Shown: positions 1 through 64,000 of the stretch, piece by piece
Layout: every line of letters begins with the position of its first letter
How positions within the stretch are numbered: the first letter of the stretch is position 1
NCBI RefSeq assembly: GCF_016811995.1
Contig: NZ_CP069159.1
Span: 310,001-374,000 of the forward strand
From: Citrobacter sp. R56
GTDB taxonomy: Bacteria > Pseudomonadota > Gammaproteobacteria > Enterobacterales > Enterobacteriaceae
Reading direction: 5' to 3'
DNA: 64,000 nt
Position numbers and translations under genes: made by a program
The notes under the pieces: generated by a model
The model's database searches: none
What the model was told of the DNA's origin: nothing
Seen by the model: the letters and a program-made list of their open reading frames with translations, nothing else

Positions 1-143
1 AGTTCGGCCAGCACGGTTTTCACCGGCTGCGGATAACTATGATTCTCGAGGATCTGTTGCAGGGTTTCCGATACGGTCACCAGCTCGCCGCGTACGGCAA
101 AGTTTTCAAACAGATAACGGTGTAATTGGTCATGTTGCGGCAT
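1..143 (-). CDS. hslO: Hsp33 redox-regulated holdase chaperone, N-terminal part
   Basis: The reverse strand encodes [20 protein letters not shown] and continues to the window edge, so only the first 47 or so residues are present. This matches the N-terminus of Hsp33, a cytoplasmic chaperone that is switched on by oxidation of a C-terminal zinc-binding cysteine cluster; that cluster lies outside the window. The start is drawn at the ATG giving MPQ; an in-frame ATG two codons upstream (149) would give MIMPQ and cannot be excluded. It lies 24 bp downstream of hslR on the same strand, the usual hslR-hslO heat-shock pair. Confidence 0.93.
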
Positions 144-167
144 AATCATCTCTCTTGCAGGTGACAG

Positions 168-569
168 TCACTCACTGTCGCCGTGTTTAAATCGTAACAG
201 GTCGCGGCGTTCTTTTTTATCCGGGCGCCTGTCCGGGTGCGGCATGGTCAACGCATTAAGCTTACGCGCCAGCGCGACTTTTTCGCGTTTTTCTACGCTT
301 TCTGCCGTCTCTTCGTACAGCGCGACGGCTTCGCTTGCCGGGCGGCGTTGCTCGGTAATCGCTTTGATGATGACCGTGCGCGCGTCATTACCCTGGCGCA
401 GCATCAGGGTGGCATTCAGCTCGACAATTTTACTCGGCTTACTGCGCTGTCCGTTGTAGTGCACCTTACCGCCTTCCACCATTTCACGAGCGATGGCGCG
501 GGTTTTATAAAAACGGGCAGCCCACAGCCATTTATCCAGCCTGACCTCAACAGAGGGCTTCTCTTTCAT
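168..569 (-). CDS. hslR: Hsp15 ribosome-associated heat-shock protein
   Basis: A 133-residue basic protein with an S4-like RNA-binding domain near the N-terminus (about residues 9-70, starting VRLDKWLWAARFYKTRA) and a lysine/arginine-rich tail (RRPDKKERRDLLRFKHG). Hsp15 binds free 50S subunits that carry a stalled nascent chain with tRNA and helps recycle them after heat shock. Length and sequence agree with the family over the whole protein. It sits between yrfG (10 bp upstream) and hslO on the same strand, so the three are probably co-transcribed. The start ATG follows GGAGTCGCC on the reverse strand. Confidence 0.96.
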   Translation of the reverse strand: MKEKPSVEVRLDKWLWAARFYKTRAIAREMVEGGKVHYNGQRSKPSKIVELNATLMLRQGNDARTVIIKAITEQRRPASEAVALYEETAESVEKREKVALARKLNALTMPHPDRRPDKKERRDLLRFKHGDSE

Positions 570-579
570 GGCGACTCCT

Positions 580-1248
580 TCACATCAGCGAGGGGATCAA
601 TCGGCGGTAGTCATTTAGTGACGGATGGCGAGTATACTGCTTTTCCGCGATGCCGGAGTCAGGATTGGTCACGCCGAGGCAGTAACGAATGCCAAATTGG
701 GCGGCGGCATCGAGAATCGGCTCGCTGTCATCGATAAACACCGTTTTCTCCGCGCTTATTCCCGTCTCTTTAGCCACAGCGTGCCATAACCGCTGATCCT
801 CTTTGGGATAACCAAATGTGTGGGTGGAAAGTAATAAATCAAGGTGTGAGGCCAGACCGGTATGCTCCAGCTTCACCGCCAGGTTGTGTGGATGCGCATT
901 GGTGAGCAAAATACGGCGTTTACCGCTTGCTTTTAACGCATCTAAAAACGGAACGGTATCATCGCGCAGCACGGCGCGCGGCCCCTGTTCCGTCGTCATG
1001 GCGCAGATATCCAACCCCAGCCGTTTGCTCCAGTAATCCAGGCAGTACCAGTTTAACGTATGCTGTACGTCTTGATACTGCTGGCGAATAAATTGCTGGG
1101 CTTCTTGTGGAGAGATTCCGTGCTGTGCGCCGTAGGTTTCCGGCACCAGTTTTTGCCAGAAATAGTTATCGAACGCGAGATCAAGCAGCGTGCCGTCCAT
1201 ATCCAACAAAACGGTGTCCACGTCCTGCCAGGCGATATCAATGTGCAT
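580..1248 (-). CDS. yrfG: HAD-family GMP/IMP nucleotidase YrfG
   Basis: A 222-residue haloacid-dehalogenase hydrolase. HAD motif I is visible as LLDMDGTLLDL (about residues 14-24), motif II as ILLTNAH, and motif IV as VFIDDSEPILDAA (about residues 170-182). The family member in E. coli dephosphorylates purine nucleotides such as GMP and IMP in the cytoplasm; substrate preference here is inferred from similarity. It is immediately upstream of hslR and 65 bp downstream of igaA on the same strand. An AGGAGAG ribosome-binding site precedes the ATG. Confidence 0.94.
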   Translation of the reverse strand: MHIDIAWQDVDTVLLDMDGTLLDLAFDNYFWQKLVPETYGAQHGISPQEAQQFIRQQYQDVQHTLNWYCLDYWSKRLGLDICAMTTEQGPRAVLRDDTVPFLDALKASGKRRILLTNAHPHNLAVKLEHTGLASHLDLLLSTHTFGYPKEDQRLWHAVAKETGISAEKTVFIDDSEPILDAAAQFGIRYCLGVTNPDSGIAEKQYTRHPSLNDYRRLIPSLM

Positions 1249-1313
1249 GGGTTCTCTCCTGAGTGAAGCAATTTGCGCGACAGGGTAGCATACCCTGCCG
1301 CACGGGCGTGTTA

Positions 1314-3446
1314 TCAGATGAGGCTTTCAGGGGAAGCGATCAGTTTCGGGTTCAGGCAGCTTTCGTAGTATTGCTGAATTTCGGTCATGCGGGTGCGATT
1401 ACGCTGATAGCGTCTGAACGCCTGTATGCCGTTGTATATCGCGCTGCCCAGCATACCCAGCATCAGCAGCGTCGTACCGAGGTAGCGCCACAGGCCTGAA
1501 CGGTCTGGAATACGGTGCAGGCTGATGTGCTGCGTTCCGTTGGCGTCGGTATAAATACTGGTGACAATCCCTTCAGCGCTAAACGGCGTTTGCATGAGCG
1601 TTTGGGCCAACCGCTGGAAGGCACCCCATTGCTCCTGAGCCGGGTGGTCATACAGTGAAACGGCGGGGTAAGTCTGGTCGACCAGATCGCTGCCTTCGTC
1701 ACTGATAATCAGGAATCCTCCCGGCGCGGGGCTGTTTAGCGACTGGGCAGCACGCGCTGTTTCACGCGAAATAAACGGCGCTGTCGAGGTGGTCACCAGA
1801 TTATCCAGCGACTCTGCGCTGACAGGGCGCAGCAGGACATTGACGCCATTGAGCTTACCGGCGTTGGCGCGTTTAACCAGCGCATTCCAGTCTTTGCTAT
1901 TGCCGAGGTTCACCAGCGCATTTTTAAGGCGTATGCACTCATCATCAGCAGAGCACAGGTCAGCCGTTTTCAGCACGATGTCACCGAAATCATCCAATAA
2001 TACCATCCCTGATTTTTGAATCGCCGAGCGTAACGAGGCGCTGACACGCGAATCATCTTCGGGTTTGGGGTGCAATTGTCGGCTGATGGCTTGATTTAGC
2101 GCTGTCGCTTTATTGACAAGTTCGGACTCTGGCAGCGGCAGAGCCTTGGCGTCATTCCAGATAATTTGCGAGCAATCAAAAGGCATGAACGGGGAACCCG
2201 GCTGCGCGGTCCAGCTTCCCGGCGTATGAATATTGCACATGCCTTTACCGCTCAAATGCAGGGTATCACCAACGCGAACCCCGGCCTCTTCGAGTTTTTT
2301 CACACTGGTGGCTTCAATGGTTTGGGCACCTTTCATCCATGACAGCGTGAATTTGATGGGCATATCCAGCGGGATCCAAAACAGCAGCATCAGCAGCACC
2401 AGCAGGGAACCTCCGGAGATGATCATACTGCGCAACCAGTGCTGTAGCGGGAAGTTTTTGACTTCGTCATGCAGGGATAAAAAGCGGCCCTGGCGTACCA
2501 CGTGGCGATCCAGATAGATATCAATATCGGTTTGCTGACCGAGATCCTGCGCGATGTAAGGCTGCCAGTGAGCCGGGTAAATCAGGTCAATGATCCCCAG
2601 TGAGATATTGTTGATTTGCTCCTGGTTGTTTTCACCGAACAGCCCCCAGCGACGCGGGGTGCCTCGCAGGCAGTGGATTTCCCGTAACGCGGTTTTAGAA
2701 GGTGGTGCAAGCAATCCCCAGAGTCCCGCGGCCGACAACAAAATCGCGCCGCCGGCCATCCAGGGAACAAAGACATCTGGCGTTATCAGGCAGAAGAAAA
2801 ACAACAGGAAAGAGGCGACAATCAGCAACGCCTCACGAAGACCCGCAGGACGGCTCAACGCATATTCTTCATGCGTTTCCTGGCGAATGTTGAGCAATTC
2901 AATTTGTTCACTCTCTTCACCGCGGATCGATGCCTGAGTGGAGGCGGTGTGCTGCAATGCATAGCCACGCGTCTCTTGCATATACTCCTGCAGCGTGTGA
3001 CCGTTCAGTGAGATAACCAAAGGCAGCTTGTCGGTATGGATCAGTTCAACGTTATTTTCGTCATTGATGTACTGTTCCCAGAAAGGCGGCAGATGAACCT
3101 CAACCGAGTCGAGATAGTATCGCCATTTGTTGGGATCGTCGGTGGTAATGCCGTAACGCGTAATAGAATGCGTCAAAACGATAACGTTGTTGCTCTCAGC
3201 ATTGAGTGTGAGTGACACAGGCGCGGCACTGGCGCCAGTGGGGCCTGGCACTTGTTGGATTTGGCTGAGATTGTCGAGATAGTTCTCAACGGCGCTGCGC
3301 TCTTCGGGCGTCAGCTTACGCGTGGCTGCCTCCGGGAAGGCATTGATCCAGGGCAGGCTTCGCCGCCTGGCGCGTGTCCTGAGTAGCCATCCTGCCAGTA
3401 GACAGCAGGCCAGCAAAGCAGCTAAAAAAATCAAAATGGTGCTCAT
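1314..3446 (-). CDS. igaA: IgaA inner-membrane repressor of the Rcs phosphorelay
   Basis: A 710-residue membrane protein (also called YrfF). Hydrophobic segments are seen at the extreme N-terminus (ILIFLAALLACCLLAGWLL), around residues 205-250 (two adjacent spans), around 345-365, and near the C-terminus (YLGTTLLMLGMLGSAIYNGI). Between the last two lies a large soluble, presumably periplasmic, domain with conserved cysteines (GKGMCNIHTPG, MPFDCSQ, CSADDEC). IgaA restrains the Rcs envelope-stress system by contacting RcsD and is essential in Rcs-positive enterics. The length equals the Salmonella protein. It is divergent from nudE. Confidence 0.96.
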   Translation of the reverse strand: MSTILIFLAALLACCLLAGWLLRTRARRRSLPWINAFPEAATRKLTPEERSAVENYLDNLSQIQQVPGPTGASAAPVSLTLNAESNNVIVLTHSITRYGITTDDPNKWRYYLDSVEVHLPPFWEQYINDENNVELIHTDKLPLVISLNGHTLQEYMQETRGYALQHTASTQASIRGEESEQIELLNIRQETHEEYALSRPAGLREALLIVASFLLFFFCLITPDVFVPWMAGGAILLSAAGLWGLLAPPSKTALREIHCLRGTPRRWGLFGENNQEQINNISLGIIDLIYPAHWQPYIAQDLGQQTDIDIYLDRHVVRQGRFLSLHDEVKNFPLQHWLRSMIISGGSLLVLLMLLFWIPLDMPIKFTLSWMKGAQTIEATSVKKLEEAGVRVGDTLHLSGKGMCNIHTPGSWTAQPGSPFMPFDCSQIIWNDAKALPLPESELVNKATALNQAISRQLHPKPEDDSRVSASLRSAIQKSGMVLLDDFGDIVLKTADLCSADDECIRLKNALVNLGNSKDWNALVKRANAGKLNGVNVLLRPVSAESLDNLVTTSTAPFISRETARAAQSLNSPAPGGFLIISDEGSDLVDQTYPAVSLYDHPAQEQWGAFQRLAQTLMQTPFSAEGIVTSIYTDANGTQHISLHRIPDRSGLWRYLGTTLLMLGMLGSAIYNGIQAFRRYQRNRTRMTEIQQYYESCLNPKLIASPESLI

Positions 3447-3768
3447 GCTTTCCCCATCTTACTAAGTCTGTCAGGCGTGGTCAGTCGCACCCTGTCCAAT
3501 AAACGTGATTTTGTGGTTGGCTATCGGCAAGTGTGGAGTTGAACTTGAGCATTTTTAAGCGCATCCCATTGAATGCAAATCATAGCAAAACCACCAAATG
3601 CGGAATATCAGCAAATTCCTGGAGTTATTTCAACCTATTGACTTTTAATTTGAAATAAGAATTAATTTTAAGTGCGTTGCATAAATGTAAATAAATGGCA
3701 ATTCACATTGCCGAAACCGTGCTGCATATCGCACAATGGCGTCAGATTTCACTGCAAAGACTCTCACG
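3447..3768. other. igaA-nudE divergent intergenic region
   Basis: A 322-bp AT-rich region between two divergently transcribed genes; it must contain both promoters. The part near 3600-3720 is especially AT-rich. I could not assign -35/-10 pairs with confidence. In-frame codons upstream of the nudE start (from 3736) look like a chance extension. No hairpin, repeat or small gene with a convincing ribosome-binding site was seen. Confidence 0.5.
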
Positions 3769-4329
3769 ATGAGCAAATCATTACAAAAACCCACCATTTT
3801 GAAAGTAGAAACTGTCGCACAATCGCGCCTGTTCAACGTTGAAAGCGTGGACCTTGAGTTCAGCAATGGTGTGCGACGTGTCTATGAGCGTATGCGTCCG
3901 TCCACCCGCGAAGCGGTAATGATTGTACCTATCGTTGACGATCACCTGATTCTGATCCGTGAATATGCGGTGGGAACGGAGTCCTACGAACTGGGGTTTT
4001 CCAAAGGGCTTATCGATCCCGGAGAGAGTGTGTTTGAGGCCGCGAACCGCGAATTAAAAGAAGAGGTTGGCTTTGGTGCGCAGGATCTGACGTTTTTAAA
4101 GAAACTGAGTATGGCGCCTTCCTATTTTTCAAGCAAAATGAACATCGTGGTGGCTGAAGGCCTCTATCCGGAATCGCTGGAAGGCGACGAGCCCGAACCC
4201 CTGCCGCAGGTACGCTGGCCGCTGGTGCATTTGATGGACCTGCTGGAAGAGCCAGACTTTAATGAGGCGCGTAACGTGAGCGCTCTGTTTCTGGTACGCG
4301 AGTGGCTGAAAGGGCAGGGACGACTGTAG
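3769..4329 (+). CDS. nudE: ADP compounds hydrolase NudE (Nudix)
   Basis: A 186-residue Nudix hydrolase. The Nudix box is complete: GLIDPGESVFEAANRELKEE then VG, with the catalytic RELKEE glutamates. The family hydrolyses ADP-containing compounds such as NADH, ADP-ribose and Ap3A in the cytoplasm. The start at ATG-AGC-AAA gives MSKSLQKP as in the E. coli protein; an upstream in-frame ATG at 3736 would add 11 residues but lacks a ribosome-binding site. It converges on mrcA across a shared bidirectional terminator. Confidence 0.95.
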   Translation: MSKSLQKPTILKVETVAQSRLFNVESVDLEFSNGVRRVYERMRPSTREAVMIVPIVDDHLILIREYAVGTESYELGFSKGLIDPGESVFEAANRELKEEVGFGAQDLTFLKKLSMAPSYFSSKMNIVVAEGLYPESLEGDEPEPLPQVRWPLVHLMDLLEEPDFNEARNVSALFLVREWLKGQGRL

Positions 4330-4361
4330 GTCATAACCCGGCAGAACAACGCAGTAAAAAC

Positions 4362-4388
4362 AAAAAAGGCGCCGAAGCGCCTTTTTTT
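4362..4388. terminator. Bidirectional Rho-independent terminator between nudE and mrcA
   Basis: A GGCGC-CGAA-GCGCC hairpin (4368-4381) is flanked by an A-run on the left and a T-run on the right, so it can terminate both convergent genes. Confidence 0.9.
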
Positions 4389-4390
4389 GA

Positions 4391-6943
4391 TCAGAACAGT
4401 TCCTGCGACTCACCATTATCGATAATGGTTGTTCCCACCTCATGCACCGCGTGCTGTGTTGGCTGGGTGCCTTCGATGAAATACTCTTCGCGACTGTTAC
4501 CGCCACTGGCCAGTTGACCGGTACTGCGATCGATATTGACCGTCACAATCCCTGGCGGCGGCGTCAGCGGTTGCTCAGGTACGCCTTCCAGAACGGACTT
4601 CATATACGCGTCCCATGCCGGTTGCGCACTCTTCGCTCCGCCTTCATAGCCGGAGACCTGATCTTTGATCGCCCCGGATGCCGTCGTGCGTCCCAGATCG
4701 CGGCGGTGATCGTCAAAACCAATCCACACCGACGTTACCACGCCTGGACCGTATCCGGAGAACCAGGCATCTTTCGAGCTGTTGGTGGTACCGGTTTTAC
4801 CGCCGATGTCCCGACGCTGCAGGTCGCGGCCCGCTCGCCAACCAGTACCCATCCAGCCGGGTTCGCCGAAGATATTGGTGTTCAGCGCGCTTTTCATCAG
4901 GAACGCCAGCGGCGTGTTAATCACGTGCGGGGCATACTCCTGTGTACCGCTTTGGGCAACCAGCGCCTGGTTTGCCTGTTCAAGCTGTGGCATCGGCACA
5001 GTGGCGTTTTGCTGCTCCTGAGAAATGGCGACATCTTCGACGTTGCTGTTCTCCAGGACGTTCGATTTTTGCGTATCGCCATAAATGACCGGAATATCAC
5101 ACTCCGGGCAGGCAATTTTCGGCTTCGCTTCAAATATGACGCCGCCCTGGTCGGTTTCAATCTTACTGATGAACCAGGGATCGACCAGGAAGCCGCCGTT
5201 TGCCATAACGGCATAGCCCCGCGCTACCTGCATCGGCGTGAAGGATGCGGAACCCAGCGCCAGCGATTCGGTATGCACGATGTTTTGCGCCGGGAAGCCA
5301 AAGCGCTGCAGATATTCTGCTGCGTAATCGACGCCCATTGCGCGCATGGCACGCACCATAACCACGTTCTTCGACTGACCGAGACCCTGACGTAAACGGA
5401 TCGGACCGGCGTACTGCGGCGGTGAGTTTTTGGGGCGCCAGTCAGAACCGGCACCGGCATCCCAGCGTGAAATGGGCACGTCGTTCAACATGCTCGCCAG
5501 GGTTAAACCTTTATCCATCGCGGCGGTATAGAGGAACGGCTTGATATTCGATCCCACCTGACGCAGCGCCTGGGTGGCACGGTTAAATTTGCTCTGATTG
5601 AAGTCAAAACCACCGACCAGCGCCATTACCGCACCATTTTGCGGATTAATGGAAACCAGCGCGGAGTTAACGTCCGGCACCTGCGCCAGCCACCAGGCAT
5701 CGCCCACCTGACGAACCCAGACTTGCTGACCGGCTTGTACGGCATCAGTCACTTTACGCGGCGTGGGGCCCTGTTGTGTATCTGAGCGGTACGGACGCGC
5801 CCAGCGAATCCCGTCCATACGCAGTGATACCGACGTTCCATCCGCCAGTGTTGCCGTGGCTTCTTGCGGTGTGGCGCTGGTGATCGCGGCCGGGAGCAAT
5901 GGCCCGTAGGTAGGCAGCGCTTTCAGCGTGTCGGTAATTTTTTTGCTGTCCCAGGCGGTTTCACCCACTTTCCATAAAACATTCGACGGGCCGCGATAGC
6001 CGTGGCGCATGTCGTAGTCCAGAACGTTGTTGCGGACAGCTTGTTGAGCCGCCTGTTGGACTTTGCGGGTGATGGTGGTGTAAATGCGATAGCCATCTTC
6101 ATAAGCATTTTCACCGTACCGGCTGTACATTTCCTGGCGCACCATTTCTGACAAATAGGGGGCAGAAAACGCGATTTCCGGCGCATGGTAATTTGCATCA
6201 ATCGCTTCGTTACGCGCCTGATCGTACTGATTCTGGGTGATATACCCTTCGCTCAACATACGCGACAGAACCACGTTACGTCGCGCTGTGGCGCGATCCA
6301 TGGAATAAAGCGGGTTAAACGTAGAAGGGGCTTTTGGCAGGCCGGCAATGACCGCCATTTCACTCAGGCTAAGCTGGTCAACGGTTTTACCAAAATAGAC
6401 CTGTGCTGCGGCACCTACGCCGTAGGCACGGTAACCGAGGTAGATTTTGTTCAGATAGAGTTCGAGGATCTCATCCTTACTCAGGAGTTGCTCAATGCGT
6501 ATGGCAAGGAACACTTCCTTAATTTTACGCATTAGCGTCCGTTCCGGACTGAGGAAGAAGTTTCTCGCCAACTGCTGAGTAATGGTGCTCGCCCCCTGCG
6601 ACGCATGGCCAGAGAACAGCGCGACGCTTGCCGCACGGAAGATCCCGACAGGGTCAACACCGTGGTGCTCGTAAAAGCGACTGTCTTCCGTGGCGATGAA
6701 GGCTTTCACCATGACGGGCGGCATTTGGTTGAGCGTGACCGGGATTCGGCGTTTCTCGCCATACTGCGCGATCAGTTCACCCTCCGCGCTATAAACCTGC
6801 ATCGGAATCTGCAAACGCACGTCTTTTAACGTCGCGACGTCAGGTAGTTGCGGCTCGATATAGCGATAGAGACCATAAATCGAGCCTGCTCCCAGCAGGA
6901 TGCAACATACTGCAAGGATCAATAAATACTTTACGAACTTCAC
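4391..6943 (-). CDS. mrcA: Penicillin-binding protein 1A, bifunctional murein synthase
   Basis: A class A PBP of 850 residues from the GTG start (MKFVKYLLILAVCC). One N-terminal transmembrane anchor is followed by the glycosyltransferase domain (ATEDSRFYEHHGVDP, GASTITQQLARNFFLS) and the transpeptidase domain with the SxxK motif (VGSNIKPFLYTA), an SxN motif (GQSKNVV) and KTGTT. It polymerises and cross-links peptidoglycan on the periplasmic face of the inner membrane. I chose the GTG at 6943 by comparison with the known 850-residue protein; an in-frame ATG at 6967 would add MTLNGKSP, and neither start has a strong ribosome-binding site. It is divergent from hofM. Confidence 0.96.
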   Translation of the reverse strand: MKFVKYLLILAVCCILLGAGSIYGLYRYIEPQLPDVATLKDVRLQIPMQVYSAEGELIAQYGEKRRIPVTLNQMPPVMVKAFIATEDSRFYEHHGVDPVGIFRAASVALFSGHASQGASTITQQLARNFFLSPERTLMRKIKEVFLAIRIEQLLSKDEILELYLNKIYLGYRAYGVGAAAQVYFGKTVDQLSLSEMAVIAGLPKAPSTFNPLYSMDRATARRNVVLSRMLSEGYITQNQYDQARNEAIDANYHAPEIAFSAPYLSEMVRQEMYSRYGENAYEDGYRIYTTITRKVQQAAQQAVRNNVLDYDMRHGYRGPSNVLWKVGETAWDSKKITDTLKALPTYGPLLPAAITSATPQEATATLADGTSVSLRMDGIRWARPYRSDTQQGPTPRKVTDAVQAGQQVWVRQVGDAWWLAQVPDVNSALVSINPQNGAVMALVGGFDFNQSKFNRATQALRQVGSNIKPFLYTAAMDKGLTLASMLNDVPISRWDAGAGSDWRPKNSPPQYAGPIRLRQGLGQSKNVVMVRAMRAMGVDYAAEYLQRFGFPAQNIVHTESLALGSASFTPMQVARGYAVMANGGFLVDPWFISKIETDQGGVIFEAKPKIACPECDIPVIYGDTQKSNVLENSNVEDVAISQEQQNATVPMPQLEQANQALVAQSGTQEYAPHVINTPLAFLMKSALNTNIFGEPGWMGTGWRAGRDLQRRDIGGKTGTTNSSKDAWFSGYGPGVVTSVWIGFDDHRRDLGRTTASGAIKDQVSGYEGGAKSAQPAWDAYMKSVLEGVPEQPLTPPPGIVTVNIDRSTGQLASGGNSREEYFIEGTQPTQHAVHEVGTTIIDNGESQELF

Positions 6944-7063
6944 TGGAGATTTCCCATTTAGTGTCATTTGGGCAGTTTATAAACAAACGCGCGGTAGTAT
7001 AAAGGCAAGCCAGACGCATTGATATACCCGTTAGAGTGACGGGTGATAAGGAGATCATCAGCT

Positions 7064-7843
7064 ATGGCTTTCCGGTTCTGGCAAATAGGCCTTCATATTC
7101 AACCGCATGAGGTACTGGCGGTTGCCGTTGTTCGCGGTGCATCGGGCTGGCTTTTACAGCGCTGGTGGCGTATGCCGCTCGACCATGTCGTCCTCAAAGA
7201 GGGGTACATTTGCAATCCTGAACAGCTTGCCGCGGTACTTCAACCGTGGAGCCGGGAGCTTCCTCATCAGCACGCCATCCACCTTTCATTTCCCTCCAGC
7301 AGAACACTGCAAAGACGCTTTCCGCGCCCTGCGATGGCGCTGCGGGAACGCGAACAGACAGCATGGTTAACCGGTTCGATGGCGCGTGATCTGGACATGG
7401 ATCCCGACTCCCTACGTTTTGACTATAGCGAGGATACGTTAAGTTCGTCGTTCAATGTGACTGCCGCGCAAAGCAAGGAGGTCTCGACGTTACTGACACT
7501 CATGCAAACGCTAAAGGTGCGGGTGACGGCTGTCACGCCGGATGCCTGCGCATTACAACGATTTATTCCGTATTTAGCCTCGGGGCAGCAGTGTCTGGTG
7601 TGGCGCGATGACGTGCAGTGGTTGTGGGCGACACGTTATGCCTGGGGGCGTAAAACCGCCGAAGAAATTAGCCGTCTTGATGATCTCGCCGCGTCCTTGT
7701 CCATGCCTCCCGACACGCTGGTGATGTGCGGCGAAGATGGCTTTGATCCCTGGGAAGCCGTGTCCGTACGCCAGCCCCCCATTCCGCCGCAAGGGCATGC
7801 TTTTGCGATCGCCCTCGGCCTTGCGATGGGGGAGATACGTTGA
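7064..7843 (+). CDS. hofM: HofM, PilM-like pilus-assembly/DNA-utilisation protein
   Basis: A 259-residue protein starting MAFRFWQIGLH after an AAGGAG ribosome-binding site. It is the first gene of the hofMNOPQ cluster, whose order parallels pilMNOPQ of type IV pilus systems. PilM-like proteins are cytoplasmic actin-fold proteins that dock with PilN at the inner membrane. In E. coli the hof genes are needed to use extracellular DNA as a nutrient. Conserved blocks include RTLQRRFPRPAMALREREQTAWL and DMDPDSLRFDYSED. The stop overlaps the hofN start (ATGA). Confidence 0.9.
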   Translation: MAFRFWQIGLHIQPHEVLAVAVVRGASGWLLQRWWRMPLDHVVLKEGYICNPEQLAAVLQPWSRELPHQHAIHLSFPSSRTLQRRFPRPAMALREREQTAWLTGSMARDLDMDPDSLRFDYSEDTLSSSFNVTAAQSKEVSTLLTLMQTLKVRVTAVTPDACALQRFIPYLASGQQCLVWRDDVQWLWATRYAWGRKTAEEISRLDDLAASLSMPPDTLVMCGEDGFDPWEAVSVRQPPIPPQGHAFAIALGLAMGEIR

Positions 7844-8382
7844 TGAGCCCACTGATCAATTTTATGCCCTGGCGTCGTTCACGACGGATGGCGTGCCTGC
7901 GATGTTGGGCTGTTATGTTTGGCGGTTCACTGTTCTTATTCATCGTTATTGCGCTGAGTGTTTGCAGTGTTACGGGGCAGGAAGCCCGAACCAACACGGT
8001 TCTGCTGGAGGCTGAACAAACAAGGGCCGCCGCGCTGATGGCGAGAAAACGGGGGCTGGAACAACAGCACCAGCAGCGCCAGCAAGCGTTGCAGAGACAA
8101 ATGCTGCGTGCCCAGATGCGTCGCTGGCAGTCGGTGCTGGACGTGATTTCGCACCAGATGCCTGATCAGGCGTGGTTCACCAGGATGGCCTACCAACAGG
8201 AGACGCTTGAACTGGAAGGCAATGCGCTGAGCTTTACCGCGTTACGTTCGCTGGAAGCGATGTTGCGTCATTTGCCGATGTTTGAGTTAAGCAATACCGG
8301 CGCAACCCGGCAGGACGCAAAGGGGCGCTGGCAGTTTCACTATCAGTTAAAAAAGAGCGTGATGCATGAACGCCCTCTTTGA
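7843..8382 (+). CDS. hofN: HofN, PilN-like inner-membrane protein
   Basis: A 179-residue bitopic protein: a short cytoplasmic start (MSPLINFMPWR), one transmembrane segment (about residues 24-45) and a long, glutamine-rich predicted coiled coil (about 50-95), then a small C-terminal domain. The INFxPWR start resembles the PilN segment that docks into PilM. Its ATG overlaps the hofM stop codon, and its end overlaps hofO by 17 bp, so translation is probably coupled. A TTG one codon upstream is an alternative start with no support. Confidence 0.88.
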   Translation: MSPLINFMPWRRSRRMACLRCWAVMFGGSLFLFIVIALSVCSVTGQEARTNTVLLEAEQTRAAALMARKRGLEQQHQQRQQALQRQMLRAQMRRWQSVLDVISHQMPDQAWFTRMAYQQETLELEGNALSFTALRSLEAMLRHLPMFELSNTGATRQDAKGRWQFHYQLKKSVMHERPL

Positions 8383-8836
8383 TATCTGGTGCGCGTTAAC
8401 GCCCCGAACCCGAATTCTCTGCTGGAGTGCCGGAAACATCTGTCTGGGGATCCTGCTCCTTATTTGTCTGTTTTATCTGGGCGGGCCAGCGCTTCGCGTA
8501 CAGCGAGACGCGCTGGTTGTGCGGCGGGCAACCGTGCAGCAGCAGTGGAGAGAGCAGTACCGGCTGATGGCATCGGTCGGTGAAGCCCGCATTGCTCCAG
8601 ATGAAAAGCGCCTTCCCTTTTCTCCGCTGGAATTTCAGACGTCACATCGACGTCTTGTTCACTGGTTGCCTTCTGCCGAAGGCGGTGAGATGGCGTTGAC
8701 CTCGGTCTGGGAGGCAGTTCCTGACTTCTTTGTTCGACTGGCGGCATGTGGGATGAACGTACGTCAGTTTTCACTGAGCGTGGAAATGTCGGAGTTACTC
8801 CTGACGCTGGAACTGGAGCGTCTGAATGAGGGGTAA
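8366..8836 (+). CDS. hofO: HofO, PilO-like inner-membrane protein
   Basis: A 156-residue protein with one N-terminal transmembrane segment (ILCWSAGNICLGILLLICLFY in part, about residues 17-38) and a periplasmic domain. By position it corresponds to PilO, which pairs with PilN. It is about ten residues longer than the E. coli protein as I recall it. It overlaps hofN by 17 bp and hofP by 11 bp. Sequence similarity is clearest in the segments LPFSPLEFQ and RQFSLSVE. Confidence 0.86.
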   Translation: MNALFDIWCALTPRTRILCWSAGNICLGILLLICLFYLGGPALRVQRDALVVRRATVQQQWREQYRLMASVGEARIAPDEKRLPFSPLEFQTSHRRLVHWLPSAEGGEMALTSVWEAVPDFFVRLAACGMNVRQFSLSVEMSELLLTLELERLNEG

Positions 8837-9230
8837 ACGCTGGCTGTTGGTTTGCCTTTCTCTTTTGACGCTGACCGGTATGCGCGATCCTTTCAAACCA
8901 CCAGAAGACCGCTGCAAGACAGGCGAGCTCTTGCAATGGCGCTTTCAGGGGGTGGTAAGTCGGGGCGAAAAGCTGATCGGCATCGTCAAAGACAGTCAGC
9001 AGAAATGGCGTCGAGTGGAACCTCTCGAGCCACTGGATAACGGGTGGAGAGTCGCCCAATTGACCACGCAAACTTTAACGCTCGAGCTTGGTGAAAACTG
9101 TGAGCCATCACAGTGGCAGTGGCAACGACAAGGAGAAAAGGATGAAGCTATGGATAGCCGCGACGCTGATGATCATCATGCAGACAGCGCAGGCGGGAAA
9201 AACGCAAAACGTCACGCTAATGGTGGATGA
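8826..9230 (+). CDS. hofP: HofP, PilP-like protein
   Basis: A 134-residue protein with an N-terminal signal or anchor segment (KRWLLVCLSLLTLTG) followed by the family-typical MRDPFKPPED stretch. It has two cysteines (about residues 30 and 93) that could pair in the periplasm. PilP proteins bridge the PilNO inner-membrane complex to the PilQ secretin. Its final 89 bp overlap the start of hofQ in another frame, which is unusual but is also seen in E. coli. Confidence 0.87.
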   Translation: MRGKRWLLVCLSLLTLTGMRDPFKPPEDRCKTGELLQWRFQGVVSRGEKLIGIVKDSQQKWRRVEPLEPLDNGWRVAQLTTQTLTLELGENCEPSQWQWQRQGEKDEAMDSRDADDHHADSAGGKNAKRHANGG

Positions 9231-10380
9231 CGTTCCGGTGGCTCAGGTATTGCAGGCGCTTGCTGAACAAGAGCGGAAAAATATGGTGATCTCGCCGGAT
9301 GTAAGTGGCTCGGTGTCACTCCATCTGACGGATGTACCGTGGACGCTGGCGCTGCAAACCGTTGCGAAAAGCGCCGGACTGGTATTACGCCAGGAAGGGG
9401 CGATTTTGCATGTTCAGACGGCGGCCTGGCAGCAAGAAATGATGGCGCGTCAGGAGGATGAACGGGCGCAGCAGCAGGCAACACTGCCACTGGAAAACCG
9501 CAATATTTCTTTGCAATATGCCGATGCGGCAGAGTTGGCGAAAGTCGGCGAAAAACTGCTGAGTGCAAAAGGCAGCATCACGGTGGATAAGCGTACCAAC
9601 AGGCTATTGCTTCGCGATAACACTGTTGCGTTGGCCACGTTAGAGAAATGGGTGGAACAGATGGACTTGCCCGTCGCGCAGGTTGAACTGGCTGCGCATA
9701 TTGTCACCATTAACGAAAAAAGTTTACGTGAGCTGGGCGTTAAATGGACGCTTGCGGATGCCCAGCAGGCAGGAGGCGTGGGAGATGTGACCACGATGAC
9801 CACCGATCTCTCCGTTGCCACGGCGACGACGCGCGTGGGATTTAACATCGGACGCATTAACGGGCGACTGTTGGATCTTGAGCTTTCGGCGCTGGAGCAA
9901 AAACAGCAACTCGATATTATCGCCAGCCCACGTCTGCTCGCTTCGCATTTACAACCGGCCAGTATCAAGCAGGGGAGTGAGATCCCCTATCAGGTTTCCA
10001 GCGGTGAAAGCGGCGCGACCTCTGTGGAATTTAAAGAAGCGGTGTTGGGGATGGAGGTGACGCCTACGGTGTTACAGAAAGGGCGCATTCGTTTGAAGTT
10101 ACGGATTAGTCAGAATATGCCCGGCCAGGTGTTGCAACAGGCGGATGGCGAAGTGCTGGCCATCGATAAGCAGGAGATCGAAACCCAGGTCGAGGTGAAA
10201 AACGGTGAAACGTTGGCGCTGGGCGGTATTTTTTCTCAAAAGAAAAAATCAGGCAAGGATAGTGTCCCGCTGCTAGGGGATATTCCCTGGCTCGGCCATT
10301 TTTTTAGCCACGATGGTAAAGAAGATGAACGACGTGAACTGGTGGTGTTCATCACGCCCAGGCTGGTATCGACAGAGTGA
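9142..10380 (+). CDS. hofQ: HofQ, outer-membrane secretin for DNA uptake
   Basis: A 412-residue secretin starting MKLWIAATLM after AAGGAG (9130-9135). It has a signal peptide (to about AQA, residue 18), N-terminal STN/N0-type and N1 domains (VTLMVDDVPVAQVLQALA; NRNISLQYADAAELAKV), and the C-terminal secretin core (IIASPRLLA, SGESGATSVEFKEAVLGMEVTPTV, VPLLGDIPWLGHFF). It would form the outer-membrane channel of the hof system. It is short compared with pilus secretins near 700 residues because it lacks the AMIN region. Confidence 0.92.
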   Translation: MKLWIAATLMIIMQTAQAGKTQNVTLMVDDVPVAQVLQALAEQERKNMVISPDVSGSVSLHLTDVPWTLALQTVAKSAGLVLRQEGAILHVQTAAWQQEMMARQEDERAQQQATLPLENRNISLQYADAAELAKVGEKLLSAKGSITVDKRTNRLLLRDNTVALATLEKWVEQMDLPVAQVELAAHIVTINEKSLRELGVKWTLADAQQAGGVGDVTTMTTDLSVATATTRVGFNIGRINGRLLDLELSALEQKQQLDIIASPRLLASHLQPASIKQGSEIPYQVSSGESGATSVEFKEAVLGMEVTPTVLQKGRIRLKLRISQNMPGQVLQQADGEVLAIDKQEIETQVEVKNGETLALGGIFSQKKKSGKDSVPLLGDIPWLGHFFSHDGKEDERRELVVFITPRLVSTE

Positions 10381-10785
10381 TTTATGCATAAAATACCGTT
10401 GTTTTTACGCTGAACACGTTTCAGGGATTTGACGTGGGGGTGTATTTAGCATACAAGGAGTACCGATTTGAGAGTCAGTACTTTTCGTTGCTTACGCACC
10501 CGTGATTACTCTTCGCCTTTCAAGCGGCAAAATAGTTGGCTGGTTTCGTGTTATCTGACTTCGCGATACGTCGCTGGGTCTGGTGTTTATGAGACTGCTG
10601 GTTTGTCGCGACCGGAAATGCACGGGGTTTGGTAATTTATTCAGTTGCCAAACCTGCTTGAGTATTGAGATAATTTTCAACCTGACTCTCGCAATATCTT
10701 ATGAGGTTTCAGTTCATGTCCTGCTGCGCTGGGTATCTGCGAAGCGGGTTTATCATTAACGAATAGTCTTAGTAGTACCGAAAAA
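10381..10785 (+). promoter_or_regulatory. 405-bp leader region upstream of aroK
   Basis: This is the upstream region of the aroK-trpS superoperon. In E. coli the corresponding region is known to hold the aroK promoters. Here it is fairly AT-rich and contains a candidate small ORF (10468-10635) with a good ribosome-binding site. I saw no clear terminator for hofQ and could not define promoter boxes unambiguously. Confidence 0.55.
10468..10635 (+). CDS. Candidate 55-codon small ORF in the aroK leader
   Basis: A TTG at 10468 lies seven bases after a perfect AAGGAG (10455-10460) and opens a 55-codon frame that ends with TAA at 10633-10635. The predicted peptide begins MRVSTFRCLRTRD and ends RPEMHGVW. 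It is basic, has no transmembrane segment, and is rich in aromatic residues (eight F/Y/W). I do not recognise it. Support is limited to the ribosome-binding site and position; the alternative is a chance ORF in an untranslated leader. Confidence 0.35.
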   Translation: MRVSTFRCLRTRDYSSPFKRQNSWLVSCYLTSRYVAGSGVYETAGLSRPEMHGVW

Positions 10786-11307
10786 ATGGCAGAGAAACGC
10801 AATATCTTTCTGGTTGGGCCTATGGGTGCCGGAAAAAGCACTATTGGGCGCCAGTTAGCTCAACAACTCAATATGGAATTTTACGATTCTGATCAAGAGA
10901 TTGAGAAACGAACCGGAGCTGATGTGGGCTGGGTCTTCGATGTAGAAGGTGAAGACGGCTTCCGCGATCGTGAAGAGAAAGTCATCAACGAGTTGACGGA
11001 AAAGCAGGGTATTGTGCTGGCAACCGGCGGTGGCTCTGTAAAATCACGTGAAACCCGTAATCGTCTCTCCGCGCGTGGCGTCGTGGTCTATCTTGAAACG
11101 ACGATCGAAAAACAACTTGCGCGTACGCAGCGCGATAAAAAACGTCCGCTGTTGCAGGTCGAAGCTCCGCCTCGTGAAGTTCTGGAAGCGTTGGCCGACG
11201 AACGCAATCCTCTGTATGAAGAGATTGCAGACGTGACCATTCGTACCGACGATCAGAGCGCCAAAGTCGTAGCAAACCAGATTATTCACATGCTGGAAAG
11301 CAACTGA
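10786..11307 (+). CDS. aroK: Shikimate kinase I
   Basis: A 173-residue P-loop kinase: Walker [10 protein letters not shown] (residues 11-19), the shikimate-binding [11 protein letters not shown] segment and the TGGGSV motif. It phosphorylates shikimate with ATP in the chorismate pathway. It is the first gene of the aroK-aroB-damX-dam-rpe-gph-trpS superoperon. The start codon has only a weak ribosome-binding site (it is preceded by GTAGTACCGAAAAA). Confidence 0.97.
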
Positions 11308-11364
11308 TTCTGGCTTAATACACACTTGCCTGCGGGTACAAGCCATTAAGGTGGATATCGCGTC

Positions 11365-12453
11365 ATGGAGAGGATTACAGTCACTCTCGGGGAACGTAGT
11401 TACCCTATCACCATCGCGGCTGGTTTGTTTAACGAACCAGCTTCATTCTTACCGCTGAAATCGGGCGAGCAGGTTATGTTGGTGACCAACGAAACCCTGG
11501 CTCCTCTTTATCTTGATAAGATTCGCGACGTACTTGAACAGGCGGGTGTTAACGTTGATAGCGTTATTCTTCCCGATGGCGAGCAGTATAAAAGCCTGAC
11601 GGTGCTTGATACGGTCTTTACGGCCCTGCTGCAAAAACCGCACGGTCGCGATACCACGCTTGTAGCCCTCGGTGGCGGCGTGATTGGCGATCTGACCGGT
11701 TTTGCGGCGGCGAGCTATCAGCGCGGCGTTCGTTTTATCCAGGTTCCAACAACCCTGTTGTCTCAGGTTGACTCCTCCGTTGGCGGGAAAACCGCTGTAA
11801 ACCATCCCCTCGGTAAAAACATGATTGGCGCGTTCTACCAGCCTGCTTCCGTGGTGGTGGATCTCGACTGTCTGAAAACGCTTCCTGCGCGTGAACTGGC
11901 TTCGGGTCTGGCGGAAGTGATCAAATACGGCATCATTCTGGATGGGGCGTTCTTTACCTGGCTGGAGGATAATCTGGATGCGCTGTTGCGTCTGGATGGC
12001 GCAGCGATGGCGTACTGTATTCGCCGTTGTTGTGAGCTGAAAGCAGAAGTTGTTGCCGCAGACGAGCGAGAAATGGGCTTACGTGCTTTACTGAATCTGG
12101 GGCACACGTTTGGCCATGCTATCGAAGCCGAAATGGGTTATGGCAATTGGTTACATGGTGAAGCGGTCGCTGCAGGTATGGTGATGGCTGCTCGCACGTC
12201 AGAACGTCTGGGTCAGTTTAATGCAACTGACACACAGCGTATTATTACGCTGCTTGCGCGTGCTGGCTTACCTGTTAACGGACCCCGCGAGATGTCCGCG
12301 CAGGCTTATTTGCCGCACATGCTGCGTGATAAAAAAGTGTTGGCGGGTGAAATGCGTTTAATTCTCCCGTTGGCAATAGGGAAGAGTGAAGTTCGCGGCG
12401 GAGTGTCGCACGAGGTGGTTCTTAGCGCGATTGCTGATTGTCAGCAGGCGTAA
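11365..12453 (+). CDS. aroB: 3-dehydroquinate synthase
   Basis: A 362-residue enzyme converting DAHP to 3-dehydroquinate using NAD and a divalent metal. Visible family blocks are the NAD-binding [20 protein letters not shown] and [20 protein letters not shown] regions and metal ligands in LAEVIKYG (Glu), [12 protein letters not shown] (His) and NWLHGEAVA (His). It acts one step before dehydroquinase, upstream of the AroK step. It lies 57 bp after aroK in the same operon. Full length for the family. Confidence 0.98.
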
Positions 12454-12543
12454 CAACAAGAAAGGTCAGACCGCAATTATTGGGTCTTTTAGCTTCAGGT
12501 TAACTGCAACGTTGTAAGCATTAACCTTTGAGTGGGGTGTTAA

Positions 12544-13872
12544 ATGGATGAATTCAAACCAGAAGACGAGCTGAAACCCGATCCCAGCGATCGTCGTACT
12601 GGTCGTTCTCGTCAATCTTCTGAACGTGGTGAGCCGCAGATCAACTTTGATGATGTTGATCTGGATGCGGACGATCATCGCCCGACACGTGCGCGTAAAG
12701 ACCGCAATGAGGAGCAAGATGTCGAGCCTGAAGAAGATTACGAATCCGATGATGATGCGGTGGATGATGACGAAGAACGTGTAGAGCGTCGTCCGCGCAA
12801 GCGCAAAAAAGCGGTCAGTAAACCGGCTTCCCGTCAGTACATGATGATGGGTGTTGGTGTTCTTGTCCTGCTACTGCTGATTATCGGAATCGGCTCCGCG
12901 CTGAAGGCACCTTCAACCTCCTCTTCAAGCGAGCAAACTGCTTCTGGCGAGAAGAGTATCGATCTTTCTGGCAATACCGCCGATCAAGCGAATGCAACCC
13001 AGCCTGCGCCGGGTGCAACATCTGCTGAGCAAACCGCCGGTACTGCACCGCAGCAAGAAGTTTCCTTGCCGCCAATTTCGTCCACGCCGACCGAAGGGCA
13101 AGCGCCTGCAGCGACCGAAGGTCAGCAACGTGTTGAAGTTCAGGGCGACCTGAACAATGCGCTCTCGCAGCCACAAAATCAGAGCCAGGTTAACAATGTG
13201 GTGGTTAACTCCACACTGCCGACTGAACCGGCCACGGTTGCGCCAATCCGCAACGGTAATGCGTCGCGTCAGGAGACAAAGGAACCTGCGGCTCCTGCCA
13301 CAACCACTCGTCCGGAACGCAAACAGGCCGTGATTGAGCCGAAGAAACCGCAGACGACAGCGAAAGCGACGGTAACTGAACCGAAACCTGTCGCTCAGGC
13401 AAAACGTACGGAACCAACGGCTCCGGCGACAACCGCGAAAGCCCCTGCAGCAACATCTGCACCGACAACAACGGTAGCCCCGAAAGCAACCGCCAGCACG
13501 ACGTCTGCGCCTGCTCAAACGACACAGCCTGCGCAAACTGCGCCGACGGCTGCAGCGACACCAAGCGCGGCCGGTGGGAAAAGTGCAGGCAACGTTGGGT
13601 CGTTAAAATCTGCACCGGGCAGCCATTACACCCTGCAGCTCAGCAGTTCTTCTAACTACGACAACCTGAACAGTTGGGCGAAGAAAGAGAACCTGAAAAA
13701 CTTTGTTGTGTATCAGACGACGCGTAACGGCCAACCGTGGTATGTTCTGGTCACGGGCGTGTATGCCTCGAAAGACGATGCGAAACGTGCGGTGTCTACG
13801 TTGCCAGCCGATGTGCAGGCGAAAAACCCGTGGGCAAAACCGTTGCATCAGGTTCAGGCCGATCTGAAGTAA
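12544..13872 (+). CDS. damX: Cell-division SPOR-domain protein DamX
   Basis: A 442-residue bitopic inner-membrane protein. An acidic cytoplasmic N-terminus (about residues 1-100, with [16 protein letters not shown]) leads to one transmembrane segment (about 100-122, [20 protein letters not shown]), a long low-complexity Ala/Pro/Thr/Gln periplasmic linker, and a C-terminal SPOR domain (about 356-440, [16 protein letters not shown]...[11 protein letters not shown]). SPOR domains bind denuded peptidoglycan at the division septum. The linker makes the protein slightly longer than the 428-residue E. coli form, as expected for a repeat-prone region. Confidence 0.96.
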
Positions 13873-13941
13873 TGTTATTAAAGCGCAGGATGCTGTCGGA
13901 GCTTTCTCCACAGCCGGAGAAGGTGTAATTAGTTAGTCAGC

Positions 13942-14784
13942 ATGAAAAAAAATCGCGCTTTTTTGAAGTGGGCAGGGGGAAAATACCCCCTGCTTGAAGA
14001 TATAAAACGGCATTTACCACCGGGTGAGTGTCTGGTTGAACCCTTCGTGGGTGCCGGGTCGGTGTTTCTCAACACCGACTTTTCTCGTTATATCCTCGCC
14101 GATATCAACAGCGACCTCATCAGTCTCTATAACATCGTGAAGTCACGTACCGATGCGTATGTGCAGGCTTCCCGTGAGCTGTTTACCCCTGAGACAAATC
14201 AGGCTGAGGTTTACTATCAGTTCCGCGAGGAATTCAACGCGTGCCAGGATCCGTTCCGCCGCGCGGTACTGTTTTTGTATCTGAACCGTTTTGGCTACAA
14301 CGGACTGTGCCGCTATAACCTGCGCGGGGAATTTAACGTGCCGTTTGGCCGTTACAAAAAGCCCTACTTCCCGGAAGCGGAGTTGTATCACTTTGCCGAA
14401 AAAGCGCAGAATGCAGAGTTCCATTGCCTCTCCTATGAAGAGTGTATGGATCGTGCGGATGCAGACTCTGTGGTCTATTGTGACCCGCCTTATGCGCCGC
14501 TTTCTGCGACGGCGAATTTTACCGCTTATCATACCAACAGCTTCAGCCCCAGAGAGCAGGCGCATCTGGCAGAGATGGCAGAAAAGCTGGTCAGTAAGCG
14601 GATCCCAGTGTTAATTTCGAACCATGACACGCCCGATACCCGTGAGTGGTACAAAGCGGCGAAACATTTTCAGGTTAAAGTGCGGCGCAGTATAAGCAGC
14701 AACGGCGGCACACGAAAAAAGGTGGACGAACTGCTGGCTCTGTACCAACCACAACCAGGAGTCGTTTCGCCCGCGAAAAAATAA
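13942..14784 (+). CDS. dam: DNA adenine methyltransferase (GATC)
   Basis: A 280-residue alpha-class N6-adenine methyltransferase. The AdoMet-binding motif is [12 protein letters not shown] with [11 protein letters not shown], and the catalytic motif DPPY is at residues 181-184. It methylates adenine in GATC and so serves mismatch repair, replication timing and gene control. It follows damX by 69 bp. Sequence similarity to E. coli Dam is lower in the C-terminal third ([11 protein letters not shown] region conserved, flanks variable), which is normal between genera. Confidence 0.98.
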
Positions 14785-14801
14785 TTCTCAAGGAGAAGCG
14801 G

Positions 14802-15479
14802 ATGAAACAGTATTTGATTGCCCCCTCAATTCTGTCGGCTGATTTTGCTCGCCTGGGTGAGGACACCGCGAAAGCACTGACTGCCGGTGCTGATGTTGTG
14901 CATTTTGACGTCATGGACAACCACTATGTGCCGAACCTGACGATCGGACCCATGGTGCTGAAATCTCTGCGGAAATACGGTATTACCGCACCTATCGACG
15001 TGCATCTGATGGTGAAGCCGGTTGACCGTATTGTGCCTGATTTCGCCGCCGCAGGCGCCAACATCATTACTTTTCATCCGGAAGCCTCCGAACACGTCGA
15101 CCGCACCTTGCAACTGATTAAAGAGCACGGCTGCAAAGCCGGCCTGGTATTCAATCCGGCCACGCCGCTTAGCTATCTGGACTATGTAATGGACAAGCTG
15201 GATGTGATCCTGTTGATGTCCGTTAACCCGGGCTTCGGCGGTCAGTCCTTCATTCCACAGACGCTTGAGAAACTGCGCGAAGTGCGTCGTCGTATCGATG
15301 AATCCGGCTACGACATCCGTCTGGAAGTGGATGGCGGCGTTAAGGTGGACAACATCGGTGAAATCGCGTCGGCTGGCGCGGATATGTTTGTGGCAGGCTC
15401 CGCCATCTTCGATCAGCCAGACTACAAAAAAGTGATAGATGAAATGCGCCGTGAACTGGCGAAGGTAAGTCATGGATAA
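14802..15479 (+). CDS. rpe: Ribulose-phosphate 3-epimerase
   Basis: A 225-residue TIM-barrel enzyme of the pentose phosphate pathway interconverting ribulose 5-phosphate and xylulose 5-phosphate. Metal ligands are visible in [18 protein letters not shown] and VHLMV (His, Asp), with the phosphate-binding [12 protein letters not shown] and EVDGGV blocks. An AAGGAG site precedes the ATG. The end overlaps gph by 8 bp. Confidence 0.98.
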
Positions 15480-16230
15480 ATTGCAGAATATTCGGGGTGT
15501 TGCATTTGACCTCGACGGGACGCTGGTCGACAGCGCACCGGGATTAACCGCTGCGGTGGATATGGCGTTGTATGCGCTGGAACTGCCGACGGCAGGCGAA
15601 GAGCGCGTGATTACCTGGATTGGTAACGGCGCAGATGTGCTGATGGAACGCGCACTGACCTGGTCTCGCCAGGAACGTGCTATGCAGCGTAAAACAATGG
15701 GCAAACCGCCTGTTGATGACGACATCCCTGCTGAAGAACAGGTGCGTATTTTGCGTAAGCTGTTCGACCGTTATTATGCGGATGTGGCGCAAGAGGGGAC
15801 GTTCCTGTTCCCCAACGTAGTGGATACGCTGGGTGCGCTGCACGCTAACGGGTTGCCGTTAGGTCTGGTCACCAACAAGCCGACGCCGTTTGTTGCGCCT
15901 CTGCTGGAAGCGCTGGATATCGCCAAATATTTTAGCGTGGTCATCGGTGGTGACGACGTGCAGAACAAAAAACCGCATCCGGACCCGCTACTGCTCGTGG
16001 CGAGCCGCATGGGTATTGCGCCTGAGCAGATGCTTTTCGTGGGTGATTCACGAAATGACATTCAGGCCGCGGTTGCCGCAGGCTGTCCGTCTGTGGGACT
16101 TACCTATGGCTATAACTACGGTGAAGCGATTGACCTTAGCCAGCCAGACGTTGTTTATGACAGTATTAATGACCTTCTGCCCGCTCTCGGGCTTTTGCAA
16201 AGCGAAAATCAGGAATTGAAAAATGACTAA
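15472..16230 (+). CDS. gph: Phosphoglycolate phosphatase
   Basis: A 252-residue HAD hydrolase with motif [11 protein letters not shown] (about residues 12-21), motif II GLVTNKP, and the motif III/IV segment KKPHPDPLL...[12 protein letters not shown]. It removes 2-phosphoglycolate, which arises from DNA 3'-phosphoglycolate ends after oxidative damage. It overlaps rpe by 8 bp and trpS by 8 bp, so translation of the three is likely coupled. Confidence 0.97.
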
Positions 16231-17227
16231 GCCCATCGTTTTTAGTGGCGCACAGCCCTCAGGTGAATTGACCATTGGCAACTACATGGGTGCGTTGCGT
16301 CAGTGGGTGAACATGCAAGATGATTTCCACTGCATCTACTGCATCGTTGACCAGCATGCCATCACCGTGCGTCAGGATGCGCAGCAGTTGCGTAAAGCGA
16401 CGCTGGATACGCTGGCGCTCTACCTTGCGTGCGGTATCGATCCTGAGAAAAGCACCATCTTCGTTCAGTCCCACGTGCCGGAACATGCACAACTGGGTTG
16501 GGCATTGAACTGCTACACCTATTTCGGCGAACTGAGCCGTATGACGCAGTTCAAAGATAAATCCGCGCGTTACGCAGAAAACATTAACGCCGGTCTTTTT
16601 GATTATCCGGTTCTGATGGCGGCGGACATTCTGCTGTACCAAACCAATCAGGTTCCGGTCGGTGAAGATCAGAAACAGCATCTGGAACTGAGCCGCGATA
16701 TCGCCCAGCGTTTTAACGCCATCTACGGCGATATCTTCAAAGTGCCAGAGCCGTTCATTCCGAAATCCGGCGCGCGCGTGATGTCGCTGCTGGAGCCAAC
16801 CAAAAAGATGTCTAAGTCGGACGACAACCGCAACAACGTGATCGGCCTGCTGGAAGACCCGAAATCCGTCGTGAAGAAAATCAAACGTGCGATGACCGAC
16901 TCCGAAGAGCCGCCGGTTGTGCGTTACGATGTGAAAGAAAAAGCGGGCGTGTCCAACCTGCTGGATATCCTCTCTGCAGTGACCGGCGAGAGCATTCCTG
17001 AACTGGAACAACGCTTTGAAGGCAAAATGTACGGTCATCTGAAAGGTGAAGTGGCGGATGCAGTTTCCGGCATGCTGACCGAACTGCAGGAGCGTTATCA
17101 CCGCTACCGCAATGATGAAGCTTTCCTGCAGAAAGTGATGAAAGAGGGTGCCGAAAAAGCCAGCGCCCGTGCTTCTGTCACCCTGAAAGCGGTGTACGAA
17201 GCGATCGGCTTTGTCGCGAAACCGTAA
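16223..17227 (+). CDS. trpS: Tryptophanyl-tRNA synthetase
   Basis: A 334-residue class I aminoacyl-tRNA synthetase. The HIGH-type motif appears as SGELTIGNY near the N-terminus and the KMSKS motif as KKMSKSDDN near residue 195. It charges tRNA-Trp. It is the last gene of the aroK superoperon and is followed directly by a strong terminator. Confidence 0.98.
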
Positions 17228-17242
17228 TTCAATGATGTCGCT

Positions 17243-17270
17243 AAAAACCGGGTAAATCCCGGTTTTTTTT
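17243..17270 (+). terminator. Rho-independent terminator after trpS
   Basis: A perfect stem AAAAACCGGG / CCCGGTTTTT with a five-base loop (TAAAT) is followed by more T residues. It closes the aroK-trpS operon. Confidence 0.93.
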
Positions 17271-17340
17271 CGCCTGTCGTTTATGTGACCAATAAAAACT
17301 GTGAAGCGCCTCGCCGTTTGCACATCTCATCATTGCGCTA

Positions 17341-17388
17341 TATATTCAATTTAATGAAGATATAAATATTCAATTTACTGAAAATATA
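17341..17388. promoter_or_regulatory. Two tandem dyad operators abutting the yhfZ start
   Basis: Two copies of a dyad lie 24 bp apart: TATATTCA-N6-TGAAGATATA (17341-17364) and TAAATATTCA-N6-TGAAAATATA (17363-17388). The second runs into the yhfZ start codon. A third, perfect copy occurs between yhfY and yhfX. The shared half-site and the identical six-base spacer suggest binding sites for one dimeric regulator. The encoded HTH protein YhfZ is the obvious candidate, but this is inference. Confidence 0.6.
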
Positions 17389-18296
17389 TGATGCGTCGGA
17401 CATTTATCAAGAAAGAAGGGGTTGTCTTAACAACTCTGGCCCGTTACCTGTTGGGTGAAAAGTGTGGTAACCGTTTGAAAACCATAGATGAACTGGCAAA
17501 TGAATGCCACTCATCTGTCGGATTAACGCAGGCTGCGCTGAAAACGCTTGAATCCTCAGGGGCAATCCGCATTGAGCGTCGCGGGCGTAATGGTAGTTTC
17601 CTGGTAGAAATGGATAACAAAACGCTGTTGACGCATGTGGATATCAACAACGTGGTATGTGCCATGCCGTTGCCTTATACCCGTCTGTACGAAGGGTTGG
17701 CGAGCGGTCTGAAAGCGCAATTTGAGGGGATCCCCTTTTATTACGCGCACATGCGTGGGGCAGATATTCGTGTGGAATGTTTACTGAACGGCGTCTATGA
17801 CATGGCGGTGGTCTCCCGTCTGGCGGCAGACAGTTATCTGGCGCAGAACGGGTTACGCATTGCGCTGGAACTGGGGCCACATACTTATGTGGGCGAGCAT
17901 CAGCTCATTTGTCGCAAAGGTGAGGCTGAACATGTGAAACGCGTGGGTCTGGATAACCGCTCGGCGGACCAGAAAATCATGACGGAAGCGTGTTTTGGCG
18001 ACAGTGACGTGGAGTTGATCGACCTTTCCTACCACGAAAGCCTTCAGCGTATTGTGAAAGGAGACGTGGATGCGGTGATCTGGAACGTCGTGGCGGATGC
18101 TGAACTGGCGATGCTGGGATTAGAAGCGACCCCGCTCACCCGCGATCCCCGATTCTTACAGGCAACGGAAGCCGTCGTACTGACGCGCGCGGATGATTAT
18201 CCGATGCAGCAATTACTGCGTGCGGTGGTGGACAAACAGGCGCTGCTCGCCCACCAGCAACGGGTGGTTAAAGGTGAGCAGGAACCCAGCTATTAA
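17388..18296 (+). CDS. yhfZ: YhfZ, GntR/HTH-type putative regulator of the yhf operon
   Basis: A 302-residue protein with an N-terminal winged-helix-like DNA-binding region (about residues 10-68: RLKTIDELANECHSSVGLTQ...RIERRGRNGSFLVEM) and a C-terminal domain (about 75-290) that resembles a periplasmic-binding-protein-like ligand sensor (PYTRLYEGLASGLKAQFEG, YDMAVVSRLAADSYL, DVDAVIWNVVADAEL). It heads an eight-gene operon and probably regulates it. The ATG sits at the edge of a dyad operator and has no ribosome-binding site; the next codon is also ATG. The ligand is unknown. Confidence 0.85.
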   Translation: MMRRTFIKKEGVVLTTLARYLLGEKCGNRLKTIDELANECHSSVGLTQAALKTLESSGAIRIERRGRNGSFLVEMDNKTLLTHVDINNVVCAMPLPYTRLYEGLASGLKAQFEGIPFYYAHMRGADIRVECLLNGVYDMAVVSRLAADSYLAQNGLRIALELGPHTYVGEHQLICRKGEAEHVKRVGLDNRSADQKIMTEACFGDSDVELIDLSYHESLQRIVKGDVDAVIWNVVADAELAMLGLEATPLTRDPRFLQATEAVVLTRADDYPMQQLLRAVVDKQALLAHQQRVVKGEQEPSY

Positions 18297-18311
18297 GTTA
18301 AGGGCGTTTTG

Positions 18312-18674
18312 ATGGAATACCGACTGAACCTGCTATGCGAAGCGGGTGTGATTGATAAGGATATCTGCAGCGGCATGCTGCAGGTTGTTGAACGGTTGAG
18401 CAATGAGTGGCATCTGCCGGTTCACTCCGAGCAAGGGACGATGGCGATGACGCACATGGCGAGCGCGTTAATGCGCAGCCGCCGTGGGGAAGTGATTGGG
18501 CCGCTGGATGACGAATTACTGGCTGAAATGGCGCAATCAAACCTCTGGCCAACCATTTTGCTGGTACACCAGGCATTGCTGAAAGAGTTTGCGGTGACGC
18601 TTCATGAAAATGAAGAGGGGTATCTGCTGGCGAACCTGTACGGATTGTGGATGGCGGCAGAAGAAGGCGTTTGA
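18312..18674 (+). CDS. yhfY: YhfY, PRD-domain-like protein
   Basis: A 120-residue protein (MEYRLNLLCEAGVIDKDIC...) that resembles a stand-alone PTS regulation domain. It has candidate conserved histidines in MTHMASALMRSRRGE and LLVHQALL. PRDs are usually phosphorylated by PTS proteins and modulate regulators. As a stand-alone PRD next to YhfZ it may tune that regulator; this is inference. It starts 16 bp after yhfZ; an in-frame TTG one codon upstream is less likely than the ATG. Confidence 0.8.
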   Translation: MEYRLNLLCEAGVIDKDICSGMLQVVERLSNEWHLPVHSEQGTMAMTHMASALMRSRRGEVIGPLDDELLAEMAQSNLWPTILLVHQALLKEFAVTLHENEEGYLLANLYGLWMAAEEGV

Positions 18675-18693
18675 AAGAGATGGAATAGCAATG

Positions 18694-18739
18694 TCCTTCA
18701 CCTTAAATATTCAAAAAAATGAATATTTAAGGTGAAGGA
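18694..18739. repeat. Perfect 20-bp inverted repeat between yhfY and yhfX
   Basis: The arms 18694-18713 and 18720-18739 are exactly complementary over 20 bp and are separated by six A residues. The inner part reads TTAAATATTCA-A6-TGAATATTTAA, the same dyad found twice in front of yhfZ. In RNA it would fold into a very stable hairpin, but no T-run follows, so it does not look like a terminator. It ends 19 bp before the yhfX start codon and could act as an internal operator, an mRNA-processing or stability hairpin, or both. Confidence 0.85.
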
Positions 18740-18758
18740 TTGGAAACGAGGCTAAAAG

Positions 18759-19922
18759 ATGTTTATACACGCACTGAAACGGCAGAACCCTGCGCTTATT
18801 ACCGCCGCGATCCGGCTATGGCAACAGGGGAAGATTGTCCCCGATAGCTGGGTTATTGATGTTGACCAGGTTCTGGAAAATGGTAAGCGGCTGATTGAGG
18901 TCGCGCAGCAACACGGCATCACGTTGTATCTGATGACCAAGCAGGTTGGGCGAAATCCCTGGCTGGCGGAAAAGCTGTTGGCGCTGGGTTATGCCGGGAT
19001 TGTCGTGGTGGACTATAAAGAGGGCCGAACCCTGCGCCGCGCCGGATTACCGATTGCGCATCAGGGTCATTTGGTGCAGATCCCGTCTCGACTCGTTGAT
19101 GCAGCAGTAGAACAAAATACGGATGTCATCACGCTGTTTTCGTTAGAGAAAGCGCGGGAAGTTTCTGCGGCCGCAGTGAAAGCCGGGCAGACGCAGGCGG
19201 TGATGCTCAAGGTGTATGGCGAAAACGATTTTCTTTATCCCGGGCAGGAAAGCGGCTTCCCACTGGCCGATCTGGATGAGGTTGTCGCACAGGTTCAACG
19301 GTTACCGGGTCTGCATCTGGGCGGATTAACGCATTTTCCTTGTCTGCTCTGGGATGAGGCGGCAGGTGAAACCGTTCCGACGCCCAATCTGCACACGCTG
19401 GTCGATGCGCGACGCCAGGTGGAAGCGTCGGGCGTCGCTATCGAACAGTTGAATGCCCCATCTGCGACCAGCTGCGCCTCTTTGCCGCTGCTGGCAAAGT
19501 ACGGCGTTACTCACGCAGAGCCTGGTCATGCGTTGACCGGCACGATTCCGTCTAATCAACAGGGCGACCAACCTGAGCGCATTGCGATGCTTTGGCTGAG
19601 CGAGATCTCCCACCATTTTCACGGCGACAGCTATTGCTATGGCGGCGGTTATTACCGTCGCGGGCATGCGCGTAATGCGCTGGTGTTTACCCATGAAAAT
19701 GACGCGCCGGTTGAGACGCAACTGAAACCTGTCGATGACAGCAGTATTGATTATTACCTGCCGCTTGCCGGGGAATTCCCGATAAGCAGTGCCGTAGTGC
19801 TCTGTTTTCGCACGCAAATCTTTGTGACGCGCAGTGACGTTGTGCTGGTGTCCGGTATTCAGCGCGGCGCGCCTGAGATTGTCGCCCGTTATGACAGCCT
19901 CGGAAACCTTCTGGAGGACTAA
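18759..19922 (+). CDS. yhfX: YhfX, fold-type III PLP enzyme (alanine racemase-like)
   Basis: A 387-residue protein with an N-terminal TIM-barrel PLP domain. The probable PLP lysine is K61 in [12 protein letters not shown], followed by barrel segments [22 protein letters not shown] and [11 protein letters not shown], and the C-terminal beta domain ([17 protein letters not shown]). It resembles amino-acid racemases and decarboxylases, but its substrate is not established from sequence. A GAGG ribosome-binding site precedes the ATG and follows a large hairpin. Its stop overlaps the yhfW start (TAATG). Confidence 0.88.
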
Positions 19923-21148
19923 TGGCTCGTTTCGTGGTGGTAGTGATTGATAGCTTCGGCGTCGGGGCAATGAAGGATGTCGCGCAGATCCGACCGCAGG
20001 ATGCTGGCGCGAATACTTGCGGGCATATCCTGAGTCAGCAGCCGCAGCTGCGTTTGCCAACGCTGGAAAAGCTGGGGTTGATGAATGCGCTGGGGTACAC
20101 GCCAGGCGTGATGAAACCGTCCGTATCTGCGGTATGGGGCGTTGCGGAATTGCAACATGAAGGGGGCGATACCTTCATGGGACATCAGGAAATTTTAGGC
20201 TCGCGACCCCAGGCGCCGCTACGCATGCCGTTTAGCGAGGTCATTGGGCCCGTTGAACAGGCGCTGAAAGCCGCAGGTTGGCAGGTGGAGCGGCGTGGCG
20301 ATGGGCTGGCGTTTCTGTGGGTAAATCAGGCGGTCGCCATTGGCGATAACCTCGAAGCGGATTTAGGGCAGGTCTACAACATTACTGCCAACCTTTCCGT
20401 CATTGACTTCGACGAGGTGGTGAAAATTGGCCGCATCGTGCGTGAGCAAGTCCAGGTTGGGCGGGTCATTGCTTTTGGCGGCATGCTGAAAGACAGCCAA
20501 CAGATCCTGGATGCCGTTGAGACAAAAGCGGAACGCTTCATCGGTATCAATGCGCCGCGCTCAGGGGCGTATGAAAACGGTTTTCAGGTGGTTCATATGG
20601 GCTATGGCGTTGATGCGCAGGTCCAGGTTCCGCAGAAACTGCATGAGGTCGGCGTGCCAACCGTGCTGGTCGGCAAAGTGGCCGATATTGTCAGCAATCC
20701 ACACGGCCGCAGCTGGCAAAACCTGGTCGATAGCCAGCGCATTATGGATATCACACGAGATGAATTTAACGCGGAACAGACCGTGTTCATTTGCACCAAC
20801 ATCCAGGAAACCGATCTCGCTGGTCATGCCGAGGATGTCGCACGTTATGCGGAACGCCTGCAGGTCGTCGACAGTAATCTAACGCGCCTTCTGTCGGATA
20901 TGGGACCGGATGATTACCTGGTCGTCATGGCCGATCACGGCAACGACCCCACGATTGGGCACAGTCACCACACCCGAGAAGTGGTGCCGGTGCTGGTGTA
21001 TCGCCAGGGGCTGGAACCCGCTCAGTTAGGCGTTCGCGCCACGCTGTCAGACGTGGGCGCCACAGTATGCGAATTCTTTGGCGCCGCAGCCCCGCAAAAC
21101 GGCACCTCTTTTCTTTCGGCATTACGGCTCACAGGAGACGGGTTATGA
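19922..21148 (+). CDS. yhfW: YhfW, phosphopentomutase-like metalloenzyme
   Basis: A 408-residue alkaline-phosphatase-superfamily protein related to phosphopentomutase DeoB. Metal-binding blocks are [14 protein letters not shown] at the N-terminus, [23 protein letters not shown], and the C-terminal [26 protein letters not shown]. DeoB isomerises ribose 1- and 5-phosphates; the YhfW substrate may be another sugar or sugar-like phosphate. It is translationally coupled to yhfX (1-bp overlap) and to php (4-bp overlap). Confidence 0.88.
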
Positions 21149-22023
21149 GCATAGATACTTCAGGCTACACCTACGCCCACGAGCATCTGCATATCGATCT
21201 CTCCGGGTTCAAAAACAATCTCGACTGCCGGTTCGATCAGTACGATCTCATCTGCCAGGAGATGAACGATCTGATGGCGTTGGGCGTGCGTAACATCATT
21301 GAGATGACCAACCGTTACATGGGGCGTAACCCACAATTTATGCTCGATCTGATGCGTGATACGGGAATGAATGTGGTGGCCTGTACAGGGTATTACCAGA
21401 ATCAGTTTTTCCCGGAACATGTCGCGACCCGCGGCGTGGAGCAACTGGCCCAGGAGATGGTCGATGAAATTGTTGGCGGAATCGATGGCACTGAACTGAA
21501 AGCCGGGATCATCGCTGAAATCGGCTCCAGCGAAGGCGTTATCACGGAGCTTGAAGAAAAGGTCTTTATTGCTGCCGCGCGTGCCCACAATGAAACCGGG
21601 CGCCCGATCTCGACGCACACCTCGTTCGGCACCATGGGCCTGGAACAGTTGGCCTTACTGAAAACGCAGGGCGTCTCCCTCTCGCGAGTGGTGATTGGTC
21701 ACTGCGATCTCAAAGATAACCTCGACAATATCTTGCGCATGATCGATCTCGGCGCGTATGTGCAGTTCGACACTATCGGTAAAAACAGCTACTACCCGGA
21801 CGAGAAACGTATTGGGATGCTGCATGTGCTTCGCGATCGCGGTTTGCTCAACCGCGTGATGCTCTCAATGGATATTACCCGCCGGTCACATTTGAAAGCG
21901 AACGGCGGTAATGGCTACGACTACCTGTTAACCACCTTTGTCCCACAACTGCGCCAGTCAGGGTTCAGTCAGGTCGATGTGGACATGATGCTGCGTGATA
22001 ACCCTGCTCGTTTCTTCCAGTAG
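21145..22023 (+). CDS. php: Phosphotriesterase homology protein (YhfV)
   Basis: A 292-residue amidohydrolase-superfamily barrel. The binuclear metal ligands are visible: HEHLHID near residues 12-16, Glu in [11 protein letters not shown] near 125, His in PISTHTSFG near 158, His in VVIGHCDL near 186, and Asp in [11 protein letters not shown] near 243. A Glu rather than a carboxylated Lys bridges the metals, as in E. coli PHP. Activity on true phosphotriesters is negligible in the family; the natural substrate is unknown. I chose ATG 21145, which follows AGGAGACGGGTT. Confidence 0.9.
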
Positions 22024-22110
22024 GTCGGTTTGATTGAGACAGCGCGCGTTGAGGGTAGGCGTTTTTAATAACGTATTAGCGATAGAAATAAATCAATAAG
22101 GAAACAGACA

Positions 22111-22473
22111 ATGAAAATCGTGATTGGTGGTCAGATTGAGAAAGACAAAATAGCTGAAACAGTCCGCCGTGAAGCGGGAGATCGTGCAACCTCAGTCACT
22201 GTCATGGGGGACATTGAAGCGGCCATGGCATTAAAAAGTGGAGCGGCAGACTACTATTTCGGCGCGTGTAATACCGGTGGCGGCGGGGCGCTGGCAATGG
22301 CGATTGCGATTGCGGGGGCCAGCCAATGTATTACCGTCGGCATGCCGGGAAAAATTCTGTCAAATGAAGAGATTATTGCAGGTGTAAAGGCAGGGAAAAA
22401 AGCCTTTGGTTTCACGGGGCAGGACACTGAAATCGTTGTCCCGGTAATTATCAAGGCAATCCTGGGCGCATAG
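22111..22473 (+). CDS. yhfU: YhfU, DUF2620 small protein
   Basis: A 120-residue soluble protein with a strongly glycine-rich core (DYYFGACNTGGGGALAMAIAIAG, then GMPGKILSNEEIIAGVKAGKKAFGF). The fold resembles a small nucleotide- or substrate-binding unit; the function is unknown. It is followed 8 bp later by the membrane protein YhfT, so the two probably work together. An 87-bp gap separates it from php, larger than other gaps in this operon. It appears much more diverged from the E. coli protein than YhfZ or YhfS are. Confidence 0.82.
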   Translation: MKIVIGGQIEKDKIAETVRREAGDRATSVTVMGDIEAAMALKSGAADYYFGACNTGGGGALAMAIAIAGASQCITVGMPGKILSNEEIIAGVKAGKKAFGFTGQDTEIVVPVIIKAILGA

Positions 22474-22481
22474 GAGGAAAA

Positions 22482-23840
22482 ATGGAACATGAGTTTCTGA
22501 TGCGCCTGTTAACCATCGATCCCATGAAGGCTGGATTAATCGCGCTCATTGGCGGGCTGTCTGCCATGATGGCCAACCGGGGGATTGCTGTTTTTCATGA
22601 TGGCCTGCGCCCATTAATGCCCGAATATCTCGAAGGGAGAATGGATCACAAAACGCTGGCGGCGACCAGCTTTGCACTGAGTTTCGGGTTGGTCATTGGA
22701 TTTGGGCTGCCATTTTCACTGACCGCGCCGATTATTCTGGTGCATAGCCTGTTGTTGGGAACCGATGTGGTGGGCACATGGTGTAACAATAGTCGCCGTG
22801 GCTTCCTGCTCTCCGGCGTCATTGGTGCCCTTTATGGCGTGGCGCTGATGGTTGGGCTGCGTTCTGTTGTTGATCTGTTCAACATGATGCCCGTGAATTT
22901 TATGAATAACCTCAGCCAGGTGGGAGACCCGATTATTGTCTGTTTCGCCCTCTTTCCTGCATTGGTTGTCGGTTATCAGTACGGATACAAAAAAGGCATG
23001 TGGGTGCTGGTCGCGACACTGGTGGGGTATCTGGTCGCGCACTCTTTTGGCAGCATCAGTTTTGGTGGGCGTATTGAAAAACCCGTCAAGCTTGACCCGA
23101 ACGGAATTGCGCTATTGCTCGCGATGATCGCGATGTTCTATTTCACCATGCAAGAGCGTCCTGCGACGTCAGAAAATGCGGATGGGGTAAAGACGAAAGG
23201 CGCGAATGAGATGCTGGTGGGTCTCTTTTCGGCACGTATAGAACGCATTCAGAAAAACAAATGGCTGTTGGTGTTCAGCGGCGGCTTATGCGCGATGGCC
23301 GGTTCGATGTCATTCAGTTTACTGGCAGAAGGCCCCGTTTCGCTACAACTGATGGCGCAGGGAGAGCAAACCAGCGCTATGCTGGTTGCACTGGCGCGAG
23401 CGATCAGCTTTATCCCTCTGGTCGGTATGACGGCAATTGCAACAGGTGTCTACAGCCCGGAAGGCATGAAGTTTGTTTTTGTTGCAGGCCTGGCGACGAA
23501 CAACCCTTTGATCGCGTTCATTGCGGGCGGCGTCATTATGTTCCTGGAGATTAGATTGCTCGCCAGAACGGCGATCTGGCTGGACAAATATCCTGGCGTC
23601 AAAGCGTGTGGCGATCATATCCGTACCGCGATTACACGAATGCTGGAAGTGTCGCTGCTGGTAGGCGGGATGATTGCCTCTAACGCCATTTTACCGGGCA
23701 TGGGATTTATGATCGTTGCAGGTATTTATCTGCTTAACCGAACCTCCCGTAGACCGCTGGTGGAGATGTCTATTGGCCCGGTTGCCACGATTGCCGTCGG
23801 GATACTGGCTAACCTCTTCTACTTTATCGGGATTGTGTAA
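22482..23840 (+). CDS. yhfT: YhfT, multi-span inner-membrane transport-like protein
   Basis: A 452-residue, very hydrophobic protein with roughly ten to twelve predicted transmembrane segments (for example LIALIGGLSAMMANRGIAVF, LSFGLVIGFGLPFSLTAPI, ISFIPLVGMTAIATGVYSP). The N-terminal half includes the family-typical AVFHDGLRPLMPEYLEGRM. A cytoplasmic loop lies around residues 225-255. It is probably the permease of the yhf pathway; the substrate is unknown. A strong AGGAGG precedes the ATG. The protein seems only distantly similar to the YhfT I recall from E. coli. Confidence 0.82.
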   Translation: MEHEFLMRLLTIDPMKAGLIALIGGLSAMMANRGIAVFHDGLRPLMPEYLEGRMDHKTLAATSFALSFGLVIGFGLPFSLTAPIILVHSLLLGTDVVGTWCNNSRRGFLLSGVIGALYGVALMVGLRSVVDLFNMMPVNFMNNLSQVGDPIIVCFALFPALVVGYQYGYKKGMWVLVATLVGYLVAHSFGSISFGGRIEKPVKLDPNGIALLLAMIAMFYFTMQERPATSENADGVKTKGANEMLVGLFSARIERIQKNKWLLVFSGGLCAMAGSMSFSLLAEGPVSLQLMAQGEQTSAMLVALARAISFIPLVGMTAIATGVYSPEGMKFVFVAGLATNNPLIAFIAGGVIMFLEIRLLARTAIWLDKYPGVKACGDHIRTAITRMLEVSLLVGGMIASNAILPGMGFMIVAGIYLLNRTSRRPLVEMSIGPVATIAVGILANLFYFIGIV

Positions 23841-23856
23841 CCCTAAGGTCATCGCC

Positions 23857-24951
23857 ATGGAAACCTATCCATTACAAAGCCTGACGCTGATGGAGGCTCA
23901 GGAGAAGCAATTTGCGCTGGTGGACACACTGTGCCGCCATTTTCCCGGAGCTGATTTTTTGGCGGGCGGCGATTTAGGGCTTGTGCCGGGGCTAAACCAG
24001 CCCCGGGTAACGCAGCGTGTCGAGCAGGTCCTGGCCGATGCGTTTCACGCCGAGGCGGCCGTGTTGGTGCAGGGCGCAGGTACCGGGGCTATTCGCGCAG
24101 GGTTGTGCGCGTTGCTCAAACCCGGTCAGCGGCTACTGGTACATGATGCACCAGTGTATCCAACCACTGCGTGCATCATTGAACAGATGGGCGTTGAACT
24201 TATCCGCGCCGATTTCAATACTCCCGGCGCGATAACGCAGGCTATTGCACAGCACCGCCCTCAGGCGGCACTGGTTCAGCACACACGACAGCAACCTAAG
24301 GATAGCTACTCGCTGACGGTGGTGCTGGAGGAGATCGCGCACAGCGGGGTTCCTACGCTGACTGATGACAACTATGCGGTCATGAAAGTGGGCAGCATCG
24401 GGTGTGAATGCGGGGCCACGCTCTCTACGTTCTCCTGCTTTAAACTCTTCGGGCCTGAAGGTGTGGGGGCGGTTGTTGGGGAGGCCGACGCTATCGCTAA
24501 AATCCGCTCTACCCTGTATTCCGGCGGTAGCCAGATCCAGGGCGCACAAGCGCTGGAGGTGTTACGTGGACTGGTTTTTGCACCCGTGATGCATGCCGTG
24601 CAGGCCGGGGTATCCGAGCGTTTACTCGCGCGGCTCAATGGCGGGAGTCTGCCGGAGGTGAAGCAGGCGGTGATTGCCAATGCGCAGTCGAAAGTGTTGA
24701 TCGTGGAGTTCAATCACCCGATTGCCGGGAGAGTGCTGGAAGAAGCGCATAAACGCGGGGCATTGCCTTACCCGGTGGGGGCGGAATCAAAATATGAGAT
24801 CCCGCCGCTGTTTTATCGTCTCTCCGGGACGTTTCGCGAAGCCGCGCCGGGTCTGGAACAGTACGCGATCCGTATTAATCCAAACCGTAGCGGCGAGGAG
24901 ACGGTGCTGCGCATATTGCAGGAAAGCATTGGGCAGGTCATGGCTGGCTAG
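23857..24951 (+). CDS. yhfS: YhfS, fold-type I PLP-dependent enzyme
   Basis: A 364-residue aminotransferase-fold enzyme. The PLP lysine is probably K196 in STFSCFKLFGPEGVG, with the cofactor-stacking VQGAGTGAIRAG and the TDDNYAVMK segment upstream. It belongs to the cystathionine-synthase/SelA-like group, and the reaction is not clear from sequence. I placed the start at ATG 23857 (METYPLQSL), after AAGGTC; an in-frame start inside yhfT at 23716 would give an unrelated N-terminal extension. It is the last gene of the operon and converges on cysG. Confidence 0.88.
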   Translation: METYPLQSLTLMEAQEKQFALVDTLCRHFPGADFLAGGDLGLVPGLNQPRVTQRVEQVLADAFHAEAAVLVQGAGTGAIRAGLCALLKPGQRLLVHDAPVYPTTACIIEQMGVELIRADFNTPGAITQAIAQHRPQAALVQHTRQQPKDSYSLTVVLEEIAHSGVPTLTDDNYAVMKVGSIGCECGATLSTFSCFKLFGPEGVGAVVGEADAIAKIRSTLYSGGSQIQGAQALEVLRGLVFAPVMHAVQAGVSERLLARLNGGSLPEVKQAVIANAQSKVLIVEFNHPIAGRVLEEAHKRGALPYPVGAESKYEIPPLFYRLSGTFREAAPGLEQYAIRINPNRSGEETVLRILQESIGQVMAG

Positions 24952-24970
24952 CACCGGTGACGACAGGCAT

Positions 24971-24999
24971 AAAAAAACCGGGAAATTCCCGGTTTTTTT
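24971..24999. terminator. Bidirectional terminator between yhfS and cysG
   Basis: The stem AAAAAAACCGGG / CCCGGTTTTTTT with loop AAATT is symmetric, so it can end both the yhf operon and the converging nir-cysG transcript. Confidence 0.92.
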
Positions 25000-25002
25000 A
25001 CA

Positions 25003-26376
25003 TTAATGGTTCGAGAACCAGTTCAGCTTATCGCGCAGTGCGACCACTCTGCCGACAATAATTAGCGCAGGGCTTTCAACACGTTGCGCCAGGTCGCCTA
25101 ACTGCGACAGCTCCCCGTTAACCACACGTTGCTTCACGGCGGTTCCGTTCTCAACCAACGCAACCGGCATATCAGCCTGCATGCCGAACTCAATCAGTTT
25201 TTCCTGGATGGTCGCCGCCTGATTCAGCCCCATGTAGAACACCAGCGTCTGCTTCTCAGCCGCCAGGTTCTCCCAGTCAAGCTCGCCACCGGTTTTCAAA
25301 TGCCCGGTGACCAGACGGACACTTTGCGCGTAGTCGCGGTGGGTCAGTGGGATCCCGGAGTACGCTGAACAGCCTGAAGCCGCCGTAATCCCCGGCACCA
25401 CAGAGAATGGGATCCCTGCGTGGCATAAGGTTTCCAGCTCCTCGCCGCCGCGACCAAAAATAAACGGATCGCCGCCTTTCAGACGCACGACGCGTTTACC
25501 CTGTTGGGCTTCACGCAGCAGGATCTGGTTAATCTCTTCCTGCGGTACGCAGTGATATCCCGCCCGTTTGCCCACGAAGACGCGGTCAGCATCGCGGCGG
25601 ACGAGGTTCATAATGTCGTCGGAGACTAAGCGGTCATACACCACTACATCGGCCTGCTGAATTTGCTGCAACCCTTTCAGGGTGAGCAGACCGGCGTCGC
25701 CAGGTCCGGCACCAACCAGCACCACTTCACCACGGTGATCCAGCGGCTCGCTGAGCATCTGCTCCGTGGTTTGTTCAATGGCCTGGCGATCGTCGTTGGC
25801 GAGCGACTGCGCCAGACGGTCGTTGACAAAGAGTTTCTCCCAGAAACGGCGGCGTTCGCCCATCGTGGCGAATTGTTGTTTCACCCGGGAGCGTAGCTGC
25901 CCGGCATACTGCGCAACCTGGCCTAAATGCTGGGGCAACATCGCTTCAAGCTTCTCACGCAGCAAGCGTGCGAGAACCGGCGATGTGCCGCCCGAGGAGA
26001 CGGCTACCATCAGCGGTGAACGGTCAATAATCGAGGGCATAATGAAGCTGGCGGCTTTCGGCGCATCGACCACATTGCAGAAAATGCGGCGAGTTTCGGC
26101 AGCGCGGCTAACGCGTTGATTAACTTCATCATCATCAGTCGCCGCGATGGCCAGCCAGCAAGGGTCGAGGAGCGCTTCGTCGAAGGGCCCTTCCACCAGC
26201 GTTAACATGTTTTCATTTGCCCAAACGGTAAACTGCGGAATAAACGCCAGCGCGTTGACCGTTAAACGAGCACCGGCTTCCAGCAGTAACCGCGCTTTGC
26301 GTTCTGCGACATCACCCCCGCCGACGATCAGGCAGTCGCGGTCACGTAGTTGACAAAATATAGGCAAATGATCCAC
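25003..26376 (-). CDS. cysG: Siroheme synthase CysG (trifunctional)
   Basis: A 457-residue fusion. The N-terminal part (about residues 1-205) is the NAD-dependent precorrin-2 dehydrogenase/ferrochelatase with the [22 protein letters not shown] nucleotide-binding segment; the C-terminal part (about 215-457) is uroporphyrinogen III methyltransferase ([55 protein letters not shown]). It makes siroheme for nitrite and sulfite reductases. It is the last gene of the nirBDC-cysG operon, 11 bp after nirC. Confidence 0.98.
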
Positions 26377-26387
26377 GACATTACCCC

Positions 26388-27197
26388 TTAATTATTGGCA
26401 GCAGCCTCAGTTTGGTTGATTTTTGCCGGAGCAGGACGCTCCGATTTCGGCGTAGCATACCAATAACCCCATCCCATGAACACGACACCGGACAAAGTAT
26501 TACCTAGTGTTACCCACAACAAATTGTGACCGATCCCGGACAGGGTATAGGCGTCGCTGTGATGACCAAACCAGGAGAGGGCGAACAGGGTCATGTTGGC
26601 AACGGAGTGCTCATAGCCAGAGGCGATAAACGCCAGCAGACACCACCAGATGGCGATGAATTTCGCGGCGCCTTCGGTACGGATTGCCATCCAGATTGCC
26701 AGACAAACCAGCCAGTTACACAGCGCGCCTTTGAAAAATAACACGGTGGCCGGGGCGGTGGTTTTGGCGAGGGCAACCGAGTGCACAATGCTGGTATCGA
26801 CCGGCAGCAGGCTACCACCGCCCCAGCTATACAGCAGCGCGACGAACACCGACCCCACCAGGTTGCCCAGCCAGGTTTGCGGCAGAATAGCCCACATTTG
26901 CCCGTGGCTGATGGTACCTGCTTTGACGCCGAGCGTCAGGAACATGGTGTGGCCCGTGAAGAGTTCAGAACCGGCAATAATCACCAGCGTCAACGCAATA
27001 CCAAAGGTTGAACCCATTACCAGCGGGCGGATAGAAGGATCGAGCAGATTCCCGAGGGTGAAAATAAGGATAATACCGAGACCGACATAGGCCCCCGCCA
27101 TTGCAGAACTAACCCAGAAGCCGAGCGGGTTATTCGCCGACAGGCGTGCGATGCGTGCAGCGTTAGCCGCACACTTGTTGATAGTGTCTGTGAACAT
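26388..27197 (-). CDS. nirC: Nitrite transporter NirC (FNT family)
   Basis: A 269-residue formate/nitrite transporter with six transmembrane segments. The family blocks are [45 protein letters not shown] and [14 protein letters not shown]. It moves nitrite across the inner membrane for the NirBD reductase. I used ATG 27197 (MFTDTINKC) as in E. coli; an upstream in-frame ATG at 27260 would add 21 residues reaching into the REP region and is unlikely. Confidence 0.96.
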
Positions 27198-27242
27198 GTG
27201 TTTGATTACCCTTGAAATATAAATAATAAAAAACAATTGTAC

Positions 27243-27325
27243 GTAGGCCGGATAAGGCATTTATGCCGCCATCCGGCAATGTGCTTATGCCTTTTGCCTG
27301 ATGGCGCTACGCTTATCAGGCCTAC
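27243..27325. repeat. REP/BIME element between nirD and nirC
   Basis: Two REP-type units in opposite orientation: one from GTAGGCCGGATAAGG to CCATCCGGCA (27243-27278) and one from TGCCTGATGGCGC to CTTATCAGGCCTAC (27295-27325). Such pairs fold into RNA hairpins, protect upstream mRNA and bind gyrase or IHF. This one lies inside the nir operon and may give nirBD more stable mRNA than nirC-cysG. Confidence 0.85.
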
Positions 27326-27369
27326 CAAATACGTCAAATAAGGGAGGCGTTGCACCTCCCGTTAATGCA

Positions 27370-27696
27370 TTAACCGCGCAGTTGTACGATGCCGTCTTTG
27401 ACACGGGCTTCGTAGTGCGCCACGGAATGACTTTCGTCCTCCATGCACAGGCCATCGCTCAGGCGGAAGCGCTGTTTTTTCAGCGGGCTGGCGACCCACA
27501 ACTCCCCCTGGTGCTCTGCAATCAACCCGCGAGACAACACGCTGGATTCGAAAAAGGGATCGATATTGCTGATCGCAAAGACCTGGTCGCTATGGTAAGG
27601 ACGGAAAATAGCGACTTGCTCTTCGCCTAACAGCGCACAGACGCCGGTTGCAGGCAGAATGTCATCGATTTTGCAGATGTTTTTCCACTGGCTCAT
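27370..27696 (-). CDS. nirD: Nitrite reductase small subunit
   Basis: A 108-residue Rieske-like domain protein of the NirD family. It lacks the cysteine/histidine ligands of true Rieske centres: the two cysteines present (ICKID, GVCALLG) are not in the CxH pattern. It partners NirB in NADH-dependent nitrite reduction to ammonium in the cytoplasm. Its ATG overlaps the nirB stop by 4 bp, so production of the two subunits is coupled. Confidence 0.97.
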   Translation of the reverse strand: MSQWKNICKIDDILPATGVCALLGEEQVAIFRPYHSDQVFAISNIDPFFESSVLSRGLIAEHQGELWVASPLKKQRFRLSDGLCMEDESHSVAHYEARVKDGIVQLRG

Positions 27697-30236
27697 GCGT
27701 TCTCCTCCACCAGAGTTACCGGAATGCGTTCGTACGGTGTTGCCGGACGATGCTGCTCACGTTCGGGAACGACCTGCACGTTCGGGTCGCGTTTATCGCT
27801 GTTGATAAAGTGTTTGAAGCGGACCTGCGCAGACGGCGTGTTGACGGTTTCTGTCCACTCGCAGATGACGGCTTCGCGCAGACGCGCCATCTCTTCTTCC
27901 AGGTGTTCGTTCAGACCCAGTTTGTCATCGATGATGACGGACTTCAGGTATTCAATACCGCCTTCCAGGCTATCTAACCACGGCGCGGTACGCGTCAGTT
28001 TGTCTGCCGTGCGGATGTAGAACATCATGAAACGATCGAGATATTTGAGCAGCGTTTCGCGGTCGATATCCGCCGCCAGCAGATCGGCGTGGCGCGGTTT
28101 CATCCCACCGTTGCCGCAGACGTACAGGTTCCAGCCTTTTTCCGTCGCAATAATACCGACATCTTTACCCTGGGCTTCCGCGCACTCACGGGTACAGCCG
28201 GAAACGCCGAATTTCATTTTGTGCGGGGTGCGGATGCCTTTGTAGCGGTTTTCCAGCTCAACGCCGAAGCCGACGCTGTCGCCCACGCCGTAACGGCACC
28301 AGGTGCTGCCGACGCAGGTTTTCGCCATACGTAGCGCTTTCGCGTACGCATGACCGGTTTCGAAGCCCGCGTCAATCAGCTGACGCCAGATTTCCGGCAG
28401 GTCGTCTTTCTGTGCGCCAAACAGGCCAATACGCTGAGACCCGGTGATCTTGGTATACAGATTGAATTCACGGGCGATACGGCCAACCGCCACCAGACCT
28501 TCCGGGGTAATTTCACCGCCCGCGGAACGTGGGATCACGGAGTAGGTGCCGTCTTTCTGAATGTTGGCCAGGAAGTTGTCGTTGGTATCCTGTAGCGGTG
28601 TGTGTTGCGGCTTCAGAATGTATTCATTCCAGCAGGAGGCCAGCAGGGAGCCAACGGTGGGTTTACACACTTCGCAACCGTAGCCTTTACCGTGTTTCGC
28701 CAGCAGTTCTTCAAAGGTTTTGATGCCTTCCACCCGGATGAGATGGAACAGCTCCTGGCGAGAGTACGGGAAGTGCTCGCACAGGTTGTTGTTCACTTCA
28801 ATGCCCTGTTTCGCCAGTTCGGCATTCAACACCTGAGTGACCAGCGGGATACAACCCCCGCAGCCGGTACCCGCTTTGGTTTCTGCCTTCAGGGCGGCAA
28901 CGGTGTGGCAACCTTTGTTGATGGCGGCTACCAGCATACCTTTCGTGACGTCGAAGCAGGAGCAGATCTGCGCGCTGTCCGGCAGTTTATCCACGCCGAT
29001 GGACGGCTTACCGCTGCCTGCGTGAGCTGGCAGGATCAGTGAATCCGGGTTCTCCGGCAGTTCGATGGCGTTCAGCACCAGTTGCAGCAGGTTGCCGTAA
29101 TCGCTGGTGTCACCGACCAGAACCGCGCCGAGCAGCGTTTTGTTGTCTTTACTGACGATCAGGCGTTTGTAGACTTCTTTGCTTTCATCAAGATAGACAT
29201 AGCTACGTGCGCCAGGCGTGCGGCCATGCGCATCGCCGATACCGCCTACGTCGACGCCCAGCAGTTTCAGCTTGGCGCTCAGATCCGCGCCTTCAAAGGC
29301 GTTTTCATTTTTGAGAATATGGTCAACGGCGACCTGCGCCATTTTGTAGCCCGGTGCGACCAGACCGTATACGCGGTCGTTCCAGCTGGCGCATTCGCCA
29401 ATCGCGTAGATATCCGGGTCAGAGGTCTGGCAGGCGTCGTTAATCACGATGCCGCCGCGCTGAGCGACGTCCAGACCACACTGGGTAGCCAGCTTGTCAC
29501 GGGGGCGAATACCGGTGGAGAAGACGATAAAATCCACTTCCAGTTCGCTACCGTCGGCAAAACGCATGGTTTTGCGTGCTTCAGTCCCTTCCTGAACGAT
29601 CTCTTTGGTGTTTTTGCTGGTGTGCACGCGCACGCCCATGCTTTCAATTTTGCGGCGTAACTGCTCGCCACCCATGTGATCCAGCTGTTCAGCCATCAAC
29701 ATCGGTGCAAATTCGATCACATGCGTTTCGACGCCGAGGTTTTTCAGGGCGCCAGCGGCTTCCAGACCCAGCAGACCACCGCCAACAACGGCCCCACGTT
29801 TGCTGCGACGGGCGCAGGACTCAATGGCGTTGAGATCTTCAATGGTGCGGTAAACAAAGCAATCCTGAGTTTCGGAACCTTTAATCGGCGGGATCCACGG
29901 ATAGGAACCGGTCGCCATGACGAGCTTATCGTAATAGACCGTACGCCCGGCGCTGGAGTGGATGACCTTCTCCTGGCGGTTAATGGTGATGGCGCGCTCG
30001 CCCACCAGAACTTTCACACCGTGCTTTTCATAAAACCCTTCACGCACCAACGACAGCTCTTCAGCCGTGTGGTGGGAGAAGTAAGAAGACAGGTGGACAC
30101 GGTCGTATGCTTTGCGGGGTTCTTCACAGAAGACGGTAATATCAAACTGGGTCGCGTCAGCTTTATCAAGAAGATCCTCAATAAAGCGGTGGCCGACCAT
30201 ACCATTACCGATAATAGCGAGTCTGACTTTGCTCAT
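27693..30236 (-). CDS. nirB: NADH-dependent nitrite reductase large subunit
   Basis: An 847-residue enzyme. The N-terminal FAD/NADH module has GNGMVGHRFIEDL and GGGLLGLEAAGAL. Next are a BFD-like [2Fe-2S] region (ICSCFDVTKG ... GTGCGGCIPLV), the siroheme sulfite/nitrite-reductase repeats, and the [4Fe-4S]-siroheme cysteines in SGCTRECAEAQGKDVG. It reduces nitrite to ammonium and regenerates NAD in anaerobic growth. It is the first gene of nirBDC-cysG, behind an FNR/NarL-type promoter. Confidence 0.98.
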   Translation of the reverse strand: MSKVRLAIIGNGMVGHRFIEDLLDKADATQFDITVFCEEPRKAYDRVHLSSYFSHHTAEELSLVREGFYEKHGVKVLVGERAITINRQEKVIHSSAGRTVYYDKLVMATGSYPWIPPIKGSETQDCFVYRTIEDLNAIESCARRSKRGAVVGGGLLGLEAAGALKNLGVETHVIEFAPMLMAEQLDHMGGEQLRRKIESMGVRVHTSKNTKEIVQEGTEARKTMRFADGSELEVDFIVFSTGIRPRDKLATQCGLDVAQRGGIVINDACQTSDPDIYAIGECASWNDRVYGLVAPGYKMAQVAVDHILKNENAFEGADLSAKLKLLGVDVGGIGDAHGRTPGARSYVYLDESKEVYKRLIVSKDNKTLLGAVLVGDTSDYGNLLQLVLNAIELPENPDSLILPAHAGSGKPSIGVDKLPDSAQICSCFDVTKGMLVAAINKGCHTVAALKAETKAGTGCGGCIPLVTQVLNAELAKQGIEVNNNLCEHFPYSRQELFHLIRVEGIKTFEELLAKHGKGYGCEVCKPTVGSLLASCWNEYILKPQHTPLQDTNDNFLANIQKDGTYSVIPRSAGGEITPEGLVAVGRIAREFNLYTKITGSQRIGLFGAQKDDLPEIWRQLIDAGFETGHAYAKALRMAKTCVGSTWCRYGVGDSVGFGVELENRYKGIRTPHKMKFGVSGCTRECAEAQGKDVGIIATEKGWNLYVCGNGGMKPRHADLLAADIDRETLLKYLDRFMMFYIRTADKLTRTAPWLDSLEGGIEYLKSVIIDDKLGLNEHLEEEMARLREAVICEWTETVNTPSAQVRFKHFINSDKRDPNVQVVPEREQHRPATPYERIPVTLVEENA

Positions 30237-30294
30237 TTTTGCCTCGATTTCTTTTCTATTACTGCCTACCTTAACGATTCAGCAACCCCGCTTA

Positions 30295-30337
30295 TTGATG
30301 TAAATCAAATTCACCTTTATATACTCCTTTAGAGGTA
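30295..30337 (-). promoter_or_regulatory. nirB promoter with FNR and NarL/NarP sites
   Basis: An FNR site TTGAT-GTAA-ATCAA (30295-30308) matches the consensus perfectly. A 7-2-7 NarL/NarP inverted repeat TACTCCT-TT-AGAGGTA (30322-30337) lies upstream of it relative to nirB. The arrangement equals the known E. coli nirB promoter: oxygen limitation turns it on through FNR, and nitrate or nitrite enhances it through NarL/NarP. A TGCTGA-TTTG-TCAGCA hairpin (30341-30356) lies further upstream. Confidence 0.9.
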
Positions 30338-30487
30338 TATTGCTGATTTGTCAGCATTTTTATAAGTCACGGAATTGTCTGGCTTTTCGTGTTTGTACAA
30401 ATAACATACAAATTGAAGGGTTTTAGGGAGTTAGCAGCTACCACAGGCGATTTTGAGATTTACGCCTTCAGGAGGAGGGGAGAAGAA

Positions 30488-30512
30488 GCCCCTTTTCAGG
30501 ACGAAAAGGGGC
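30488..30512 (-). terminator. Hairpin terminator downstream of tsgA
   Basis: A perfect stem GCCCCTTTTC / GAAAAGGGGC with a five-base loop lies 9 bp past the tsgA stop on the minus strand. The following T-run is weak (TTCTTCT), so termination may be partial. Confidence 0.65.
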
Positions 30513-30520
30513 AGGAGAAC

Positions 30521-31702
30521 TTAGTGGGCTGCCGGGACGTTATGTTGACGATGACGGGTGACGAATCCGAGGATAAAACACATCGCAAAGACGACCGCAT
30601 ACAGACCATTCGCAGTGATCAACGCCGCCTGCGGGCCGCTGTGCGCCACAATTGGCCCCGTAACCACAAAGGTCAACATCGTGCCTATGGTGCCGCAGGT
30701 CAGAATAAAGTTAACCAGTTTTGGCGAGGCGACTTTGGTCTGCTGTGAACCGAGAGTGATGATGGTGGTATAAATGGCGCTGGAGAAGAAGCCCAGCGTC
30801 AATATAAACCACGGCATATGTTCTGGTGTGCCGGTAATAAACAGGTACATCAGCACGGTTGCCAGACCTGCCAGCACCGTCAGAATGCGCTGCAGGTCAA
30901 AGAAACGCAGAATGAAGCTGAATCCCCACATCCCGAACATGTACGACATCCAGAAATCGCTGACCAGCGTACCGGCATCATTCAGGCTCATGCCCAGGCT
31001 TTTGGCGTATTCCGGCACCCAGGAGATAAAACACAACTGACCGAGGATGTAGCACAGGGCTGCAATGGCCAGGAACAGCACGCCGATGCCCCATTTTTCT
31101 TTCGCCACAGGGGTTTCGGTTTGCTGTGCATGTTTACCCAGCGCCGGGAATTCACACCCGAAGGTCAGAATGAAAATGGCCGCATAGACCAGACCGATGC
31201 AGGCATAAACCCAGTACCACTCAATGCTGCGTGCCAGCAGGTAGGCGGCGACCATCGGGAAAATCATCCCAGCCATGCTAAAGAAAGAGTCGGTAAACAA
31301 CAGTCGTGAACCACGCTGACGACCTTCGTACATCTGCGTGATCAGGAACGTACCGATCGACATGGTGATGCCGCTGACCAGCCCCAGAACAAACATGGCG
31401 GCAGAAAACAGCGCCAGACTATGGCCGAACATCAGTCCGGCAACCGCCAGTAGCATCAGGATAAATCCAAAACGCAGCTGTGTTTTCAGCGGGACAATTT
31501 CCATCAGCCAGGCATTGAGGAAGATAGAGATCAAAATACCGGCATTGAGGAAGGTGAAAGTGTTGCTCATACTGGAAACAGGCAGATGGAAGTAATCTGC
31601 AATGTTTCCCATCACCATACCGGTGACAATTACCAACGCCCCTGTCAGGGCGTAGGAGAGAAAGCTAATCCATGTGAGCTTGATACGATTGCTGTTAGTC
31701 AT
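30521..31702 (-). CDS. tsgA: TsgA major-facilitator-superfamily transporter
   Basis: A 393-residue MFS protein with about twelve transmembrane segments (for example [27 protein letters not shown]-type helices later, and [21 protein letters not shown]). The first-half loop [28 protein letters not shown] is typical of the family. The substrate is not established; the Salmonella gene was linked to tellurite/selenite resistance. It is transcribed in the same direction as nirB and is divergent from ppiA. Confidence 0.93.
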
Positions 31703-31821
31703 GACTGGCCTGTGTATAGAGGTGTAAAGCGCGTTGACAGCGCAATGGGCGGGCAGATTTTAGGCGTTTTAGTGACGCATTTAAATATTTATTAGTAATT
31801 GATTCAGCTGTTGCATTTTTT

Positions 31822-31841
31822 AAAGTGACATTTGTCACAAA
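31822..31841. promoter_or_regulatory. Candidate CRP site in the tsgA-ppiA intergenic region
   Basis: The sequence AGTGA-CATTTG-TCACA (31824-31839) matches the CRP consensus TGTGA-N6-TCACA at nine of ten key positions. In E. coli ppiA is known to have cAMP-CRP-controlled promoters, so the site most likely serves ppiA. Confidence 0.7.
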
Positions 31842-31959
31842 AAATTAGACGACCTGAAATGACAGGAGGATTCGATACGTAAAATTAAGTAAAGGGATGG
31901 CCTTGTCATGGAAGGCTCTTTAGAATCAATCCACTTGCTTTTGTTTCTGCTCCCGTTAA

Positions 31960-32541
<582 letters not shown>

Positions 32542-32550
32542 TCGCATTTT

Positions 32551-32573
32551 GCGCGGGTTGTTGATACCCGCGC
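32551..32573 (+). terminator. Terminator-like hairpin after ppiA
   Basis: The stem GCGCGGGT / ACCCGCGC is perfect with a seven-base loop, 9 bp after the ppiA stop. Only a short T-poor tail follows, so its strength is uncertain. Confidence 0.55.
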
Positions 32574-32647
32574 TATTCCCGACCTCTGCGTAACCCGAAA
32601 TTGCTGCTTATACTTGTGGCAAGTGAAGGCGCATTCAGGGAGGTCAC

Positions 32648-32815
32648 GTGAAAAAGCTCACCGATAAACAAAAATCTCGTCTCTGGAAACATCTGCGAAA
32701 CGCCAATTTCCAGGCCAGTCGCCGTCTTGAAGGTGTTGAAACCCCACTGGTTACTCTGACCGCTGAGGAAGCCCTTGTACGTCTTGAGGCGTTGAGGAGG
32801 CACTATGAGCGATAA
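32648..32815 (+). CDS. yhfG: YhfG (FicA), antitoxin partner of Fic
   Basis: A 55-residue basic protein from a GTG start ([20 protein letters not shown]... ending ALRRHYER), preceded by GGGAGG. It matches the E. coli YhfG family, small proteins that neutralise the Fic AMP-transferase. The gene overlaps the fic start by 11 bp, so the antitoxin is made first and translation is coupled. The reading frame and overlap are clear from the sequence; antitoxin activity here is inferred from the family. Confidence 0.88.
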
Positions 32816-33407
32816 ATTCGGTGAAGGACGCGACCCCTATCTTTACGATGGTCTCGATGTCATGCGTAACCGTTTAGGCATCCACCAGGTTCAGCGTCTG
32901 GAGCTGGCGGCATATGAACTGACGGCGTTACGCGCCGCGACCATCGAACTGGGGCCGCGGGTCCGTGGTTTACCCTACCTGTGCGCTATTCATCGCCAAC
33001 TCTATCAGGACATTTTCGACTGGGCGGGAAAGTTACGTGAAGTGGATATCTATCAGGGGGACACGCCTTTCTGCCATTTTGCCTGGATCGAAAAAGAGGG
33101 CAATGCCCTGATGCAGGATCTGGAAGAAGAAGGGTATCTGCTCGGATTGCCGAAAGAGAAATTCGTCGTCAGGCTCGCGCATTACTATTGCGAGATCAAT
33201 ATGCTGCATCCGTTTCGTATTGGCAGTGGTCTGGCTCAGCGCATCTTCTTTGAACAACTGGCGATTCATGCTGGTTACACGCTGACCTGGGACGGTATTC
33301 AGGTGGATGAATGGAATCAGGCCAACCAGAGTGGCGCCATGGGCGACCTTTCGGCATTGCAGGCAATATTTCGTAAAGTGGTGAGCGAAGCTGAGGAAAC
33401 TGAGTAG
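32805..33407 (+). CDS. fic: Fic-domain toxin (AMP-transferase family)
   Basis: A 200-residue Fic protein. The motif at residues 135-146 reads [12 protein letters not shown], whereas the canonical form is HPFx(D/E)GNGRxxR. The catalytic His135 and the last Arg are kept, but the acidic residue is Ile, Asn is Ser, and the first Arg is Leu. E. coli Fic has the same kind of departure as I recall it. The family transfers AMP to target proteins (DNA gyrase and topoisomerase IV in related toxins). It is co-expressed with yhfG, and pabA follows 31 bp later. Confidence 0.93.
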
Positions 33408-33438
33408 AATAGCGCGGTTCTAACGTACCGGAGCCGCC

Positions 33439-34002
33439 ATGATCCTGCTAATCGACAACTACGATTCTTTCACCTGGAACCTCTACCAGTATTTTTGCGA
33501 GCTTGGCGCTTACGTGCTGGTCAAACGGAATGACGAGTTGACGCTGGCACAAATCGACGCACTCAATCCGCAAAAGATCGTGATTTCTCCTGGCCCCTGC
33601 ACGCCCAACGAGGCCGGAATTTCGCTGGATGTGATTCGCCATTATGCCGGACGGCTGCCCATCCTGGGCGTGTGTCTGGGCCACCAGGCCATGGCGCAGG
33701 CGTTTGGCGCGACCATCGTTCGGGCAGCTAAAGTCATGCATGGTAAAACCTCACCGATAACCCATACCGGTCAGGGGGTTTTCCTGGGGTTGCCGACGCC
33801 ATTGTGTGTGACGCGTTACCATTCTCTGGTGATTGACCCGGCCACGCTACCCGCCTGTTTTGACGTCACCGCCTGGAGTGAAACCCGGGAAATTATGGGC
33901 ATTCGCCATCGGGAATGGGATCTGGAAGGTGTCCAGTTTCATCCAGAAAGCATTCTCAGCGAGCAGGGGCATCAGCTACTGGCAAATTTCCTCCAGCGCT
34001 GA
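33439..34002 (+). CDS. pabA: Aminodeoxychorismate synthase, glutamine amidotransferase subunit
   Basis: A 187-residue class I glutamine amidotransferase. The triad is visible: Cys79 in GVCLGHQA and the His/Glu pair in VQFHPESIL near residue 168. It supplies ammonia to PabB for p-aminobenzoate and folate synthesis. The start [15 protein letters not shown] is typical. It sits in the fic-pabA-argD run, as in E. coli. Confidence 0.97.
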
Positions 34003-34072
34003 TTTGTGGTTGCTATCTAATGATTTTTTATGCATATTTTGTGATTATAATTTCACGTTAATTTCTGCATAA

Positions 34073-37394
<3,322 letters not shown>

Positions 37395-37397
<3 letters not shown>

Positions 37398-37428
37398 AAA
37401 TGGCGCATTACAGGGTAATACGCCATTT
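37395..37428 (-). terminator. crp terminator reaching the yhfK start
   Basis: On the minus strand a long stem (AAATGGCG ... CGCCATTT, extended inward by the ATTAC/GTAAT pairing around a CCT loop) is followed by TTTTTG. The T-run ends at the yhfK start codon (37395-37397). Confidence 0.8.
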
Positions 37429-37436
37429 CGACGGGG

Positions 37437-38069
37437 TTAACGAGTGCCGTAGACGACGATGGTCTTACCGTGCGCGGAGATCAGGTTCTGATCTTCCAGC
37501 ATTTTCAGAATACGACCAACGGTTTCGCGAGAACAGCCAACGATCTGACCGATCTCCTGACGGGTGATTTTGATTTGCATGCCGTCCGGGTGAGTCATCG
37601 CATCGGGTTGTTTCGCCAGGTTCAGCAGAGTCTGAGCGATACGACCAGTTACGTCGAGGAAGGCAAGGTTGCCGACTTTTTCAGACGTAACTTGCAGGCG
37701 ACGAGCCATCTGGGAAGACAGGCGCATCAGAATATCCGGGTTCACCTGGATCAGTTGGCGAAATTTTTTGTAGGAGATTTCAGCGACTTCACAGGCCGTT
37801 TTTGCACGTACCCATGCACTGCGTTCCTGGCCTTCTTCAAACAGGCCCAATTCGCCAATGAAATCGCCCTGATTCAGATAAGAAAGGATCATCTCTTTCC
37901 CTTCTTCGTCTTTAATCAGCACAGCCACTGAGCCTTTAACGATGTAGTACAACGTTTCTGCTTTTTCACCCTGGTGAATCAGCGTGCTCTTCGACGGGTA
38001 CTTATGAATGTGGCAATGAGACAAGAACCATTCGAGAGTCGGGTCTGTTTGCGGTTTGCCAAGCACCAT
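37437..38069 (-). CDS. crp: cAMP receptor protein (catabolite activator)
   Basis: A 210-residue global regulator. The cAMP-binding domain includes [24 protein letters not shown], and the C-terminal HTH is [20 protein letters not shown]. It activates catabolic promoters when bound to cAMP. The protein is essentially invariant in enterics, and all visible key residues are standard. It is divergent from yhfA. Confidence 0.99.
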
Positions 38070-38377
38070 GCGCGGTTATCCTCTGTTATAAGCTGTCTCC
38101 AGAGCCAGAAAACGACGCTGTCTCTGGGGTTGCCAAAATATGCTTCCCGCTGCCAGGGAAGGGGGCTGCTAAAAATGTACTGCAGCCTGTAATGTGATGT
38201 CCTCTGCATACATGCAGTACGTCAATGTATTACTGTAGCATCCTGACTGTTTTAGCATAGCTTTCGCCGTGTGTCTCCTGGTGTCTCGCTTCAGCATGAT
38301 GCAGGTCGCCTTCCATTGCGAGATTTGTTATGTCCGCGTAATCTGTCAGGAAAATTGAAACATTGGAGTTACGAAAT
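38070..38377. promoter_or_regulatory. crp-yhfA divergent control region with candidate CRP site
   Basis: A 308-bp region with both promoters. A candidate CRP site TGTGA-TGTCCT-CTGCA sits at 38193-38208, and a GTACTGCA ... TGCAGTAC inverted repeat (38177-38184 and 38213-38220) encloses it. In E. coli the same region holds CRP and Fis sites for crp autoregulation and a divergent RNA; the layout here looks conserved. Confidence 0.6.
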
Positions 38378-38782
38378 ATGCAAGCGCGTGTGAAATGGGT
38401 CGAAGGGCTAACCTTCCTGGGAGAGTCTGCTTCCGGCCACCAGATTTTGATGGATGGTAACTCCGGTGATAAAGCGCCGAGTCCGATGGAAATGGTGTTA
38501 ATGGCCGCGGGTGGCTGCAGTGCGATTGATGTGGTGTCTATTTTGCAAAAGGGGCGCCAGGACGTGACCAACTGCGAAGTGAAGCTCACATCCGAGCGTC
38601 GTGAAGAGGCGCCGCGCCTGTTCACCCATATCAATCTGCATTTCATTGTGACCGGCAATGATCTGAAAGATGCCGCCGTTTCGCGCGCTGTTGATCTTTC
38701 AGCAGAAAAATATTGTTCTGTTGCGTTGATGCTGGAAAAAGCGGTGAATATCACGCACTCATACGAAGTGATTGCCGCGTGA
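38378..38782 (+). CDS. yhfA: YhfA, OsmC-like protein
   Basis: A 134-residue OsmC/Ohr-fold protein (MQARVKWVEGLTFLGES...). The two cysteines typical of the fold are present in AAGGCSAIDVV and EKYCSVALML. OsmC-type proteins reduce organic hydroperoxides; a specific role for YhfA is not established. The start at ATG 38378 follows GGAGTTACGAAAT. It is divergent from crp. Confidence 0.92.
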   Translation: MQARVKWVEGLTFLGESASGHQILMDGNSGDKAPSPMEMVLMAAGGCSAIDVVSILQKGRQDVTNCEVKLTSERREEAPRLFTHINLHFIVTGNDLKDAAVSRAVDLSAEKYCSVALMLEKAVNITHSYEVIAA

Positions 38783-38788
38783 TCTCAG

Positions 38789-38820
38789 GTTGCCGGAGGG
38801 CGTGACGCTTATCCGGCAAC
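38789..38820. repeat. REP-like element between yhfA and prkB
   Basis: The arms GTTGCCGGA (38789-38797) and TCCGGCAAC (38812-38820) are perfect, with the typical GGGCGTGACGCTTA middle. It lies between the convergent 3' ends of yhfA and prkB, a usual REP location. Confidence 0.75.
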
Positions 38821-38828
38821 GCTGCGCA

Positions 38829-39698
38829 TTATTCGATTTTTTTGCCTTCCATCAGTCGCTGAACCAGCGGCAGCATAATCAACTCCATCGCCAGTCCCAT
38901 TTTGCCGCCCGGCACGACTAATGTATTGATATGAGAAATAAATGAACCCTGAAGCATCGCCAGCAACCAGGGAAAATCGATCCCTTCCAGATTACGAAAA
39001 TGAATAACGACAAAGCTCTCGTCTAATGACGGGATGCCTTTTGCCGCGAAGGGATTCGAGGTGTCCACAGTGGGCACGCGCTGAAAGTTAATATGCGTAC
39101 GGGAGAACTGCGGGGTGATGTAGTTGATGTAATCATCCATTGAGCGAACCACCGAATCCATCACCGCCTCGCGGGAGTGCCCACGTTCGCTGGTGTCGCG
39201 GATCAGTTTCTGTATCCACTCCAGGTTAACGATCGGTACTACGCCAACCAGTAAATCCACATGGCGCGCCACGTTATGGTGCGGCGTCACCACGCCGCCG
39301 TGCAGCCCTTCATAGAACAGGACGTCGGTCGGTTCAGGTAAGGGCTGCCACGGCGTGAAGGTTCCCGGCACCTGATTCCACGGTACTGCTTCATCGTAGG
39401 TATGCAGATATTTCCGCGACTGGCCTTTACCCACTTGTCCGTACTCGCTGAACGTTTGTTCCAGCAGACCAAAATCATTGGCTTCGGGGCCGAAATAACT
39501 GATATGCCGCCCGGCGTCCCGCGCTTTGCGGATCGCCATGTCCATTTCCGGGCGTGTATAGCGATGAAAACTGTCGCCTTCCACCTCGGCGGCGCGCAGA
39601 TTTAACTGTGAAAAAATTTTACGGAACGCGAGGCTGGTGGTGGTGGTCCCCGCGCCGCTGGACCCTGTTACCGCAATCACCGGATGTTTGGCAGACAT
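38829..39698 (-). CDS. prkB: Phosphoribulokinase-like protein PrkB
   Basis: A 289-residue P-loop kinase of the phosphoribulokinase family: Walker A GSSGAGTTTT near residue 12, followed by EVEGDSFHRYTRPEMD. It lacks a RuBisCO context, so a Calvin-cycle role is unlikely; the true substrate is unknown. I chose ATG 39698 (MSAKHPVIAV) as in E. coli; an upstream in-frame ATG at 39719 has no support. It forms a minus-strand run with yheU and yheT. Confidence 0.92.
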   Translation of the reverse strand: MSAKHPVIAVTGSSGAGTTTTSLAFRKIFSQLNLRAAEVEGDSFHRYTRPEMDMAIRKARDAGRHISYFGPEANDFGLLEQTFSEYGQVGKGQSRKYLHTYDEAVPWNQVPGTFTPWQPLPEPTDVLFYEGLHGGVVTPHHNVARHVDLLVGVVPIVNLEWIQKLIRDTSERGHSREAVMDSVVRSMDDYINYITPQFSRTHINFQRVPTVDTSNPFAAKGIPSLDESFVVIHFRNLEGIDFPWLLAMLQGSFISHINTLVVPGGKMGLAMELIMLPLVQRLMEGKKIE

Positions 39699-39751
39699 AA
39701 CAACTCCATGAATAAACACTCGTTTTAGTATAGTCGGCCCTCAGCGGCGAA

Positions 39752-39970
39752 TTACTCGTGCAACTGCTTTTTGGGCATAATATTGACCGTTTCGTGGAGT
39801 TCGGACCACACCAGAACGGCCTCGCCACACTGTAGCTGACGTTTGACGTCGGCGACTTTTTGCGCAAGCGAACGTTCATGTTCACCATAATCGGTGCCTT
39901 CGCGCAATACAAAGCTTTCAATCAGGTTATCCAGCGTTTCAGGGGACAACTCCTGCCAGGGGATCATCAT
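39752..39970 (-). CDS. yheU: YheU, UPF0270 small protein
   Basis: A 72-residue protein ([32 protein letters not shown]...). The family is widespread in enterics, has a solved small helical fold and no known function. It starts 2 bp after the yheT stop and lies 53 bp before prkB on the minus strand, so the three genes are probably one operon. Confidence 0.92.
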
Positions 39971-39972
39971 GA

Positions 39973-40989
39973 TTATGCTTCCAGATACGTGGTGAGCCAG
40001 TCAGGGATTCGCGATTCAAGCCACATTTCAGGGCGGCGCAGCGTCCCGCCGATAAAGCCGACATGCCCGCCATGCTCGGTTAATTGATACTCTACCTGCG
40101 GCGGAAGATTCTCGGGGTTCGGGATCACATGACTGTCCATAAACGGATCGTCTTTCGCGTGAATAATCAGCGTGGGTTTGGCGATCTGATTGAGCAACGG
40201 CATGGCGCTACATTGACGATAATAGTCTATCGCATCAGCAAAACCGTGAATTTTGGCGGTAATCAGATCATCAAAATCACGGATACGCCGTACCGCTTTT
40301 AGCTGCGCCAGGTTGACAGGGAGCGTGCCGGGATAGGCCGCCAGTTTGCGTGACGCGTTGGCTTTGAGCAGATTGAGCAGATAGCGCTGGTAAACGCGCG
40401 AAAACCCTTTTTCCATGTGATAGCTGCAGGCTTCAAGCACGAAAGGTGCAGAGACAATCACTGCCGCATCGACAGGAATCCCCCGACCTTCTTTCGCCAG
40501 CAGGCAGGCCAGCATATTGCCGCCGAGCGAATAGCCAACCGCCGCGGTAGGAACACGACCAAACTCGTGTTGCAGCCACTGTAAAAACCAGGTGCCGTCT
40601 TCCGTTTCCCCGGAGTGATAAATGCGATTCAGGCGATTGGGTTCGCCGCTGCAACCGCGAAAGTGCATCACGACACCCAGCCATCCACGCTTTTGTGCGG
40701 CCTCTATGAGTCCGTGGGCATACGGGCTGTTCAGACTACCTTCAAGACCATGAAACACCACCAGACGTGGTTTGTGCTTCGCCTGATGCGGATCTTCACT
40801 CCATGCCAGATCGACAAAATCGCCGTCAGGTAATTCCAGGCGTTGCCAGTGTGGGCTGAACTGCACTTTACGGCGGATCAGTCGTGGGAGCATCGTTTGT
40901 AGATGGCGATTGCTGATGCCGCGCATCGGGCGGAACTCATACGAATCAGCGTCGGTCGGGGTCATTTCTGTGGGGGTGATTTCAACCAT
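39973..40989 (-). CDS. yheT: YheT, putative alpha/beta hydrolase
   Basis: A 338-residue alpha/beta hydrolase. The nucleophile elbow is GYSLGGN near residue 149, the oxyanion region is [15 protein letters not shown], the Asp is in HAKDDPFMD, and the His is in [14 protein letters not shown]. The substrate is not established. I chose the ATG at 40989 (MVEITPT) because it aligns with the E. coli start; an in-frame ATG at 41010 would add MINCSGA. Its upstream neighbour here is the NUDIX regulator, unlike E. coli. Confidence 0.9.
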
Positions 40990-41070
40990 AGCACCAGAGC
41001 AATTAATCATCGGGAAGAATAACTATACCGCGCACACGGCTGGCAGGTTAGCCAATATGTGATTTTACGC

Positions 41071-41790
41071 TTAGTCAGTCAGGAGGTTACGTGAGAAAAG
41101 ATGGATGTCCACCCCGGGTTTACGCCGCCAGAGACGGGCTTTACGCGTCCCTGTCGCCGCACTTTCCCCTGTCTCTTCAAACATGCCCGACGCCTCAAAA
41201 CGGCGAATCAGACTTTTACGCTGAATGGCCTGACCCAGAATGATTTCGGTCGCCTCCTGCAACTGACCCTGGGTAAACGACGCCGGCAGACAGTAGACGG
41301 GCAGTAACGAGTACATCGTTTTTTGCCGTAGGCGATGCAGCGCTGAGGCAATGATGTTCTCGTGGTCGAACGCCAGAGGATATTCGGCAAGCTTGTCGAC
41401 CGGCACCCAGCGGGCGTCGCTAACGCTGGCGATATGCGGCGCGCAATCTTCCCAGGCGATCAGCGCGAACCAGGTGACGGTCAGGCTCCAGCCGCGCGGG
41501 TCGCGGTCGGGTCCGGAGACGGTATCCAGTTGCTCCAGCCATGAAGGGGAAACCCCTGTTTTTTCTGTCAGCTTACGTAACGCCGTCGCGCGGGTGGAAT
41601 CATCGCGTGCCATATCAATAAAACCGCCAGGCAATCCCCAGCGCCCTTTCTGCGGCTGCTTTGCCCGTTCGACCAGCAGGACACACAGCGTTTGTTCATG
41701 CAGGGTGAACAACACGCTATCCACTGTGACCAGGGGAGAAGGAAAGCGGCTGGCATCGTACTGGTTCAGATAGTCGGCTTCGGTTGTCAT
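41071..41790 (-). CDS. nrtR: NrtR-type NUDIX-domain transcriptional regulator
   Basis: A 239-residue protein: an N-terminal NUDIX domain (about residues 15-140) and a C-terminal winged-helix-like domain (about 150-230, TEIILGQAIQRKSLIRRFEASG). The Nudix box (residues 55-80, GGFIDMARDDSTRATALRKL then TEKTGV) has lost most catalytic acids: R replaces the first Glu, and REUxEE reads RKLTEK. This points to a ligand sensor rather than a hydrolase. NrtR proteins repress NAD-metabolism genes and release DNA on binding ADP-ribose-like ligands. It is divergent from prs-nadV. The start at 41790 (MTTEADY) was preferred to one ten codons upstream. Confidence 0.85.
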   Translation of the reverse strand: MTTEADYLNQYDASRFPSPLVTVDSVLFTLHEQTLCVLLVERAKQPQKGRWGLPGGFIDMARDDSTRATALRKLTEKTGVSPSWLEQLDTVSGPDRDPRGWSLTVTWFALIAWEDCAPHIASVSDARWVPVDKLAEYPLAFDHENIIASALHRLRQKTMYSLLPVYCLPASFTQGQLQEATEIILGQAIQRKSLIRRFEASGMFEETGESAATGTRKARLWRRKPGVDIHLFSRNLLTD

Positions 41791-41919
41791 AAGGCACTCA
41801 CGGTGATGTGGAACGTTCACAAGTGTACCAGCACAACATCAGGCGGCAAGGCGCGTTTTTTTCCATTACTTATCAGCTGATTAACTTCTCTGTGAAAAAT
41901 TAATCAATTTTGCGCTTGC

Positions 41920-41970
41920 TTAATATGTGTCTTAAGGACATTATTAATTGTGTCGAAGGGACACAATTAA
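41920..41970 (+). promoter_or_regulatory. Two tandem NrtR-like operators before prs-nadV
   Basis: A perfect dyad TTAATTGTGTC-GAAGG-GACACAATTAA occupies 41944-41970. A related imperfect one (TTAATATGTGTC-TTAAG-GACATTATTAA) lies at 41920-41947. Both have a GTGTC-N5-GACA core, with centres about 23 bp apart, near two helical turns. They end 14 bp before the prs start and would overlap its promoter. The divergent NUDIX regulator is the likely binder. Confidence 0.72.
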
Positions 41971-41984
41971 GGGCGGGATGAGAT

Positions 41985-42842
41985 ATGAGCGAAAAATTGA
42001 CATTAACGCTGGATGAGCAGGTCTACGCCATTGCCAGCGGTGTTTTTCCGGATGGCGCTGTCTGGCTGAAGGTGACGGAGACGTTACCGCCCTCCGCTCG
42101 TCTGATGCGCATTCGCGCAGCGGCGATGCGTGATATGAACGATTTCATGCTGCTGGCGCAACTGGTTGAGGCGGTACGTCATCAGACGGATGTGTTGGTG
42201 AGTCATCTTGAACTTCCCTGGCTGCCGTGGGCGCGTCAGGACCGCCATATGGTTACCGGTGACAGCTTTGCACTGAAAGTCTTTGCCCGTCAGCTCAACA
42301 CGCTGAAGTTCGACAAGGTGAAAGTGCTCGACCCGCATAGCGACGCTGCAGCGGCGGCGATAGATAACATGATCGCTGTGCCACAGGAAGCCTGCCTGAT
42401 GCAAAGCGCGACTCTGCGCCGTCAGTTTCAACAACATGCGCTGATGCTGGTGGCACCGGATGCCGGGTCGCTGAAGAAAATCGATGCTGTGGCCAGAGCC
42501 GCAGGGGCAGCAGAGTACGCCATTTTGAGCAAAAAACGCGATGTGGCGAGCGGCAATCTGACCGGCTTCTCGCTGGTGGCGGGAGACGTGAAGGACAGGG
42601 ATGTGCTGATTGTCGACGACCTGTGCGACGCGGGCGGCACCTTCATTGGTTCGGCGCAGGTGTTACGTGATGCCGGAGCGCGCAGTGTCAGTCTGTACGT
42701 GACGCATGGCATCTTCTCGAAAGGTGTTGAGCACCTGTTTGCCAATGGCATTGATGCCCTCTACACCACCACCTCGTTGGCTGCACCGACGCTGGCGCAT
42801 CCGCAGCTTGAACTTATCGACATTGACGCGATTTACCGCTGA
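41985..42842 (+). CDS. Short PRPP-synthetase-like enzyme of the NAD module
   Basis: A 285-residue relative of ribose-phosphate pyrophosphokinase, about 30 residues shorter than PrsA. Kept features are ARQDR (about 85-89), a DPHSD version of the usual DLHAE motif (about 105), APDAGS, and the PRPP-binding loop VDDLCDAGGT (residues 210-219). It should make PRPP, or a related pyrophosphorylated ribose compound, for NadV. It is not the housekeeping prsA. It starts behind two operators and ends 13 bp before nadV. Confidence 0.85.
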   Translation: MSEKLTLTLDEQVYAIASGVFPDGAVWLKVTETLPPSARLMRIRAAAMRDMNDFMLLAQLVEAVRHQTDVLVSHLELPWLPWARQDRHMVTGDSFALKVFARQLNTLKFDKVKVLDPHSDAAAAAIDNMIAVPQEACLMQSATLRRQFQQHALMLVAPDAGSLKKIDAVARAAGAAEYAILSKKRDVASGNLTGFSLVAGDVKDRDVLIVDDLCDAGGTFIGSAQVLRDAGARSVSLYVTHGIFSKGVEHLFANGIDALYTTTSLAAPTLAHPQLELIDIDAIYR

Positions 42843-42855
42843 GGGAGACAACATA

Positions 42856-44346
42856 ATGAAAATGAATCCAATTCTGGCTATCGACGGCTACAAAGTCTCC
42901 CACCGCGTGCAGTATCCGCAGGGAACCACCCGGGTGTATTCCAACTTCACGCCGCGCAGCGATCGCTATTTTCAGTCGCCGTTGCCGGACGGCAAGTTGG
43001 TGTTCTTTGGTCTGCAGGGCTTTTTACAGTGGTTTCTGGTCGATCTGTTTAACGAGGCCTTCTTTGCCCGTCCGGAAGACGAGGTGGTCAACGAATATAA
43101 GCAGGTGATGGACAGTTATCTCGGTCGCGATGCCGTCGCCGTCGATCATATTCGCGCGCTGCATCAGTTGGGCTACCTGCCGCTGCATATTAAGGCGCTG
43201 GATGAAGGCACTAAAGTGCCCATGGCGGTACCGGTTCTCACCATTATCAACACCAAACCCGAGTTTTTCTGGTTGGTAAATTACCTGGAAACTGTACTGT
43301 CGGCGGAACTCTGGAAAGCCTCAACGAACGCCACCATTGCTCACCATTACCGCAAAATTTGCGCGCATTGGGCAGAGAAAACCTGTAGCAACCTGACGCA
43401 TCTCGATTTTCAGTGCCATGATTTTTCGTTTCGCGGCATGGCCGGTCTCCAGGACACCATGCAGGCGGGCAGTGGGCATCTGTTGAGTTTTAAAGGCACG
43501 GATAGCATTCCGTCGCTGTTGTATGCCCGTGATTACTACACCGACGGCGACGCCTATTTTATCGGCGCCAGTATTCCGGCGACCGAACACAGCGTGATGT
43601 GCATGGGCGAGCGCGAACATGAGATTGAAACGTTCCGTCGGCTGATTGTCGATCTTTACCCGCAGGGTTTTGTGTCGATAGTGTCTGATACCTGGGACTA
43701 CTGGCAGGTGCTGACGGAGTATACCCGTGAACTCAAAAATACCATTCTGGCGCGGGAAGGGCGGGTGGTCTTTCGCCCCGACAGCGGTGATCCGGTGGAG
43801 ATCCTTTGCGGCACCGGGATGGACGAGGATGATCGCGCCGACCGCAGCCCACAAGAGAAAGGATCGGTGGAAGTGCTGTGGGAGATTTTTGGCGGCACGA
43901 TCAATGAGAAAGGTTATAAGGTGCTCGACCCGCACGTAGGGTTGATTTATGGCGACTCCATCACCCTTGAACGGGCGAATGAGATCCTACGGCGGCTGGA
44001 GGCGAAAGGGTTTGCCAGTTCGAACGTGGTCTTCGGAGTCGGTTCTTTCACCTATCAGTACAACACGCGCGACACCTTTGGTTTTGCGATGAAAGCGACC
44101 TGGGGAGAGGTCGACGGCAACGGCCGTACAATCTTTAAAGCGCCGAAAACCGATAATGGACTGAAACGTTCTGCCCGCGGATTGCTGCGCGTTGCGCGTG
44201 ATGAACAGGGCGAGTTACGCCTGCACGATGAACAAAGCTGGGTTCAGGAGCAGGAGGGTGAACTGAAGACGCGTTTCCTCGATGGGGCACTGTTCAACCG
44301 CGAACATTTTGAACAAATCCGCCAGCGGCTGGCGACGCAGCGCTGA
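42856..44346 (+). CDS. nadV: Nicotinamide phosphoribosyltransferase (NAMPT-like)
   Basis: A 496-residue enzyme, close to the length of human NAMPT. Visible family features are YKVSHRVQYPQGTTRVYSNF at the N-terminus, RGMAGLQDTMQAGSGHLLSF then KGTDS, the His corresponding to the catalytic histidine (H245 in PATEHSVM), and VVFRPDSGDP for phosphoribosyl binding. It should form NMN from nicotinamide and PRPP. I placed the start at ATG 42856; the open frame extends upstream into prs but without support. E. coli lacks this gene and recycles nicotinamide through PncA/PncB. Confidence 0.93.
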   Translation: MKMNPILAIDGYKVSHRVQYPQGTTRVYSNFTPRSDRYFQSPLPDGKLVFFGLQGFLQWFLVDLFNEAFFARPEDEVVNEYKQVMDSYLGRDAVAVDHIRALHQLGYLPLHIKALDEGTKVPMAVPVLTIINTKPEFFWLVNYLETVLSAELWKASTNATIAHHYRKICAHWAEKTCSNLTHLDFQCHDFSFRGMAGLQDTMQAGSGHLLSFKGTDSIPSLLYARDYYTDGDAYFIGASIPATEHSVMCMGEREHEIETFRRLIVDLYPQGFVSIVSDTWDYWQVLTEYTRELKNTILAREGRVVFRPDSGDPVEILCGTGMDEDDRADRSPQEKGSVEVLWEIFGGTINEKGYKVLDPHVGLIYGDSITLERANEILRRLEAKGFASSNVVFGVGSFTYQYNTRDTFGFAMKATWGEVDGNGRTIFKAPKTDNGLKRSARGLLRVARDEQGELRLHDEQSWVQEQEGELKTRFLDGALFNREHFEQIRQRLATQR

Positions 44347-44374
44347 TTCACCTCGCCTGGTTCTCAGGTAGCAG

Positions 44375-44464
44375 ACCGGATGGCGACGCTTCAACGTCGC
44401 TATCCGGTAATCATTGTGAATCAGTCCGTAGGCCGGATAAGGCGTGAAAGCGCCGCCATCCGGC
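44375..44464. repeat. BIME of two REP units after nadV
   Basis: Unit one has ACCGGA ... TCCGGT ends (44375-44408) around GACGCTTCAACGTC. Unit two runs GTAGGCCGGATAAGGCG ... CGCCATCCGGC (44428-44464). They lie between the convergent 3' ends of nadV and yheS. Confidence 0.85.
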
Positions 44465-44472
44465 AATCACGG

Positions 44473-46374
44473 CTACTCGGCCAGCATCTGTTCGAGCTGT
44501 TCCTGTATTTCAAGCCAGGCCATTTCACACTCTTCCAGCCCTGATTTGGCGCTGGCTTGCTGTTGCAGACAGGCGGTGAGCTCGGCTTTTCTGCTCTGAT
44601 CGTACAATTCGCTGTCGCCCAGTTTTTCTTCCGCCTGCGCCAGTTGCGCGTTCAGTTTCTCCATCTCTTTTTCCAGTCGCGCAATTTCTTTACGCAGTGG
44701 CTGAGTTTGCGTGCGTAGCTCCGCTTCACGGCGTTTCTGATCTTTACGCGCTTGCGCGCTATTGGCGTTGTCTTTCGGCGCGTCATCAGGCTGACTTTCC
44801 TGCTTCTGCACGTCGCTCAGCCATTGTTGATAATCTTCCAGATCGCCATCGAACGGCTCGACTTTACGGTCATGAACCAGATAGAGATCGTCAGTGGTTG
44901 AGCGCAGCAGGTGACGGTCGTGCGAAACGACAACCAGGGCCCCTTCAAAGTCGATCAAGGCTTCGGTCAATGCCTGACGCATATCCAGATCCAGGTGGTT
45001 GGTCGGTTCATCGAGCAGCAGCAGGTTCGGACGCTGCCAGACGATCAGCGCCAGCACCAGACGGGCCTTTTCACCGCCGGAGAAACGTTGAGTTTCTTCA
45101 GTGACTTTATCGCCCTGGAAACCAAAGCCGCCGAGATAATCCCGCAGCTTCTGTTCCAGTTCCTGAGGCGCCAGTCGCGTCAGATGCTGCAACGGTGATT
45201 CGTCTGCGCGGAGGAACTCCAGTTGATGCTGGGCGAAATACCCCAGTTTGATGCCTTTTGCCAGACCGATCTCCCCGCTGACAGGATCGAGCTCGCCCGC
45301 CAGCAGTTTGATCAGCGTCGATTTCCCTGCGCCGTTGCGTCCTAACAGTCCGATACGTGAGCCGGGAACCAGATTGAGTTTGATGGAGTCGAGGATAACG
45401 CGATCGCCATATCCGGCGCTCACTTTCTCCATTTTCAGCAGCGGGTTAGGCAGGCTTTCTGGCGCCCGGAAGCTGAAGTGGAACGGGTTGTCGACGTGTG
45501 CCGGAGCGATAAGCTCCATGCGTTCCAGCATCTTGATGCGGCTCTGTGCTTGTTTCGCTTTGGTTGCTTTGGCGCGGAAACGGTCGATATAGCTTTGCAA
45601 GTGCGCGACACGCTCCTGCTGGCTTTCGTACATCGATTGTTGCTGCGCCAGGCGCGTGGCTCGCTGAATTTCAAACGCGCTGTAGTTGCCGGTGTACTCG
45701 AACATCGTTTGTTGTTCGATATGAATAATTTTATCGACCACCGGATCGAGGAAGTCGCGGTCGTGGGAGATAAGGATCAGTGTCCCCTGATAGCTCTTCA
45801 GCCATTTCTCCAGCCAGATGACGGCGTCCAGATCAAGGTGGTTGGTGGGTTCATCGAGCAGCAGCAAATCTGAGCGGCAGATCAGCGCCTGGGCCAGGTT
45901 AAGACGCATGCGCCAGCCGCCGGAGAAGTCGCTGACCGGGCGCTCAAGTTGCTCATTGGAGAAACCGAGACCGTGGAGCAGACTGGCGGCGCGGGACCGC
46001 ACGGTCCAGGCGTCGATGGCGTCCAGTTTGCCATGTACGGTGGCAATCGCGTGTCCGTCGTTACGTTCGTTAGCGTCGTTCAGTTGCGCTTCCAACTGGC
46101 GATACTCACGGTCACCGTCAATAACGTATTCCAGCGCAGGCTGCGGAAGCGCAGGCGTTTCCTGATTCACCCACGCCAGTTGCCAGTTGCCGGGGAAGGA
46201 ATAATTGCCGCCATCGGCGCTGATTTCATTTTTTAGCAATGCCAGCAGGGTAGATTTTCCGCAGCCATTTTTACCCACCAGACCGACTTTCTGACCAGGA
46301 TTGATGGTCGCTGTAGCATTGTCCAGCAAGACGCGTACGCCGCGGCGAATTTGTAACGAGGAGAAAACAATCAT
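44473..46374 (-). CDS. yheS: YheS, ABC-F family ATPase
   Basis: A 633-residue soluble protein with two ABC domains: Walker A GKNGCGKST and GRNGAGKST, signatures FSGGWRMR and FSGGEKARL, Walker B LLLLDEPTNHLDLD in both. No transmembrane parts are present. A coiled-coil C-terminal region (about 540-633) follows. ABC-F proteins act on the ribosome, often to resolve stalls, rather than in transport. Full length for the family. It is divergent from kefG. Confidence 0.96.
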   Translation of the reverse strand: MIVFSSLQIRRGVRVLLDNATATINPGQKVGLVGKNGCGKSTLLALLKNEISADGGNYSFPGNWQLAWVNQETPALPQPALEYVIDGDREYRQLEAQLNDANERNDGHAIATVHGKLDAIDAWTVRSRAASLLHGLGFSNEQLERPVSDFSGGWRMRLNLAQALICRSDLLLLDEPTNHLDLDAVIWLEKWLKSYQGTLILISHDRDFLDPVVDKIIHIEQQTMFEYTGNYSAFEIQRATRLAQQQSMYESQQERVAHLQSYIDRFRAKATKAKQAQSRIKMLERMELIAPAHVDNPFHFSFRAPESLPNPLLKMEKVSAGYGDRVILDSIKLNLVPGSRIGLLGRNGAGKSTLIKLLAGELDPVSGEIGLAKGIKLGYFAQHQLEFLRADESPLQHLTRLAPQELEQKLRDYLGGFGFQGDKVTEETQRFSGGEKARLVLALIVWQRPNLLLLDEPTNHLDLDMRQALTEALIDFEGALVVVSHDRHLLRSTTDDLYLVHDRKVEPFDGDLEDYQQWLSDVQKQESQPDDAPKDNANSAQARKDQKRREAELRTQTQPLRKEIARLEKEMEKLNAQLAQAEEKLGDSELYDQSRKAELTACLQQQASAKSGLEECEMAWLEIQEQLEQMLAE

Positions 46375-46403
46375 AAGGCGCCGTATGTTCTGACTATGTT
46401 AAT

Positions 46404-46418
46404 TTATCATTATGATAA
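46404..46418. promoter_or_regulatory. Perfect 7-1-7 palindrome in the yheS-kefG gap
   Basis: TTATCAT-T-ATGATAA is a perfect 15-bp palindrome midway between the divergent yheS and kefG starts. It could be a regulator site or simply part of an AT-rich promoter. I could not match it to a known consensus with confidence. Confidence 0.4.
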
Positions 46419-46499
46419 TGTAGTGTGTGTGGGCGTACTGCCGCACTGGAGCGCAATGGTAGCCCAAAACAACGACTATACACAAAAACCGGGAGGGGG

Positions 46500-47054
46500 A
46501 TGATGTCCCAGCCAGCGAAAGTTTTGCTGCTGTATGCCCATCCGGAATCTCAGGACTCGGTCGCCAATCGGGTTCTGCTTAAGCCGGCCATGCAGCTCAG
46601 TAATGTGACAGTGCACGATCTTTACGCGCACTACCCTGATTTTTTTATCGATATTCCGCATGAGCAGGCGCTATTGCGTGAACACGACGTGATTGTTTTT
46701 CAGCACCCTTTGTATACCTACAGCTGTCCGGCACTGCTCAAAGAGTGGTTTGACCGGGTGTTGAGCCGCGGTTTTGCCAGCGGTCCCGGAGGAAATCAAC
46801 TGGCGGGAAAGTACTGGCGAAGCGTGATCACTACCGGCGAGCCGGAAAGTGCTTACCGCTATGACGCGCTGAACCGTTATCCGATGAGCGACGTGCTGCG
46901 TCCCTTTGAATTGACGGCAGCAATGTGTCGTATGCATTGGATGAGTCCGATCATTATTTACTGGGCCAGGCGACAAAGTGCGCAGGAATTAGCCAGTCAT
47001 GCCAGGGCGTATGGTGAGTGGCTGGCAAACCCTGTTGTTGCGGGAGGTCGCTGA
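46500..47054 (+). CDS. kefG: KefG, ancillary subunit of the KefB potassium efflux system
   Basis: A 184-residue flavodoxin/quinone-oxidoreductase-like protein ([20 protein letters not shown]...). It is required for full activity of KefB, the glutathione-gated K+ efflux system that protects against electrophiles. The start is the first of two consecutive ATGs, preceded by GGGAGGGGG. Its stop overlaps the kefB start by 1 bp (TGATG). Confidence 0.96.
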
Positions 47055-48859
47055 TGGAAGGTTCCGATTTAATGCTGGCAGGCGTGCTGTTTCTCTTCGC
47101 GGCAGTGGTTGCGGTGCCGTTGGCTGCGCGGCTGGGTATCGGCGCGGTCCTGGGCTACCTGCTGGCCGGGATCGCTATCGGTCCGTGGGGGCTGGGGTTT
47201 ATCAGCGACGTTGATGAGATCCTGCATTTCTCTGAGTTGGGCGTTGTCTTCCTGATGTTTATCATTGGCCTGGAGCTGAATCCCGCAAAACTCTGGCAGC
47301 TGCGGCGTTCTATTTTTGGCGTCGGGGCGGCGCAGGTGATGTTAAGCGCGGCAGTGCTGGCGGGGCTACTGATGCTGACCCGCTTCTCGTGGCAGGCGGC
47401 GGTGGTCGGGGGGATCGGTCTGGCGATGTCGTCGACCGCCATGGCATTGCAGCTGATGCGTGAAAAAGGGATGAATCGCAGTGAATCCGGGCAACTGGGT
47501 TTTTCTGTGCTGCTGTTTCAGGATTTGGCGGTGATCCCGGCGCTGGCGCTGGTGCCGCTGCTGGCGGGTTCCGCAGATGAACATTTTGACTGGATCAAAG
47601 TGGGCATGAAGGTGCTGGCATTTGCGGGCATGCTGATTGGCGGACGCTATCTGCTGCGCCCCGTATTTCGCTTTATCGCCAGTTCGGGAGTGAGGGAGGT
47701 TTTCACTGCCGCCACCCTGCTGCTGGTGCTGGCTTCGGCGCTGTTTATGGATGCGCTGGGGCTGTCGATGGCGCTGGGGACGTTTATTGCGGGTGTGTTA
47801 CTGGCGGAAAGCGAATATCGCCATGAGCTGGAAACCGCCATTGATCCCTTTAAAGGCTTGCTGCTGGGGCTGTTCTTTATTTCGGTCGGGATGTCGTTGA
47901 ATCTTGGTGTGCTCTACACCCATCTGTTGTGGGTCGTGATGAGCGTCGTCATTCTGGTGGCCGTCAAGACGCTGGTGCTCTATTTGCTGGCTCGCGTGTA
48001 TGGCGTGAGGAGTTCGGAGCGAATGCAGTTTGCGGGCGTGTTGAGTCAGGGGGGCGAGTTTGCTTTTGTGCTCTTTTCTACCGCGTCTTCTCAGCGATTG
48101 TTTCAGGGCGATCAGATGGCGTTGCTGTTGGTGACCGTCACGCTGTCGATGATGACAACACCCTTGTTAATGAAGCTCATTGATAAATGGCTTTCCAGGC
48201 AGATCAATGGCCCGGAAGAGGAAGACGAAGCGCCCTGGGTGGATGATGATAAGCCGCAAGTGATTGTGGTGGGGTTTGGGCGATTCGGTCAGGTGATTGG
48301 GCGTTTGTTGATGGCGAACAAGATGCGTATCACGGTACTTGAGCGGGATATCAGTGCCGTCAACCTGATGCGTAAATATGGCTACAAAGTGTATTACGGT
48401 GATGCCACCCAGGTGGATCTCCTGCGTTCGGCAGGGGCAGAAGCGGCGGAGTCGATCGTGATCACCTGTAATGAGCCTGAAGACACCATGAAGCTGGTGG
48501 AACTGTGCCAGCAGCATTTTCCGCATTTGCATATTCTTGCGCGGGCGCGCGGACGTGTAGAAGCACATGAGTTATTACAGGTGGGGGTGACACAGTTTTC
48601 TCGTGAAACCTTTTCCAGTGCGCTGGAGTTGGGGCGCAAAACGCTGGTGTCATTAGGGATGCATCCGCATCAGGCGCAGCGGGCGCAACTGCACTTTCGT
48701 CGCCTAGACATGCGTATGTTACGGGAGTTGATCCCAATGCATACCGATACGGTTCAAATCTCACGCGCCACGGAAGCCCGACGCGAGCTGGAGGAGATCT
48801 TCCAGCGAGAGATGCAGAAAGAACGGCGCCAGCTGGATGGCTGGGATGAATTTGAGTAG
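47054..48859 (+). CDS. kefB: KefB, glutathione-regulated potassium efflux antiporter
   Basis: A 601-residue CPA2 antiporter: about twelve to thirteen transmembrane segments in residues 1-380, then a cytosolic RCK/TrkA-N domain with [15 protein letters not shown] (about 404-418). It exports K+ in exchange for H+, is closed by glutathione and opened by glutathione adducts. I placed the start at ATG 47054 ([10 protein letters not shown]), which is coupled to kefG. Length equals the E. coli protein. Confidence 0.97.
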
Positions 48860-48868
48860 GGGAGCAGT

Positions 48869-49069
48869 ATGGCAATTCGTAAACGTTTTATTGCAGGTGC
48901 AAAATGCCCATCTTGCCAGGCGCAAGATTCTCTGGCGATGTGGCGCGAAAATAATGTTGATATTGTTGAATGCGTTAAGTGTGGTCATCAGATGCGTGAA
49001 GCCGATAAAGCGGCGCGCGAGCATGTTCGCAAAGAAGAGCAAGTGATCGGGATTTTTCATCCGGACTAG
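48869..49069 (+). CDS. yheV: YheV, small zinc-ribbon-like protein
   Basis: A 66-residue protein with two CxxC pairs (CPSCQAQ and CVKCGH) that form a likely zinc ribbon. The family is conserved in gamma-proteobacteria next to kefB and slyD; its function is unknown. It starts 9 bp after kefB, behind GGAG. Confidence 0.92.
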   Translation: MAIRKRFIAGAKCPSCQAQDSLAMWRENNVDIVECVKCGHQMREADKAAREHVRKEEQVIGIFHPD

Positions 49070-49163
49070 CGATATGTCGCAGGTTTTTTTAAGCTAGTGG
49101 GTACACGAGTGCAGAATTCCGCTACAATCTGCGCCACTATTCTTCCCATGCTCAGGAGATATC

Positions 49164-49751
49164 ATGAAAGTAGCAAAAGACCTGGTGGTCAGCCTGGCCT
49201 ATCAGGTACGTACAGAAGACGGTGTGTTGGTTGATGAGTCTCCGGTGAGTGCGCCGCTGGACTACCTGCATGGTCACGGTTCCCTGATCTCTGGCCTGGA
49301 AACAGCGCTGGAAGGTCACGATGTTGGCGACAAATTTGACGTTGCTGTAGGCGCTAACGACGCTTACGGTCAGTATGACGAAAACCTGGTGCAGCGCGTT
49401 CCTAAAGACGTGTTCATGGGCGTTGACGAACTGCAGGTTGGCATGCGCTTCCTGGCGGAAACCGACCAGGGCCCGGTACCGGTAGAAATCACCGAAGTGG
49501 AAGACGACCACGTTGTGGTTGACGGTAACCACATGCTGGCTGGCCAGAACCTGAAATTCAACGTGGAAGTTGTCGCGATTCGTGAAGCAACCGAAGAAGA
49601 GCTGGCTCATGGCCACGTTCACGGTGCTAACGGTCACGACCATGACCACGACCACGAAGGTTGCTGCGGTGGCCACGGCCACGACCATGACCATGGTCAT
49701 GAGCACGGCAAAGGTGGTTGTGGCGGAAATGGCGGCTGCGGTTGCCATTAA
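49164..49751 (+). CDS. slyD: SlyD, FKBP-type prolyl isomerase and nickel metallochaperone
   Basis: A 195-residue FKBP with an inserted flap domain (about residues 70-130) and a metal-binding tail from about 147 to the end, rich in His, Cys and Asp (HGHVHGANGHDHDHDHEG, CGGHGHDHDHGHEHG, CGCH). It delivers nickel to hydrogenase maturation and is the host factor for phage phiX174 lysis. The tail length and motif differ slightly from E. coli, as usual for this repeat-like part. Confidence 0.97.
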   Translation: MKVAKDLVVSLAYQVRTEDGVLVDESPVSAPLDYLHGHGSLISGLETALEGHDVGDKFDVAVGANDAYGQYDENLVQRVPKDVFMGVDELQVGMRFLAETDQGPVPVEITEVEDDHVVVDGNHMLAGQNLKFNVEVVAIREATEEELAHGHVHGANGHDHDHDHEGCCGGHGHDHDHGHEHGKGGCGGNGGCGCH

Positions 49752-49762
49752 TCGTCATGCTG

Positions 49763-49788
49763 GCCCGGTAAGCGTAGCGATACCGGGC
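49763..49788. repeat. REP-like inverted repeat downstream of slyD
   Basis: The arms GCCCGGTA and TACCGGGC (8 bp, perfect) flank AGCGTAGCGA, a REP variant seen in Citrobacter/Klebsiella-type genomes. Confidence 0.7.
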
Positions 49789-49790
49789 AC

Positions 49791-49818
49791 AAAAAAAGCG
49801 GGGAAACCCGCTTTTTTT
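49791..49818. terminator. Bidirectional terminator between slyD and slyX
   Basis: The stem AGCGGG / CCCGCT with a GAAA tetraloop is flanked by A7 and T7 runs and so can serve both convergent genes. Confidence 0.93.
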
Positions 49819-49823
49819 ACGTC

Positions 49824-50042
49824 TCAATAATGTGGCGGTGGCGTCTCTTCGGACTGAGAGGCAATGTTTGACGGTTGGCTGGCTTTGAGTTTATCCGTCA
49901 GCAAACGCAGATGATCGCGTAGTTTAGCCATTTCCATCTCATGAGCGGTCACTGTCACATTGAGTTCTTCAATGGTGATCTCCTGAAAAGCCAGGCGACT
50001 CTCCAGTTCAGCCAGGCGAGCTTCCATCGTTATATCCTGCAT
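49824..50042 (-). CDS. slyX: SlyX, small coiled-coil protein
   Basis: A 72-residue, highly helical protein with a heptad-like pattern ([20 protein letters not shown]...) and a proline-rich end (SEETPPPHY). The family is conserved beside slyD; its function is unknown. It converges on slyD and is divergent from fkpA. The annotated start [10 protein letters not shown] could be replaced by the internal ATG five codons on. Confidence 0.92.
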
Positions 50043-50119
50043 GATTCACCTCTTTTGTTGTTCCCGGCCGCGGATTCTACTTAACTTTACGGGATTGCAC
50101 AGTACTCATTAACCTTTCA

Positions 50120-50148
50120 GGAAACTAAATTAAACAAAAAGAGTCTGA
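50120..50148 (+). promoter_or_regulatory. Candidate sigma-E promoter of fkpA
   Basis: GGAAACT (50120-50126) and TCTGA (50144-50148) are 17 bp apart and resemble the sigma-E consensus GGAACTT-N15/16-TCTGA-type elements. FkpA is a known member of the sigma-E envelope-stress regulon in E. coli. Confidence 0.55.
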
Positions 50149-50260
50149 AAAGGGGTGATAATAGGGCGTGTTCGTATGTTGATTTGTTCTACAACGCTTT
50201 ATAGTACGTTTCTTGTGTAAGTTAACCCTGGGGTGAGATGCCCCGGCCCTGGAGATATGG

Positions 50261-51079
50261 ATGAAATCACTGTTTAAAGTAACGCTGCTGGCGACCACAA
50301 TGGCCGTTGCTCTGCACGCTCCGATCACTTTCGCTGCTGATGCTGCAAAACCTGCGGCAACTGCCGACAGCAAAGCGGCGTTCAAAAATGACGATCAGAA
50401 ATCAGCGTATGCGCTGGGTGCTTCTCTGGGTCGTTACATGGAAAACTCCCTGAAGGAACAGGAAAAATTAGGCATTAAACTGGACAAAGATCAGCTGATC
50501 GCGGGTGTTCAGGATGCGTTTGCAGACAAGAGCAAATTGTCTGACCAGGAAATCGAACAAACGCTGCAGGCGTTTGAAACTCGCGTGAAGAGCTCCGCTC
50601 AGGCGAAGATGGAAAAAGACGCGACTGAAAACGAAACCAAAGGCAAAGCATTCCGCGAGAAATTCGCTAAAGAGAAAGGGGCTAAAACCTCTTCTACTGG
50701 CCTCGTCTATAAAGTAGAAAAAGCCGGTACTGGCGATGCGCCGAAAGACAGCGATACTGTGGTGGTGAATTACAAAGGTACGCTGATTGACGGTAAAGAG
50801 TTCGATAACTCTTACACCCGTGGTGAGCCACTCTCTTTCCGTCTGGATGGTGTGATCCCTGGCTGGACTGAAGGTCTGAAGAACATCAAGAAAGGCGGTA
50901 AGATCCAACTGGTTATCCCACCGGATCTGGCTTACGGCAAAACTGGCGTTCCGGGCATCCCGGCTAACTCTACGCTGGTATTCGACGTAGAGCTGCTGGA
51001 CATCAAACCGGCACCGAAAGCGGATGCCGCAGCGCCAGCAGAAGCTGATGCCAAAGCAGCAGATGCTGCTAAAAAATAA
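50261..51079 (+). CDS. fkpA: FkpA, periplasmic FKBP chaperone
   Basis: A 272-residue protein with a signal peptide (cleavage after ITFA, about residue 25), an N-terminal dimerisation/chaperone domain (about 30-145) and a C-terminal FKBP isomerase domain (about 150-255, VVVNYKGTLIDGKEFDNSY ... IPGWTEGLKNIKKGGK). An alanine-rich tail ends the protein. It assists folding of exported proteins. A strong terminator follows at once. Confidence 0.97.
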   Translation: MKSLFKVTLLATTMAVALHAPITFAADAAKPAATADSKAAFKNDDQKSAYALGASLGRYMENSLKEQEKLGIKLDKDQLIAGVQDAFADKSKLSDQEIEQTLQAFETRVKSSAQAKMEKDATENETKGKAFREKFAKEKGAKTSSTGLVYKVEKAGTGDAPKDSDTVVVNYKGTLIDGKEFDNSYTRGEPLSFRLDGVIPGWTEGLKNIKKGGKIQLVIPPDLAYGKTGVPGIPANSTLVFDVELLDIKPAPKADAAAPAEADAKAADAAKK

Positions 51080-51087
51080 AAACTGAG

Positions 51088-51117
51088 AACCGCCGCCAGT
51101 ATGGCGGCGGGTTTTTA
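51088..51117 (+). terminator. Rho-independent terminator after fkpA
   Basis: The stem CCGCCGCC / GGCGGCGG with loop AGTAT is followed by a GTTTTT tail. Confidence 0.92.
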
Positions 51118-51244
51118 ATTGCAGGCCGGATATAATTAGTACTGGAAAGCGGAACGTCCGCTGTATTAATTTAGTTGTCCGCGTAAATAATGAGCCTGCC
51201 CTGAAAACATACCGACAGGCTCCTGAAAAGGAGTGTTTTTTTTC

Positions 51245-51970
51245 ATGTCCAGGTCGCTTTTAACCAACGAAACCAGTGAGCTTGATTTACTGGATCAACG
51301 TCCTTTCGATCAAACCGACTTCGATATTCTGAAATCCTACGAAGCGGTGGTGGACGGGTTAGCGATGCTCATTGGTTCCCATTGTGAAATCGTATTGCAC
51401 TCTTTGCAGGATTTGAAATGCTCGGCAATTCGCATTGCTAACGGTGAACACACGGGCCGCAAAATTGGCTCGCCGATTACTGACCTTGCGTTGCGCATGC
51501 TGCATGATATGACGGGTGCGGACAGCAGCGTGTCGAAGTGCTACTTTACACGCGCGAAAAGCGGTGTCTTGATGAAGTCGGTGACGATTGCTATTCGCAA
51601 CCGCGAGCATCGTGTGATTGGTCTACTGTGCATCAACATGAACCTTGATGTACCGTTCTCACAGATTATGAATACCTTCATTCCGCCGGAAACGCCGGAA
51701 GTGGGTTCCTCCGTTAACTTTGCCTCCTCGGTAGAAGATTTGGTCACGCAAACGCTGGAGTTCACGATTGAAGAAGTGAACGCTGACCGAAACGTGTCTA
51801 ACAATACGAAGAACCGCCAGATTGTGCTCAACCTCTACGAGAAAGGCATCTTCGATATCAAAGATGCGATTAACCAGGTGGCTGACCGCCTGAACATCTC
51901 CAAGCACACGGTGTACCTCTACATACGTCAGTTCAAAAGCGGCGATTTTCAGGGACAGGATACTAAGTAA
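51245..51970 (+). CDS. yheO: YheO, PAS-like/HTH regulatory protein
   Basis: A 241-residue protein with an N-terminal YheO/PAS-like sensor domain (about residues 25-145) and a C-terminal HTH (about 190-235, [24 protein letters not shown]). It is a likely DNA-binding regulator; the target is not settled. The start ATG 51245 follows AAAAGGAG. Its stop overlaps the tusD start by 1 bp (TAATG), which ties it to tRNA thiolation genes. Confidence 0.93.
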
Positions 51971-52356
51971 TGCGTTTCGCCATTGTGGTCACTGGGCCTG
52001 CTTACGGCACACAGCAGGCGAGCAGCGCCTTGCAGTTTGCCCTGGCGGTGCTCAATGAGGGGCACGAACTGAGCAGTGTCTTTTTCTACCAGGACGGTGT
52101 CTATAACGCCAACATGCTGACGTCGCCTGCCAGTGACGAATTTGACGTGGTACGTGCCTGGCAACAGCTGAACCAAACGCAGGGTGTGACATTAAACATC
52201 TGTGTTGCGGCGGCGTTGCGCCGGGGGATTGTGGATGAAACGGAGTCTGCCAGACTAGGCCTGGCTGCGGCTAACTTACAGCCAGGTTTCATTCTCAGTG
52301 GGCTTGGAGCTCTGGCGGAAGCATCGCTGACCTGCGATCGCGTGGTGCAATTTTAA
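51970..52356 (+). CDS. tusD: TusD sulfur-relay protein
   Basis: A 128-residue DsrE-family protein. TusD takes persulfide sulfur from TusA in the relay that makes the 2-thio group of mnm5s2U34 in tRNA; the active cysteine is expected in [12 protein letters not shown] (about residue 78). It forms a heterohexamer with TusB and TusC. It overlaps yheO and tusC by 1 bp each (TAATG), so translation is coupled. Confidence 0.97.
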
Positions 52357-52715
52357 TGAAACGCATTGCTTTTGTATTTTCTACTGCGCCGCACGGTAGC
52401 GCATCGGGCCGTGAAGGGCTGGATGCGTTGCTGGCAACATCTGCATTAACAGAAGCGCTTGGCGTCTTTTTTATTGGCGATGGCGTTTTTCAGATACTTC
52501 TGGGGCAAAAACCTGATGTGGTGTTGGCACGCGACTACATTGCCACCTTTAAACTGCTGGAACTCTACGACATTGAACAGTGTTGGCTCTGCGCCGCCTC
52601 TATGCGTGAACGGGGTCTGTCGGAAGACACACGCTTTGTCATTGATACGACACTGCTTGAGCCTGAAGCGCTGCGCAATGAGCTTGACGGCTATGACGTT
52701 ATCCTGAGGTTCTGA
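52356..52715 (+). CDS. tusC: TusC sulfur-relay protein
   Basis: A 119-residue DsrF-like member of the TusBCD complex ([30 protein letters not shown]...). It has no known catalytic cysteine of its own in the relay and serves in the hexamer. It is translationally coupled to tusD and is followed 7 bp later by tusB. Confidence 0.97.
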
Positions 52716-52722
52716 GTCCCTT

Positions 52723-53016
52723 ATGTCTATATTGCACACTTTACATCGCTCTGCGTGGCATTCGGATCTCTCCTCTCTTCTTCGTCTGCTCAAAGAAGGG
52801 GATGAGCTTTTGTTGCTACAGGATGGCGTGATGACCGCTATCGAAGGCAGCCGTTTCCTTGAAAGTTTGCTGAATGCCCCCATTAAGATATACGTGCTGG
52901 AAGAAGACATTAAAGCTCGCGGTTTGGGTGGTCAAATTTCAGACAGCGTCGTCAGGGTTGACTATACTGACTTCGTCAGACTTGTGGCGAAACATCCCCG
53001 CCAGATGACCTGGTAA
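52723..53016 (+). CDS. tusB: TusB sulfur-relay protein
   Basis: A 97-residue DsrH-like protein ([20 protein letters not shown]..., ending [15 protein letters not shown]), third subunit of the TusBCD complex. It is slightly longer at the start than the 95-residue E. coli form and less conserved than TusC or TusD. The rpsL promoter begins about 20 bp downstream. Confidence 0.95.
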
Positions 53017-53038
53017 TTGCGGGATTGTTGTATATTTC

Positions 53039-54082
<1,044 letters not shown>

Positions 54083-54166
54083 TCCCTTCGGAGTAATAGT
54101 TACCAGGCGGGCGCTTCTTGCAAGCAGCCCGCTTTGGGCTACTTAAATTGAACGCCTAAAAGATAA

Positions 54167-56293
<2,127 letters not shown>

Positions 56294-56306
56294 GCCCCGG
56301 GGTTAA

Positions 56307-57548
<1,242 letters not shown>

Positions 57549-57573
57549 TTATTTAATAATTAGTTTTGAGCTT

Positions 57574-57599
57574 AAAAAGGGCGCTACGGCGCCCTTTTT
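57574..57599 (+). terminator. Rho-independent terminator of the str operon
   Basis: The stem GGGCGC / GCGCCC with loop TACG is flanked by A5 and T5 runs. Confidence 0.93.
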
Positions 57600-57678
57600 G
57601 CTGCCTGGCATTTAGCCTGTCATATTTATTCGCATTTTTTATTGCTCTCCGGCTGCGTCTATATATTTGTGCTATTGT

Positions 57679-57698
57679 AATCATAACTATTCTCATTT
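57679..57698. promoter_or_regulatory. Candidate Fur box upstream of bfd
   Basis: AATCATAACTATTCTCATTT resembles the GATAAT-type repeats of Fur sites and lies about 33 bp before the bfd start. bfd is iron-repressed in E. coli, which supports the reading. Confidence 0.6.
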
Positions 57699-57730
57699 AC
57701 ACTTTGCGCAGAAATTGAACGGGAGCGATC

Positions 57731-57925
57731 ATGTACGTTTGTTTGTGTAATGGTGTCAGTGATAAAAAAATCCGTCAGGCGGTACGCCAGTTTCATCCAC
57801 AATCTTTCCAACAATTGCGTAAGTTTATTGCTGTTGGAAATCAATGTGGTAAGTGTGTTCGGGCTGCACGTGAAGTAATGCAGGACGAATTGACACAGAT
57901 TCCGGAATTTAAAGAGATCGCCTGA
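57731..57925 (+). CDS. bfd: Bacterioferritin-associated ferredoxin
   Basis: A 64-residue [2Fe-2S] protein. The four cysteines are C4, C6, C39 and C42 (MYVCLCNG; NQCGKCVRAAR). Bfd docks on bacterioferritin and reduces its ferric core to release iron. Its neighbour bfr lies 72 bp downstream. It should be on when iron is low (Fur-like box upstream). Confidence 0.97.
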   Translation: MYVCLCNGVSDKKIRQAVRQFHPQSFQQLRKFIAVGNQCGKCVRAAREVMQDELTQIPEFKEIA

Positions 57926-57997
57926 GTCACATTCTTTTTTTTGACATCCCTGTAGCCCCATCTACTCTTCAAAGAGTGGAAGCGGAGGGACTATAAA

Positions 57998-58474
57998 ATG
58001 AAAGGTGATGTTAAAATCATAAGTTATCTCAATAAACTATTGGGTAATGAGCTTGTCGCGATCAACCAGTATTTTCTCCATGCTCGTATGTTTAAAAATT
58101 GGGGTCTGATTCGCCTCAATGATGTCGAATACCATGAGTCCATTGATGAGATGAAGCACGCTGATAAGTACATCGAGCGTATCTTGTTTTTGGAGGGCAT
58201 TCCAAATTTGCAGGATCTTGGCAAGCTAGGCATTGGTGAAGATGTCGAAGAGATGCTGCAATCCGACCTTCGGCTTGAACTTGAAGGCGCAAAAGATCTA
58301 CGTGAAGCTATCGCTTACGCAGATACCGTCCATGATTATGTCAGCAGGGATATGATGATTGAAATTCTTGCCGATGAAGAAGGGCACATCGACTGGCTGG
58401 AAACCGAGCTGGATTTAATTTCGAAACTTGGCTTGCAAAATTATCTGCAATCACAAATTAAAGTCGTAGACTAA
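57998..58474 (+). CDS. bfr: Bacterioferritin
   Basis: A 158-residue haem-containing ferritin. The haem ligand Met52 and ferroxidase ligands E18, E51 and H54 are present ([23 protein letters not shown]), and the EIL...EEGHIDWLE block holds E127/H130. Twenty-four subunits store iron. The stop overlaps the converging hopD stop by 4 bp. Confidence 0.98.
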
Positions 58475-58938
58475 CTCTCCGGCATCAGTGTTTTCCATCC
58501 TATGATAAAACCCGCAGCCGCCATGTATGGCCCAAAAGGCAGCGGGTTTTTTAATACCGCCCTACCATACCTGAAGTAATCCGTCCCCACCGCGGCGCAG
58601 GCCAAAAAAGCGGCAATAAACACCAGCATGGGTAATGACTGCCATTCATGCCATGCGCCCAGGGCGGCAAGAAACTTCACATCACCATAGCCCAACCCTT
58701 CTTGTCGGTAAGCCAGACGATAACCCCAGTACAGAAGAGCGAACAGGACATACCCCGCTATGGCTCCCCATAGGGCAGCGGACAAACGTGCGGGCAGCAA
58801 AAGCTGATGGTAAATGAGACCGCTCCAAAGAAGAGGGCAGGTTAATCTATCGGGTAAAAAACCCGTTCGTAAATCGGTGACCCACAGACGCCCTGATAAA
58901 AAAAGGTATGTGAGCAGAAAAGGGAGCGCAGAGTACAT
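58471..58938 (-). CDS. hopD: HopD, short type IV prepilin peptidase-like protein
   Basis: A 155-residue membrane protein with about five transmembrane segments. Both catalytic aspartate regions of prepilin peptidases remain ([12 protein letters not shown] and [16 protein letters not shown]), but the N-terminal methyltransferase domain with its CxxC pairs is absent. Salmonella HopD has the same short form. The start at 58938 (MYSALPFL) follows AGGAG; an in-frame ATG at 58968 is less likely. There are no gsp genes next to it. Confidence 0.88.
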
Positions 58939-59112
58939 GGATAACTCCTGAGTAGGCAGTGAGACCACATTAGCGGCGACAGCTTTCCACGCAATGTTGT
59001 ATTTGCTGCTTTGTTTCCTTCGTTCCGCAGAAAAAATGAAATTTTGGACTTTTACAGGCAGGATGGAACGGAGCCCGCATTGTCGAAAAAATGATTAATA
59101 TCTACACGGCGC

Positions 59113-59140
59113 TTGCGTAAGACTGAGATTTACGTATAAT
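59113..59140 (+). promoter_or_regulatory. S10 operon promoter
   Basis: TTGCGT (59113-59118) and TATAAT (59135-59140) with a 16-bp spacer, followed by GCGCGGG. Transcription should start near 59147. Confidence 0.88.
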
Positions 59141-59146
59141 GCGCGG

Positions 59147-59628
<482 letters not shown>

Positions 59629-59648
59629 TCAGGTCATCGAGCGATTGA

Positions 59649-62044
<2,396 letters not shown>

Positions 62045-62057
62045 TTTTAGAGGATAA

Positions 62058-62339
<282 letters not shown>

Positions 62340-62344
62340 GGTAG

Positions 62345-64000
<1,656 letters not shown>

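Follow-up and report, generated by a model that had tools for sequence, protein, structure and literature searches.

A chromosomal nrtR-prs-nadV cassette of Citrobacter sp. R56 as a probable NARP1 module under a putative ADP-ribose-responsive repressor

A three-gene cassette between yheT and yheS

We analysed a 64,000-nucleotide stretch of the Citrobacter sp. R56 chromosome (the window), in which the initial annotation had placed nrtR, a prs-like gene and a nadV-like gene between yheT and yheS, at a site without genes in E. coli. This description held: all three genes were confirmed with open reading frames (Table 1), the flanking reading frames match PRK10985 and PRK10636, which we take to be YheT and YheS, and neither megablast nor distant blastn returned a counterpart of the cassette from 20,395 E. 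coli records. The Pfam domains are NUDIX and NrtR_WHD for nrtR, Pribosyltran and Pribosyl_synth for the prs-like gene, and NAPRTase and NAMPT_N for the nadV-like gene. The regulator gene is oriented divergently to the prs-like gene, the end of which lies 13 bp from the start of the nadV-like gene, and the cassette contains no NMN adenylyltransferase gene. A second, PrsA-like Prs copy is encoded elsewhere in the genome and is 29% identical to the prs-like protein of the window.

Table 1. Genes and candidate regulatory features of the cassette, in window coordinates
Feature	Position	Strand	Remarks
nrtR	41071-41790	-	239 aa; ATG start, alternative GTG 30 bp upstream possible
adps (annotated Prs)	41985-42842	+	285 aa; ADP-ribose pyrophosphate synthetase homologue
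namat (annotated NadV)	42856-44346	+	496 aa; nicotinamide ADP-ribose transferase homologue
NrtR operator candidate 1, TGTCTTAAGGACA	41928..41940	.	inside spacer of the possible promoter
NrtR operator candidate 2, TGTCGAAGGGACA	41951..41963	.	23 bp from candidate 1
Possible adps-namat promoter	41916..41944	+	by eye; -35 TTGCTT, 17 bp, -10 CATTAT

The nadV-like product has a Namat-type sequence

Judged by its sequence, the nadV-like protein is of the Namat type and not an ordinary nicotinamide phosphoribosyltransferase (Nampt). Its best PDB match was SPbetaL1 Namat (9W5X/9W5W, 564 bits), to which it is 52.7% identical, and the Nampt chains below 9KE8 reached at most 222 bits. The clamp, GSFTYQYNTRD, agrees with that of SPbetaL1 in every letter and fits the SCH motif GSX-phi-X-phi-X-phi-TRD with aromatic residues at positions 3 and 7, and the residue that stacks in the SCL, which may be Arg or a Lys/Tyr with a further stacking residue after it, is an Arg at SPbetaL1 position 40. 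Of the 20 residues published as NAD contacts in SPbetaL1 Namat, 19 are present. Position 392 is aromatic in 40/40 Namat rows and position 396 is Tyr or Phe in 38/40, versus 0/21 Nampt rows in both cases.

The tree, built from 28 loci picked for spread among the best 80 of 577 relatives together with loci L004, L036 and L038 (L049, a fragment, and L050, the same gene as L038, were left out), placed the window protein in the Namat clade. This was a quick tree without bootstrap, in which a split with SH-aLRT 100 separated 21 Nampt rows from 42 rows, two of the latter being clampless NadV proteins. Lying outside the Nampt clade and with an SCH region that is not clampless, the window protein does not belong with the PRPP-dependent Nampt/NadV enzymes.

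The operon could also be read as plain nicotinamide salvage under NrtR, with Prs converting ribose 5-phosphate to PRPP, NadV producing NMN and a host NMN adenylyltransferase completing NAD. In its favor and against the Namat reading, NF006629 (nicotinate phosphoribosyltransferase) names the protein at 612 bits versus a cut-off of 405. Moreover, Namat retains NMN synthesis in vitro, the clamp alone is insufficient, and transplanting the clamp failed (PMC12774641), which lowers the odds of a NARP1 interpretation.

The prs-like product separates from the Prs tested

The family models point in two directions for the prs-like protein, which matched PHROG 619 at 253 bits and the TIGR01251 Prs model at 133 bits; the latter score exceeds the cut-off of 113, names the gene Prs and thus counts against the Adps reading and for plain salvage. 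In a tree of 27 loci picked for spread from the best 80 of 577 relatives, plus L004, L036 and L038, a branch with support of 100 separated 20 Prs rows (18 bacterial and two archaeal) from 39 Adps rows, the window included, and the window protein grouped with the Adps of phages Felix O1 and 7-11 (support 88). The two window proteins did not cluster away from the phage enzymes, in keeping with the ADP-ribose option raised in the initial annotation, and AU tests did not reject enterobacterial Adps and Prs on one side (p 0.69 and 0.54), which leaves the attachment of the Prs branch unfixed.

The window protein carries the Adps-type residues P81, S119, F220 and L237. S119 occurs in 39/39 Adps rows, 1/18 PrsA rows and 0/2 archaeal Prs rows; F220 and L237 occur in all 37 filled Adps rows and in 0/20 Prs rows. 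Attention had originally been drawn to the shortness of the protein and to DPHSD in place of DLHAE. Both features are present, and the Ser of the motif is its informative letter, but the length of 285 aa is uninformative as a diagnostic of ADP-ribose chemistry because the archaeal Prs 1U9Y has 284 aa, and we discarded it. Positions G92, P117 and G190 were likewise rejected as Adps markers, since they also occur, wholly or partly, in archaeal Prs.

Namat genes are linked to Adps and NrtR genes

We surveyed the best 80 of 577 confirmed relatives, a sample that therefore leans towards the window Namat, by blastp of open reading frames (E 1e-5; NrtR above 90 bits). Of these 80 Namat loci, which span four phyla, 78 had an Adps gene no more than about 4 kb away and 76 had an NrtR-like gene nearby; NrtR_WHD was present in all six NrtR-like genes checked outside the window. 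As controls we used 18 of the 19 full-length Nampt-type matches that the family, class and phylum draws contained, omitting G367, which lies at a contig end. None had an Adps gene nearby and four had NrtR, which is therefore not specific for NARP1. Of ten reading frames adjoining Nampt, picked for weak Nudix similarity, nine were NMN adenylyltransferase-Nudix proteins. Nampt-NadM (NARP2-type) salvage resembles the cassette in its Nampt-fold enzyme, at times beside NrtR, and differs in its Nampt-type clamp region, in the NMN adenylyltransferase-Nudix neighbor shown in nine loci and in the lack of Adps at all 18 loci.

Plain salvage, to which the occasional NrtR beside Nampt lends something, is unlikely: the clamp region is Namat-type, the cassette lacks the adenylyltransferase seen in nine of the ten scanned frames beside Nampt, the Prs falls outside the 18 bacterial and two archaeal Prs tested, and the genome already has a PrsA-like copy. 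Of the two readings first left side by side for this locus, NARP1 gained from the tree, the clamp residues and synteny, and NMN salvage lost ground.

A divergent NrtR homologue faces paired palindromes

The best PDB matches of the nrtR product were 3GZ5/3GZ6 and 3GZ8, with 48.3% identity to 3GZ5 over 234 aa. Its Nudix domain, winged helix and the palindromes in the divergent intergenic region place it with NrtR, and by homology it is an ADP-ribose-responsive repressor with a Nudix sensor domain and an NrtR winged helix. Scoring 227.8 bits against a cut-off of 400, it is, as far as the model can tell, a relative of the NCBIfam NF050029 equivalog and not a member. The reported defect of the Nudix box was borne out on reading, as the box is degenerate and has RKLTEK where the consensus is REUXEE.

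In all 31 enterobacterial sequences, including the window, the region separating nrtR from adps holds a pair of TGTC-N5-GACA palindromes spaced 22-23 bp apart, with at least two such sites in each. Genome-wide (4.71 Mb) a single tandem pair was found, versus 0 for the reversed-pattern control, and a CTTGC stretch is aligned across most of the enterobacterial intergenic footprint. A scan for consensus promoters and terminators returned none and did not recover the possible promoter located by eye.

A predicted ADP-ribose-to-NAD circuit

We assign a probability of about 0.77 to the reading in which the cassette forms a NARP1 module that resides in the chromosome and carries a dedicated repressor responsive to ADP-ribose. 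A chromosomal NARP1 pair is most likely because the nadV-like protein has the clade, clamp and NAD contacts of Namat and the prs-like protein lies outside the tested Prs and has Adps-type residues; gene content, operator conservation and synteny complete the observed basis. The pair most likely converts ADP-ribose and ATP to ADP-ribose pyrophosphate, and the latter with nicotinamide to NAD.

At low ADP-ribose, NrtR would sit on the two palindromes, which overlap the putative adps promoter, and keep adps-namat expression, and probably its own, low. Cleavage of NAD, the presumed source of ADP-ribose in the host, would yield nicotinamide and ADP-ribose, which would bind NrtR and lift it off. Adps would then pyrophosphorylate ADP-ribose with ATP, and Namat would join the product to nicotinamide, rebuilding NAD by a two-step route that bypasses NMN and needs no adenylyltransferase. 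Since the inducer is also the first substrate, the loop would shut itself off as ADP-ribose falls. In the MsNrtR study (PMC6800001), ADP-ribose frees NrtR from DNA, but the dose is printed there as 50 mM, far from a plain physiological signal, which counts against our reading. With regard to the ADP-ribose source, so does the kptA of this genome, which is a fragment.

Relation to known systems

Phage NARP1 (SPbetaL1, Felix O1-like phages and NrsAB of ICP1), whose NAD-rebuilding chemistry lets phages overcome bacterial immunity, shares with the cassette the Adps-Namat pair, the clamp motif, the NAD-contact residues and the Adps-type residues. The cassette, in contrast, is chromosomal, lies by yheT and yheS, and has a divergent NrtR with candidate operators; within the stretches fetched, none of the eight phage NARP1 loci examined had an NrtR gene. 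Also chromosomal is the Adps-Namat pair of Paenibacillus foliorum, which rebuilds NAD and is active in vitro and against SPARSA (PMC12774641); activity of the window pair is predicted. The main text of that study has 0 occurrences of NrtR, and its authors call the physiological role of bacterial NARP1 open. The NrtR regulons of Shewanella oneidensis (3GZ6) and MsNrtR (PMC6800001) likewise combine a Nudix and winged-helix regulator with a degenerate Nudix box and a palindrome by a divergent or adjacent NAD operon, and differ from the cassette, whose predicted target is an ADP-ribose-consuming pair.

The less known part is the control of the pair by NrtR with paired candidate operators. An NrtR-type repressor on an ADP-ribose-consuming pathway offers a direct test of the physiological role of bacterial NARP1, and the common annotation prs-nadV is re-read as another chemistry. 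Operons of the nrtR-prs-nadV type were reportedly listed as NMN salvage by Rodionov in 2008. Our literature search, which did not cover Osterman 2024, Rodionov 2008, Huang 2009 or Tesson 2024, found no paper treating NrtR together with NARP1. If our reading is true, a two-step route to NAD would replace the NMN salvage credited to many genomes, and these could tolerate immunity or repair reactions that deplete NAD and would otherwise come at a cost. We regard it as an even bet that the nrtR-prs-nadV operons of several bacterial phyla form a general ADP-ribose-to-NAD recycling circuit, with ADP-ribose as both signal and substrate. On this view the circuit would be of use in RNA repair, in de-ADP-ribosylation or in recovering after an attack by NADases, and phage NARP1 would be a borrowed, deregulated copy.

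The cassette follows its chromosomal neighbors

The genes could instead be phage-derived anti-defense genes left in the chromosome, where they would counter NADase immunity of the host itself or be maintained by a mobile element. Homologues abound in phages (1,936 phage records matched the Namat query, Nampt-type included), the nearest Adps relatives are the Felix O1 and 7-11 proteins noted above, and the phage family PHROG 1198 matches NrtR residues 1-219 (E 2.9e-18), implying that NrtR-like proteins may occur in phages too. Among the enterobacterial loci (30 of the best 80 of 577), however, Namat identity to the window tracked that of yheS (rho 0.886, 19/30 loci) and yheT (rho 0.881, 23/30), kinship ignored, which speaks against a phage remnant. 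Two of three remnants lie at or near yheT. With yheT and yheS adjoining the cassette, identity following theirs and the regulator absent from the phage loci fetched, carriage by a phage or mobile element is not supported, and the anti-defense idea, raised early for this locus, appears highly improbable. Phage JohannRWettstein, presumably Bas63, is a Felixounavirus; the literature search returned no BASEL paper for the name Bas63.

ADP-ribose-related neighbors

Compatible with the NARP1 module is a role mainly in clearing ADP-ribose or its derivatives, from RNA 2'-phosphate removal or de-ADP-ribosylation, rather than in restoring NAD after immune attack, which we consider possible, at somewhat less than even odds. 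Some Bacteroidota and a single genome from the same order carry the trio beside KptA, NADAR, macro or ADP-ribosylglycohydrolase genes. Counting these together with microbial PARG, DUF4291, a calcineurin-like phosphatase or a 136-aa accessory reading frame (for which NCBIfam and Pfam gave nothing), such neighbors lay within about 4 kb of 16 of the 50 non-enterobacterial Namat loci among the best 80 of 577, five of the 16 having supplied query proteins, and of 14/50 without loci having the phosphatase alone or the 136-aa frame alone. The neighbors were Pfam-checked on examples, and none were found at the 18 Nampt loci. Against a clearing role, such neighbors stood at 0/30 enterobacterial Namat loci and were absent from 34/50 others (again of the best 80 of 577). 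Full-length kptA was more frequent in cassette-bearing genomes of the family (7/28 versus 23/266 others; Fisher p 0.0145, kinship ignored), after 5 of 35 matches were dropped as partial. The window genome itself, counting against this role, has kptA as a fragment only, with one NADAR gene and one macro gene, both away from the cassette.

Identity of the nadV-like and prs-like genes

Judged by its sequence, the nadV-like gene of the cassette is a Namat, the enzyme that, in NARP1, joins ADP-ribose pyrophosphate to nicotinamide to form NAD. Its closest PDB matches were the phage SPbetaL1 Namat structures 9W5X and 9W5W (564 bits; PDB codes of Namat structures from PMC12774641), followed by 9KE8 (453 bits) and then by chains of Nampt, the ordinary nicotinamide phosphoribosyltransferase (at most 222 bits). 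Identity was 52.7% to SPbetaL1 Namat, compared with 33% for Xanthomonas Nampt and 31% for 6TAC Nampt. PMC12774641 describes a Namat selectivity clamp of two elements, the helix motif GSX-phi-X-phi-X-phi-TRD and a stacking residue on a loop; the window protein has both, as GSFTYQYNTRD and a loop Arg. That paper also gives 20 sites of NAD contact: the window protein is identical at 19 and has Ser for Ala at the remaining one, as do 38 of 40 Namat rows.

The initial annotation had weighed plain NMN salvage against a phage-style NARP1 pathway and proposed placing both proteins in trees; the nadV-like protein fell with the Namat enzymes of NARP1, and the prs-like protein fell on the Adps side of the branch to Prs. 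A quick 63-row tree (SH-aLRT support only) separated a Namat side (42 rows, including the window protein and all eight phage Namat rows) from a Nampt side (21 rows) with support 100. The clamp is missing (GAQTYQRNTRD) from two members of the Namat side, namely 9KE8 and a NadV from the same order, perhaps from Pasteurellaceae (L037, also L179), that has no adps neighbour; these proteins have possibly reverted to PRPP use, and they offer a natural control for the clamp. A record labelled Acinetobacter phage MD-2021a (CAKLQF020000015.1) carries adps-namat-nrtR amid genes annotated as cellular and sits beside Acinetobacter chromosomes in the Namat tree; by gene annotation and tree place, it looks like a bacterial contig rather than a phage.

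Similarly, sequence comparison identifies the prs-like gene as Adps, which forms ADP-ribose pyrophosphate from ADP-ribose and ATP. The protein scored 253 bits with phage family PHROG 619; the Prs model TIGR01251 gave 133 bits (cut-off 113). It is 28% identical to its own genome's PrsA. Of 18 genomes holding a Namat locus, 17 yielded a PrsA close to the query (46-100% identity), and every one had at least one additional Prs-type copy, no more than 39% identical. In the tree, 18 bacterial and 2 archaeal Prs are separated with support 100 from 39 Adps, that of the window among them. Four residues distinguish Adps from bacterial and archaeal Prs alike: P81 (36 of 39 Adps rows), F220 and L237 (each in 37 of 37 filled rows) and S119 (all 39 Adps, but also 1 of 18 PrsA), the last being the Ser of the DPHSD motif singled out in the initial annotation. 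As to which Adps adjoin the Prs branch, a constraint grouping enterobacterial Adps with Prs was not rejected in two row sets (p 0.69 and p 0.54), so the tree is compatible with enterobacterial Adps next to Prs.

Genes of the cassette
Gene	Position	Strand	Remark
nrtR	41071-41790	minus	between the PRK10985- and PRK10636-matching genes
adps	41985-42842	plus	prs-like gene
namat	42856-44346	plus	nadV-like gene

Linkage of Namat, Adps and NrtR

The survey of the locus in relatives that had been suggested at the outset revealed a conserved trio. Within ~4 kb of named bacterial Namat loci, taken as the best 80 of 577 relatives and spanning Pseudomonadota, Bacteroidota, Cyanobacteriota and Planctomycetota, we found an Adps-like gene at 78 loci, an NrtR-like gene at 76 and both at 75; in three of the five incomplete loci (L110, L115, L129) the contig is short or ends nearby. 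Within ~4 kb each side of 18 Nampt-type loci, there was no Adps, and an NrtR-like gene above 90 bits occurred at four. Ten Nampt-adjacent ORFs, chosen for weak Nudix similarity, were scanned: NMN adenylyltransferase-Nudix models were the best match of nine (L040 below cut-offs), and the tenth was NrtR. The partner gene therefore tends to follow the clamp type, Namat pairing with Adps and Nampt often with NMN adenylyltransferase.

Phage NARP1 and one bacterial NARP1 have already been published as active (PMC12774641; see also PMC13232231 and PMC11559045). A literature search, whose reach excluded some key papers, found no paper naming NrtR together with NARP1; the cassette is therefore best classed as a regulated form of the published NARP1. 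This NrtR-linked form makes the purpose of bacterial NARP1 addressable by simple assays.

Distribution and history

The genes flanking the cassette match PRK10985 and PRK10636, which we take to be YheT and YheS, and adps and namat are 13 bp apart. Two nucleotide searches of E. coli records gave no match to the cassette, in line with the initial claim that E. coli has no such genes there. The window Namat shares 97% identity with the Namat of Citrobacter sp. Awk 4. In a draw of 294 family genomes, all 28 full-length namat copies had adps and, within reach of the fetched stretch, nrtR; a Nampt-type gene occurred in four further genomes, and namat was broken or partial in three. Two of these three retain only the namat tail, one between yheT and yheS (L177) and one ~2.3 kb from yheT (L176); the third (L175, genome rated 49% complete) has a broken namat with stretches resembling adps and nrtR next to it, and neither yheT nor yheS within its 10 kb. 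Among the 30 enterobacterial loci of the best 80 of 577, Namat identity to the window tracked the identity of both flanking genes, yheS (rho 0.886 in 19 loci) and yheT (rho 0.881 in 23 loci), kinship being ignored. An old resident with repeated loss fits these observations, though not in every detail.

REP-like inverted repeats were seen by eye between namat and yheS (44370-44465). Five loci (L059, L061, L065, L067, L073) share a four-gene set downstream of namat in place of yheS, in L059 a malonate decarboxylase set (PF16957; MdcB-like).

No NrtR gene was found within the fetched stretch of eight phage NARP1 loci. PHROG 1198, a phage family annotated as MutT/NUDIX hydrolase, matches window NrtR residues 1-219 (E 2.9e-18), a match suggesting that phages may have NrtR-like regulators.

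Candidate NrtR operators

The window NrtR shares 48% identity with 3GZ5. All 31 enterobacterial intergenic regions inspected (the window and 30 loci from the best 80 of 577) contain two TGTC-N5-GACA palindromes at a distance of 22 or 23 bp, and at least one site appeared in 16 of 9,300 base-shuffled sequences. The palindrome is likewise found twice in a locus from the same order (L038) and in two Marinomonas loci, where the spacing is 58 and 35 bp. A search of the window's 4.71 Mb genome gave a single tandem pair, at 41928-41963 of the window, against 0 in the reversed control. The first box lies between a -35 and a -10 placed by eye and the second just downstream, as would be expected for a repressor; a consensus promoter scan did not call this promoter. 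ADP-ribose releases an NrtR relative from DNA (dose printed as 50 mM; PMC6800001), and by analogy may release the window NrtR.

ADP-ribose-related neighbours

In several Bacteroidota loci and one same-order genome (G432), the trio is accompanied by genes for KptA (PF01885), NADAR (PF08719), ADP-ribosylglycohydrolase, macro, microbial PARG, DUF4291 or calcineurin-like phosphatase. By blastp, at least one such neighbour or a 136-aa ORF occurred at 16 of the 50 non-enterobacterial Namat loci among the best 80 of 577, five of which themselves supplied queries (14 without two loci having only the phosphatase or only that ORF), at none of the 30 enterobacterial loci and at none of the 18 Nampt loci. 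ADP-ribosylglycohydrolase-centred operons with Nudix or WYL regulators have been predicted to sense ADP-ribose (PMC9503650). KptA consumes NAD and leaves an ADP-ribose phosphate (PMC9503650), so a KptA-macro-phosphatase-Adps-Namat chain would close an NAD cycle in RNA repair. Full-length kptA was commoner in family genomes with the cassette (7/28 vs 23/266, p 0.0145, kinship ignored). The window's own genome has a kptA fragment only, with one NADAR and one macro gene away from the cassette.

An ORF of 136-138 aa lies near five of the best 80 of 577 Namat loci (e.g. L118:6125-6532, L130:1135-1548); it had no match in Pfam (one tested) or NCBIfam (two tested) and is a candidate protein of the ADP-ribose pathway. 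In Pseudomonas phage K8, the Namat gene is closely followed downstream by a macro-like ORF (L140:4395-4871, E 3.6e-11).
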